Assembly (NCBI GenBank): GCA_014871385.1
Contig: CM026429.1
Coordinates: 4,614,083-4,678,082, forward strand
Direction of reading: 5' to 3'
DNA from: Ceratodon purpureus
Lineage: Eukaryota > Streptophyta > Bryopsida > Pseudoditrichales > Ditrichaceae
DNA length: 64,000 nt
The translations under genes and the position numbers were made by a program. Of this stretch, positions 1-64,000 are shown in pieces; position 1 is the first letter of the stretch, and the number at the start of each line of letters is the position of its first letter. The notes beneath the pieces are model-generated. The model was not told the origin of the DNA, did not search any database, and saw only the letters and a list, made by a program, of their open reading frames with translations.

Positions 1-1492
1 ATACTCATGTTATCTACAAGAAACAATTTTATCAAAATTAAATGTTTCAAAATGTATTTAATATAAATTTTCAAATAAAAACAAACAAAGAAAATTCATA
101 TCAAATATAGATTATACTAAAAAATTATGAAATATTTACCATAGATGAATATGACAACCAGAAACCTTATATTAGTTACCGTGCTCAAAAATTATGTTTT
201 AATTCAAAAATATGATGAAAAAACCTAAAACCGTGGAAAATCAAGAAGTAGCCACGGTTATACCCCTTCATCTTATACCAGCTATAAATCACTCAATTTT
301 AGGTATTTTTCAAAATTTTAAATTGGACTAGAAAATAGATTTCCAAACTACATTTCAGTAGTTTACCTCTACTCCAAAAAAGATCATCCCGATAGTCCAA
401 ATTGTGTTTCAGCTGTCTGTATCAAGGAATTTTTGAATATACACACGGTTTTGATCTTTTTGACTTTAGAGAGGCACCAAAATTCATGAAATTATTATTT
501 TGAGAATGTGTTAATGAGATTAAATAGATTTCTCACAACTTTACAACATGAAAAAAAAATGGATGAAAAATTGTCATTTGGATGACAGTTATGGAACTTG
601 GAAAAATGAAAACGATCAATTTTTGGTCGTTTAGGCGTTTAGGGGTTAAAGTTGCTCAAATCCAGTAATTAGTGTTTTAGAGATAAAGGAGAAATTTAAA
701 AATTAGACCTTAAAGACAAAAATGGACTATCTTAGCTTTGAATATTGATATCTCTTATTTATTTATTTGGAAGTCAACCAATTTCATCTAAAAATAGTCA
801 AATTTTACTACACTTAATCGTATAAAAGAAAAATGAATATAATCCCATGAAATCTATTGGTTTTGGACATGCATTCCATATTCACATGGTCCACCAAAGA
901 CCCAAAACCCGTCAATGCACCAAATTACTTAACCTTCACACTAGACTTCTAAGCCACGTGTACAAATCCAGTAAACAGTACCGGTTTTGCGTACTTCAAC
1001 TGTTTTGCAATACAGTAACGGTAATCAACACCCCGACGAAGATAAAAGGCTCCGATCATCTTCTAAGCTCCACTTATCAACACATACTCAAAACCGTCAT
1101 AACACCTAATCCCGCCAAAAAAACCACAAGATTACTGCATATCAGATGTACAACGCCTGTAGATAATGCCGGCTTTGGAGACTCAATAACGCGTTTGGGC
1201 TCCACTCTCTGGCAGAGCTTTCGCGTGAAGCTAGGATGCGATGTCCGGAGGAAATGCCATGATGGGAGGAATGCCAAGTGGTATTCCACGCCGCCATTGT
1301 CTGGATTCCGCCACAATTGCAATCAGGAGCCATCTGTGAAGCTCTCGCAACTTCAATTCGGAGCCAAATCTGTAGAGAAACCGGAGTCTCGGCTCAAGAG
1401 TTCAGGTGTTGGCAGCTGAAGGTTTAAGAAGTGGAAGTGGTTTGCTTCGTTCGGAGTTCGAGACATTGGGGAGTTGAAGTGGAGGCGTCAGT
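1..1492. other. AT-rich upstream spacer and 5' region of the HMCES gene
   Basis: The first 1.1 kb is very AT-rich and has no coding signal I can support. From about 1140 the base composition becomes more balanced, as expected for the promoter and 5' untranslated region of the gene that starts at 1493. A 190-codon open frame at 847-1419 has no recognisable domain and ends before the start codon, so I treat it as noncoding. A short inverted repeat (CCGTGG ... CCACGG) lies near 230-257 and has no evident role. Confidence 0.5.
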
Positions 1493-4400
1493 ATGTGTGG
1501 GAGAGCTCGGTGCACGGTGCGAGTGGACTCAGTGGGCGCTGCTTGTGGGTTTCGAGCTCCCTTGCGTGCCGTCAATGCCGACAGGTATGGTAGAATTTCA
1601 GGTATTTCTGGGTTTTGTTGATTGTGGGTTGGTTGCCTCCAGGCGCCATTGTTTGATTTGGATTTGGGTTCTCTGGTTTCATTGAATTTGAGCAGAGAAA
1701 GGTGTTGGAATTCTCAGTTTTTGGGTTTCATAACTTGTTGTGATCAACTACCAATTGCTTGAAGGCATTGGTAGTTGAGTACCATTCCACGAATTTCATT
1801 TGGGTGGGTATGTTCAGGAGCTTAGGTCGATCTAGTAACGTTCGTGGTACGACCCTAGTTTTATAGTCTCATTGCGCAATTTTGCTTGGAGGGATGTGCA
1901 TGTTTCTTCTTGTACTCCTGGTCTTTGAATCCACGGTGGGTGATATAGTGGAAATCCTCAAACGTGTGTGTGTACAGTCAGGGGATGTGATTCTATGTGG
2001 TAAGTGAAATTATGGTGGCTGGGTGTTTGCAGGTATCAACCTTCGTACAATGTGGCGCCGGGTGCACACATGCCTGTTGTCCGACATGATGGTGCTGGTG
2101 ACGCAAGGGAGCCTGTTGTGCACTGTATGAGATGGGGTCTTGTTCCTAGTTTTACGAAGAAATCAGAGAGACCAGATTTTTTCCGAATGGTAAGCTTCTG
2201 AAGTGAATCTGTGCGATTTATTTTTTGAAAGAAAGTGCAGTTGTTGCTTCTGAAATTAATTTTAGCTCGTTAGGGTTGCTGGCTCAGGAGAACTTTAAAG
2301 TAACCCTAGTGTTTTGGGGTTTATGGTTCTTGGGATTCAGTTTAACGCCAGATCAGAGTCTGTGCATGAGAAGACCTCATTTCGTCGTCTCCTGGCGAAG
2401 AATCGATGCCTCGCTACTCTCGAAGGGTGAGGGCATTCTTAAACTCGATCCTATCGCTTTTTACGAATTTCAACTCGCAGCTGACAAGAGAAAGATGTGA
2501 ATTTCAATTAATCCTGGATAAATGAACGCACTGTTAAGATGCTCATTGAATTTTAACGTTTGTGATCAAGTCTGTTTGCTTTAATTAAGGTTGTCTATGT
2601 TCTGGAGTATGTTAAATTACAAGTTTTTCTTATTCAGATTTTACGAGTGGAAGAAGGATGGCAAGCAGAAGCAGCCGTATTATGTTCATATGGAAGATGG
2701 GCATCCTCTTGTGTTTGCAGCTCTGTATGATACCTGGGAATCCCCTGAAGGTGAGCCAATTCTGAAGAAGGAAACTGTACTAATTTGAGCACTGGAGTTC
2801 AGTGAACACGCAATTGGAACATGCACGAATGGTTTGTCTTGTATAGAAATTTCTGATCAAATTCGTCTATGAATTCTGGCAGGGGAGACAATGTACACGT
2901 TCACCATCTTGACGACTCGTGCTTCTAAGCGATTGGAGTGGTTGCATGGTGCGAATTTTGAATCTGTTGCTCTTTTGTGCTTTGTATCTTTAGTTAAATC
3001 CATCTGTTTCGTAAGTGCTGCTGATTTGGTGCTCTATTGGAACACCATACGTATTTGTTGACCAATGACCTTGAACGAGCTCTAGAAATTAGGCAAATGC
3101 TATCCTTGGCAGCTGTATTTCACGCTATCACCTTGTGAATGTTTTGTAACCATGACCACGAGATCTGATATTACTGTAATGGTGTGTAGACAGGATGCCA
3201 GTTATATTGAAAAGCCAGGACGCTATTGATTCATGGTTGAATAGTGAACTATCAGAAGATTCTATTCACAAACTCACGCAGCCCTACGAATCGCCTGACC
3301 TTGTAAGTGTGAAATCAACTAGGTAGTTGTTGGGGGAACTTCGCGTGTATAACCAGTCCTGCTTATATGTGTTCTTCTATCATCAGGGGCATGCTGTCCA
3401 TACTCCTTCTATACATTCAATTGGTCTTATGAAGTTCACTGACCTGAGATATGTTTGCCTGCTTTTTCCAGACTTGGTATCCTGTCACTCCAGCCATGGG
3501 AAGACCGGCTTTCAATGGACCTGAGTGCGTTGAAGAGGTATTAAACCCATTCATTTTGATGTTGCATTTATTGGTCAGATGTAAAGAGAAAGTATCATGA
3601 TTTATTATCAAGTGTCCATAGGCGTAAGAATAAATTGCCTGTAACTTGAAGTCCTTGGTAAATTGGAGATACTCATATGCGAGGTGAGTGCAATTAGTCA
3701 AGGTTGTGATGCGCATAATCAGTTTAAAGCCATGCGTGTCGGTTCTTTGGTGTTTCGTGTCTCTAGACTCGCTATTCATGTTCTTTCTTTGGCACGGGGT
3801 ATAGATGCATCATTTACATCTGATGGGGTGCTATTCTAATGTGAGTGCATTGGAAACAGATCAAGCCGAAGGTGGCAAGCGAGAGCAAGATAGCTCAGAT
3901 GTTTGGAAAACAACTTGCGCACCAAAATACAGGCCCTGCTGATAAAGGAATGTCCCCGTCTCCTGAGAGAAGAGTGTCTCCCTATCCTAACAAAGGGATG
4001 TCTCCAAATTCTGACAAAGGGATGTCCCCGGATTTCAGAGATGGAGATTATCTTAATGAAGAGGATTTCAAAGCTTTGCTTGCAGGCATGGAGCCTGACC
4101 AGGATGTAACTAAAGCAGTGAGCCACCCTGAAGGACCTGTGGATAGAAGTAAAACAAGTGCCCTATCAAACGATAGCTCGTCCCTGAAGGAACAGCTACA
4201 TGAAGATCCTAGGCCTCACCAGGATAAGGACACAGAGACACCAGGCCCCTCCCCTCAACTCGTCAAATCAGAGGAAGAAAATCATTCACCTCATGCAAAC
4301 AAGGAAGAAGAGTCTGCCACATTAGGCAGAACGCATGGACCAACGAGTGTGAAGATCAGCCCGGTTTCCACTCCTGTGAAGCCGCAAGCCAGGAAAGCAT

Positions 4401-4534
4401 CTCCAGCTGCCAAGGACAACGATTCTAAACGCCAACGGACCACTGATACCTCCAAACTCACCTCAAAAACTGCCTTGGATGCAGGCGCCAAGCAGAAGCA
4501 AAGCAACCTTCTCGGGTTCTTCTCTAAACAGTAG
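1493..4534 (+). CDS. HMCES: HMCES/SRAP-domain abasic-site processing protein with C-terminal PIP box
   Basis: Eight exons join in frame to 455 residues: 1493-1584, 2033-2189, 2341-2426, 2638-2750, 2883-2948, 3190-3302, 3472-3537 and 3860-4534. The start is fixed by the family rule that Cys2 becomes the N-terminal nucleophile (MCGRAR). Other SRAP residues are present: Asn85 in FNARSE, Glu115 in FYEW and His171 in LHDRMP, with MRWGLVP between. The family forms a thiazolidine DNA-protein crosslink with abasic sites in single-stranded DNA at replication forks. Residues 1 to about 235 are the SRAP domain. The long tail has three KGMSP-type repeats and ends in QSNLLGFF (445-452), a match to the PCNA-binding PIP box, so fork recruitment through PCNA is likely. 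It converges with RBR downstream. Confidence 0.93.
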
Positions 4535-6665
4535 AACTGTACTGTACTGTACAGTACAGCCTGATACAGTAACAGAGCCCGAAGGCAGATGGCCTTCCTT
4601 GGTAACGTTGTACAGCACGAGCTATGATGAATCCTGGATTCTTCACAGCAATCAAATTTTTGTACAACAGGTAAAAACATTTCTGAACTACCGGTAGGTG
4701 GGCGGAAGGTGAATTCAGTTGGGGGAGATTATTACCGGCATGGCTACAATGGCACAATAGTACGTTTGAGGTTCATTTATATTTAGCGCTGTTTCTGTGA
4801 AAGGATTATGAGCTCAAATGTTAGTGCAATGTAAATAGGCCATCATTTACTTATGGTTCCGGAAATTTGTTAATACATTCTCTCAATGCAACTATGCGGC
4901 TGGATGTATTGAACATGCACTACATTTTCTACATTATGAAAGCATTATGGGATTTTATGCTTTCTATTTTAAACGCTAGAATGTGGGCAAGTCATTTCCT
5001 ACTTCGAACTGACTGATAGGTATAAAATTTGGAGTATGTTAGCATCGGCTTTATTGCCTTGGAGGGTAGAAGACTAAGGACTTTTGGTGAAGTCCCCAAA
5101 AGTTCAAATTCTCATGTCTAATGACAATGGGCCATGTGGTTTTTGAAATAGTTTTTATGACCTACATTTATCTCACATGAAAATATTTTGATTATATGGA
5201 AGTAAATTTAATCATACACAAGTTATTTTAACAACATTTATTTTTATCAAAAACCATATTTTATTAAAAGTAATAAACTTTTATCATATTGAATTTTAAA
5301 ATATAAAAAGTATACGTCATATATGTTTGCCAAATGTTTGAATAGAATTTCCATTATGTGAAAGCAACTATCAAGTTAAATGGAAAATCTGGTCAAAATG
5401 GTCATGATCGTGGTCATTGGAGGATGGTTTCTACTAGTGAAAATTGATGTGGCGGATCTACAGACACATAACCAATTACTTTGATAAAATCTTTTTAACA
5501 AAAGTGGCCTTATATAGTTTTTTAATCTCCTAGATTATTTTCAACTATTATGTCATTATTTCTTATTCAAGGATGTGTTTAATTCATGGTTCATGTAGAA
5601 TGATAATTTCTAAGTTGATTGGCATTATTCACAAAAACTTAACTTAGGTTGTTTAATAATAATTAAGAAAAAATTAAAGAATGTTTGTTGAACAATTATA
5701 GATTTGAAGAATAAAAAGAGTGCCATGTTTGAAATAATTTTATTGTTGATTTGAAATAATTTTTTAAAATTTTAAATTTGATGTATAATTGAAGATCTAA
5801 GAAGAATTGATTCACTTAAGGAAAAAATAGATAGAGAATGTCTATGTGAATTAGATGTTGTGAATAGGTTCCAAAATCATTGGAATTTTTCATAAATTAG
5901 GAGAGTTTCTATTTAAATTCTCTGGGTTTTTGGAAACGCAATATTGAATCAAAAAAAATAATAATAAGGTGATTCTCACTTCTCATGACATTTCTAGTAT
6001 GATCATTATTTTAATCAAATGGATAGAGACACTTGAGGTTAGCTGCTTATTCACAATTGGTGTGTCATGTGACAATCATCTGGAAAATGAACCTAGCAAT
6101 ATCTCATCTATCAAACCACAGGCTTCCTGGAAATTTGAATACCGGATAGTCATCTCTAATCTATAGTCGTTTGCAAAAAAAGTCTTGCAAGCCAGCGGGA
6201 AACTCATATAGCATGAAAAGATGAAAACATCAGGAGTCAGGACATAAAGTATAACTCTGGTCTTCCAGTGGACCAAACACTTTTCATATAAGAATTCATA
6301 TCATGATCGATTTCGAATTCACAGAGAATACGCACTTGAGGACTACTACCCGTGGTATTCACAGTATTCACCTGTGGTCAGAGGGTATACCTGAGAACTG
6401 TCTTGGCTGTATAACTATGGCACAAATTGTGTTACGAGAAGGCTTACCCAGATACCTGCTAGTTGATGAAACCTACGAATAAAACTATTCTAGACATGAC
6501 CGAGGCTAAAGATTCTCCAAGGAGTGCAAACGAACCATGACAAAAGTCTAAAAATCAATTTTACACCTAAATGTCGCATGGTTCTGTTTACATGAATCAT
6601 ATTCATATACATACAAAGTATGACGAATCCAAGATCCATGGCCCGCGACGCAGGATCGATATGGA
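4535..6665. other. Spacer between convergent HMCES and RBR genes
   Basis: This stretch should hold both 3' untranslated regions. Just after the HMCES stop there is a CTGTAC-rich palindromic tract (about 4536-4560). The middle part, about 5150-5950, is strongly AT-rich. I see no coding exon in it. Confidence 0.55.
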
Positions 6666-9600
6666 TTATCTATCAGATCGCGATCGCTTTGATGGAGACC
6701 ACGACCTGGGAATAGTGGGATCAGCTTTGAGCCGAATTGACTGTGAGTTTCCGTTTCCATTGAGAATGTTTAAGGTATTGGCAACCAATGAATCGCTCAC
6801 CACAGCTGCTGCTCCAAAGTCTAACCTCCCCAACCGCCTGCTTCACCATAAATTATAAAGGTCAGTAAGAATTGAAGACAAACATAGAGGAAGGTAACCA
6901 AAACGCTTGGAGAAACCAAAAAAGAAGTCAAGCACATAGTAGGCATTCTACTACGTCTAATTATTTTTATTTTAATGTATTTAAATCGTACAAAACTCCC
7001 CTCATTAAAGCCTGTAAGAAGTCACAAACCTGTTGTTCAATCGATTATTGATGTCCGTAAGATCTTTTGACGGGCTTTGGAAAGCTTGAGTACTCTCTCC
7101 AACACATGCATACAGACTTCGAGTGTGTGGAGACATGATTGAGTCGACCTGCAAACAAGAAGCTGCATCAATACAAGGGACATAGGAGCCTAGAGCCAGA
7201 CTGCTTCTCTACAGCTCAAATTAGCAGAGATTTCTTAAAAAAAAAAGTATTAAAAAGCCTCTTGTGCACCGGTGTAATGCAAGAGAGTCATTACAAGATT
7301 GACATGATTTGGCATGACGCACCAACGCATCAGATAGGAAGCAACAACCCAAAGACTGCGTTCTTCAAGCATATCTATCAACTGAACTGAACGTAAAGAT
7401 ATACCTTGTTCGATGGGAGCGGAGAGACATAAACATTATGTTTTGCGGACACCTTTTTGGGAGACATATCAGGTAGGGAAGGGAAGGTAGAAGGCCTAGG
7501 TGAAGCAGGTGCCTGAGCTGCAGCCACAAAATGCCAAGGACATGTTCATTGTCAACACCAGTCTGGGCACAAACCAGAAGACTTGCCAAATTGAGAATCA
7601 CACCTCTAAACTGAATGACATACTAACGAGCTGGACTGGAATATCGACGAGGTCATGCTTCGTCAAACCTGACACCTACCTTGACTACTGCAGACTGGGC
7701 TTGTTGAAGTTGGTTAAACAGGAAAAAGGATCACTCAACAGGCTTCAGACCAGGCCTCCCAGCTAAAATTCAGAACTCAAGAGAGCCCTGCACTTAAAAG
7801 CCTGGTAATGTCAGATAAGGCTCTTGTGGTGAAGACATCACTAGAGGATATTCACTTTGCAAGCAGCAGAGGAATAGCTGAGGAGGCTCAGTTGTATTCA
7901 TGCATCAGGAAATAGGTCCTAATTGAACTGTTGTCTCTAAAAGTGCCAAAACTGTTGCTATTTCTCCGAAGTTGAAACTAAAGAAACCACCTTACAGGTT
8001 TGGAAAATTCCATGAGAGGGAAAAGGTATGCGAACATTTTACAAGCAAAACACCACGTTGGGGACACTTGCAATGACCTTGGCACAAACGCTTCTTGGTT
8101 GAAGGAATGACCACTGATTCAGAAAGCAGAAGATGAACTGGCTATTAGTGTTTTGCAAGACTATTGTGAACTTCACGCAGCCCCTATCGTCCCAACAAGA
8201 ACAAGATCGCTTACAGGAACATCAGAAGTGAAATAATGAACATGGATTTGAACCGCACCCTGGTTTTTGTCTTCAGGGACAGCAATGTTGTTTGGAACTG
8301 ACGGACCAGCATTTGAACCCATGTGCAGTAAGAAGGATTTTGTTGAAGGAACAAAAACTTCGTTATAAAATTTGATTATGTCCCCCGTCTCTTGTCCTGC
8401 TTTCTGCATAGTGTTGAAAATACATATTCAGCATGACTGGAAGTTAGACAATCAATAATTGGTAATCTCCAAAACATGTTCAAGCAACATTGCACAACCA
8501 AGTTCTCAAGACGATCATCTGACCCACAACGGACAGATCACAGGTACGTACCCCAGGCTTTGTGACATCCAGGAGGACGTTACGGAATACGTTCGGTTTG
8601 CACTGCGGCTGCTTTCTGTAATGGTAAACAATATCTCGAAAAGTAACATTGGATTTGCTGACCTGCAAGCTCAATAGAACACAACATTTTCATTCAAACA
8701 TATGTGCAAGTTCACCGTGAAATGAAATTGAATCAGCAGAACTAATTGCTATGAACCAGCAAGGAGAACTCACCCAAACAAAGTACACTCGCAACAATTT
8801 ACTTACCTTGCAGATGCCATAGAGACAGCAGAGTACGACTTGGTCGATGTGCCGATTGAAAAAAAGAATCGTTTCATGATTCAGAGCATGTCGCAAGGCG
8901 CGGAACACATGTTCCTGAACCTGTTGGGACTGTTGTAGACGGTCACACAAGTTTCGTATCCGAACAGCGGCCAGCTTCATCACCTGGCAAGACATTCAAG
9001 CAAGTACTGGTATGTTTTAGATCACAAAACATCACTAATTCAACAATTATTAGGCTAATCTATCAACTGAAACCCCTCCACGAGATAACAGAGAGGCAAG
9101 AGTCCTTGCAGGAACAGAGTGCACAATGGTAACAACGGCGTTGGCAAAGATTATTAACACTAGGTGGAACAAAGAACATCTTAGGGTAAGGCACAAATAA
9201 GTGAGCCGACCCCAACATGCTCACCACCACCAAAATGTCATCGAGAGACTCGTTCTCAGATGGTGTCTTCTGTCCTGTACATTAGGATACAGGTACCGCC
9301 ATATCCTTATTTGTTCCACTAATTTACTTGCTGAACATTCGAAACAAGAATAACCGGACACTATCCCCTTAGAAAAAAATGTACTTCCCGCATATTAACT
9401 CGATGTACGAGCAAAACTTCTCCTGACCAAAGAATGATCATACACGGTTTGGTCACTCAAAAGATGTCAAGTAGAACTACAAGACCCTTTGTCTGCTGCA
9501 TCAACAGCTGAGTCGACATGTCTACCTTCTGAAAAAAAACATTGATAGCAGTCTCCGCACACGTTTCACCTCCAGCGTGAGGGTTCGGTCTTTGTGGACT

Positions 9601-12600
9601 GCATAGTTAACAGTTACTGTGAGAGGCAGATTAGGCCACAAAACTGCGAGGACTTGAACTACATGATATACAGGATACAAACGCTAAACAGATACATCAG
9701 AAGGAAAATTGTTGCCAACATCGAAATAGAAGGTTAAAGGTACTTCTGAACAGATATAACCACGTAAAAACTACGAAAGAAACACAGCGACTGGAGTTGA
9801 TCCCGACGAACACGTAGACTACCTTGATCAAGATGACTTGACTCTCAGTAATGCACGATAAAGAAGCAACTGCACATATCAACATGCAAGAACCACAAAG
9901 GATAAAAAGCAAGCATACCTCGCAAAGGCAGATAATAGCAGTGGTGGCATTTGACTCCTCTTCGAAGGAGAATTAAATGCAGCAAATGCAGAAGGGCGTC
10001 TCCCTGGTGACATGAAACTCGTATTCACGGCTTGCTCTGCACTAACAGCTGCGGCACTTCCATTAGCCTTAACAGGTGCAGCTGACCCTTGATGAGGTGG
10101 TGAGACTGCAGCCTCCACTGGTTCTCCTGAAGACCGAAGAGGTGAATGAGATAAGCACGAAAAGACTAAGTAAATTTCTGAGAACATCGTGCTCATCAAA
10201 ACCTGAGGTGCCTAACAAGTATAAAGAAATTTCAGCACAATAATTCTGGTAGGCAATGAAAAACAGAAACAATAAACTCAAAGATGATGCCGAAGAGAAT
10301 GAAATGCTCCCATACTACTGCAATAAACACATATCCTCACCTGATGGATCACCAGCTTTGAAACCTCCAACAGGGGCATCCGCGGAAGCTGATGGGGGGT
10401 GATACTGTGATCTGAGGGCATCTAAACATGGCATGGGATCTGCCATCAAGTTTAAGCGATTGATTTCCGACGCAAGCTTCGGCTTTGAAATTATAAGAGA
10501 GTCATACATAGAAGAGCCCTTCTCCCACGCCATACTTTCCAAAATTCTCTCTTCGATAGAATTCAAATGCCGTTTCAGCTCACGAGGAAGACTCTCCTCA
10601 TGCCGAACAAAGTTTTCAATAACTTTACTTAAATCAAAAGCGGTTATCCCTGTTGGCTCTAATACGGCAGGAAAGGTCATAGTCACAGTTTTGTGACTTG
10701 CGAGAACTAATTCTGCTGAGCATGCAAGCATGCAGCGATGAAACCGCTCATTAGAGAGAAAAGTAAGATGGTGAGAGCGTAATCGCTGAGCTTCAGCCTT
10801 ACAAATAGTCCCAAGAGCTTTGTAATACAACTTCAAGGCTTCTAACCTGCGCTGATCAGCCCATAGATTGTCCATACTTCCTGTTTCTCTAGCTCCTCGC
10901 CAATTTCTTGCCTGGAAAATGGCTCCTAATATTACATCCGCTCTATACTTAACATCAGATGCAATATTACGGTCACCTGACTGAAAGTACTTCTGCAAAT
11001 CAGGGGAAGGCTCAGCTGGCAGAGGTGCAATAACTGTGCGAAGCCATTTAGCAGTCGTCATTGTGATACTAACAGGTGTAGGAGGGGGTTTACAGCTGTT
11101 AGTAGCAGGTAGACCTTGACTTTTTGGAGGCGATGAGCAGGGTGAATTGCATGGTGATGAAGGGGATGCAGCTGAGGATACTGCGGGGCCCTGCCCTGGT
11201 GAAGATATGGTGTCGTGCTTTCTCTGCCAGAAGTAAACGATCTGAGAATCAGAATACCGTCAACCTACACTAAAGAGGAAGTACTGTAGCCAGTGATTGT
11301 TAAAGTTTTAAAATAAGAAAAACCAAAATTATTCCCAGTAAACCAGAATCACAATTTGAGTAACAAAACAAAGTGAGCAGTTTCCTCTTCTTAAAGAATC
11401 AAATATTTGGACCCACCTAAATCTATGACTGAAAAGACAGGCAAAGTTAAGCCACATAACATTTCATTACCAAAAAAAAAACGAACGAATGCATAGATAA
11501 GTATCAATAACGCTAAATGTACGATGTGGCGATGACTTCAGAGTAGAGCATTACCTTTACTCCAGAAACACTTGGCGTACTGCCACTCGACACAGCACCT
11601 ATTAGACTATCTTCGCCATTAATGAACATTCTCTCGTCCAGTTCTCCTCGAGAACAATGCCATTCACTGTAATCGTTCTCCAAGATGAGGAGATTTGAAG
11701 ATATTTTATCATCCTTCATTAAGTCCTCAAAGTACGCTATGCCATCTGCAAAATTTTGAATGATTAGAGATATACAGAAAACCTCGGCAACTATTTGCTC
11801 AGTACAGACGTGTTCAACAAACAGCAGACAAATGTACATATAAATGATGAAGTTCAAGAATATGAATGAAAGACAGCATCAAGCGCACCTGAATTGATCC
11901 CAGAAATTTGAGGCATATTGTCGGCACTGATCTTAGACGGAGGACTTTTCATAAGATCTTCCAACATTTCATTGAGTTTCAGAACCATACAGGAAACATC
12001 CTCCTCTGCGGCATTGTACAGGTAGCAGAGCGATCCAACCAGATTGACCCCTTCTGAACTCCTTTTTGCTGTTTTGAAAACATACGAACTGTCAGATGGA
12101 AGTATCCAGAACCAACAAAGTGACAAAATCTTCTACAGCAGCAAAACATCACTTAGACAACCAGTTGAAAAGGTAGACACTATACCAAACTTCAATTTGT
12201 CGTCGAAGGAAAACCTTCTCCAAGAGAGTGGTGTATGTATGATCAAGACTATCTGCAAACGTCATGGGTTACAAAGATCAGCCACCGAACAGGAAAGAAA
12301 CATGTGATAAGCCCAAGAAAATGTCTAAAAGTGCATATGCAAAGTATGATATTAACGATTGATAAAGGGGCAAGACTTCAAGAGACACTGAAAGACATGC
12401 ACAGCTCAACACCACGTAATCGTTATATTTGGAGCTACGTATGGACAACATGTAACGATTTCATATAACTATTATCACAACACTCGAAGAGAATTAGGGA
12501 CAGGTATGAAGGATTCCGTACAATAACAGCCAAGAGACCATTGGTGCAAGTGACGAGGTCAGTGAAGTGGCTAAGCACGTGCATCCGCAACGCTAGAAAA

Positions 12601-14442
12601 AGCATCCAACCGAATCGCATGTGGACCGGAGGAGCCGCATCCTGACTGCCTCCTAAACAGAACCCATTACCACTTCCAGTCTGGGTTTCAGGGAAAATGA
12701 AAAGATGTTGATAAATCCTTTTATAATAACTGCACGCATGATACGACAGTTTTACAACATCAGATTAATTGAGCACAATAATAATAACAAGGTGGGTTTT
12801 CGAAGGTCTAGTCAGTAGATACGGATAGTTGCAGAAAGAATTCCAACTCTTCAAGTTTTGCTCAATCACGTAAGTGTGTAGTTATGTGAGTGCATAGAAA
12901 CTTACTTGTAAAGTACCATGAGGTGGACAAAATTGGCTTGAACTTCTTTCACCTGTGCGCACAACCACAACATGATATGTCACCTCTAGTGTTCAACTGT
13001 AACTACAGACCACATGGTGAACTATATTCTAAATCAATACTTTACCTGGAGTCGTCTCTCCCAATCTTCTCCATACAGAGACTTAAGCGTTGGACCAGCC
13101 TTTGCAAGGAACTGAGGAAGTTCCTTAAAAAATTCAACCACGCTGTCACCATCAACACAATACTTTTGATAAGAATCGAGTAGGGCAACAGTTTAATAAC
13201 TCCACTTGATGCTCAACGTCAGATTCAGAACATCTCAGGATATTCTGACATACAAATTAAGTGAGGTTCAATAAATGCTAGAAGTAGAAAATGTAAAAAT
13301 AAATATGTAAACATAACTGCTAAATAAATGTCCGATTCTTCATGTCAAGAAGGAAATACTCACCTCAATTTCGTCTCTCGCAAAAGCTGTGAAAAAGTGA
13401 AGCCAGGTACAGCATTTCCTGATCTATCCCCTCCTCCGGAAACTCCAGCACTTAATCTTCTCACGACATAGAGCACACAAGCACTCCACAGTCGCTCTGT
13501 TTCCTCCACCTATTAACATAAATACAAAATCTCTAGCGCTCAACTTAAGAAACTAATCCATCGCACAAAGAATTCAGAAAAATTTGGGCTGACTTACAAA
13601 TTCAGTCAAAGTGCAAAGCAAATCCAAGCGATATCTCCTTACAATTCTAATAGATCCAAAAGTAGAAACCAAGTGCAATGAGCTGGATAGCTTACTGTTC
13701 CTGTCCCAATAGTATTAATATTGGCCTTCAGTAGGTACTTGCTTGCTCTGAACAACCGAAGTGCTTCTTGTGTTGTGCCATCGTTCAGGCAAAGACCAAC
13801 CTACAAGTAAGAATATATCACAAGTTACACGTTTTGAACACTTGACTACCTGTAATATGTCTGTAATATCTATTTAAGAAAACTTTCGCCACGCAGACAA
13901 GTCATCAGGTAAAACGAAATCGTCCATTCTCAATGATGTGCTCAACATTCTGTGGTAAAACGCACAGATGATTCGTTAAGAACCTATTATTAAGGTTGTG
14001 CATGGTTCTTAGAAAACCTCCCAATACAACAAAAAGATGATTGAGCATGGTTATGACCACTTAGTAAAGTAAATCGAATCCATGGCGAAAACACGGGGTT
14101 TCTTATCAGGAAGAATCTCACCTCACATCGGCTTCTAAAACGTGTTTCTAAGGCCTCCAAGAACTTGTCCGAGTTACTTTTGGTTCTTGATTTGGTGTCG
14201 GAACCATTTGTGCTAGGCCCTCCTATCTCCCCTTGTCGAGGTTGGCTATTAGGCTGGCTATCAGGTTGGCCGTTAGGTTGGCTGCCAGTATCAATGTCAT
14301 CGTCTATATTCTCCACCTTGCACGGTCTTAAAGGTGACCTTCTCTTCGGTTGAGAGTTTTCAGACTTAAGAGGAGACTGCGCCTCCTTAGTCTCTCTACT
14401 CAAAGTATCACCATTTAAATCAATGCCCCGACCTTCAGGCAT
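6666..14442 (-). CDS. RBR: Retinoblastoma-related protein (RBR), complete, 19 exons
   Basis: Exons in coding order: 14122-14442, 13696-13800, 13364-13509, 13046-13142, 12906-12952, 12671-12729, 12522-12652, 12191-12252, 11889-12088, 11555-11745, 10341-11223, 9919-10126, 9526-9598, 8807-8983, 8552-8662, 8215-8403, 7405-7512, 7030-7148 and 6666-6837. They join in frame to 1132 residues. Residues 1-107 are a disordered lead rich in Ser/Pro; the N-terminal cyclin-like fold follows ([28 protein letters not shown]). Pocket A starts near [10 protein letters not shown] (508) and pocket B spans about 830-980 ([30 protein letters not shown]). The C-terminal region has [11 protein letters not shown] and YACVGEST and ends in a basic SPSKRSRSD tail. 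Many Ser-Pro sites suit CDK control. The pocket binds E2F and LxCxE proteins to restrain S phase. Exon 8 needs a GTTTGG donor to keep frame. The start is the first Met of the in-frame N-terminal exon. Confidence 0.95.
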
Positions 14443-16560
14443 TTTGATCAATAAGATATTGACTTTCACTTCCCGCAACAGATCAGTTGATAGGCGTCCT
14501 TTTCATATTGGATGCCGTGCGCAGACTGTCACCAGCGGTCTTGAGCAAAATGAAACGTCTCAAAATTTCGACAAGTTCGGGGTTCCACCGGAGGAAGTGC
14601 CAGTCACATTCCTTAAAGTCGAAATTACATTGAAAGGCTTAACCTGAAACATCATAAAGAACGTGAGTAATGGCCAGGAAAAAGAAGTTATGATTGGCAA
14701 ACTCTCTTAGGAATGGTACCACATCGAACAGAAGACTAGTAGCAGAGTGAAACGTGCGTACAACCAATACCAACTACATTTCCAAGGGCTCTCCAGACGA
14801 AATGGCACATGTGAATGCACTGAAACTCAACTATTACACTGCCAAAATGAATAATTACTATCAGATCATCCGGTAATCAAGACCGACGATAGTGAATATC
14901 GAATTAATTTTGGCGAGATGTAATTAGAGCACGTTCACAGAATCAACAACGACACTTCAATGCAAAATCAGGAATATGCTTGAAGCAATCTTCTTATGAG
15001 TCTGCACCAAAGACAGTTTAGAAGAACAGCATTATCATTAGCCCTCGAAACATTGCTGTCTTCGCTAGTAAGAAGACACAACGGCGCCAGGAATTCAAGA
15101 AAGCGATTCCCGGGGATGATGAATGTTCTCTAGACTATCAACTCCAAGTCTAATTGCAGGTTCGCTTGCAACGCAACCAAGAAACTCAACGATGCCTCGC
15201 TAACATCCAAGGCAAATACGTGCTAGATTACGTGTCCTAATAACACTCTCGCAGATTCTCGCAGACAATTTATTCAGAATGCATTCTCTAAGTTCTTCAG
15301 AGCTCACATATAGTCCGACAGGCAAACTAATTGACAAAAACTACACTTCCGTCTTACAAAAAATCATGATTGATTAATTGAATCCACGACGTAGAGACGG
15401 TCGCATTACCTTGTATGCATTGACCTCGAAACTATCAACTAGTGAGCCCAAACATAGTGAGCTAGTGAAAAGAGTTCTCTCATATGTGCCTCATCGAAGA
15501 GGTTAGGGTGGAAATGAAACCGTAAGAATTGTTTAGAAGGAATGGACTCTGCGACACAGCGGACGAAAATGAGCAACTTCGGGTAGTGTAACCAGGCGCG
15601 TAACCAAGCGCGGATATGAAGACAGACGACGAAATGCTTTCATCCGAAGGGCAAGAATTGACCAAATCAGATCCAGGAGACAAACACTGCTCCTCTAGGA
15701 GACATCAAGATTTTCAGAAGAGCAGGTTCCAGATTAAGAAGATCACCTCCGGACATATCTAAAATTTATTACACAGCTCAATAACTGTGCAGCAAGACCG
15801 CCCTCGACTCAAGCTTCAACAATACGCAACGCCGTTAAAACAGACAATTCGATTGCTACAGAGACTCCACACAACCCGCAGCCGTCGCCTCCAATATTCG
15901 ATAACCAGTAGGGAGATAAAATTCATGCTGTCTTCCCGATCGTACGAGCCTCACTCCAATGCCTCCCAACCTCTCCAACACCAACACTACCACACCGATG
16001 CAAACTACACAGCCCGAAGGATCTCAAGCGGCGACTCCATCCTACGCTACCATTCCTTTCATTAAAAAACTAAAAATAAATAACAAAGATAAAAACTCGC
16101 CGATAAAAAACTCCACACGTTCTCCGTTCGAAATGTTTTCCAGTCCTCCTCGCCCGAAAGCTTCGTAAATTAAATACCAGCACACAAATTCAATAAACGC
16201 CACCCGAACCGAGCCACTGCCACGAGAAAACCAAAGCCCCGCTCAAAGAAGCGCAATTTCATGTCCTAATCACTCTCCGCTACGGCAAGCGAATCACAGA
16301 CACAAAATGCTCACGAACCTGCACAACGCACTCGTATTCCACTCTGCCATAACCAGAGCTCAGCCACTCGCGCCTTGGCTCGTTCCTTCGCTGCCTCCGT
16401 CCAATAATCTTTCCACTGCATCCACACCGGACTCCAAGACAGCAACAAAACGCTCGTCACCGGCTCCGCTCCAGTGATTGCGCTCCGGTTCGTACCGTGT
16501 CCTATCAACGAAACCTGAGCAGCAGGAAGTTACATTGAGAGAGGAGTTGCGCCCTTCGGA
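14443..16560 (-). other. RBR 5' untranslated region, probable leader intron
   Basis: Upstream of the RBR start codon there is no in-frame coding extension, because stops interrupt it before 14643. A good acceptor (TTTCAG on the minus strand) lies at 14644-14649, so the leader is probably spliced. A short upstream ORF of seven codons plus stop occupies 14483-14506 on the minus strand. The rest, to about 16.5 kb, carries no coding signal I can support. The transcription start is not visible directly. Confidence 0.5.
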
Positions 16561-16607
16561 AGAGGGAGAAGAGGAGGAGAAATACGAAAAGTGAGAGGAT
16601 GAAAATC

Positions 16608-16615
16608 GCGCCAAA
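16608..16615 (-). promoter_or_regulatory. E2F consensus site upstream of RBR
   Basis: The minus strand reads TTTGGCGC, a full match to the E2F/DP consensus TTTSSCGC. It lies in a GC-richer block just upstream of the presumed RBR leader. Confidence 0.6.
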
Positions 16616-17032
16616 AGGTGGCGAGGAAGGCGCAGCAGGGGAGAGCGCAGGGGAGCGTGCGTGGAAGCGGAGATGGCGTTGGAATGAAGGATTGCAAGCG
16701 CCGAGAAGCAGCGATGGTGGCTCAGATGCTGGCACTCCACCAACAAAACAAAAGCTCTGCGAGAGAGACGACGCTGCGCGGGCTGGACCAGGCCTGCCCG
16801 ATGACCCTGCCCGTCCGCAAAGACTCAGGAGAGCTAATACCCTCCGGGTCTCGACTTCTCCCTTCGTAGAAATCAGGGTTCGGTCAAGGCTCATACCCGG
16901 GGTTTTAATAGTGGAACCCTAAACCGTGAACGGTACCGGATTATTGCGTGACGTCGCTGGAATGTGAAGAGCCAGACGACGGGAAGGGCCGGCGGAGAAA
17001 CGGGTTGAGTTGCGGTGGCTGCCCGGTTTTCT

Positions 17033-17040
17033 GCGGGAAA
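17033..17040 (-). promoter_or_regulatory. E2F consensus site upstream of RBR
   Basis: The minus strand reads TTTCCCGC, the canonical E2F site. It is the second of three such sites within 700 bp. Confidence 0.55.
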
Positions 17041-17295
17041 GGCCCGGGGAGGATGATACCTGGACCCGTCAAACCCTAGACCGCGAGCGGTATCCGGCGG
17101 TCATTGTAGGACAGTACCAAAGTCCGTCGCTAACCATAAGCCGACAGTATTTAGTTATCGTGGATTTTGGTGAACCAGATTTAGGTGATCACCTAGATAA
17201 CAAAGGCTTTAGGTTTTATGTCGGTTTTGAAGAGGTTGAGCCCTAAGGCGAGAGTGGTATAGTAGCGGGCAAGGAGGGGCGGTGGTGTTGGGAGT

Positions 17296-17303
17296 GCGGG
17301 AAA
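17296..17303 (-). promoter_or_regulatory. E2F consensus site upstream of RBR
   Basis: The minus strand again reads TTTCCCGC, identical to the site at 17033-17040. The distance to the RBR transcription start is unknown. Confidence 0.5.
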
Positions 17304-17888
17304 GGGCTGGGAGGCTGATGACCGGGGGAGTTGAGCGGGTATGGATAGTTGCTGGGGTCCGACAGTGATGGTGTGGTTATGCTAAGTTTGGAATATGACT
17401 GTTCTGCGCAGTGCGTCAGCAAGTTGAGGTTTTAGTGCTGGAGATCATCATTCATGGCTGGCATTTATGGAAGGGCCTAGTGCCGGAGAAGCATGCCAAA
17501 GGCAGAAGGTGGGCAGTGGGCACTGGGCATCATGCCTCTGGGAAATCTCCTTCTTGGGAGAGGTACCCATTGCCGATGCTGTGGCTGCTGTACAGTGTAC
17601 TGTGCTGTTGTCACATGCAAGGGAGCATAGTGTGAATCCACTGCGGATTCTCGAACGTGGTGGCTCATACAGTATATACGAAGACATGTTCTTGGGAACG
17701 CTTCATTATGTATTTTTTTTATGTTGAAAAAATGATAGATTATTGGATTGATGGGTAGATTTTATTTTTTTATTTTTGATCTAATAATGTTTTGGAGTAT
17801 GCATGTATACTCACAACATTTGTCAATATTTTAGAAATATTATTCAAAAAAAATAGGATTTGAAGATCAATGTAACTTAAGTTGACTA

Positions 17889-18043
17889 CCGTATGTGATA
17901 GGCCAGTTCGACGGAAATTAAATTGAAATTGAAATCGCCGAATAAATACAAAATTGGCACGGAAATTGAACTGTCGAATTGAAAATCCTAAAATAGTAAT
18001 AATTATTCTACAGCAATGTGTCGAATTGGCCTATCACGTACGG
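17889..18043. mobile_element. MITE with 24-bp terminal inverted repeats and TA duplication
   Basis: The left end reads CCGTATGTGATAGGCC and continues to 17912. The right end (18020-18043) is its inverted copy with two mismatches. TA flanks both ends (17887-17888 and 18044-18045). The 155-bp interior is AT-rich and noncoding. TA duplication suggests mobilisation by a Tc1/mariner-type transposase; the exact family is not determined. Confidence 0.75.
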
Positions 18044-18099
18044 TAATGAAATTTGTATAGTTTGTGAATTTTAGAAGGTGTTGAAACAAAACCTCATAT

Positions 18100-18800
18100 A
18101 TACCGTTAAATATGCCACTAGATGCATTCGTAATATTGTTATACATTTAATCAACAATCAACTATTACTATTTATTACCTCCAGAATTAACTTCATTCCA
18201 TTGGATAACTCTATAAGATCGGTGTGCATTTAATTGACAATCAACTATCACTATCCATTGTGTGCAAAACCAACCTCATTCCATCTGGATACAATATGTA
18301 CCAAACCTATTATTACCTCTTTATATTTTTCAAAAATTTAAAGCATTAATTTATCTTTTCATTACCACCACTATTGACTCCATTGGGCATCTGACTACTG
18401 ACTCCATTTGGCATCCGATTTAAACCTGCCACCACCACTATCTCATCTATGTCTGTAGAGAATCTTCTCACTTCTAGATTACATTTTTAATGCATTTAGC
18501 TCCAAGGAATCTTATCACTTCAAGATTGCATTATCTCATATAATGTCACCTGTAAATCTTGTCACTCCTAGGTTAATCTTCAATGCAATTTGCTCCAAGG
18601 AATCTCATCACTTCCAGACTGCATCTTCAATGTTGTTAGCTCGAGATGAATGGGTAGAACTCACAAATTTTCTTGCATCTTCAATGTTGAATCTTTTCAC
18701 TTCCCAAGTGCATCTTCAGATTTGCTGCATGGTCTCTTCATATTTCCTTGCCTTGTCACTTCCAAAGTGTATCTTCATATTTTACTGCTCATTAATTCTC
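18100..18800. repeat. Degenerate direct repeats
   Basis: Two related stretches of about 80 bp begin with CATTTAAT and contain CAATCAACTAT (about 18146 and 18228). From about 18460 further imperfect copies share blocks such as TTTAGCTCCAAGGAATCT, CACTTC and GCATCTTCA(A)TGTT. Copies are too diverged to give one clean unit. Confidence 0.5.
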
Positions 18801-19269
18801 ACCATAACACAAAGTCATGTACACAATATAGAACATCTCAAACAAGTCGAAGGGGATTAAAAGCCAGACCTATTTATAAGATAAATTCACTCCAACTAAC
18901 ACCTCTGGGCTCATAACTTAGCAATGAACTCTACAACAACCCATTCAATTATACAAATGCAATACCGAGTAGGTCACGTTGTCTGAATTTGTGTTATGAT
19001 GTTTACCTCTTAACGAATGGAAGTAGTCTTGTACTTTAGGGACTAATGTCTCTATGACATAGATACAAAAAAACTTGACAAATAAACACTTAATTTACAT
19101 GGGTTCCCTTTTAAAGAACCAAGAGTTCTTCTTTTTTCACGAGGGAATCAAATTTAATGACTAATTAATATGTTCTTGGTGGTTATAGGTATCTCTATAA
19201 CTAGCCCTCATGAGTCAATGAGTCAATGGCATTAATAAAGTAGTTTACCTCAAACATGCCTTTGCATTG

Positions 19270-19323
19270 GGTCTCAGTAGTACTGGATGGGTGACCTCGT
19301 AGGTAGTCCAGGTACTGCATCCA
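19270..19323 (+). repeat. 5S rRNA-derived fragment (3' half), pseudogene or SINE-like
   Basis: The stretch contains AGTAGTACTGGATGGGTGACC, then AGTCC and GTACTGCATCC, which follow the 3' half of plant 5S rRNA including the internal box C. The 5' half is not clearly present, so this is not an intact 5S gene. It may be a dispersed 5S-derived SINE or a truncated pseudogene. Confidence 0.6.
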
Positions 19324-22300
19324 CAAAAGAATCAGTCGCACTTGTGGTCAACCTCCAACATTTCTGTGGAGGAAAGGGTTATCACTTCACTCTGGTTGAA
19401 ATGCGATTGGAGTTTGTGTCACATACTGGGAATAGGTAAAAGCATGATGGAAGCAACCCCTTGAGCTATTCACTGCAACCCCTTCCCACATTTACTGAAT
19501 GCAGTACTTACAACATGCATGATCCCATATGCAGCTTACATGCAGTGATATATGGTACTCTATCTTTACAGAAGAACATAGGTGGCTTATGTAATTGTCA
19601 AAGGAGAGTCTACAGAAAATGATGGACTTCCACAACTAGAGATCACTTGATGAACCCAGGAAACAGTCAAATAGCTTGATTTTATGTGTTTGAAGGAAAC
19701 AGAATATGGTAATACTTAACATCTAACAGAGCTAACTTCAACATTCCAGCTCTGCTACAGTAGATTTCATTTGCAGAATGAAATGACTAAATTACAATAT
19801 AGGTTGTAATCAGATACAAGCTTTAGACTCGTGAACAGCTGATAATGATTGGCGGAAGGTCTGATCATTGTGAGAAGGTAGCGTCATTGTGAAGACAGTG
19901 AACATTGAACATGTCACATCCATGAGCAATGACTCGTGAAGCTGTGCTGTAGCTGATGAATGACGTTCACAATATTCTCGCTTTCCCAAGGTACATTGAT
20001 GAAACCCATAAATTTACATTGTGATTTTTTAGTCCATAATTGTACGTATCCTGGGTACATTGAAATTACAAATGGAGCTGCTCACATGCTGATGTAAATG
20101 GAATGTGCTGTGCAGTGCATTTCAGAACAAGTATTTAGTTCATGTAATTTTTAAATGTCCAGCCGAGCGCTGAATACCGTGAGTGGATAATTGATCTGGG
20201 TACATTCATCTGTTAGGACAAATCCTTGCCATTTTGAACATTGTTTCATTAATTTGTATATATCTTTACATAACTTGGATGAATTTCAGTTGGAAAAATG
20301 ATTGTTGTGGAGTTTGTTCAAAAATATTGCGGTCCACATTATATGGTGATATTCATATAACAAGTTCATGCTTGTCAATGAACATATTTTTTAGTAGGTT
20401 GAACAGGTTTCCATAGGTATAACTATGTGAAAGATGCAAAGGATGAAAACATTATTGATGGAGATTTTTTTCCTTTCTATCCCTTCATACTCCACATTGT
20501 AATCCATGGTGCACAGCAGAAAAATTCAATCCACATGTTTCTAGTCCACCTGCCCGTACAATCAGTGTTCTAAGAATTTGTTTTGTGCGGAAACTTGGAC
20601 GGAAACAAAATATGCTTTTTCAACAAAGCAGCTTCTTCTTCACGCAACTACCAGTACTACTTAGTCACAACATGATCTTCATCATCAGCAAGGTTGAAAA
20701 CCTTTTCTTTAAGGACCCACACTCATTCACAATGGTGACCAGATGGCAGTGACTGGGCAACCACCACTGATTTGGCTTTAGCCTCGAGCTTGTTTTCATG
20801 AAGTACTTTGACCTAACATAAACCTACTTACATTAACAGAAGGCTTCCTCCGTGTTTGCATAGGAATTCTCTTCAGTGAGTAAAAAATGTTGTTTTTGAT
20901 GCTCTACGAGACTCGTTAGAGTAAGTTAATGATCATGGTACAACTAAAGGTACAGTCTACCCTCAACATATGTTACTCCTAGTAAGTGTCAAAAATTGCA
21001 AAAGTGTTATGGAAAATAGTGTTTTTCTATTAAAAATCCAAAAAAATGTACTATTGAGTATTGAGACCTGTAATGAGAATCTATAAAAAAAATTAAAAAA
21101 AATATGTTCTCTACTCAATAAATTGACCTCAATAAGTAATAATTTGAATAGAAATAAGGTAATTAAATTATGTAATCTGAATGAAATGGAATCATGTCCG
21201 CCCTGTACTTTCATACTTCTATTTTATTTAGTTTCATCTTTTATTTACATGAGTATTTTTTTCTATCCAAAATTCATAAGTGTAACATATTATCTTCTAA
21301 AAAATTTCACCTTTGTCAAATGTTGAAGTGTTACAGATTTTTTTGCTCCATAAGTGTTAATAGATATTGAAGTTATTGTAGCCCAGGCTGCTATGAAGCT
21401 TAACTAGACTGTGTGGTCAGTTGTGGGGGCAAACCGTGCTAAGATGACAGGTTTTTGATGTTGAAAGATGAAATGAGTTGGTAAGATGGCTGGATGATAG
21501 TACTTCAGCAGTGGACATTGGTTAAACTGTGTGGGTTGTCAGATCATATGGATGGGCTCACTTAATCCACGTCAACCCTGGGCTCATGCGTGGCTCTAAG
21601 AAATGTCTTTCGAAGCAATATTCAGATTGCCAACTGTGGACATACATTTTGCTGCCAACGGAAGTGACATGCAATGCACAGTCAGGCTGTTGGAAGAAAT
21701 TACAAGAAAAACCTGAATGCATCATCATCCTAATTTTGCAAAGGACTGTAAATTCCTACTTTTGTTGATGGATCACCCCAGCCCGGTGTGTGCAAGGAAT
21801 GCCATCACAGTGAATGTGAGTGCTTGTAAACCAGCTAAATGAAAAATTCATTGATGATCATGGTCTCTCCTAAGGAACTATTGCAGTTAATTTGATGTAC
21901 ACTGTAACTGGAAAACATGTTTAAATCATGTATGCCAAGCTTTATACACATCCATTATGACATGGAAAAAAATGATGTATGCTCAGTGAAACGAGTTTAG
22001 AAGCTTGTCACAAGTTATAAGTATGCTATTTAAGTACAAAATATTTATTCATTATATTAATATGTTTTAATTACACAATGAATAATTATTACCTTATAAG
22101 CACCTTATTTTGTCTTAGTTTTTATTTTGTCCTAGAGAAGTAGCCATTAACCCACACTTACTCCACATGATTTTGTCAAAGATTGGTGATGCAAATTCAA
22201 TTGATTTTGGATGCTTAAGAAGTGGTACCATGTTCCTTCTACACTAATAGTTGAAATATAATGTGCCTTTATACCTATATTTTTGGTATACGAGATATCA

Positions 22301-25300
22301 CGGCCACAGAGCATGGTTTCTATACAAGAATTTATTTGATTTAAAAAATAAGTTCCAATTACTGATAATTTAAATATACGATATTTCATCTTTGTTCTAA
22401 AAAGGCTCAAACATAGATTACTTCGGACACTAGATTACATTTCTTTTTCTTCACAATCTAGTAACAGAGCTGCAGGGCTGCTTGTTGCGCTCCGCTGTAA
22501 ATACCTCCACAACACACTGCACACCACTCCAAAACAGACCCCACAGAATAGAATCCAACACAAAACTTTCCCAAAGTGTGAATCAGGCAAAATCTGCAAC
22601 TAGTCGGCAAAACTAAAAAGCCCAGACAAATCACAGCTCAACCAATTTTCAAAACCAGACCCAGTCTGCCGCAGTGGGAACACGCCCCACCGCAACAGCC
22701 AAGCCGGGGCTCAAACGCACCGCTATTTCGTGTTTCTCCACCCGTCCACGCCACCAAACTCCTTTCCCAGCCCCCTCAAATCGCAGCCGTGGCCCAATGG
22801 AGGACGGTCCCGCCCCCGGTAGCTTGTCACGGAAGTACCGTGCCCGCAGCACAATTTGCGCCTCCCAACCAGGCTCCTACTCACGAGGTCGCTAGTAACT
22901 TACTAACCGGGTCTCGATTTGACAGTAGCTTGTTCAGGAAGGTCCTGACATCTCTGACCGCTGGCAATGTGCTCCTGTATTCACGCTGACGTCTCTACGG
23001 TGCCGGCCTGTATACGCTTCCCAACGTGGGACGCGAACGCGATGGGAACTTTGTTCCCTTGGTGTGTTCCCTATGGGCTGCCAGAGTGGCGTTTTCGTCC
23101 AGGGTTCGTTGGACGGAGAACGGTTGGTGGTTTTGATCGGTAACGTATGACCGCTGCGTGGCACGGGGATGGGTGTAGAGTCAGTAGACCTTGTTTCAGC
23201 CCTAAGACCGTGTGCAGAAAGGCTGTGTTTGTGCCAGGTTGGTGGTTTAAGTTTTTGTACTGTGGGAATGGAGTTTTAGGACTGGGAGTACTGGGACTAT
23301 AATATGGTGTCACATATCGGTGGGACTGTGTGATGGTGCTTGATGGGACTGGTCTTTGGTGATACTGTGATGTTCGTGGTACTGCATTATTTTGTGAATT
23401 AGAGCAGTATAGAAGGTTCAGTTTAAGATAGTTTTAACCCCTGGAACAGATGGCTCAGGTAGATTTGTACTTACTAGAAACTCAGTCGAATGTGATGTGT
23501 GTGTGAGTATGTTTCGAAGTGGGTACTGAAGGTGCATTTCATGTCGCACAGCTGGACCTCTTTTTTACTCTGTAAAATATATAAAGTTTAGTTGTGAAGT
23601 GTGTGCATTCCGTGTGCATTCTTTATGAAGACGTTCTGAATAAGATTATTGATGAAATTGGTTTGTTTCAGTTCTGGACTCTCTGTCCTTGCAGTTGAGC
23701 CTCGGCCCAGTTCACCTGCTATAGTTCTCATGCTGGAGTCAATGTCGATATCAAAATGTAACTCATGTCGTGTGTATGGAATCATATATATTGTTATAAC
23801 AAGGCGTACATACGCATGCCTTGATCATGCCGAAGTTTTTATTTTTCTGACTCGCTTACAACTGGTCTATTAGGTTCTCTTAGAATCTTCTTTATCGATA
23901 CAATCTGAAGGCAGAATACTAGAGTGATTCCCGAGTTCTTTCGAGCATGCAGAGGATATCCTTCTTTGACCAGCTTAGCATCGCCGTCTTAGAGTTCCAT
24001 CCCAACAACTTTTGATCCTTCAGTGCATTTGGGATAATGAAAATATTCTCGTGAAAGATCTCAAAACGATGCCAGCTCCAGACGACGTGCAAAGAAGGCG
24101 CGGGGGATTGGACCAGCAGCCAGCAGATAGTCACGATATTGTGACGACGTAAGAATCTCGTGGCCATCGAATGGATTTCGGTTGGCTGGTGCGCACGGGG
24201 AGCATATCGTGGACATATGGATCGGCTGAGTTATCCTCGATGCGCATCAATTGGGTTCAGCAGCACTACAGACTAATTAATGTGGATAGTACAATACAGT
24301 ATTTGGGAACATCATTTACACTAGCTACAAAAGACATCTCTGAAGCCGATAGCTAAAGGCATCTCTCACTGGACGATATTGACATCACAGTATTGATACT
24401 TATTCCAGAAGTTAAAACACCGTCTTCAACCCATCTTGTCGCTATGAATTCTCGATACATGTACTCCAAGTACTTACATTGGATCAAGCAATTAGGTCAG
24501 CGAGCACAGGGCCATCTGCAAGGCAAGAGTCAAGAACTAGAGTTTAAGACGCGTGGATTGTAACTGGACCAGTGTACTGAATCCAGGAATCCTAGAATGG
24601 TGCACAAAAAGCCGTTCTTAGCATAGTCTGAAATAATAAGTATCAATGTTGGAATCGTTGCAAGAAAATCTACAATATCATCCTTTTTATTGAAAATCTT
24701 TGTTCTGATATCGCTGTGGTAGGTTGGTGATTTCATTAGACGTTACATCACCCCAACAAATCCGATGACCAACTTATCCAACTTGGGAAAAGCTATCACA
24801 ACTGATTCGGAGAAACAACAATTGCTCTAACTCAAAAATAGCTCCAGTGCCCAGAGTCGATTATTCTCAACGGTATCACTTAAAACTACTCCTCACACTA
24901 TATCTACTTTTCTCATTCCAAGCTCTCTTGTATACTCCGCTCTCAAGGAAAATTTCATTAATGATCCTCAGGAAGGAATGCAGGTTCAATTTTCTGAAAG
25001 ACTTCAATCAGAGCCCGTTTCGATGTTTGCCTTGAGCCGATCATATCTCTTCAAATTAAATGACCATCATCAAGGTGATTCAGTGCCCAGATTAATCATC
25101 CCATCAGCTGGTGCCACCTTATCATTCCCTTTCTAGAGGTTCCGGGTCCAGGATTCTACGTCGAATTAAAGATCGGGAAGCAGACATTGTAAACGAACTC
25201 AAGGGCCAGCTGCTGATGGAACCAACTGTGTCCTGGATATCACACGATTGGTTCACGTACCGTATTGAAACACAAATCACTTCATATATGTTACAAGATT

Positions 25301-26164
25301 ACTAACAAATGATTTAATTGACCAACTTGAATCTCACAGAAAATTGCAGAATGCTACAACTCCACAATTAGTTCACTGATACACCCAAGGTTAGCTCCGC
25401 AATGAAGGAATAAAACGAACGGCGGAACATGGTAATTAAGGAAAACGGAGTAAGGACATATCTGGAGTACAGCACATCTGGCATGAGTAAATGTTGCACA
25501 AATGCACAAATAAAACGCAGCCTAGCTCAAACCACATTTCGCAAAACAGCAATACAGAAAAAGCTGCTATTAACCTCCAGATGAAGGTTGGTACCTCCAG
25601 GACAGAAGCAGCATATAAAATGGGGAGGTTAGAGTATGTTAAGAGATATCTTAAATCAAGCAGGCGCATGACACCGATCAGATTGCCAACTGCCCAAACA
25701 TATTACATCCTCCGAAACTACAGTATTCACAGGGAAGCAACCCACCAATGGCGTCCAAGCGTTGAGAATTCTAGAAAGAATATTAGGAGTCAGTTTTGGA
25801 TATTCACTCAAATGCCATATAAGTATCTTAAAAGTAAGAACCAAAAAGAAATTGAAGCTTATGTATATTAGTTGGAAGTCCACTCTGTTTTTCAACCCGC
25901 GTTACCTAGAAATAATATTAAAACATCTTCACAAGCACAAACAACAGAAACTATGTCTCGAGCTTGGCAGGAAGGTAGAAAGACTTTCCTACGAAGAACC
26001 TTTTGAAAGAGAATTTCGAGATAGATTGACAACTCTCATGTATATGAACTAGGATGGCCCTGGATCAAGACTTTCTCAGACAACACTATCAAACTGAGCT
26101 TTTTACATAGAGCCACCTGGTCTATCTGTGTGATAACCTATCCAAAAACGTCGATTGAAAACTC

Positions 26165-29803
<3,639 letters not shown>

Positions 29804-30766
29804 CTTTCCACACCACAAACCCTCCCTTCAACCCCTCAAACCCTAAAACCTGCAAACCCACCTCCTGAAAAAAAAACCACAACAACCTCAAAATTCAGAC
29901 CCACTCAGAAACAAAACCTCCACTACATCACCCACATCAAACCCCAACAGAAACAGAATCCCAAGAACTCTTCCCACAACCAAGAAACCAAAAAAATCAG
30001 GCTCACCCCAACTCAAAACACCTCAACTCAACTCAACTCTGTTTCTTTTCCCTCCCATCATCCAACCAACATACCTAGCTCACTCCTCTTCAAATCTACT
30101 CCACAACCCACTACTCCCTCCAGAAATCACCACCAAATTCTCCAAGCTCTCCCTCACCTGTGATGTGTTCCCTCAACCATCTAAAAAATGAATCAACATA
30201 ACATAACATAACACAACATAGGGATTATATTCTATTGAAATGAAAGGATAAAAGTGGGTGATGTGAGAGATTGCAACCATACCTGTGTGATGCCAATCCT
30301 CTCAGGTGAAGAGATGCAATTCAAGTGAAGCAGGGCTTGACCTAACCCAGGTGAAGAGAGTCTCTGCAATGGAATGAAAGGCAATTTGAGGAGATGAGCT
30401 CCTTTTGGAAGGGAAGAAGGTGGTCTATGATCCAAACTTTGTGTTATCTAGGTATTGTTGTTGTTTTTGTGGATTGAGTGAGATTATCTAGGGTGTTGGT
30501 AGATGGTGTTGGGTTTGGGGTGCAGTGACGGGTTTGTGGTTTGCGTTCCTTTAGGGCGAAAATGGGGATAGTTGTGGACTCTGGAGGGTGCCTTGGGTTG
30601 CAAGGGAGTTGGCTAAATACCGACAGATTGGAATGAAAAACAATTCTTGATTTTTTTGACTGGCGTTTAGAATATTTTGGGTGGAAAATATGGATGATGA
30701 AGATGGATTATTTGCAAAGATGTGGATGAAGAAGTGAGATTTTGGATGAAAGTGGTGTTGGTTGGA

Positions 30767-31155
30767 TGAAAGTGTATGTTGTGTTTTAAATTATGGATGA
30801 TTGTGGATATATTTGACAACAAATTAAAATTTCATATTGATGATTGAATATTTATTGTGATATGAAGAAAAAAAGAACCATAGTGCTAATGTTGTGGTGT
30901 TGCCATAAATTGAAGGGAACCTTTATTTATGCAAAAAATAATTTTCAAATTTAGATGTTAATTCTTTTTTTGTTTTAAAGGTTTTTTTTTAGCTTTGTAT
31001 TTTTACTTTCAAGAAGATAAATTCTTGCTCTTAGTAGATAATATTTAAAAGAACTAAATTTTATTTTTTGATTATTTTAATTAGTATATTTTTTAGTTAT
31101 TCAAAAGCAATTCACATAAAAACTTTTCCTATTAATATTTATTTTTTAAATCAAT
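30767..31155. repeat. Direct repeat, copy 1 (uninterrupted)
   Basis: This AT-rich block recurs at 32293-33105. Shared landmarks include ATATTTGACAACAAATTAAA, CCATAGTGCTAATGTTGTGG, AATTCTTGCTCTTAGTAGA and TAATATTTAAAAGAA. This copy is continuous. Confidence 0.75.
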
Positions 31156-31392
31156 GACATACCTGAGAATTTTGAAGGGTGAAGGTTGGCTGTATCTTTG
31201 TAAATTGAATTGGCAACGAGAAATGTATCTGCACAAGAGAACTCTTAGGGAAACATCTCATCATTTGCTGCACAAGTTGAGAACCCAAAATGTGAGTTGT
31301 TGACGCTTCAAGGAAGAGCAAGTAACACACAGTAGATATAATTGTTGATTTGAAGAAAGAATAAACCAATTCCCTCCACTTTGAATTTGCCT

Positions 31393-31783
31393 CTTAGTTT
31401 AATACAACTTAATAGATAATGTGCTCGTATACACACCGCCGTCTCCTAGAAGGAGACTATGGGACAGTCACCGGTGGCTTTGTGACAGTTGTCAACCACC
31501 AATTGACTGTAAGAAGTTATTTTGTCTCAAATGTCATGAAATAGGCCTATGCGAATGACACTTCATGACAAATGCTCCTCATCACATGCATCCTAAACTT
31601 CATAATGTAAAAGCAAATGGACTCTATAGAGTTATCTCACGTCACCTACCCAAAGCCATGAGGGTGAACCATGTGGCGGTCTATTTTTCAGGGGAGTGAG
31701 GGAGAGTTATGTATCTTCGGACCCCATATACATACATGGATGTTTATACGAGTACATTATCTATGAAGTTGTTTTAAATTAAG
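31393..31783. mobile_element. Inverted-repeat element, possible MITE, about 391 bp
   Basis: The left end starts CTTAGTTTAATACAAC. The last 40 bp or so are its inverted copy with about six mismatches (shared core ATAGATAATGT ... CTCGTATA). The interior is noncoding. A target-site duplication is not clear, so the family is undetermined. It lies between the two copies of the direct repeat. Confidence 0.6.
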
Positions 31784-32292
31784 ACTCCAAGGGTACAGAA
31801 GAACAACACACCAACAAATTCTCACAACATCACCAAAAGAAATCAAGCCTTGCATGATACTAATATAAAAAAATGGATGCATTGCTAAGCACACTTACCA
31901 GGCATGGGGTCTTCATCCAGCTCCTGAAACAAAGAATGTGAAAATGGCTAGAAGATTCCTGGGAAAGGGGGAGAAATAGATGAAATGTTTTTATCTTCGT
32001 CAAGCAGCTCTAATTGCAATCCACGTTCATCTTCTTTTTTAGGAGGATTTGCCATGCGAGTGGAAAATTTCAACCCAGATGCATCAAGAATTGGATCCAA
32101 ATCTGCGTGCTGGGAACTAGAACCATGGTGCTGGGTGTCGGGAGCAAATCTGCCATGCAAAAGTAACTCTCGTCAATAGGCAGTATGAAGCTCCTTCAAC
32201 AGCGTGAGTTGCATCTCGTCAAACATAACCTTCAATTCACCTTCTTCATCTCGACACTATCGGAAAAACCCTAAACTAGGAAAATTTTCATA

Positions 32293-33105
32293 TGAAAGGG
32301 TATATTGTGTTGAAATTATTGATGATTGTAGATATATTTGACAACAAATTAAAATTTCATGTTGTTGATTGAATATTTGTTGTTATATGAAGAAAGAAAA
32401 TACCATAGTGCTAATGTTGTGGTGTTGCCATAAATTGGAGGGAACCTCTCGGGAACCTTTAGTTACGCAAAAAATAGTTTTCAAATGTTAATTTTTAAAC
32501 AACAAAGGATATTTTTTCTTGTTTTTGAGGTTTTTTTAGTTTTATATTTTTACTTATAAGAAGATAAATTCTTGCTCTTAGTAGACTAGGGCTACGCAAT
32601 GCCACGCAAAATCATCAACAAAAATCATAATTTTAAAAATTAGAATGTAATTTTTTAAATTTGAATATAAAAAGTGAAATGTGTTCATGTAAAAATAAAA
32701 TAAAATAAAATATACACAAAAAATGAATGAAGTCGAGTTTTCTTTTGTTTTTAAAATATGTTAATAGATTTTTAAATAATTTTGCAATAATTTTTTGAAT
32801 AGCCATTTATATTATCTACATAACCTTTCAAACATCCTTTCAAGTTTTCAACTCCAACTTCAATCTCTTCTTTCTTTTCATAATACCAAAGGACATGACA
32901 ACAATGGTCACTACGCTTACTACGACTACTATTATTTTTCTTCAATTTTTTTCCATGGTAAAATCCTCTCCGAGTTGCTCATTGATGGAATAATATTTAA
33001 AAGAATTAAAATTTACTTTTTGATTGTTTTAATTGTTATATTTTTAGTTATCCAAAAACAACTCACAAAAAAAACTTTTCTTACTACTATTTATCTTTTC
33101 AATTT
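32293..33105. repeat. Direct repeat, copy 2, interrupted by about 405 bp
   Basis: Homology to the 30767-31155 block runs to 32585 (ending CTTAGTAGA), stops, and resumes at 32991 (TAATATTTAAAAGAATT). The 405 bp between (32586-32990) have no counterpart in copy 1. Confidence 0.7.
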
Positions 33106-35025
33106 TAGGGGACAAGAAAATTTTAAAACATAAATTAATGCAAGATTTTATTTGACATGCATTTATACAAATAACGTGATTAAATAAAACTCATTGACTT
33201 GTAAATGGTCAAAGGTTTTTATGTTGGATGGAGGAGATGCGAGGGTTGGAAAGAAAAGAGTGGATCTATGTCTGCAATAGACTTATGCAACTCTGTAGAG
33301 ATAAATAGATAAAATTAAAAAATATTTATTTTAAATTAGATTTATATAGTAAATAATTCTACATGATTCACGCAATTTGAACTTATATACATGATAAACA
33401 ACCAAACTTTCTAGCGCTTGCTTGTATATTTCACACTAAGTTGCTAAAAAAAATTAAAGAAAAAAATTCAAAATTGCACTTTTATAAAAATATCTATGAC
33501 TTATTTAAAGGACTCTAAAAAAATTCCTCAATAACAACCTTCCTCAACTAAATTGTATATCCTATTCATATGGGAACTAATCTCTAAATTCATTCTAGCC
33601 ACATGAAAATATAATCTTTGTCTCTTATACAATCCAGTCTTTTAATACCAAGAGTTCATTTGCCATTTATATAATTACATCACTTTTTATTTAGTAACAT
33701 AATCAACTCAAAGTTTAGATTAACCACTAAATGTTTTTGATGTTTTAAGAGAAAAATTGATAAAATAGACCACCAATAACAACAAGCTATTTATTTCTAA
33801 AATTGATGATTGTAAGATTTGTAATTATAGACTTGTTAACTTACCTTCAACACAAAGGCATATACCAATTTCAAAAGCGATTTATTGTATTGATTAGGAA
33901 ATACAAGGTTCAGAGGAACTATTACAATAATTATTACTCCAAATTCTAGACCAAAATCTGGTTTTAAAGAAATTTTGAAGTTAAAAGCTTTGAATAATGG
34001 TGTTGTATAAATTTGACCTTATAGTAAAAGTCCAAATGAAATTAGGAGTAGTGGATCTTAGTACCAAGATTTTTTTATCGTAAATGATAAATTAGATTGA
34101 ATTGTAACACTAATATTCTCTTGATTTTTATTATTCACCAAAGGAACATTATTTAATAGTTTTAGGTTTAAATTTAGGTTTGAATTCATGTGATGAAGAG
34201 AAATCATATAGATTTTGAATCAAAGGTGAGAAAAATCATCAAAATTTAAAGTTTTGTACTACAATATTGGAGGTCGTTCTATAAACACATACTTATATAA
34301 ATAGAGTATTTACCCTCATAAGGCATTAGCCTTAACTCATTTAATGTATTCAAAATTCAACTATTATCCATGCCAATTCACCACAAAGAATTGGTTGAAT
34401 TTTTTAACAAGAAGATAATAGCTTAGAGAAGTGAACATATCTTTTTCACATGCATGATAGGACTGCGAGGCTCTTTTAGTGACCAAATCCTTGAGCCATC
34501 GACCAAACATTGTGTGGGACCAGAGTATTTCAAATTTCTGCACTTTTTGAAAAATTTGATACAAAGTATTTAAATTGAATGGTGTGATGTAGAGAAAATG
34601 TATTTGAAAACCATGTAAAGGTTAAGAAAATACTACTTTGTTATAAATATTTGATTGTTTGGTTATATTATATAAGAAACTACTTCAACATTGGAGTATC
34701 TTATGTAAAGTGCATAAACAACCGTAAAAATACTTATCTAATCATTTATCTCAAATGCCAAAGCAACCATACAATGGTCGCACATACACAGTCTTGATTT
34801 TTTGTTTGTCAAACCTTAAATTGCACTCAATTTATCCTTATAGGACGATAATGAGCATCAACCACTAAGACAAACAAAAATTGATTGGCAAACAACAATA
34901 ACATACAACTTAAGATCAACATAGATAAGTTCTAAACCTTTGTTTTAACTATTATTTAAAAATTTCACAAAATATCCATTTCACTTTGCCATCTAGTCCT
35001 TCAAACCGCCGTTCTATGCAACTTG

Positions 35026-35683
35026 TAAACAAAATCATACACTCTTAAAGTGGAATTTTTCCTCAAACTGCCATAAATTGATGGAGTTACTCCACTACAG
35101 TAGAACCTGCCTAAACTAATACTGTTGGGACCATTAGATTAGGGAGGTTATTAGTTAATGGAGGTTGGATGTACTACTTGCTGATGTAATAGTACTGCTG
35201 GGACCATTAAATGAGGGAGGTTATTAGTTTAGACAGTAAGGTTATTAGTTTAGACAGTATTAGTTTAGACAGGTTCTACTGTAATAGGAGTCTTTGCAAG
35301 TTGATTGCCATCATGTCCTTTATCTTTTTGTAAAGTTAAAAATTTGATCAAAATAGATAGTCAACTTTGAATGCATAGTTGTCACTTCCACATCATACCA
35401 AAGCTTTGCATATCTTACAAAGGATTGAATTCCCTAGACTATTCCATCATTCAAAAAACATTTAAAAAAAAAAAGAGGTTAATGTAAGCTTCTATCTAAC
35501 TTGTACAACTACTAGATTCTACAAATTCTATAATACTTCTTAGATACTCACACACCAAGCTTCAAAGCATGCATGGCACTATGATTAATGAATGTTGAAG
35601 TTTACTAGTAAAACATCCGTCCACGGCTAAATTTGTTTAAGTGCAAACTTCCAGTTTAGTTTAAGAGTGTATGATTTTGTTTA
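35026..35683. repeat. Perfect 24-bp inverted repeat bracketing 658 bp
   Basis: A 24-base sequence beginning TAAACAAAATCATACACTC (35026-35049) recurs exactly inverted at 35660-35683. The bracketed DNA is noncoding and contains the pogo-type MITE. It may be an older MITE that received the smaller one. No clear target duplication is seen. Confidence 0.6.
35098..35281. mobile_element. pogo/Emigrant-type MITE, 184 bp
   Basis: The left end reads CAGTAGAACCTGCCTAAACT and continues AATACTG. The right end is its inverted copy with a single mismatch. TA flanks both sides (35096-35097 and 35282-35283). The CAGTA(G/A)AACCT start and TA duplication are the hallmarks of pogo-like MITEs such as Emigrant and Lemi1. 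High end identity suggests recent activity. Confidence 0.88.
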
Positions 35684-36369
35684 TATATATCCATTATATA
35701 TCTTGAGATATGCCATTAAAAGAGGCTTGGTGCACTCACATTGTATATGGTTCATGAAGTGCATAGACAACGCATATGATTTATAAAGTGCTAAAATCAT
35801 CTATATTATTATGAAGATCTAGTATTATTCTTGAGCAGAGATTCCTTTCTTGAGTTGGAGGGCTTTTTCTTCTGCATATCTTCATAGGTGACTAGAAGAT
35901 TCTACGAAGAAAGTGCACCACTTGATGTTTTTAGAACAAATATAATTTTACAAAATGATTTGTTCAAAACAAAGATAGAGAGGAGGGCAACAGAGCTTGG
36001 GTGTGACTTTAGTGCTGAATAATTGAGGCGAGAAGAACAAGGAGGAAGGCAACTTTAGGCTGGCTTTAAATTAATAGTCCCCACTCACTCCCGAGGTTAC
36101 CTCCCTCTTTCTAACTTCGGAGTAAAAAAATCTTAAACTATTGCTCTGATTCGTTGAGAGCTCCGAGACAGGTGAAGAGACCTCATAGGATTAGGGTTCC
36201 AAATGGTGCAGAGTGTGTCTCCGCCTTACATACCCGGACACCTGGTTTAAGACCCGGACACCCGGTTTAATCCTAGTAATGATTTATAACTGGCTAAAAT
36301 TTAGCTCAAATACTATCAATTAAAATTATCATCCTAAAGATACAATTATCCCTCAGTGTCAATTTGCAA

Positions 36370-36458
36370 AAATCATTCAGAAATCACAATAGCATGTTAA
36401 AATCACTCAGAAATCACAGTAGCATGTTGAAATCATTGAGAAATCACAGTAGCATGTT
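36370..36458 (+). repeat. Tandem repeat of about 30 bp, target of the piggyBac insertion
   Basis: Three consecutive units (36370-36398, 36399-36428, 36429-36458) each end in TAGCATGTT and contain CAGAAATCACA or GAGAAATCACA. The sequence after the element (TTAAAATCAGTG..ATCACAG) resembles the beginning of a fourth unit, so the element inserted in this array. Confidence 0.75.
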
Positions 36459-37324
36459 AACCCCTAAAGGAGCTTGCTCTCCGGAGCAGGTCAGGAATAC
36501 AGGAACTCTGTAAAGGCGTAGGTGAACTCCGAACCTCGGTAGCAAAGGTTCTGTTCATGATTTTTGATGGCACTTGTTGGGTAATCTGTGTGCGGAAGTG
36601 TAGAAGATAGAGGTCGAATGAATTTGTCGATCGAGTATGTGTTCGATTTATGAGGAATTTCGTAGTGGGAGGGGGTGCAAACTCCGGTGAAATTGCGATA
36701 CGTATGTGCCTCGCGAGTCCACGGGTCCAGGATCGCCATCGGTTATAGGCCCTACGGTTGGCACGGTTCCCGACGATGCGTGTCAGAGACGGTGAGCCGG
36801 TCACTTCGGTTACCTGGAGAACCGGTCCCCTGTAATCACGGGGAAGTTCGGCGGTACTTTGGGATGGTGTCCAGACGCGTGGACGAATAGGAAGAGAGTT
36901 CTGACGGTTTGGCCGTGTCCCACGACAGTGGATCACCAACCGCCGTGAAGTCCATGGGGTGCGGCCTCACATTCGGTTACTGGAGAGCACCGAAAACACA
37001 ATCGCTCTCAGTGAGCACTGATAGAGCACACCTTACGAAGTGGGGAAATATACTTTATAAATTTGTGCGGTGCTTCTTCCACAGACAGAAGAAGGAAAAC
37101 CCCTGCCTACATATCAGCCTATGTTCGAGGTGATGGTCAAATTCAATACCGAGAGTTTGAGAATGTCTTTACTGCGACCTTCTAGTAAGAGAGCAGACGA
37201 CGTATCTACATAGAGACAGAACTGACACGAAGTAGTGGACATGTAGCAACTATGTACAGATTGTTCATATGGCTCGGAAGACACAGTGGAGCCAAGAGTT
37301 TCTACTCTGAATTGAGAGGCCTAT

Positions 37325-38690
37325 TCACTCCTTTGTTACCTTGAATTCCACATATCCTACTTTTGTAAACAATAGAGTATCGCCGAGGCCAAAGTTGTTG
37401 GAGGTGCAGAACTCCGGCCAACCTTTGGTGAAGAAACACTGCGTCTGCGTTTTCGCCTCATGGCACATTGTCCTGACAATCGCTTCCGTTACAGGCCCCG
37501 TCAGTACGTAATCTTTCTGCTTGAAGCCAGCCTCCCCCTCAGCGCGCCAATACGCTGTGGGAATGTCCTGCCAGGATATGTATATATGCGCATGGGTTAC
37601 CTTGGGAAAAAGAGTACAACAAATTCGCACTAAACCTATGCACTCGGAAATTAGGAATTCAATTTTCTATTGTCATTCAGGTGAAATAAAGAAACGACAG
37701 CAAATGGGTACAGTCGAAATCATGGAAAGAAGATTGCAAACGGAACTCACAAGTCTGCCTGACTTCTGCTGGAGGAGATGTGATTTGCGGAGTGTCTTCC
37801 GGAAGTGGGGAAGATGGGTCATTGCAGGGCGAACTCGTGCACGAGACTGAATGCCTTCGGATTGCGGGACCTGCGCAGCTTCACGTTCATCGAAGAGAAT
37901 GTCAAGCAAGACGTCGTCAACCTCGGGTTTAGGGTGAAGAAGGTCGGGGACAGGTATTTCCTCCCATGCTCCAGCGTCGCGTGTAGGTAGACGTCCATGC
38001 TGGCGAGGGCGCAGCGCCTTGGGAAGGCCACACTTAGGCAGGGACGGGACTGCCGCATTCTGAACCGCCGGTTTCTCATCCGGGGAAGACTCCAAGACGC
38101 CGCTACGGCGGTGGATTTCCACGGCCAGGCAACGATCATCAATCACCTCGAAGGTGAGGAATGCACCCACCCCGAGGTGGTTGTCCGCAAGGAATTTTGA
38201 CCACCCACAACAGACAGACTTCGCGGAAATTGTAGCAAAACCACTGCCGTCGACGCGCTCCAGCTCTAGGGGCCACTCCCTCCACGTTGTGATGGACATC
38301 ACAAGGGCGCACTTCGACTCCCCTGGCCAACCTGTACTCGTAGTAAACGTGGTCGGGATCTCCTGCCACACCAACATGAAGATCACATAAGAAAAGAGGT
38401 GTACTTCCATGTCCTCGAAGGACTCTGCTGCAACGGACCTAGGTTGAGAGACGCCATGTCCATGTCGACTAAGTGTAGACAGGGGTACTCACCAGTGGAG
38501 AGTTCGGCGCGGTCGATGACACTGTCAAAGCAAAATACCGGGCTCCGACATCGTTCAGCTCTTGGAGAATCTCCATCACGGTTCGTTCAAGAGCCATGTC
38601 GTGGAGCTGCTGCTGCACTGTTCGCTGAATGAGGGGCTTCCCCGAAGGTGAAGGAATACAGGGAGTACTTGGGCTGTGGGGCAAGACCAT
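37325..38690 (-). CDS. Two-B3-domain protein carried by the piggyBac element
   Basis: Three exons, 38493-38690, 37751-38362 and 37325-37567, join with phase-0 introns (GTGAGT donors, CAG acceptors) to 350 residues. The first B3 domain is about residues 67-152 (EIPTTF, CGWSKFLADNHLGVGAFLTFEV) and the second about 271-350 (DIPTAY, FFTKGWPEFCTSNNFGLGDTLLF). The W-x-F...N-L-G-x-G-D/A...F pattern is that of B3 DNA-binding folds in plant transcription factors. Each B3 domain begins exactly at an exon start. The linker is proline- and basic-rich. It may bind element or host DNA; the role is unknown. It lies wholly within the inverted repeats, so it is cargo or an element gene rather than a host neighbour. 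The start codon choice is tentative. Confidence 0.78.
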
Positions 38691-39622
38691 AGAGGTGAGA
38701 GTGCTTAGAACATGTGAGAGTGCAGTGGGCGTTTACAGCGCATGAAAATGAAATAGTTAGAGTGGAGGAAGACACCTGAATTGCTGCTTAGGCTTTGGCT
38801 CATTATGGGCCGTACGCGCTCTTAAATCTCCTTACGGCTAGGTGTAATGACAGTATCTGATCGAGATCGGTGAATCATGAGCAACAAGTCCCGTCAACAA
38901 CGGCGTGTCACTTCAGTAATCATGAAATCAATCCACTGGGGACTTAGGGGTCTCACCTGCAACTCCAAGTATGGAGATTCTAGCGCACCTTCGTTGGCGC
39001 TGAGCTAGGATTGAGTCCCTCTTGAATCCTGGATTCCCCCAATCAGGACGTATAACCGAAGACATGGCACAAAACACCCCCTCCTATCTGTCAGAACAAT
39101 CACAGAAAACTGTAACTAAGAACGACAACTCCCAGTAAAAGGGAATCGACAAAGCAATAAGAGCAATGCCCATGAGTCTGTGCACAAAAATGTGTTTCAG
39201 AAGTGCACCCCCCGTCACGTACAGGTCGGAGCCAGTCGAGGATGGAACTCTCGGAACTCCAACCATGTCCAATGAAAGAAACACATCGCGAAACCTGAAT
39301 CACTGTGCAAGATGCACTTCAAGGGTGCACAACGTAACAGAGCCGGGATGCGTATATAAACCACATACCTTACTGAACTTCCATAAAAGGAGTTTACAAG
39401 GACACGAGTTCGTTAAAGTTCATAGGGTCCAGGAGCATTCTAAAATACAAAACATCATAGTGATGACGAGAACAGGCGCGGCTCAGAAGCTGGGAAATTC
39501 CAAAAAAACAAATACATGGTCCGACGAGAAGAAGAGTGGCCGAACACGAATAACAAAGTCTTCAGGAGACCGGGGAGATACACATAGTTTTGCTAAGCAG
39601 AGTGACAGAGAAGGGCCGGAAG
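38691..39622. other. Intergenic stretch within the piggyBac element
   Basis: The region separates the B3 gene start from the stop of the acidic ORF. A plus-strand frame (39166-39633) has no domain and no supporting context. It is presumably the promoter region of the B3 gene and the 3' region of the upstream ORF. Confidence 0.4.
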
Positions 39623-40312
39623 TTAGTCAGTGACGTCGTCCAGCAGCGGCGACGGCGCGCCATGCCGGTCACGGTCGATGTCGTCAGAGGAGCAGGCGCT
39701 CCCCTCGTCTTCAGAGTCCGATCCCGTGGGCACTACTGGTGGAGGTCGCCCCACAGTGTTTGCCGAAGCCGCTGTCGCTTCACCGACGGGCACGACCTGC
39801 ATTCGAGGGGGGGGCAGAGGCCGGTCCATGGCGTCTACATGGTAAACTCCGGTGAATCTGGCGACGGCTTGATATTGCGCCTCGCAGGTAGGGGACCAAT
39901 CCCAGACGAAGTCATCGTCGAGGAGATGAGTCAGCGCACCATACGGGGGGAGTTCGACGTCCCAGTTCACCTGCTCAAAGAGCTCGAGACGCCGTAGCCA
40001 CTCCCGCACCTCCTCCACAGTGGACGGTCGCTGCAAAGACACTTGGTCAAATCGCCGCTTCATCCTTGCGAGTCTGAGCAATTCTTCGGGCTTAGAAAGA
40101 AGAGAAGTAGGTGAAGAAATCAGAATATGATCTACTGTTGGGGGAGGGCTTACCTTCTGGACTATTTAATGGCGTCTCAAATGAGTACCTTCCAGGCACA
40201 CTTGTCCCGGACGACGCAGCTTCCGTTGACAACCTCTAATGCGAAATCCCTGGGTACAGAGATTGCAATGAAGAACACTTTTGGGACTACACTCCAGCGG
40301 CGTACCCTGCGC
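39623..40312 (-). CDS. Acidic-tailed protein of the piggyBac element, partial model
   Basis: The last exon (39623-40090) follows a TTTCTAAG acceptor and encodes 155 residues: a charged helical start (EELLRLARMKRRF, EEVREWLRRLELFEQ), then a proline-rich part and an acidic end (GSDSEDEGS, SSDDIDRDR). An upstream exon ending at 40189 (donor GTACTC) joins in phase 0. It reads VPRDFALEVVNGSCVVRDKC, which could be the first half of a B3 domain; that is tentative. The 5' end is not resolved. I do not recognise the family. Same strand and element as the transposase and the B3 gene. Confidence 0.4.
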
Positions 40313-41752
40313 AGGTCCAGCACGAATCCAGGAGAACGATGTCACGGTCTAACGTGAGAACTGAGGACGGGTCTCCCCTTCAACGACTTCATGTGCCTGC
40401 GATCGAGACGGCCAGTACAGAGAAGTATACTTGGAGCCAAGCCTGACGCGGACAGTGGACGACGAGACAGGGGAAATGACAAGTGCAGGAGCACTCATAC
40501 GACGACTGAAGTGTCATTGAACTGAAATGCCTCCGGTACAGCAGAAATGCAGCAAGTGCGTGAGGGGGGGGGGGGGGGGCAGGGACAGTGGACACTCACC
40601 TACGGTTCACGGCAGAAGAGCGGCCCGTGAATGGGAAATGAGGTATTGCTGTCACCACGCTCTTGGGACTGATTAGATAGAGCTGACTCCCGGATTCTGT
40701 AAGTGCTGGTAAATGCATGTGGAATCTGCCTCGTCATACCCGGAGGCACGAAGTTCGTCCATTCGTCTCTGTCTTCCTACAGAAGTAACTGCATGTACAC
40801 AGTAAGTCCGGCACATAGAAATATCATTGAACTGAACCGACGCCAATGTAAGAAGCGAAGTAAGTATAGAGGAACTACAATAGCGGGTGAAACATGGATT
40901 GAACTCATACTCTAAGTTCCTGTAATCACAAAGAACACAGTTTAGCGTGGACCAGCAATGTAAGAGACAGAGGCCAGAGTTACCTCCTAGAAGAAGTTAC
41001 CTTGGATGGGGAAGGTACCTCCCAGAAGCGGGCAATTACACTGTGGCGCGATTGAAAAAACCTCAGATTCCTCCAGCGCACCGCGGAACAACCCTAAACC
41101 AAAAAGGGCCGGGCTACAGTGACGAGCACAGAAGAACCGGAGAACGCACTGACTCCACAAACGCATATGACAAACTCCAGAAACGCACATCATTCCGGCA
41201 CAGAGAATGGTGACCACCGGTCAACCAATAAACGTAGCACACACCGAATGAAGAAATGCAAGAAATCCACTGCCAAGCCTAATCATCTGAGGCGGTATTG
41301 CGCGCAGACGAAGAGGATGTGCACATTTACAGACTGCGTTCAGGATGTTCAGCGGCCAGCATTTACAAACAAAGTACGAGTCTCGGGGCGGGTAGTTCGT
41401 GAAGTAATGTCAGTGCGTTCAAAATGTAGATGCATGCATTCCTACGCAAGCGCGACCCTAAGAAGTGGGTCCAAAAAAACACTTCACAGCGCTACTCTGG
41501 TGGTGCACGATGTCCACGGATGTCCACAGCCCTTCGCTCGTACGGGGTTCTGGTCTTTGGTGCGACGATATGACATGCCCTTCAGTCACAGCGACCGACG
41601 CCGTTTTCGCCGAGGGGAGGAGCTAGGTAATTCCTTTGCGGCGGATTCCACCAGGAGGTGGAAGGTGGACCACGTCTCCCACCATGTCCGATCAGCGACT
41701 CCCTCCTGCCATGACCACGGACGACGGAAGTCAGAGACAGTAAATCATACCT
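40313..41752. other. Unresolved stretch between transposase stop and acidic ORF
   Basis: A run of G at about 40564-40579 and several short frames are present. On the minus strand a possible exon just after a TGGCAG acceptor (about 41595-41707) ends in a basic SPRRKRRRSL and a stop. It could be an alternative end for a transcript of the element: a GTATGA donor lies just after the transposase stop codon. No gene model can be fixed by eye. Confidence 0.35.
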
Positions 41753-44700
41753 CTAAATGAGCCCCTCATGTTGTGCCCTATAACACTCCTCCGGGCACAT
41801 CCACCTCTTCCCGCAGGCTTTGCAAAACCACTTTTGCACACGGCCACAGATTACACATCTTCGCTTCAAAGTCGATCTATATAGGGTGTGGACAGTCGGG
41901 GGCCGTCTCAGTGGAGGGGCGGTATGGGTGAGTCTTTTGCGAGCCCGAATGGCACCCTGGGCTAGGTAAGTTCCAACTGCGATCTTGAACGCAAGGTGCG
42001 TGGTGGCTGGCAATCCAACAGCCTCCATTTCCTTCACCCAGCAGACGTAGGCATTGACCATTGTCTGGTCTACGACAAGATGAAACAATTTAAGCCACCA
42101 CTTGTGACACCTTAGTTGGCTAGAGTAGCTCCCCCGAAGCTGATCCGTGACGTCCACCCCCCGCATGTACTCCACGTACTGCCGGTGCATGGGGGAGGAC
42201 GGCACAATGAGCCTGCCTCTCAATCCATCCACCTTACGCAACACCTTCGTATTCGGCTCCCACGGCGGCGCAGCAGTGCTAAGGAGCGTGACCAGTTTCT
42301 TATCCTGCCAGGATACCACGCCCATCTGTCTGTGGACGTGGGTCCTGATCAGCATGGAACCCCGCACAGACGGATCCAACTGGCGGTACAAGCCTCCTGG
42401 CAAATTCTTACTGTACCTCCTCACGGTGCCGGTAGCCCATATACCTTTGCACATGAGGTCGTGAAAGAGATTTACACTTCCAAAAAAATTATCCACGACG
42501 AGACAATGTCCGCGATTCTCCAGCCCGGTCATCATGCGCTCCACCACGTGGTAGCCGAGGCCATGCGGCCCTGCTCCTGTTCCCTCTCCAAAGTATACCT
42601 CAATGGTGTACACAAATCTACTCTTTGAACTAGCAAGAAGCCACGCTTTAATACCAAACCTGACAGGTTTCTTAGGCATGAACTGCCTTATGAAACAATA
42701 CTTCCCTTTGTAGGGAATGACACATTCGTCTACTGTTATTTCCCTCTCTAAGTTATAGATCTCCCTGGAAACTGTGCCGAACATGTCCACGAGCCACCTT
42801 GTTTTTGCTATCCTGTCGAACTTCGGGTCTTTCACATCTCGGATCAGAGTACTGTTGTCCACCAGGTGGAGGCAGCGCATAATGTCCTCCCACCTCCTGA
42901 GCGTCATGATGGAGGCGATCAATGTGCAATACAGGAAGGGCTGCTTGCGCATCCAGTACTGGCGCACGCTGGGGAGGCGTTTGCAGCCCATGAGAACACA
43001 AATCCCTATCCACCCCCGGATTTCGTCACGGGTCACATCTTTCCACAGCCGTCCCCCTTTTGTCCTCGGCGCTTCATTCTCCACGGCAGGCATGGTGGTT
43101 TTGGCGTACCTGTTTGTTTCAAACACAATCCGGTCCAATACAGCATCAGACCAGTACATTTCAAATACAGTCTGGGGCAGCGGGACTCCCGGCGGTCTGG
43201 GGCCCTTCAACCCTGGTTCAGGGCCTGAGAAGTTGTCGCGACTTCGGACAAAGTTCACGCTGGCTGACGACCACGAGGCCTTCCTGTAGTAGGCAGCCAG
43301 TTGGTTCTCATCCATTGGCACCGGTGTGAAAGCATCCGGAGCCATGCACCATGCTTCAAGGCCCTCCGGGTCCTTCACCGCTTCATCCTCGCATATTTGT
43401 GCGAAGTCGGAGTCACTGCTGTAGAAGGTGTCTTCAAACTCCGGGAGCCAGTCGGAGCCACTCGAATCCGGGGCCTCCACTACAACTTTTACCTTACCTT
43501 TTGCGACCTTAATCACAGGAGGCAACATGTAATCCGGGAGATCAACGCTTACCTGCGGAAAGGTCATCCTCGCAGTTGAGTCTTGCGTTCCATCCACGCC
43601 TTCGATGTCGGAGGGGGGGTCGTAGTCGGCAATCGGCTTGCCCGCTGGCGCGGCTGCTGCGCTCTTCCCGGTGTTGTTCTCGGCTACGTGCTCCGTGCGC
43701 CCTGGGCCCTGTCCACTCCCAGCCCCGCTTGCTTCTCCCTCGGCTGCTTCAACCTCGTCATCTCCAGAGCTCCCGCCAAGTGCTGCATCTGCGGCCACCA
43801 CCGGTGTCCCCGGGTAGGAATCAAGTGATTCAGGGAACAGGACTGGCTGTTGTGGACTGAAGCAATGCTGCCTCTTCCACCAGCCATATCCATGTCCCCC
43901 CTCGCTGCCACATGCACGGATGTCTGGACCATTTGCGATCCGAACATTCTCTTCCGCCAAGTGGCACTCCGTGTTGTACCCCCCGAGATCACAAATTACC
44001 ATCTTCTGTCCCGTCACAAGGTGTATGCCCTCCCCGGTGACATCCCCTTGTGTCCATGAAGGGGTATCTCCTGTATGGAAAGATGACTCGGAGAGGAACC
44101 TGTTTGGAACAAGGACGGCCCACCCCGACCTCCTCGAACTCCAGTCCACGTAGGTTCCGAAGAAGCGCTCTGGCATTATGTCCACGTTCACCAGGACATG
44201 CCTCTCCATCGCTCCCCCAGGATGCGTGCTGTCGAAACCGATACTCCTCGCAATTGGAGTGGACCTCGTCCAAGAGTCATCACGGAACACCGCATCCCAG
44301 AGGTCCAGGTTCCAAGTCTCCATGCTCTGAACCGAGTGCTGCGATTCTGGAGCCACGAGATCTTCCGCTGCCTCGTACCCGTCGAAATGCGCAAGGACCT
44401 CGCGGATGGTGTCGTCATTTGCCGTCTGTCGCTCATATTCCGCCACTTGCGCCGCGAGCGCACGCGTTCTAACACCGTTTGTGAGGTTAGGAACGACTTC
44501 TGGGGGGAGCCAGTCCGTCGGCTTCCTCAGCTTGCGGATGCTTTTCCCCTTCAAATCCTTCCACTCCTTCACGGTCAGTCCCCCTCTAGCTTTCTTCCGT
44601 CCCTCTGCAATTCACCAAGTACGGACATTAATCCAACAAACTCTGCTTAGAACATTGTGATACCCATCGCGAAGTGGGCGACATGTTACGCAATCTACTC

Positions 44701-47232
44701 GGATGTTGGACAGTTCCAGGTAACGTACTCGGCAGTTGTGATATCGCAATGCTACGGTAACTCGTGAACTGGAAAAACAAAAGTACTTCCTCCTACAAAC
44801 CCAAGAGACACGTGCGCAGAGGAACTCATCGCACATGAGCATTTACAGGAAACAGAGGACCAGAACATTACCATAGAGGAGATTCTAATATACTTACGTG
44901 TAGAGGCGGGCGTCCACTCCGGAGGAGGAGGACCGAAATCGTTTGCTGGATCGCAGGCCGGCATGGGCGTCTGCTGTGCCAGGATTCCTACTCCGCAGCT
45001 CGCGTCCCCGACCTTCTTCGCTCGGGACTTCCGCGGGGGCTTTGGTGTGCTTTCCCCCCCTTCTGGAGCGACCTTCTTCAGCCTCGGCTGGCGGGGCTTC
45101 CGGGGCCTCTTCAGGCCATCCACTGCCTGCGTCATGACGACCTCTGCTTCCCCACGTGGTCCCTGGCTGTCCACCCCTAACAAGGGAGCTGAAGCCGCCT
45201 GCAATGGAAGCTTTGTAGGCGTTATTCCCTCAGTTTCCCCCTATACAGAGTTTCTACTCTTCAGAAAAAAAAAAAAAAATCACACACAGAGCACGAATGT
45301 TCACACCTTATAACATGTAAGAGTAGGAGGAGGTCTTCCTTACCTTTTTTCCCCTCGGCTTGCGGGGTTTCTTGAGGCATGGCTCCAGACCCCCCTCCTT
45401 CGCCTGCGTGGTGGCCATATCCGCGTCCGGTACCACCTCCTGCGTGTTTCCCTCGAACACAGCAGACGGAACCGCCTGCACCAGGGGATCGTTAGCATGA
45501 CTCCCCTACATCCCCCTCATGAACCGCGTATGTCTTTAAGAAAAATTTAATCAACACACAAGGAACGCATTCAAAACTGAAGACTCTGTTTCATGAGGTT
45601 CGTCAATTACCTTCTTCTGTCTGGAAGTGCGCGGCCTTTTGGCCGGCGTGCTGGCCATATCCCCGCCCGCTACCACTCCCGCGGTGTCCCCGGGTTCCAA
45701 CAAAGGCTCCGGAACAACCTATTGGCACGAAGTCGTTAGCATGAGTTCCGAACAGCCCTCCACTGAATGGAGTATGTCTTCACAGAAAACAGGAATTACA
45801 CTGTGCATGACGACATTTACAGTTGAAGAGTGCACTGCATTCGCGGTTTACCTTCTTCACTCGTGGCTTGTACTGTCTCTTTGGCCGTGCCTCCGGCACT
45901 CCCTCCAGCGCCTGCGTGCCCTCCACTTGAGGGTCCCGTCCCAGCTCCGTCGTATTCATGACCAACACCGGGGGTGGAATCACCTTCGCACAGACGGTGG
46001 TCAGTCACAGTCCCCTCCCTTTCAAGTAAGGCCGTAAATCATGAAGGGCCGGAGGTCAGCATCGTAACAACTGAATCGCACAATTGGCATCGACAAAACA
46101 TTGAGGAATTATTAATTAATGCTTACCTTCGTCGCCCTTGCTCTCGGAGGTTGCTTTGGCTTCGGGGACGGGTCGACATTCTCCTTGCCACCCTGTGTCC
46201 CCTCTGTCTCTGCTGCGACTCCCCCCTGCAACACCTTCCATTACAACAGAGGCGAATTTTGAGCTCCACGAGAACCCTGAACGCAGGAAACATAGACCTC
46301 AAAGAAACTGCAAACTTCCCCGGCAAAAACTCGCAATGGAAATCCAGCATTTCAATGAAGAGAGGAACCTGTTTCTGGGCCTTCGTTAGCCGCGGTTTTC
46401 TTGGCTTCTTTGGAAGGGCCCCACTCTCCGGCGCCGTTTGCACCAGGACCACATCGGAATCGACTATCTCCTGCGGATGCCAATGAAAGAAACTGTAAGT
46501 TCTGTACAATTGCTCACCGAAGTTCAACTTCCATTCAGAAATAGTGCTTGTGCCCTAATTTGTATCTGAATTTCTTGAAATGGCTGTGGAAGGGGTCGTC
46601 ACCTCCGTCTGCCTGCATGAACCTTCTTTGCAATACGAGTTCTTCAAGAATGGATATGTGCTACAGAACACTCATCAATCAATGCTGGCTGTAACAGTCT
46701 TGTAAGAAGACATCAGACATTGCCTACCAATGACAGAATGTGAGAACCCTAAACCGAAGGACGGGGCTCCGGGTGAGTATATACCTGCGGAGTCTTGTTT
46801 GGATCCGTCGTGAGGGGATCCTGTGTGGGAGGCGGCTGCGACCCTGCCTTGGAGGTCCTCGCCAGGCGCTTCAACATTTTTTCCCGAACTTGGGAACACG
46901 TGATTGCGCAAGATGTCCGTCACAGTTGCAGGAAAAGGCCGTCGCTCGCACCAACCGAGAATGCGAGCTGCGTGTCTGTACCACAGGTACCGACACCGTT
47001 CTGGCTCCCCAAATTTTCCCCTACGATTCCACTTGCTCGGACGTGGTTCCTTGAGCACTGTCCTCGCGTCCAGGAGTTGCAACGCGCGCTCCACTCCACG
47101 CACTGAAACTCCTTGCCCTTCGAACCACTTCTTCAATTCTCCCCCCACCGCTCCAAGTTCCCTTCCTGATTGATTGTGGCCTGTCTCTCCCATGTATGGG
47201 TTCTCTCTGGAATCAATCACCACGAATTCTAC
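41753..47232 (-). CDS. piggyBac transposase with long modular N-terminal extension
   Basis: The last exon (41753-44604) holds the transposase. Upstream exons 44898-45198, 45344-45475, 45611-45718, 45852-45983, 46127-46225 and 46369-46470 join in frame, giving at least 1241 residues. A further 5' exon (46785-47232) is likely, but its junction is unresolved. Counting from the GTG at 44572, the DDE-type residues are Asp615 (ITVDEC), Asp694 (LVVDNF) and Asp807 (GVDVTDQ, with Asp810 behind). The end has a cross-brace cysteine domain (Cys906, 909, 917, 920, 926, 930 and His935). These catalyse cut-and-paste transposition at TTAA through hairpin intermediates. The five small exons 45344-46470 are each a multiple of three, and most end in Lys/Arg/Pro-rich motifs (KKPRKPR, RPKRQYKPRVKK), as does the adjoining exon. 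They may bind DNA like AT-hooks. No frame damage is seen. Confidence 0.92.
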
Positions 47233-47840
47233 CTGCAAATGAGCAATACTGATTGCAACCAACACGAATTCCAATCCCCACCACCAAACCCTCTTGTAGG
47301 CAAGTCCAGAGTCCATCCTACCAATCGCCCCTCTCAACCGGTACACCTTCAACGTGGTTGTCAACCTCATTGCAGCCGCCTCCGCACAGCGACTCCCCGC
47401 AGCCCTTCAGTCCGGATGCCTCATACAAAAACATAAACAAAGTTGTAGAGCCGCAAAACAAGAGTGGGGGAGGTGGAAGGCGAAAAACGGAGCGGGAATC
47501 CCATATCGCCACACGCGGGAGTCCTTGTAACGACGACGACCACCTCACCCGGTCACCAACGGCCACCGCAGATCACGGGGATCTTACCCCCAAGACCGTC
47601 CCCGACCTCCGTCAGAATGAGCAGTTTCCTCAGGAATACGTGGATATGCGCATACATTTCGTCACAGACACCGGAGTATGGCTTAGAATGAAATTCAAAA
47701 AATCATGTAATTATCACATCTTCAATGCCGTCATATCCGTAGTTACTCCCGAAACTAGATTCCATGTCCTTCGAGGTGAAAACCGCTAATACAGCACTAC
47801 CGTAGGCCAGAATGGCCTGTCAGCTCCTTTAGGGGTTAAA

Positions 47841-48144
47841 ATCAGTGTATCACAGAGCTGATCATCAGACTCGTAACCCACCGGGGGGCCCGTCTCGGGC
47901 TCCTGATTGGCCAAAAGACAGTGAATTACTCACCGTTACTCCTGATAGGCCAAAAGAGAGTGCATTATGACGACCGACACGGTAGCACGGGTATATAATG
48001 AGAACCTACTCAGTATCCGCAATGTATCACATTGCGACATGAGTGTTAGAGCCAAGACTCGAACTCGAGACCTTTGATTTCAGAATTTTAGGCGGTGCGA
48101 AACTCACTGTGGGCGCCCTCGATGGGCCCCCGGTGGGCTACGTC
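47841..48144. other. Right flank of the piggyBac element with a tRNA-like relic
   Basis: The flank resumes the tandem-repeat-like sequence, then has two related boxes (TTGGCCAAAAGA and TAGGCCAAAAGA, about 47915 and 47947). On the minus strand a segment at about 48050-48075 reads GGTCTCGAGTTCGAGTCTTG, resembling a tRNA T-arm/box B. No complete tRNA is formed, so this is at most a SINE or tRNA relic. Confidence 0.35.
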
Positions 48145-48273
48145 ACGTTATTGCACAGGTCCGAGGGTTTACGGTGTGTAATGCACTCCCACCTACCTTC
48201 CTCGTGCTTCGCACTCGGTAGGTAGGTGGGAGTGCATTACCCACCGTAAACCCTCTCGTCCATGCAATAACGT
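48145..48273. repeat. Long hairpin (foldback) repeat, 129 bp
   Basis: The arms share ACGTTATTGCA at the outside, then GGGTTTACGGTG, GTAATGCACTCCCACCTACC towards the centre, with a loop of about 19 bases. There are few mismatches. It is a foldback element or hairpin MITE. No clear target duplication is seen. It lies 300 bp from the piggyBac right end but outside its TTAA. Confidence 0.75.
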
Positions 48274-48489
48274 AGTTCATCATTATCACATTCACCCTGC
48301 ACCTGCACCTTGACCCTGCAAAGGTTGGACCCTCAACGGAACAGTTTTCAACCTCAAAGAATTGGGAGCAACCTCAGCTGGTCCACACGAAGAGAAACCC
48401 ATTTCAAGCGATTGAGGCATACGAAATATTGCACTAGAGATTACAGGTCGACGGCTTTGCCTCATCTCATAGTTCCCAAGTTTGGATTT

Positions 48490-49023
48490 ATTTCTCAATC
48501 GAGTGAGGCCTTAGTCCCGAATTGAGTGATGTTTTCCTTCTGAATTCAGTTGGGTTCAGCTCCGAATTGAGTGAAGTCATTGTTCTGAACCAACTGGGGT
48601 TTTAGTTCTGAATTCAGTTGGGTTTTGGTTCTGAATTGATTGAGGTCTTAGTTTTAGATTGAGCGATGTTTTAATTCTGAATAGAGTTGGGTTTTAGGTC
48701 TGAATCCAGTTGGGTTTTTGTTCTGGATTGAGTTGGGTTTTTGTTTTGAATTGAGTTGGGATTATAGTTTTGAATTGAGTTGGGATTTTAGTTTTGAATT
48801 GAGTTGGGATTTTAGTTTTGAATTGAGTTGGGATTTTAGTTTTGAATTGAGTTGGGATTTTAGTTTTGAATTGAGTTGGGTTTTAGTTTTGAATTGAGTT
48901 GGGTTTTAGTTTTGAATTGAGTTGGGTTTTAGTTCTGGATTGAGTTGGGTTTTAGTTTTGAATTAAGTGGAATTTTAGGTCTGAATTGGGTTGGGTTTTA
49001 GTTTTGAATTGAGTTGGGTTTTG
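48490..49023 (+). repeat. Minisatellite, about 22-24 bp unit, over 20 copies
   Basis: Units follow the pattern GAATTGAGTTGGGATTTTAG plus TTTT. Units near 48770-48880 are almost identical, while the first units near 48500 are diverged. The array ends 17 bp before the start codon of the DNL zinc-finger gene, so it forms that gene's leader or core promoter. Confidence 0.9.
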
Positions 49024-49039
49024 GGAGGGTCTGGGTAAA

Positions 49040-50213
49040 ATGGTGATTGGCACCATGGCCATGACGCAAGTTTCTGGAATCACTTGCCCTCAGAGTGTTT
49101 CCAGAAGTTGCTGTAATGGTAGACTGCAACAGCCTGTTGTAGTGGTTTCAGGGATTGGGTCTTCGCGCATGGATTCTACACTGCGGTTTGCGCGACTATC
49201 GTACAACAGTGGTATGTAAGCATTGCTTTGCCATTCAGAGTTCTACAGCTGATTGTTTTGTCGTTGGCATGGTTTCAGATTGGTATTGAGAATTAGGGTT
49301 TAGGGTGTTGATTCTGGTGCTTGTGGTTATGTGTGATTGCCAGGAATAATTATTAATTTGCAATTAGGATTGACAAGCAGTTCTTGTGTGTCGCTAGGTG
49401 CTTCTCATATCAAAGCTGGTCTAAATGGTTTCACGACTTTGGGAAACCGGTGTCAAAGACGGACGTGTAAAGGAAGGGTTAGTTGCCAATTGGGAGGAGC
49501 AGCTTCATCGCGGGAAGATGAGATTGGACCAGATGCAAATGTGCCGTCTATGTCAGATGGGACTTCGGTGAGTTGTCTTACATTATTTCAATTCATCTTG
49601 TAGTTGTAGTGAGGATATGATCGTCCATGGAGCCACTGGCTTTTGTGTTGCACTCTTATGGCTAAGATAAGTGGGTCGGCAAAGGTTTGCAGGTGTCGAG
49701 ATGTGTATTTGTTTCTTCCCGTGCCTGATATTACTGAAAGGGATTGATAGGATTGGCAGGATACGCTCTTGTCATGGAGAAGGACTGTATCTTTATATGA
49801 ATTGACAAAGTAATAGTTATTGCTTGTGATCTGCAGGTTCAATTCGATTTGAATTTACCTCGAAGGTCAACTCTTTTGGAATTTACGTGTAATGTTTGCA
49901 AAGCTCGTACACAACGTATGATCAATCCAGATGCATTTCGTCGGGGCACAATTTACGTCCAGGTATGGTTACGTTCATGGTATCACCCTGCATTGATTTC
50001 TCCAGTAGCATCTTTGGAAGTGTTTTCAGAATGTTGAGTTTGGTGGTCAAATGGCAAAGCGATACTCGTCTCATACTGTGGTTGGAAATCTGTTTGTGAC
50101 AGTGCGGAAGTTGCGAAGTGTATCATCAGTTGGTGGACAATTTGAACCTCGTTAAAGAATATGATTTTAAAAACGAAGTTGATCCTTCAATGAGGAATGA
50201 TCTGGAGGTTTGA
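49040..50213 (+). CDS. DNL-type zinc-finger protein (Hsp70-escort family), probably plastid-targeted
   Basis: Exons 49040-49211, 49398-49567, 49837-49962 and 50103-50213 join to 192 residues. The first 110 or so are Ser/Arg-rich with few acids, as in an organelle transit peptide. The core has CNVC (132-135) and CGSC (157-160) zinc pairs and HQLVDNL (164-170), the motif that names the DNL family. Relatives (Zim17/HEP) keep organellar Hsp70 soluble and active. The last codons may instead be spliced: a GTTTGA donor at 50208 could join an exon starting at 50303 (EDSIKES), which lengthens the C-terminus. A minisatellite lies directly upstream and may affect expression. There are three in-frame Met codons near the start; I chose the first. 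Confidence 0.86.
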
Positions 50214-52492
50214 CGTTTGACTACATATGAGCGCTTCAAATGTTAGTTTTGATTGAAACATAGATTATATGCTCCTCAAATTGATTTCTCTTCGTGGTTC
50301 AGGAGGATAGTATAAAGGAGTCAATTTCAAATCCTTCTACAGAACCTACTCTCGACAATATGGTGAAGCATATGATCAGTTATTCTATAATACAATTTTC
50401 CGAAGTTCAATGATTGCATTGTCCTGCTGTTGCTTTTTGGATTGCAGTTGTCGTCAGACTAGTCTAAACTCTATATCCTGGTCCTTTCAAACTACATGTT
50501 AAAACTGAAATGCACTAGATTGCGCGACTTGGAACTCATCACCAGTTTCAAACCATTCTGTTGCTCCGAGCGAGAGGAATGATGCCGCAGAAAATCAATG
50601 ATTCAATTCAAGTTCCTATGTACAGTACATCCACATCTGATATGCAAATCAACAACGGACTGCCCCAATAGTAAGCGAATACTTGAATGGACCTCAAACG
50701 GCATTGAGAGTGATGCTTGATCCCCAAACTCGAGTGTCACGGAAAAGAGGAATTTCGCAAATTCGTAGCAGAGTTGGCATGGTACGCTCTTCATCCTGTC
50801 AGGAAATAATGCACTTTCAGAAAGGGACATTTATGGATTAAGCCTGTAAGAGCTCACTCAAGGGCGGTGGCTGGCAAGCGTTGCCTGTGTTCTGGCCATC
50901 TCGTGCTCGTGCACTATCCGGTACATTTTTGGCACCGAGGTTGGATTGATGCAATTGATGGCCTAGCAGCCTCCCTTTTCATTCTCTTCACAAGAGACTG
51001 TAGGAACTGAAAGTGATACTAGGAGAGTTGACTCTTTCTTGTGTACCTCTGTAAGCTTTTAACGATCAATTTATGGTACAATAGTCACTCTCTGCTTTCC
51101 AATCGGATTTCCTTAGTTTTTTACAACTCTAGTTAAAAGCAGTAACTTACGGATTGAAGTGAACTTAGAAAGTGGTGATTGAGGTGAGTTGCATGCCACA
51201 TTGTCCCAGCATGAAGTAGTTTGAAGATTGTTCCATCAGTTATTGGGGACCCACAGGCATTGACAGATCATGAGCCGAAATCAGTAATACACTTCCGTAT
51301 GTGAGTGCCGTCATCGACACTCCCGTTTAGAGAGTCCGTAGCGACATCTGGAATGGATGTTAATCCAGAACTAGAAGAAATACTTTCAGTTTCAACGGAA
51401 TAAGTATGAACCTGGCAATAATTATTTTGAGTAGTAAATAATCATGATAGCTGGCTGAGAGTGGACCTCACGAGGTGGGAAGAAGGATGTAATTGTTCAC
51501 CTTTCCAGAAGGTTTTGCACATTGCACTCAAAAGCCTCTCGTTCCAAAACCTTCGAGTGTTTTTGTAAGAGTGGTAGCAACGGAATCCAGACGTTTTTCA
51601 GGCGGCAATGTCCCCTCATTGAAATAAACCAGGACAGTGGATAAATTTAATTACCTTCCTGTTGCAGAAATGACCAGCCAGCTAACTGATGCATTTTTTT
51701 GGTGGCCCAATTAGCTTCATGTGTTTCACGAGTATGTCCATCAAAGTGACTCATAGCTTTCATCGTAGGCTGTTGCACTTGCATTTGTTTCTGCCTCTGC
51801 CAGTGAGAAAGGGATCTGCCAAGAATCAGATTGGCTTATCTTGGCAGTGCACTTCATGTTTATTTCTGGGACGAAGACGTGTCGTTTGAACCCCTCGCAA
51901 AGATGTGTCCAAGTCCGCATCGTCACTCTTGTGATGAAATCCCGTCGCTTTGATATTGAATTGGGGCCGCTTCCACTCGATGTTATTTCACTTGTGCAAC
52001 GCAGGCAAGTTACATGGATGATTCAATACTACCTGAGTCTAACTAGTGATCCACTCGAATATATTTGAAGCTCCGAAAAGTGTCATGGTGTACATCTTCG
52101 AGGGTACATTTAATACGACCATAAGAGGAGTAAATCATATGACACTTGGGACTTCGACCTGAATATACAGCTAGGTTCCAGATTGGCCTCACATGAGGAC
52201 GGTATGCTGCAAGCACTCAACACTGTACACATGAATTTCCTGAATAGATCTGGAAGTTTGTCAAGACTATATAAGAGTGCCTTCTTGATCGGTTTTGCAA
52301 TTAGTGGTCAGACATCTGCTGTAAAGCTTCTCTACATCTCATTCTGCAGTAACGTTGCCACAACTGGTGTAGATGGGCACAAGTGGAGACACCGAGTGTT
52401 CAGATGAAACTGCATGAGCTGGTAGATAACAGCATTCGGAAACAGGAAATATCCTTTGAAGACGATAGCATTACTTACCTCCGTAGGGCTTC
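50214..52492. other. Spacer between DNL gene and polygalacturonase
   Basis: It holds the 3' region of the DNL gene, possibly including an alternative last exon to about 50411. The rest has only short frames without domains. I see no gene, RNA gene or clear repeat in it. Confidence 0.5.
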
Positions 52493-54820
52493 GTGGACCA
52501 CGCCATGACGTATTCATGGAGAGCTTTGTGTTTGTTCCATATTTTGTCAGTCAGTGCAATCTGCACCGGTGCAAGATCCTGGCAGGAGAAAGATATTATT
52601 GCAACAAATGTGCAGGTCAGGAGCGCCTCATCTGTCTTTGCGTTCACGTCCTCCAAAGGGAAGCACTCGAAGAAACCGCATCACAAGAGAGATGACGAGC
52701 CGGTTGATCCTGCTCCTGGACCGTCCAGTATTTGGGAGCCATGCACAACTAAAGGATGCATCTTCAATGTGCTGACATTCAACGCTGTTGGTGATGGCAT
52801 TACAGACGACACCAAGGTAGATTGACACCAAATCCCTGCTCATCACTCATGCCAATTAATCTCAAGTTATTAATGAGTAATCTTATGTTTAGAATTTGAT
52901 TTGGCAGGCATTCCAGGCGACATGGCGGGCAGCATGCCGCTCGGAATCATCTTTGATACTGGCGCCTGCTTACTACATTTTTGTGGTCGGCCAGATCACC
53001 TTCAAAGGACCCTGCAAATCTAACCTCACTTTCCAGGTTGACATTTGCTCTCAAATAAAACTCCGTTTCGTTCCCAGTGTCGTAGTACCGAGCGTCAACA
53101 GAAATTTAAAAAATTGAATTTGAGAAGATTTTACCAGTAATTCTTGTCTCTGTTGATGGCTGGTTTTCAGGTTGATGGCACAATTATCCCGCCGACAGAG
53201 CTCTCAACATGGGCAAAACTCAAAAACAAGGTGCAATGGATTGGGTTTTACAAACAAGCCGACATGACGCTCCGAGGTTCAGGAGTAGTGAACGGATTGG
53301 GCGAAGTTTGGTGGAGCCAACCTTGCAAGGTACCTTCATGAATGTTGTATATCCAGCCTGTTGAACAAGGAAGAAGGCAGAGACGTAACATGAATTGGCG
53401 TAACTGGGCACTTTCTGACAAAAGGACATTGTTCACGGATGTCACAATTGTGCAGGAGAAGACTCACGGGAGACAACGCTGTCCAAGTCCAACGGTAGGT
53501 CACCTCTTGCTTTCATATTACGAATCCTCTGCTCTGGCTTACAACATGAAACACCATATCTGCAAACACAACGGCATACATCTTGGAGACTGAATTCAGT
53601 GTCCAATCCTGTGCAGGCGTTGAAGTTCTATGGATGCATCAACGTGGTGGTCCGGGATATCACCATCCAGGACAGCCCGCAGATGCATCTGAAATTTGAT
53701 AACTGCCAACAAGTTCAAGTCCTCAACATTTCCATCCTGTCCCCAGCATGGAGTCCCAATACGGATGGCATTCATCTGCAGAACACGGGGTACGCCCTCC
53801 TTGAAAACCTCGTCATCGCAGCAGGTACCTCAAATATGCACTACTACACCCTGCAATGAAGTTAATGTTCAACTTAATAGTCTTCAAATCTACCATCCTA
53901 AATGCCAACTATGTGTACAAATTTAGACAAAGAAGAATTGCAAATCTAAGCAGCTAACCTGGTCCTTGCTTCACCTCACGTCATCACGTCGAAGTGATAC
54001 ATACCAGAGAGTTGATCTGGTGATGCAGGTGATGATTGCATATCGCTGCAAACTGGAACCACAGATGTGCTTATTCGTAATGTCGTCTGCGGCCCTGGCC
54101 ATGGAATCAGGTCTGAAGATCTATCCCTAATTCTGTGTCTTTCCACAGATCCTAACAATATCCATTTCTCCGTTGGTCAGTTGCAGTAGTAGACCTAACA
54201 CAACACATGAATTCCGGTATGTAATGCAGCATAGGAGGGCTTGGACAGGGCAACAGCCAAGCCTGCGTTTCCAACATCACAGTCCAGGACGTCTTCATCC
54301 AGGGCACGCAGAACGGAGTCCGAATCAAAACATGGCAGGTAATGCGCACCAAGATTTTGCAAACAGATACAGATTCTATGAAGAGATGATATCAAACACA
54401 GAATTGACAACCTCTTGTGGCTGACAGGGGGGCTCAGGAATCGTCCAACATGTGAAATTCGACACGATCACCGTCATCAACGTGCAAAATCCAATCGTCA
54501 TCAACCAGTTCTACTGCGACGACAAAAACTGCCAAAACGACACGGCGGCAGTGCTCATCAGCGACATCTCCTTCCGCAACATTCAGGGAACTTACGATCA
54601 GCTCCACTCCCACGCCCCGATCTACTTCGCTTGCAGCGACACGGTCCCCTGCCGCGACATCAAAGTCGACAACGTGGAGCTCCTGCCATCCGAACCAACT
54701 ACTTTCCCATCTCCGTCCTACTGCTTGAACTCCTACGGCGCTTCAGACCCCTTCTGCTTCCCCGCCGTGTGCCTCATCGACGACCCCGTCATCGAAGACT
54801 CTGAAGAGTACTACTGCTAA
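52493..54820 (+). CDS. Polygalacturonase, GH28 family, secreted
   Basis: Eight exons join in frame to 505 residues: 52493-52816, 52908-53036, 53171-53329, 53381-53494, 53617-53824, 54029-54110, 54230-54338 and 54428-54820. A hydrophobic signal peptide is at the N-terminus (start at Met1 or Met5), then a basic linker (about 45-68). GH28 motifs are complete: SPNTDGIH (Asp292), GDDC (Asp313/314), GPGHG (His336) and RIK (370-372). The enzyme hydrolyses alpha-1,4 galacturonan in the cell wall. Four conserved cysteines near the end (YYC, FCFPAVC) suit the disulfides of the family. The intron 53330-53380 is only 51 bp, near the practical minimum. Without it the frame stops, so it must be removed. 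All key residues are kept and the gene looks functional. Confidence 0.95.
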
Positions 54821-55721
54821 CTTCATCCCATAAACTCTTCCTTGAACACCCAATTCAATCCTCATGACAACATATCTGGGACAATCGAAACCCAAATTTC
54901 CTACATTCGGTCTTCCACTAAGTGACATCTTGCATCATCAACGGAGAATTCTGTAACATCATCACCAATGCGAGTGAGCATCGCCGTGCATGAGTAAGCG
55001 GGTGAATCTCCAAAAATCACATACAGTGCCAATTCAAATGGATTCTCTCTGCATCTGAGATTGTTCTGAGATTTGGAATAGAGTTCACAATAGTTCAATC
55101 TGTGACACCATGACCCAAGCAATATACTCGGATAACTCAGAGCCATATTTTTCTTCTGATCCCATCTCTCCAAATTCTTCAAAATTGTTCCCAATTTTCA
55201 TGCTTGCTGGAGAATCCTCGGAGACTGATTCCGATTCAGAATTAGGGTTTATTCACTACCCATCTGGCAAATGAAAGCACACACCATGGATGACTACTTC
55301 TGTTCCCATCCACGAAACCCTAGCTTTGGCTCCGAAGAATGGCAGTACACTATAAGTTTGCACATGGGCGCCGCAGCGAACCATACTTGCCCTAGTGATG
55401 ACTCCTCCTCTTACGTCTTAGCTTTTCTTCCTTTAGTTCCGCATGGTTTTGTGAATCCCACATCATGGTAATATGGTGCTTTGTTTGCCTGTTGTACCTT
55501 TCAGCGTTTCTGTTTGTTTTGGTGATTAGTTTCTCCAAGAGTGAGGGTTTTAGTTTTTTTGTTTTAGGGTTTTGATGGAGCGGTTGTTATGTGGCTCAAT
55601 CTTTCAAGGAGTTGTTGATACTTTCTCTGGAGGATCAACGTTGGTAGTATGCTCTTCGGAGTGAAGTTAGTATACCTGATTCTTTTCTGCTGTTGTGGCT
55701 TCAGCTCAGTTCTTTGCTTTC

Positions 55722-55854
55722 GCGGGTAGCACATCAGGCAGCCTGCTACACTTTCCCCTGTGTAAGTACGGTGTTCTGGTACCCGCAGAATGACCACTTG
55801 ATTTGTGAGGCTCTCGATTCCCATGAGATGAGTCACGTATACCGAGTGTACATT
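55722..55854 (+). repeat. Direct duplication, copy 1
   Basis: Shares long blocks with 55998-56130, for example CAGGCAGCCTGCTACACTTT and GTGAGGCTCTCGATTCCCAT, with about ten differences over 133 bp. The start-to-start spacing is 276 bp. Confidence 0.85.
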
Positions 55855-55997
55855 AAAATCCTCAGAGGTGATATCTTGCGGTTTTGGATGGGTTAATGGG
55901 ATAGAGGTTTTTCTGGGCGAGTTGCTGCGCCTTGTTTTTGAGGTTCACTGGCGTTGTGTACGAATGTTTGGTTTTCTATTGTGGAGTTTTTTTGTAT

Positions 55998-56130
55998 GCG
56001 GGTAACATATCAGGCAGCCTGCTACACTTTACCCTGTGTAAGTACGGTGTTCTGGGACCCGCAGAGTGACCACTCGATTTGTGAGGCTCTCGATTCCCAT
56101 GAAATGAGTCACGTATACCGAGTGAACATT
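55998..56130 (+). repeat. Direct duplication, copy 2
   Basis: Second copy of the segment at 55722-55854. The sequence between the copies is not itself repeated. Confidence 0.85.
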
Positions 56131-56776
56131 CTACTCCTCATTGATAGTCTGATTTCTTGTTCGTTGTGAGTAAAGGTGTTATGTTTAAAGCATGGCCAGA
56201 CACTACTTGATGATCTTTTATTTCTACAGTTGCGGACAAATACGTTGCATAACATGTACAGCACTCTTGGAAGGATTCTTTGAGTTTATTGGAAGGGATA
56301 TCCCCAAAGTAACACGGTTATGTTATAATAGTCTTACTATCTCATGCGAAAATACCCTTTTACACTTAAAATTTCGACAGAGGATAAGGGATTGAAGCTT
56401 CCGGGGAGCCTTTGTTCAAAGGTGTTCTACAGTTTCTTTGAAGTCTAAACAACGAATGCTGTTGCAAAAAACAGGTATGATTTTATACATAAATGGAAAA
56501 TGAGCGCAGTAAACGCTACAGACGTGCAATGCCCAACATGTATATGGGTATACATAAAACTTCTCTGAAAAACAGGTATGATTTTATTGCAGTAAGGATC
56601 ACTGCAATATCTAACTAGAAGGTACTTTATAAACCGCATTAATTTACGAAGTGACCTAGAATCGGAGAGACTTCTAATAGATACATGAGCAACGATACAT
56701 ATCACTAAAACTCCGCACTATCCCCCATAAATTAAACGATATTGCTATCCGACAGAACCCATCTTGTAATCACAAC

Positions 56777-57124
56777 TCAAACCCACAACTTCCATGTGAA
56801 CCAAGGCTTCTTGACAGCAGCCGTGCCCTCAACAACACTAGCCGTCGCCTGCTGCCGCGGCTCTCTCAGCAAATCGATCTCCCCGTTCACTTCCTTGATG
56901 GTGATGCACTGGTAATCGCAGCAGTCGTCCGATGAAACAATCGCCTTCTTCCCTCCATCGCCGATCCCGACCATAAACTCCCTGTACGTATCATTCATAT
57001 TCACATGCATCCGGTACTCTCCCCCTCCCTCAATCGACGCTATATCCGACGAGTACTGACTGTTACCGACCTTCATCTTCACCATGTCTCCCGTCTTGTT
57101 CACAAACAACGTCGTACTCGCCAT
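56777..57124 (-). CDS. Small protein of unknown function, 115 residues
   Basis: An open frame from MASTTLFVNKTG to WFTWKLWV. A GTGCAG acceptor at 57140 sits 15 bases before the start, suggesting a spliced leader. The first 80 residues look like a compact beta-rich fold (alternating hydrophobic pattern, GGGEYRMHVNMND, a Cys-Cys pair in DDCCDYQC). The end is an alanine-rich linker and a Trp-rich tail. No signal peptide or membrane segment. A TATATATA at 57839-57846 could be its promoter. I do not recognise the family; codon pattern, Met context and acceptor support a real gene. Confidence 0.55.
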   Translation of the reverse strand: MASTTLFVNKTGDMVKMKVGNSQYSSDIASIEGGGEYRMHVNMNDTYREFMVGIGDGGKKAIVSSDDCCDYQCITIKEVNGEIDLLREPRQQATASVVEGTAAVKKPWFTWKLWV

Positions 57125-57139
57125 CTCCACCCCCGCAAA

Positions 57140-59706
57140 CTGCACAATGAAGTTAATAATATCGACAAACGAGACCAAAAACTCAATCCAACCAGCAAAA
57201 AACTAGACTGCAGCTCAAAATGACTACAAATATCCTTAGTACCAGAAGAAAAGAGAGGACCACAAATGGGATTCAACATCCACTGAGCTCGAAGAGACGA
57301 AGAATGAGTGAAAAACAACCTGATCCTAGCATCCAGTTATATAGTGATCGAAACAAGAGGTGCAGACATTTGATCTTTGAAGAATGAATTCGTCTGCACA
57401 GGTAGAAGAGAGTAATTGATGGAGAGCCACCTCCATGACTGTCGGATCATGGAGTGGGCTTGGCGGTGGAGCTTCATGACTGTACGTTGGCATCGAGAGC
57501 TGTCCGCCAAAGTTGTGCAGACAAAGTTTGGTTAAGTTAATGCGCTGCAGCTGCTGCGAAGAGTCGAAGGCGGTTGCAGACAATTTAGGTTGCCGACGAT
57601 GCTTGGAATGGACAGAGATGTAGTCCACGGTGACCTTAGACCGGAAGTTCAGGGTCCTGTGGCCGTGGAGAGGGCCCTAAAACCGTAAAGTCAGGGACAT
57701 GTGGCCGTGGAGAGGGAATTACTGTACTCATGGAGTAGGTCAAACCTGGTTTGACTTGCAAGGGATAAGAGAGGGAAGAGGAGAGAGGGCACAGAGGAGT
57801 GGAAAGCATTCACAACATTAGAATTTCACTCTCTCTACTATATATACTCGGGCATCCAAATTTAATTGAAAGTTTCAATCTAACACAGTAAGGGGAGAAT
57901 TGGAGGTTTTTTCTCTGAAGAGTGGGATTATTTCTAGAGTTTGGTGTCAACTGTAAGTTGTATGTGAGCTTTAAGCACTACATTTTCTTGATTATATGAA
58001 TATGAAAACAACTTACTATGTGAATGGTTTTTAGATTTGAGAGTTGACGATGGACTTATTTGAATAGTGACTCTTGATGTTGAATGTTGAATAAAAAAGA
58101 AATTGATGGAATTTAACGTAATGTGGATTTTTGTTTAATTTGAGAATGCTATTGTTGTTGATTTCAATATCAGTCTAATAATAGTGGCAAAGTGAATGTT
58201 CTAAATCCTATAATCATGGACCTATGACCGTAAAATTAAATTCTGTATTCTCTCCTTACTTCACATTTGATTCTTTTTGAATAAAAATTCTGGCATTCAA
58301 TACATATAGGTGAGAATTCTATATAAATTGGATTTTTTTTTTTGTTGGCTTAATAATCATCATAATAACTTTTAACAACAATCAACAAAAAATATTTCAT
58401 GAAGTACGAAATGCATCTAAAAATCTCCAAATTCTACATACATTATATATGTAAATCACAATGAAGAACATCACGGTGCATGTAAAGTTGTCCAAGTCTA
58501 AAATTAACAAAGATTAGTACTATACCTTGGAAATAGATAATTTGGACGAGCAGCCTCTCACACAGTTGGCGAACTTCGATGCAGCAATTAGCTGCACCTT
58601 GTCCCGAATACCCGACTCTGACTGCCTGCAAGTATCCATCCGCCCAACCCTCAACACCTCATCACAACTCACAAACACACTCACTCTCAAACCTCTCAAC
58701 CCCAAAACACAATCCCTGCCCCCCAAATCTCCACATCCAGACACAACCATCAATTATCAGAAGCATAGAAGCATAGTGTGTTTGATCAGGTCACGAGCTG
58801 AACCAAACCCACTACTAGCAAACCTGTCGTTCCTCACTTACTATATCAAGCAATTTCGAAGTTGGCGAGTCAGTGGAGTCACAAAAGACAAGAAAAAGTG
58901 CCGTTTTTCATCTTCTTCTTCAGTGAAGGGCGACACTTTTTGAGTGAGGAACGACAGGTCTGCTTGTAATGAACCCTGCAGCAACGTTCATGGTATCATA
59001 TTTATCCTCGTGCCCATCTAGAGTTTTTACAATTCACAATGGCACTTAGAGAGCACTGTTTGGATGCTGTTGATGTGGATTTAGCCGCTTGCATGCTCTC
59101 TTCTTCGGCGGTCTTGGTTGGGACCAGGTTGTTTTGTTGGAATTAAACTAATGAATGATATGCTCAAGTGACTCTAATTCAGTAGACCAGAAAACTGTTA
59201 TGAATGGGCAGAGACCATGTGGATTGCAACTTTGATGTGCTCATGGATACACGTATTAATGGTCATTTATTGGGAAGTTTGTAGAAATTGTCGTTCGATA
59301 ATAACATCATTTTTGAAATAATAAACATGTGTTCCAAAATAAGTGAATATGGTTGATGTTTTCTTGAAGTGATACTGATAAACAAATTTCATTCATAGAC
59401 ATCCAAGTTATAATAAAAAGTACCATTTGCATTAAATTAGTCAATTCCATTTGTAGTTGACCACACTAAATTAGTAAAGAGAAAAAATATATGAAAATCA
59501 CACTATCTTAGTATATAACATGAGATAAAACAACCAAGTTAAGATCGAAAGTGTAATAAGAAATTTTTCAAATGCACAAAATTCAAAATTGGGTGGGTGA
59601 ATTCAAGATTAAATGCACATCATTCACACACCCACAATGTAGTAATTTTAGTATATCATAATACATATAGTAAATATCATCGTGGCTGTTTTTTCTAATA
59701 AACGCT
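57140..59706. other. Spacer upstream of the small-protein gene
   Basis: Contains the TATA-like box at 57839, two copies of GTGGCCGTGGAGAGGG (about 57660 and 57708) and a MITE at 58818-58963. An isolated exon-like minus-strand stretch lies at about 58527-58630, with a TTGCAG acceptor and a GTATAG donor (SGIRDKVQLIAASKF, then CVRGCSSKLSISK). I cannot assign it to a gene. The rest is AT-rich. Confidence 0.45.
58818..58963. mobile_element. MITE-like inverted-repeat element, 146 bp
   Basis: The left end starts GCAAACCTGTCGTTCCTCAC. The right end is its inverted copy with one mismatch over 20 bases. An inner imperfect inverted repeat (AAAAAGTG/CACTTTTT) makes the centre foldable. The target duplication is not clear. 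Confidence 0.65.
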
Positions 59707-61011
59707 CTAACCTATATAAGGTAGGATTTTTGACAAGTATCCAGAAGTTGGAACATCAAATTCAAATGACTTCCAATACTTCCAGGTCAATACTAAACTA
59801 TACACATATGCTACAATATAGGATATTGGATAAACCCAGACGGCGATATAACTACCAATGTTCGAAAATGATTTAAAATTATTAGAACAATACTCTATAA
59901 CTACCAAAAGTGGACTTGATGAAATTATCAACATAATCAAAGGTACAACTAAAGTTAAAGGTGTCGACCGTAAATCATAGATTAAAAAAAGTACTAAAAC
60001 ACTACAAAAAAATAAAGAGACTAGACCTTCACCTAAATAACTCCTCAATTTTCTTGCATATAACACATAAGCATTCTCATCACACTTTTCACACTTCATG
60101 ATGAATTCTTGTTCCTTCCCATCATTTAAGAAAATGACAAGGGGTCTATGGCAACTACTCACAAAAGAGTGAAACATTGCCCTTACCAATATCATGATGC
60201 TCAAATAGAATCCAACCACTTCGATTGGACTCACACGTCGGCCTTGCACAACTCGAACAACAACGCCATATACATACCCAACACCTTGAGCTGCAGATAC
60301 TGCCACTGCAAGTCCTGAACTCCCTTGTAAGATCTTCAATCGATCAATAGGAGGAAGCACACCACTCTTTATCAACATCTCTTTCCCAATCGCACTAAGT
60401 TGTACAATTGTGTCTTTCCAATCTGGCACTTCTGTACCAAGCACAAGTGCGTCTGAAAAGTCTGCCACATCCACCTCCTCATGAAAATTCTTAAGTTTGC
60501 CTTTAAAGTCACCATTGTAAGCAGTTGCTGAGAGGTGCACAACCACTTTACAAGATACTAATGTTCTGATGTACGATCTTGCTTCCCGAGTAGTGCTCAG
60601 CCGCCTCCTCATTGTCCAACTCCTCACAACGTAGTCCAATTTATTCGTAAGGCTTGTTAATGGATTTAGGGAACCCCATACACATACCAAAGCCACCTTC
60701 CAAAAATAATCATCAGCAGCATTCTTAAGGATGCCCCAATCGTCTAGAGACAAGGCCACACAGGTGAGAATGAATCCCCACACGGTGCTCACCAAGTCCC
60801 TGGAGCTTCCCTCACAATTAGCTGGAGGAGACATCGGAGGAGCAGCCGCTTGAGCGGCGACCATGCCCCACAGACACGCCATGCTCACCACATACAGCGC
60901 CCAGCGGGAGTTGCGGCTAATGCCCGACCCCAGTTTGCCACAATATTGCCTCTTCATCTTGTGCACCTCACCAACTCTCAAGTCAGGAACCAGATCCCAA
61001 GCTTTAACCAA
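59707..61011 (-). CDS. Intronless membrane protein of unknown family, up to 434 residues
   Basis: One uninterrupted frame. After a basic start comes a signal-like hydrophobic stretch (about 38-56, ending AQAAAPPMS), then a hydrophobic segment around 70-85. The middle (about 130-200) is soluble and charged. Several membrane spans follow: about 225-250, 258-275, then three or four more between 330 and 425. A Cys pair sits in KCEKCDE. I do not recognise the family. A TATATATAA box on the minus strand (61020-61029) lies too close to the first ATG; initiation at Met19 (60957, MKRQYCG) is therefore more likely and would give 416 residues with the signal nearer the start. Confidence 0.65.
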   Translation of the reverse strand: MVKAWDLVPDLRVGEVHKMKRQYCGKLGSGISRNSRWALYVVSMACLWGMVAAQAAAPPMSPPANCEGSSRDLVSTVWGFILTCVALSLDDWGILKNAADDYFWKVALVCVWGSLNPLTSLTNKLDYVVRSWTMRRRLSTTREARSYIRTLVSCKVVVHLSATAYNGDFKGKLKNFHEEVDVADFSDALVLGTEVPDWKDTIVQLSAIGKEMLIKSGVLPPIDRLKILQGSSGLAVAVSAAQGVGYVYGVVVRVVQGRRVSPIEVVGFYLSIMILVRAMFHSFVSSCHRPLVIFLNDGKEQEFIMKCEKCDENAYVLYARKLRSYLGEGLVSLFFCSVLVLFLIYDLRSTPLTLVVPLIMLIISSSPLLVVIEYCSNNFKSFSNIGSYIAVWVYPISYIVAYVYSLVLTWKYWKSFEFDVPTSGYLSKILPYIG

Positions 61012-61019
61012 ATGATGAG

Positions 61020-61029
61020 GTTATATATA
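61020..61029 (-). promoter_or_regulatory. TATA box of the membrane-protein gene
   Basis: The minus strand reads TATATATAA. A start of transcription 25-35 bases downstream would fall at about 60990, between the first ATG (61011) and the second in-frame ATG (60957). Confidence 0.5.
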
Positions 61030-63211
61030 TTTCGGCTACAGTACCGGTAGGTGTATGGTCTGCCCAGTCAAATGTACACGATATAGCTTGGGAAGCGCGT
61101 GGAGTGATTAGAACCCAATAATCAAAACTTTGGATTTGGCACGCACTGCACAGTCCAAGGAAAATAGAATGTAATGAGACAACTGTCGACTATAATGCCC
61201 ACTATATTATGTTAAAGCGCCGTGTCAAGCAAGTGAAGGCTTCTACAAAATAAACTCTGGACTGATACCCAACAAAACTGGAGCATGACCAGGATGTGCG
61301 TGACTGACGACCATAGGGGGACCGGGAAATGCTGTACCTTTCACCTCGGCTTCAGATCCAGTACTGCTCGGCAGCGTTAAAACTCCACGAAGTTCGCAAG
61401 CACCAACCAACAGATTCTCGGAATGCGAAAGTCCGCCCGAGCCAGAGCAAGTTACCCTTGTATCAACCCTCCGCTTCAACCGATGCACCAAATAATCCTG
61501 CCTCGACTTGTTGTCGCACGCCTCTCGTCCGAGATCCTCTCTTACTAGTACTTACTGGAGTCCATTTACATTTCGACCCTAATACAAATCGGATACAGCC
61601 TTCGAATCACAACATGCCCATCTGTTTACACCGCCATCTGAACAGCCTATCAATCTGTTGATAAAGTCTGCGACAGACGATTTGCAACTCCGTTCAGCTA
61701 AGTGGATGTCAACTACGCAGTAGAGCTGATTAAGAAGTCAAGATTTCACAACGACACTCCTAATACCAGCGAAGCAAGGATCATGCTTGGAACCTAAGCA
61801 GCAAAACAAAACATCATGATAATATGGGTTAGTACAGATGACTACCGTATATGGGCCGCCGAAGCACTTTGAATAAAATATGTGTTTCTCCCAAAAATAT
61901 GGTAATCGGTAAGTTGCGCCGATGAATATTCCTGACTCAGTTAAGCTCCCGACTCTGTGCTTTATAATTAGTTGCATCATACTTTATTCAACAGAATACC
62001 GTAAAGTGTGATGTCCACTTGACTACTGTGGTAACCTTGTTGTAAAATTCCCTCAAACCATGGACACGGTTTGTCAGATCATCGACTCTCGGTCCAATGA
62101 GCTCGACGGTATAAGGGAATTATTCGTTTACGGTAAGATCATCGTATCTTCATAATGCCATTTGGAGTTGTCGTGCATCGATGCTCTTGATGAATTAGTT
62201 GCTGAAAGGATCGAAGTGTGAAGGGCCAATTCAGTTACTCGTTGCACGAGATATTACTTATAAAAACGAACCAAAGCGTAGGATACTGTAACAGGCATAC
62301 GGAGTTCCATTTCAGTATCTTTACAAAAACTTTTTTGCGGGAAGGGGTTGAAATTTTTCGTTTACGATCGTTGACATTGAACTCAAATCCGCAATCGCTG
62401 AGAACTTGGCCGATGTGGCCTGCAGCCGTGGCATGTTTCTTCCGACAAATGGCTGTTGGCTACTCTCTGAGAACATTCAATCGTTTGATAATGGATTCCA
62501 ACTCGATACATTTCTTCGACGTCGCCTTGGATAGATGTTCCGAAGCTTAAAGCCAATTTCTAAAGCCTTTTCAATTGCATCCATTCACGTACTTCGAAAA
62601 TAGCCATGCTCATGGCCACTCGAAGCTAGCGTCTACGAAGTAAAAAGCTCTTCAAGCTGTATTTTCTACGAAATTGTAAGCGCTATTACGCTAACAACTG
62701 GGGTAAGAACGTCATTAAATTATTCGGAATTGTCAACAACAAGGAGCTCATCGATCAGCACAAGCCACTTCAGGACTTTCCGAATGAAGATACGGCAAAA
62801 GTCACTATAAACCTTACCGCTCCAAGTTCACCATACACAACCACATAATAGACCATGCTTGGCCTGGGCTTGTAAGACAGCTCCAAAAAATCAAAGCAGT
62901 AAGCTTGTGTAAGATTTGATGGAACATCTGAATTAACGCATGTTCAAAATGACTAATGCAAACAGATCAGGCAGAAAATATGTTTAAGCTCCGCATGGAT
63001 ATTCTTTAAATAATATCCACAAATTCTCAATTAAAATTTGCATTCGTCACCTCACCGGTAAATTCACAGCTCAATGAACACAAGTAGCACCACACGCTTC
63101 TACACGAGCAACATTATGCACAATGTTTAAAAACTGTATTACTTTCTACATGCTTCCTGTGCTTAAAGAATCAGAATTATCGAAAACTAGAAAACCAGAG
63201 CACGTGTAAGT
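61030..63211. other. Spacer with a possible decayed coding stretch
   Basis: No intact gene. Between about 62050 and 62850 the plus strand shows protein-like stretches in different frames broken by stops (for example IAENLADVACSRGMFLPTNG near 62395 and KLFKLYFLRNCKRYYANNWG near 62650). This looks like a pseudogene relic of unidentified origin. The 61030-62000 part has only short frames. Confidence 0.4.
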
Positions 63212-63843
63212 TCATGAGCTTCCATTCCACGATGACAGAGGAGGCGACTGTGCATAACGCCAAGTCGTGTGCATAAAGCTTGCATTGTAGCGTTCTCCTG
63301 CAATCTCTTCCGTCGGCACTGCTGCTTCAAGCTCGGCAATCTCCTCGTCACTCAGCTTCACATGCACAGCGTCGATGTTGGAGTCCAAGTTCTTCCTCTT
63401 CGTCGTCCCGGGAATGGGTACCACATCCTTGCCCTTGTGCTGAACCCATGCGAGTGCAAGCTGGTTGGGAGAACACTTCTTCCTTTCAGCAATTTCGAAC
63501 ACTCGTTGTCTCAACTTCTCATTCTTCTCTAAGTTGTCTCCAGAAAATCTCTCATGGGCCTGTACACAAACATCACGATGAAATTTTTAGTCACTTCATT
63601 ATAAAAGAACCAAATGCATATGGTGAATCACTTTATAAACATATTGAAATCACTACAAACATTAGTCTAGATATGTACAGAGAAGAAATCTCGAATAAAT
63701 ATGGTGCAATGGAGAGATACTGTGGTAGTTAATTGTACAACTTTACCTTACGGAAGTCGTCCCCACTTGCCTCATGTGGCTTGTAGCCAGCAAAGAACCC
63801 GCGACCCAAAGGGCTGTACGACACAATTCCAATCCCCAACTCC
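63212..63843 (-). CDS. Aldo/keto reductase, 3' part (continues beyond the window)
   Basis: Two exons are visible: 63747-63843 and the last exon 63212-63559. The first encodes [17 protein letters not shown] and the second continues with [33 protein letters not shown] and [10 protein letters not shown]. These are typical of the NADPH-dependent aldo/keto reductases related to plant auxin-induced protein PCNT115: SYSPLGRG is a strand of the barrel and VPIPGTTK binds the cofactor phosphate. The protein probably reduces aldehydes or ketones in the cytosol. About 147 C-terminal residues are present; catalytic Asp, Tyr, Lys and His lie in exons upstream of the window edge. The sequence from 63844 to 64000 looks like intron. 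Confidence 0.92.
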
Positions 63844-64000
63844 CTGCAATACAGCGCGAAAAATCATGAGCCATTAAAACAGAAAAATATAAAGTTATCC
63901 AACTGACAGTAGTTGGCAAACTTCGTGGAAATTTAGATACTTCCTCTGAAACCCTAAACCCTGAACCAGGGACGTGTATCATTTCCAATGAACTCCAATG

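What the first reader, a model, noticed from the sequence alone, without database searches (positions are those of the whole stretch)
36461..47836. An 11.4-kb piggyBac element with cargo in a plant genome
Exact 14-bp inverted ends (CCCCTAAAGGAGCT), TTAA on both sides, subterminal hairpins at each end and an intact catalytic triad define a complete piggyBac-superfamily element. It is about four times the size of classic members (2-3 kb). This superfamily is best known from animals and is, to my knowledge, rarely reported in land plants. The extra length holds further genes, including a double-B3 protein. It may be a new lineage of large, gene-carrying piggyBac elements.
Basis: partly seen in the sequence, partly recalled or inferred. 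Interest (0 to 1): 0.95.

Follow-up and report, generated by a model that had tools for sequence, protein, structure and literature searches.

The report
Multi-gene piggyBac transposon in a moss
An 11.4-kilobase jumping gene of a kind best known from animals has recently copied itself between chromosomes of a moss, carrying several of its own genes, including one for a plant-type DNA-binding protein.

Summary
Confirmed and extended. Window 36461-47835 is a complete piggyBac-superfamily element: exact 14-bp inverted ends, TTAA on both sides, a 939-aa open frame with DDE_Tnp_1_7 (E 8.5e-72), catalytic aspartates and a cysteine-rich tail. The host is inferred to be the moss Ceratodon purpureus: contig C6 is exactly as long as that species' V-chromosome record. 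A second full-length copy lies on contig C7: 11,390 bp, 99.0% identical, TTAA on both sides, unrelated flanks. So the extra genes move with it. A third, decayed copy is on C11.
At least 49 related transposase loci exist, 30 with an uninterrupted frame of 900 aa or more. Gene order is fixed: a conserved N-terminal exon upstream in 48 of 49, a small acidic-tailed protein downstream in 22, a double-B3 protein downstream in 26, 25 on the same strand; none lies on the wrong side. Three other families each have two near-identical copies at different sites. This is a lineage of large, multi-gene, recently mobile piggyBac elements; the double-B3 gene is a recurring component. What the accessory genes do is inferred.

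The parts
36461..47835 (-). Complete piggyBac element, 11,375 bp (genes on the minus strand; the N-terminal-exon end is the right end)
   Evidence: Exact TIRs and TTAA; 98.99% identical copy at G000:C7:3258118-3269507 with unrelated flanks
36457..36460 (.). TTAA, left target-site copy
   Evidence: Direct sequence
36461..36474 (+). Left terminal inverted repeat (TIR), 14 bp
36475..36488 (.). Left subterminal hairpin, 5-bp stem
   Evidence: stem lost in the decayed C11 copy
37325..38690 (-). Double-B3 protein gene, 3-exon model made by eye (38690-38493, 38422-37751, 37600-37325), 381 aa
   Evidence: Model; two Pfam B3 stretches, E 2.2e-14; P0029 (Ceratodon purpureus, KC19_VG102700) aligns across all three exons at 34%
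39623..40081 (-). orf152: small protein with an acidic tail; the conserved part starts near the internal ATG at 40063
   Evidence: No Pfam match; relative P0046 59% over 111 aa; 75 matches in the genome, the weaker ones possibly chance; 0 of 459 bases differ between the window and C7 copies
41753..44604 (-). Main transposase exon (939-aa open frame from 44572): SH3-like barrel candidate (residues about 102-228), catalytic core (466-842), Cys-rich tail
44898..46475 (-). Probable transposase 5' exons, each with a basic AT-hook-like repeat (such as KKPRKPR); some are related duplications. Exon borders read by eye, label recalled
   Evidence: Translations; 70% self-match between 45399-45544 and 45639-45789
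46785..47193 (-). Conserved N-terminal exon ('NTD'), no Pfam match, six predicted helices
   Evidence: 65 relatives at 53-78%; 150 matches in the genome; no family in 50 sequences scanned beyond three single weak matches; model pLDDT 69
47804..47818 (.). Right subterminal hairpin, 6-bp stem, overlapping the block GGCCTACGG, which recurs at the same offset in the C6/C10 family
47822..47835 (-). Right TIR, 14 bp
47836..47839 (.). TTAA, right target-site copy
   Evidence: Direct sequence

Best explanation
This is an autonomous-looking, recently mobile cut-and-paste transposon of the piggyBac superfamily in the moss Ceratodon purpureus, and a member of a large lineage with a fixed gene order. Shown: complete ends, TTAA targets, a transposase with its catalytic residues, a second near-identical copy elsewhere, and many related loci with the same gene order. 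Inferred: the transposase (N-terminal helical exon, basic AT-hook-like repeats, a possible chromatin-reader-like barrel, the DDD core and a Cys-rich domain) pairs the TIRs and moves the whole unit into TTAA. Also inferred: the double-B3 protein is an accessory DNA-binding factor of the element. It may bind subterminal or promoter DNA to help transposition or to keep the element expressed against silencing, as second proteins do in En/Spm, MuDR and VANDAL elements (recalled). The acidic-tailed orf152 product may be its partner.
For: Transposase identity. Second copy: 98.99% over the full length, TTAA both sides, no flank similarity found; 92 substitutions in 11,371 bases. Third copy on C11, 11,252 bp, TTAA and matching TIRs at both ends, transposase with 8 stops. 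Family: 49 scored transposase loci, 30 with an open frame of at least 900 aa and no stop. Order: NTD upstream on the same strand in 48 of 49, downstream in 0; orf152 downstream on the same strand in 22 of 49, upstream in 0; B3 downstream in 26 of 49, 25 on the same strand, upstream in 0. Other two-copy families: C5/C11 12,899 and 12,903 bp, fetched ends 99.6-100% identical, TTAA at all four ends; C10/C6 10,981 and 11,383 bp; C4 10,929 bp with a partner on C12. End motifs TTAACCCCTAAAGGAG, TTAACCCCTTTTGCAG and TTAACCCCTAAAGGAT occur 15, 19 and 104 times against 0 for each reversed control. Of 134 of these 138 ends (the rest not listed), 23 neighbouring pairs face inward within 20 kb, 1 outward and 3 the same way. 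G+C is 0.53 inside against mostly 0.25-0.49 per kilobase outside.
Against: No transposition was observed and no empty site compared. The C7 copy has an 8-bp insertion that breaks the transposase frame. The exact 14-mer alone occurs four times, and so does its reversed control. The TIR begins CCCC, not CCYT as the consensus quoted in PMC10175614. The C12 copy has lost TTAACC at one end and reads CTAA at the other. 27 of 49 transposase loci show no orf152 within 8 kb and 23 no B3 within 10 kb; one B3 lies on the opposite strand. Half of the 98 B3 loci have no piggyBac gene listed upstream. No expression data. By eye, the reading phase at the end of the NTD exon does not fit the next exon I favour, and an automatic chain did not settle it, so NTD could be a separate upstream gene.
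Confidence: 0.93

Rival explanations
1. Simple piggyBac that captured a host B3 gene as passenger cargo.
For: B3 domains are typical of plant regulators (recalled). Of 98 merged B3 loci, 50 have no listed NTD or scored transposase upstream (recounted with all 150 NTD rows), so some may be host genes.
Against: B3 lies downstream of the transposase on the same strand in 25 of 49 loci, in other families whose B3 proteins are only about 26-55% like this one. That means old, stable co-inheritance. P0029 shares even the spacer motif.
Confidence: 0.08
2. Domesticated host genes with chance matching ends.
For: Transposase frames are intact in 30 of 49 loci.
Against: Near-identical copies at unrelated sites with exact ends and TTAA; a decayed copy with matching ends.
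Confidence: 0.01
3. This copy is immobile or silenced, and the two near-identical copies were made by a transposase acting in trans.
For: Many related transposases could act in trans; the C7 copy is frameshifted; expression is unknown.
Against: The window copy has uninterrupted frames for transposase, B3, orf152 and NTD. The exact 14-mer search found only these two copies with these ends.
Confidence: 0.1

Closest known systems
piggyBac (Trichoplusia ni) and piggyBat
   Same: DDD core, Cys-rich tail, TTAA target, short TIRs; sequence match to 9c0f and 6x67
   Different: piggyBac is 2472 bp (PMC10140906, passage seen). This element is 11.4 kb with several genes, a long extra transposase N-terminus, and ends starting CCCC
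Teratorn (medaka)
   Same: A large multi-gene element moved by a piggyBac-like transposase (PMC10175614, passages seen)
   Different: About 180 kb with at least some 90 putative genes, 17 herpesvirus-like; here 11-13 kb with plant-type B3 and no viral match among the six element ORFs scanned
Long animal piggyBac elements (up to 9.51 kb)
   Same: Superfamily and short TIRs (PMC10813416, passages seen)
   Different: That paper describes its elements as containing single ORFs
piggyBac-labelled repeats in land plants
   Same: Superfamily label: C-Fern repeat table, 1230 copies covering 122,417 bp (PMC6890710); angiosperm MITEs (PMC10004981); passages seen
   Different: Those passages show short or tabulated repeats only, no transposase, gene content or copy pairs
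En/Spm, MuDR and VANDAL elements of plants (recalled)
   Same: Works like: autonomous plant elements that encode DNA-binding accessory proteins beside the transposase
   Different: Other superfamilies and target sites; relation of the accessory proteins not tested

Membership tests
piggyBac superfamily | DDE_Tnp_1_7 type transposase | tested here: met
piggyBac superfamily | Catalytic DDD | tested here: met
   D615, D694, D807 identical in all relatives that cover those columns
piggyBac superfamily | C-terminal cysteine-rich domain | tested here: met
   CxxC...CxxC...C pattern kept in the 14 of 27 relatives that reach this far
piggyBac superfamily | TTAA target site on both sides | tested here: met
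   Window, C7, C11 decayed, C5, C11, C10, C6 and C4 copies; not met in the damaged C12 copy
piggyBac superfamily | Short TIRs (12-19 bp) | tested here: met
   14 bp exact
piggyBac superfamily | TIR begins CCYT (a consensus quoted in PMC10175614, taken here as descriptive, not defining) | tested here: not met
   Undamaged ends begin CCCCT in all families seen
piggyBac superfamily | Seamless excision restoring one TTAA | not testable with these tools
   Needs empty sites or an assay
Teratorn-like elements | Size near 180 kb with herpesvirus genes | tested here: not met
   11,375 bp; no viral family among six element ORFs scanned
Chromatin-reader domain (Tudor/BAH/SAWADEE-type barrel) in the transposase | SH3-like barrel fold | tested here: inconclusive

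The most novel reading that the evidence does not exclude
Mosses host an old, diverse and still active plant lineage of multi-gene piggyBac elements. Its transposase has gained an N-terminal module, AT-hook-like repeats and a chromatin-reader barrel that steers integration. Its double-B3 protein is an element-encoded, sequence-specific factor that recognises the element's ends or promoter and counters host silencing.
Probability: 0.4. Interest if true: 0.85.

Novelty: new variant of a known kind. Interest (0 to 1): 0.75.

Why it matters
piggyBac is a main gene-delivery tool and is best known from animals. A 2008 survey listed only five other superfamilies for plants (PMC2528002, passage); later papers name plants among hosts (PMC10794571, PMC10140906, PMC10813416; passages), and a fern repeat table lists the label (PMC6890710). 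A moss lineage with dozens of intact transposase frames and very recent copies offers native plant piggyBac enzymes that naturally carry 11-13 kb. It makes testable why a transposon keeps its own B3 gene, a protein type better known from plant development (recalled).

Tried and rejected
Searches of viral contigs with the transposase, with alignment A1 and with an end pattern, and of genome contigs: no relatives there. Rfam at gathering thresholds: no match in the window.

Joined-flank test: the left flank ends in three 30-bp tandem repeats; I tested whether the right flank resumes the repeat. Of 308 TTAA-anchored sites, the true one included, 21 score as high or higher, so not significant. Repeated subterminal motifs: none beyond shuffles.

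Contig-length matching: three transposase and three N-terminal-exon entries of the protein database share contig lengths (12306, 9439, 8272), which suggested linkage before the genome could be searched. In one search the frame scan read only one strand of each locus, so that column was not used; its identity table was.

Searches used parts of the lists (102 and 114 of the 150 N-terminal-exon rows, counted; 36 of 75 orf152 rows; 150 of 160 B3 matches, the rest not listed). One search repeated the N-terminal-exon and orf152 counts with all listed rows and gave the same numbers; one search moved one of the 51 left-over B3 loci to the linked side.

Literature: PMC10619864 seemed to match but only says 'piggybacking'. 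Two papers looked up by DOI are not held. In searches I saw no title or abstract on piggyBac in mosses; most listed papers were not opened, and the library holds only open-licence PMC papers. A fern table and a grass table list the label.
Full report
THE OBSERVATION. The two 14-bp ends are exact and inverted, at 36461-36474 and 47822-47835, with TTAA directly outside each. The element is therefore 36461-47835, 11,375 bp. Inside it G+C is 0.53, against mostly 0.25-0.49 per kilobase outside (one 1-kb step at 16001-17000 also reaches 0.53). The open frame 41753-44572 (-) of 939 aa carries the piggyBac-type domain PF13843 (E 8.5e-72) and matches the solved piggyBat and piggyBac transposases (E 2.2e-27 and 4.1e-20). 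Its aspartates D615, D694, D807 and its cysteine-rich tail are kept in the relatives that cover them.

HOST. The protein database names one annotated relative of the element's B3 protein, KC19_VG102700 of Ceratodon purpureus, on a record of 110,524,308 bases. Contig C6 of the window's own assembly has exactly that length. The assembly has 362,488,568 bases in 151 contigs, and the window lies on C9. I infer that the host is C. purpureus, a moss, and, from the V in the locus name, that C6 is its V sex chromosome. A retinoblastoma-type A domain at 10315-11061 (E 4.4e-60) fits a eukaryotic nuclear locus.

MOBILITY. The exact 14-mer occurs four times in the genome, forming two inward pairs: the window copy and C7:3258118-3269507 (the reversed control pattern also occurs four times, so the count alone proves nothing). 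The C7 copy is 11,390 bp and 98.99% identical from end to end, in opposite orientation, with TTAA on both sides and no similarity between the flanks compared (1 kb a side here, 618 and 693 bp there). There are 92 substitutions over 11,371 aligned bases and four indels. An 8-bp insertion breaks its transposase frame, so the window copy is the one of the two with an open frame. A third copy of the same family, C11:1555882-1567133 (11,252 bp; coordinates worked out), is decayed (transposase 78% identical with 8 stops; 88% and 75% identical at its two ends) but still has TTAA and the TIR CCCCTAAAAGAGCT at both ends. The whole unit, extra genes included, has therefore moved.

THE LINEAGE. The transposase finds 62 matches, which are 49 loci plus 13 second fragments; the first look had 1225 candidates, of which 49 were scored, so counts are lower bounds. 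Identity to the window over the main matches is 54-71%, apart from the window's own two further copies (98% and 78%). By my count of that table, 30 of 49 have an open frame of at least 900 aa with no stop; 19 do not. The N-terminal exon finds 150 matches, all that were scored of 306 candidates, orf152 finds 75, the weaker of which may be chance, and the B3 protein 160, of which 150 are listed. With all listed rows, the N-terminal exon lies upstream of the transposase on the same strand within 8 kb in 48 of 49 loci and downstream in none; orf152 lies downstream on the same strand in 22 of 49 and upstream in none. B3 lies downstream within 10 kb in 26 of 49, 25 of them on the same strand, and upstream in none. 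Against this: 27 of 49 show no orf152, 23 no B3, and of 98 merged B3 loci 50 have no listed N-terminal exon or scored transposase upstream; some may be host genes, relics, or elements beyond the scored lists.

OTHER FAMILIES. Parts were fetched for three further pairs of close copies. C5:10975336-10988234 and C11:11800295-11813197 (12,899 and 12,903 bp) are 99.6-100% identical over the fetched ends, with TTAA at all four ends and no similarity beyond them in the fetched flanks. C10:2459439-2470419 and C6:95199105-95210487 (10,981 and 11,383 bp) are 98.3-99.0% identical over the fetched parts, with TTAA at all four ends, although the two TIRs of each match each other only in part. C4:2607117-2618045 (10,929 bp) has TTAA at both ends; its C12 partner, over 99% identical at the fetched ends, has lost TTAACC at one end and reads CTAA at the other. 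The undamaged ends of all families seen start with CCCCT. Three 16-base end motifs occur 15, 19 and 104 times against 0 for each reversed control. Of 134 of these 138 ends (four not listed), 23 neighbouring pairs face inward within 20 kb, 1 outward and 3 the same way; pair sizes run from 1.7 to 17.3 kb, and the short ones are likely non-autonomous derivatives.

BEYOND THIS GENOME. The protein database gave 27 transposase relatives (only the 7996 candidates sharing most words were scored), 26 of them 49-71% identical, on unnamed contigs of sources ena, jgi and lgn, probably metagenomes. Two of the 26 are 96.7% and 99.8% identical to loci of this genome; the other 24 reach at most 80% to the 30 loci held, so they probably come from other mosses, which is inference. 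In the one tree built no well-supported group holds the window copy, and the only outgroup was one distant protein, so its place among animal, fungal and algal piggyBac is untested.

MECHANISM. Shown: ends, target, transposase, transfer of the whole unit, fixed gene order. Inferred: the transposase acts as in piggyBac; the B3 protein and the orf152 product are accessory factors of the element, by analogy with other autonomous plant transposons (recalled). At the N-terminal-exon end, the block GGCCTACGG follows the TIR at the same offset in the window and C6/C10 families, with GGCCTATGG in the C4 family; this is a candidate binding site, untested.

LITERATURE. [quoted passage not shown] Later texts name plants among piggyBac hosts, a fern genome table lists 1230 PiggyBac-labelled copies covering 122,417 bp (PMC6890710), a feather-grass table one of 75 bp (PMC8319324), and a review names piggyBac MITEs of angiosperms (PMC10004981). 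So piggyBac in land plants is not new in itself. I saw nothing in the listings on a multi-gene lineage in mosses.

VERDICT. The element belongs to the piggyBac superfamily by every defining feature that could be tested; only the descriptive CCYT end consensus is not met. What is new, as far as the library searched shows, is a large, diverse, multi-gene and recently mobile piggyBac lineage in a moss with a recurring B3 gene.

Noticed in passing
C7 copy (L005/L006): Two 8-bp insertions relative to the window copy, each followed by a more or less similar 8-mer; they could be footprints of another transposon (hAT-type makes 8-bp duplications, recalled).
   Followed up: partly
G000:C5:18568312-18570024 (L074) and other short pairs of 2.4-6.8 kb: Short TTAA/TIR-bounded stretches without a scored transposase, likely non-autonomous derivatives; the 1.7-kb one has no B3 match.
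   Followed up: partly
G000:C1:25449757-25450264: Four copies of the end motif TTAACCCCTAAAGGAT in the same orientation every 164 bp: a tandem array of an element end.
   Followed up: no
G000:C6:106153802-106156733 and 106177959-106180890: orf152 and B3 fragments in mirror-image arrangement about 21 kb apart on C6, as in an inverted duplication.
   Followed up: no
36370-36460: Three 30-bp tandem repeats end at the left TTAA; continuation on the right side was not significant.
   Followed up: yes
35096-35283 and 31392-31784: MITE-like inverted repeats (30-nt arms 97% and 44-nt arms 89% complementary).
   Followed up: no
48145-48273: Snap-back inverted repeat, 63-nt arms with 3 nt between, just right of the element.
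   Followed up: no
59707-61011: A 434-aa open frame, membrane-protein-like by eye, without Pfam match at E 0.01.
   Followed up: partly
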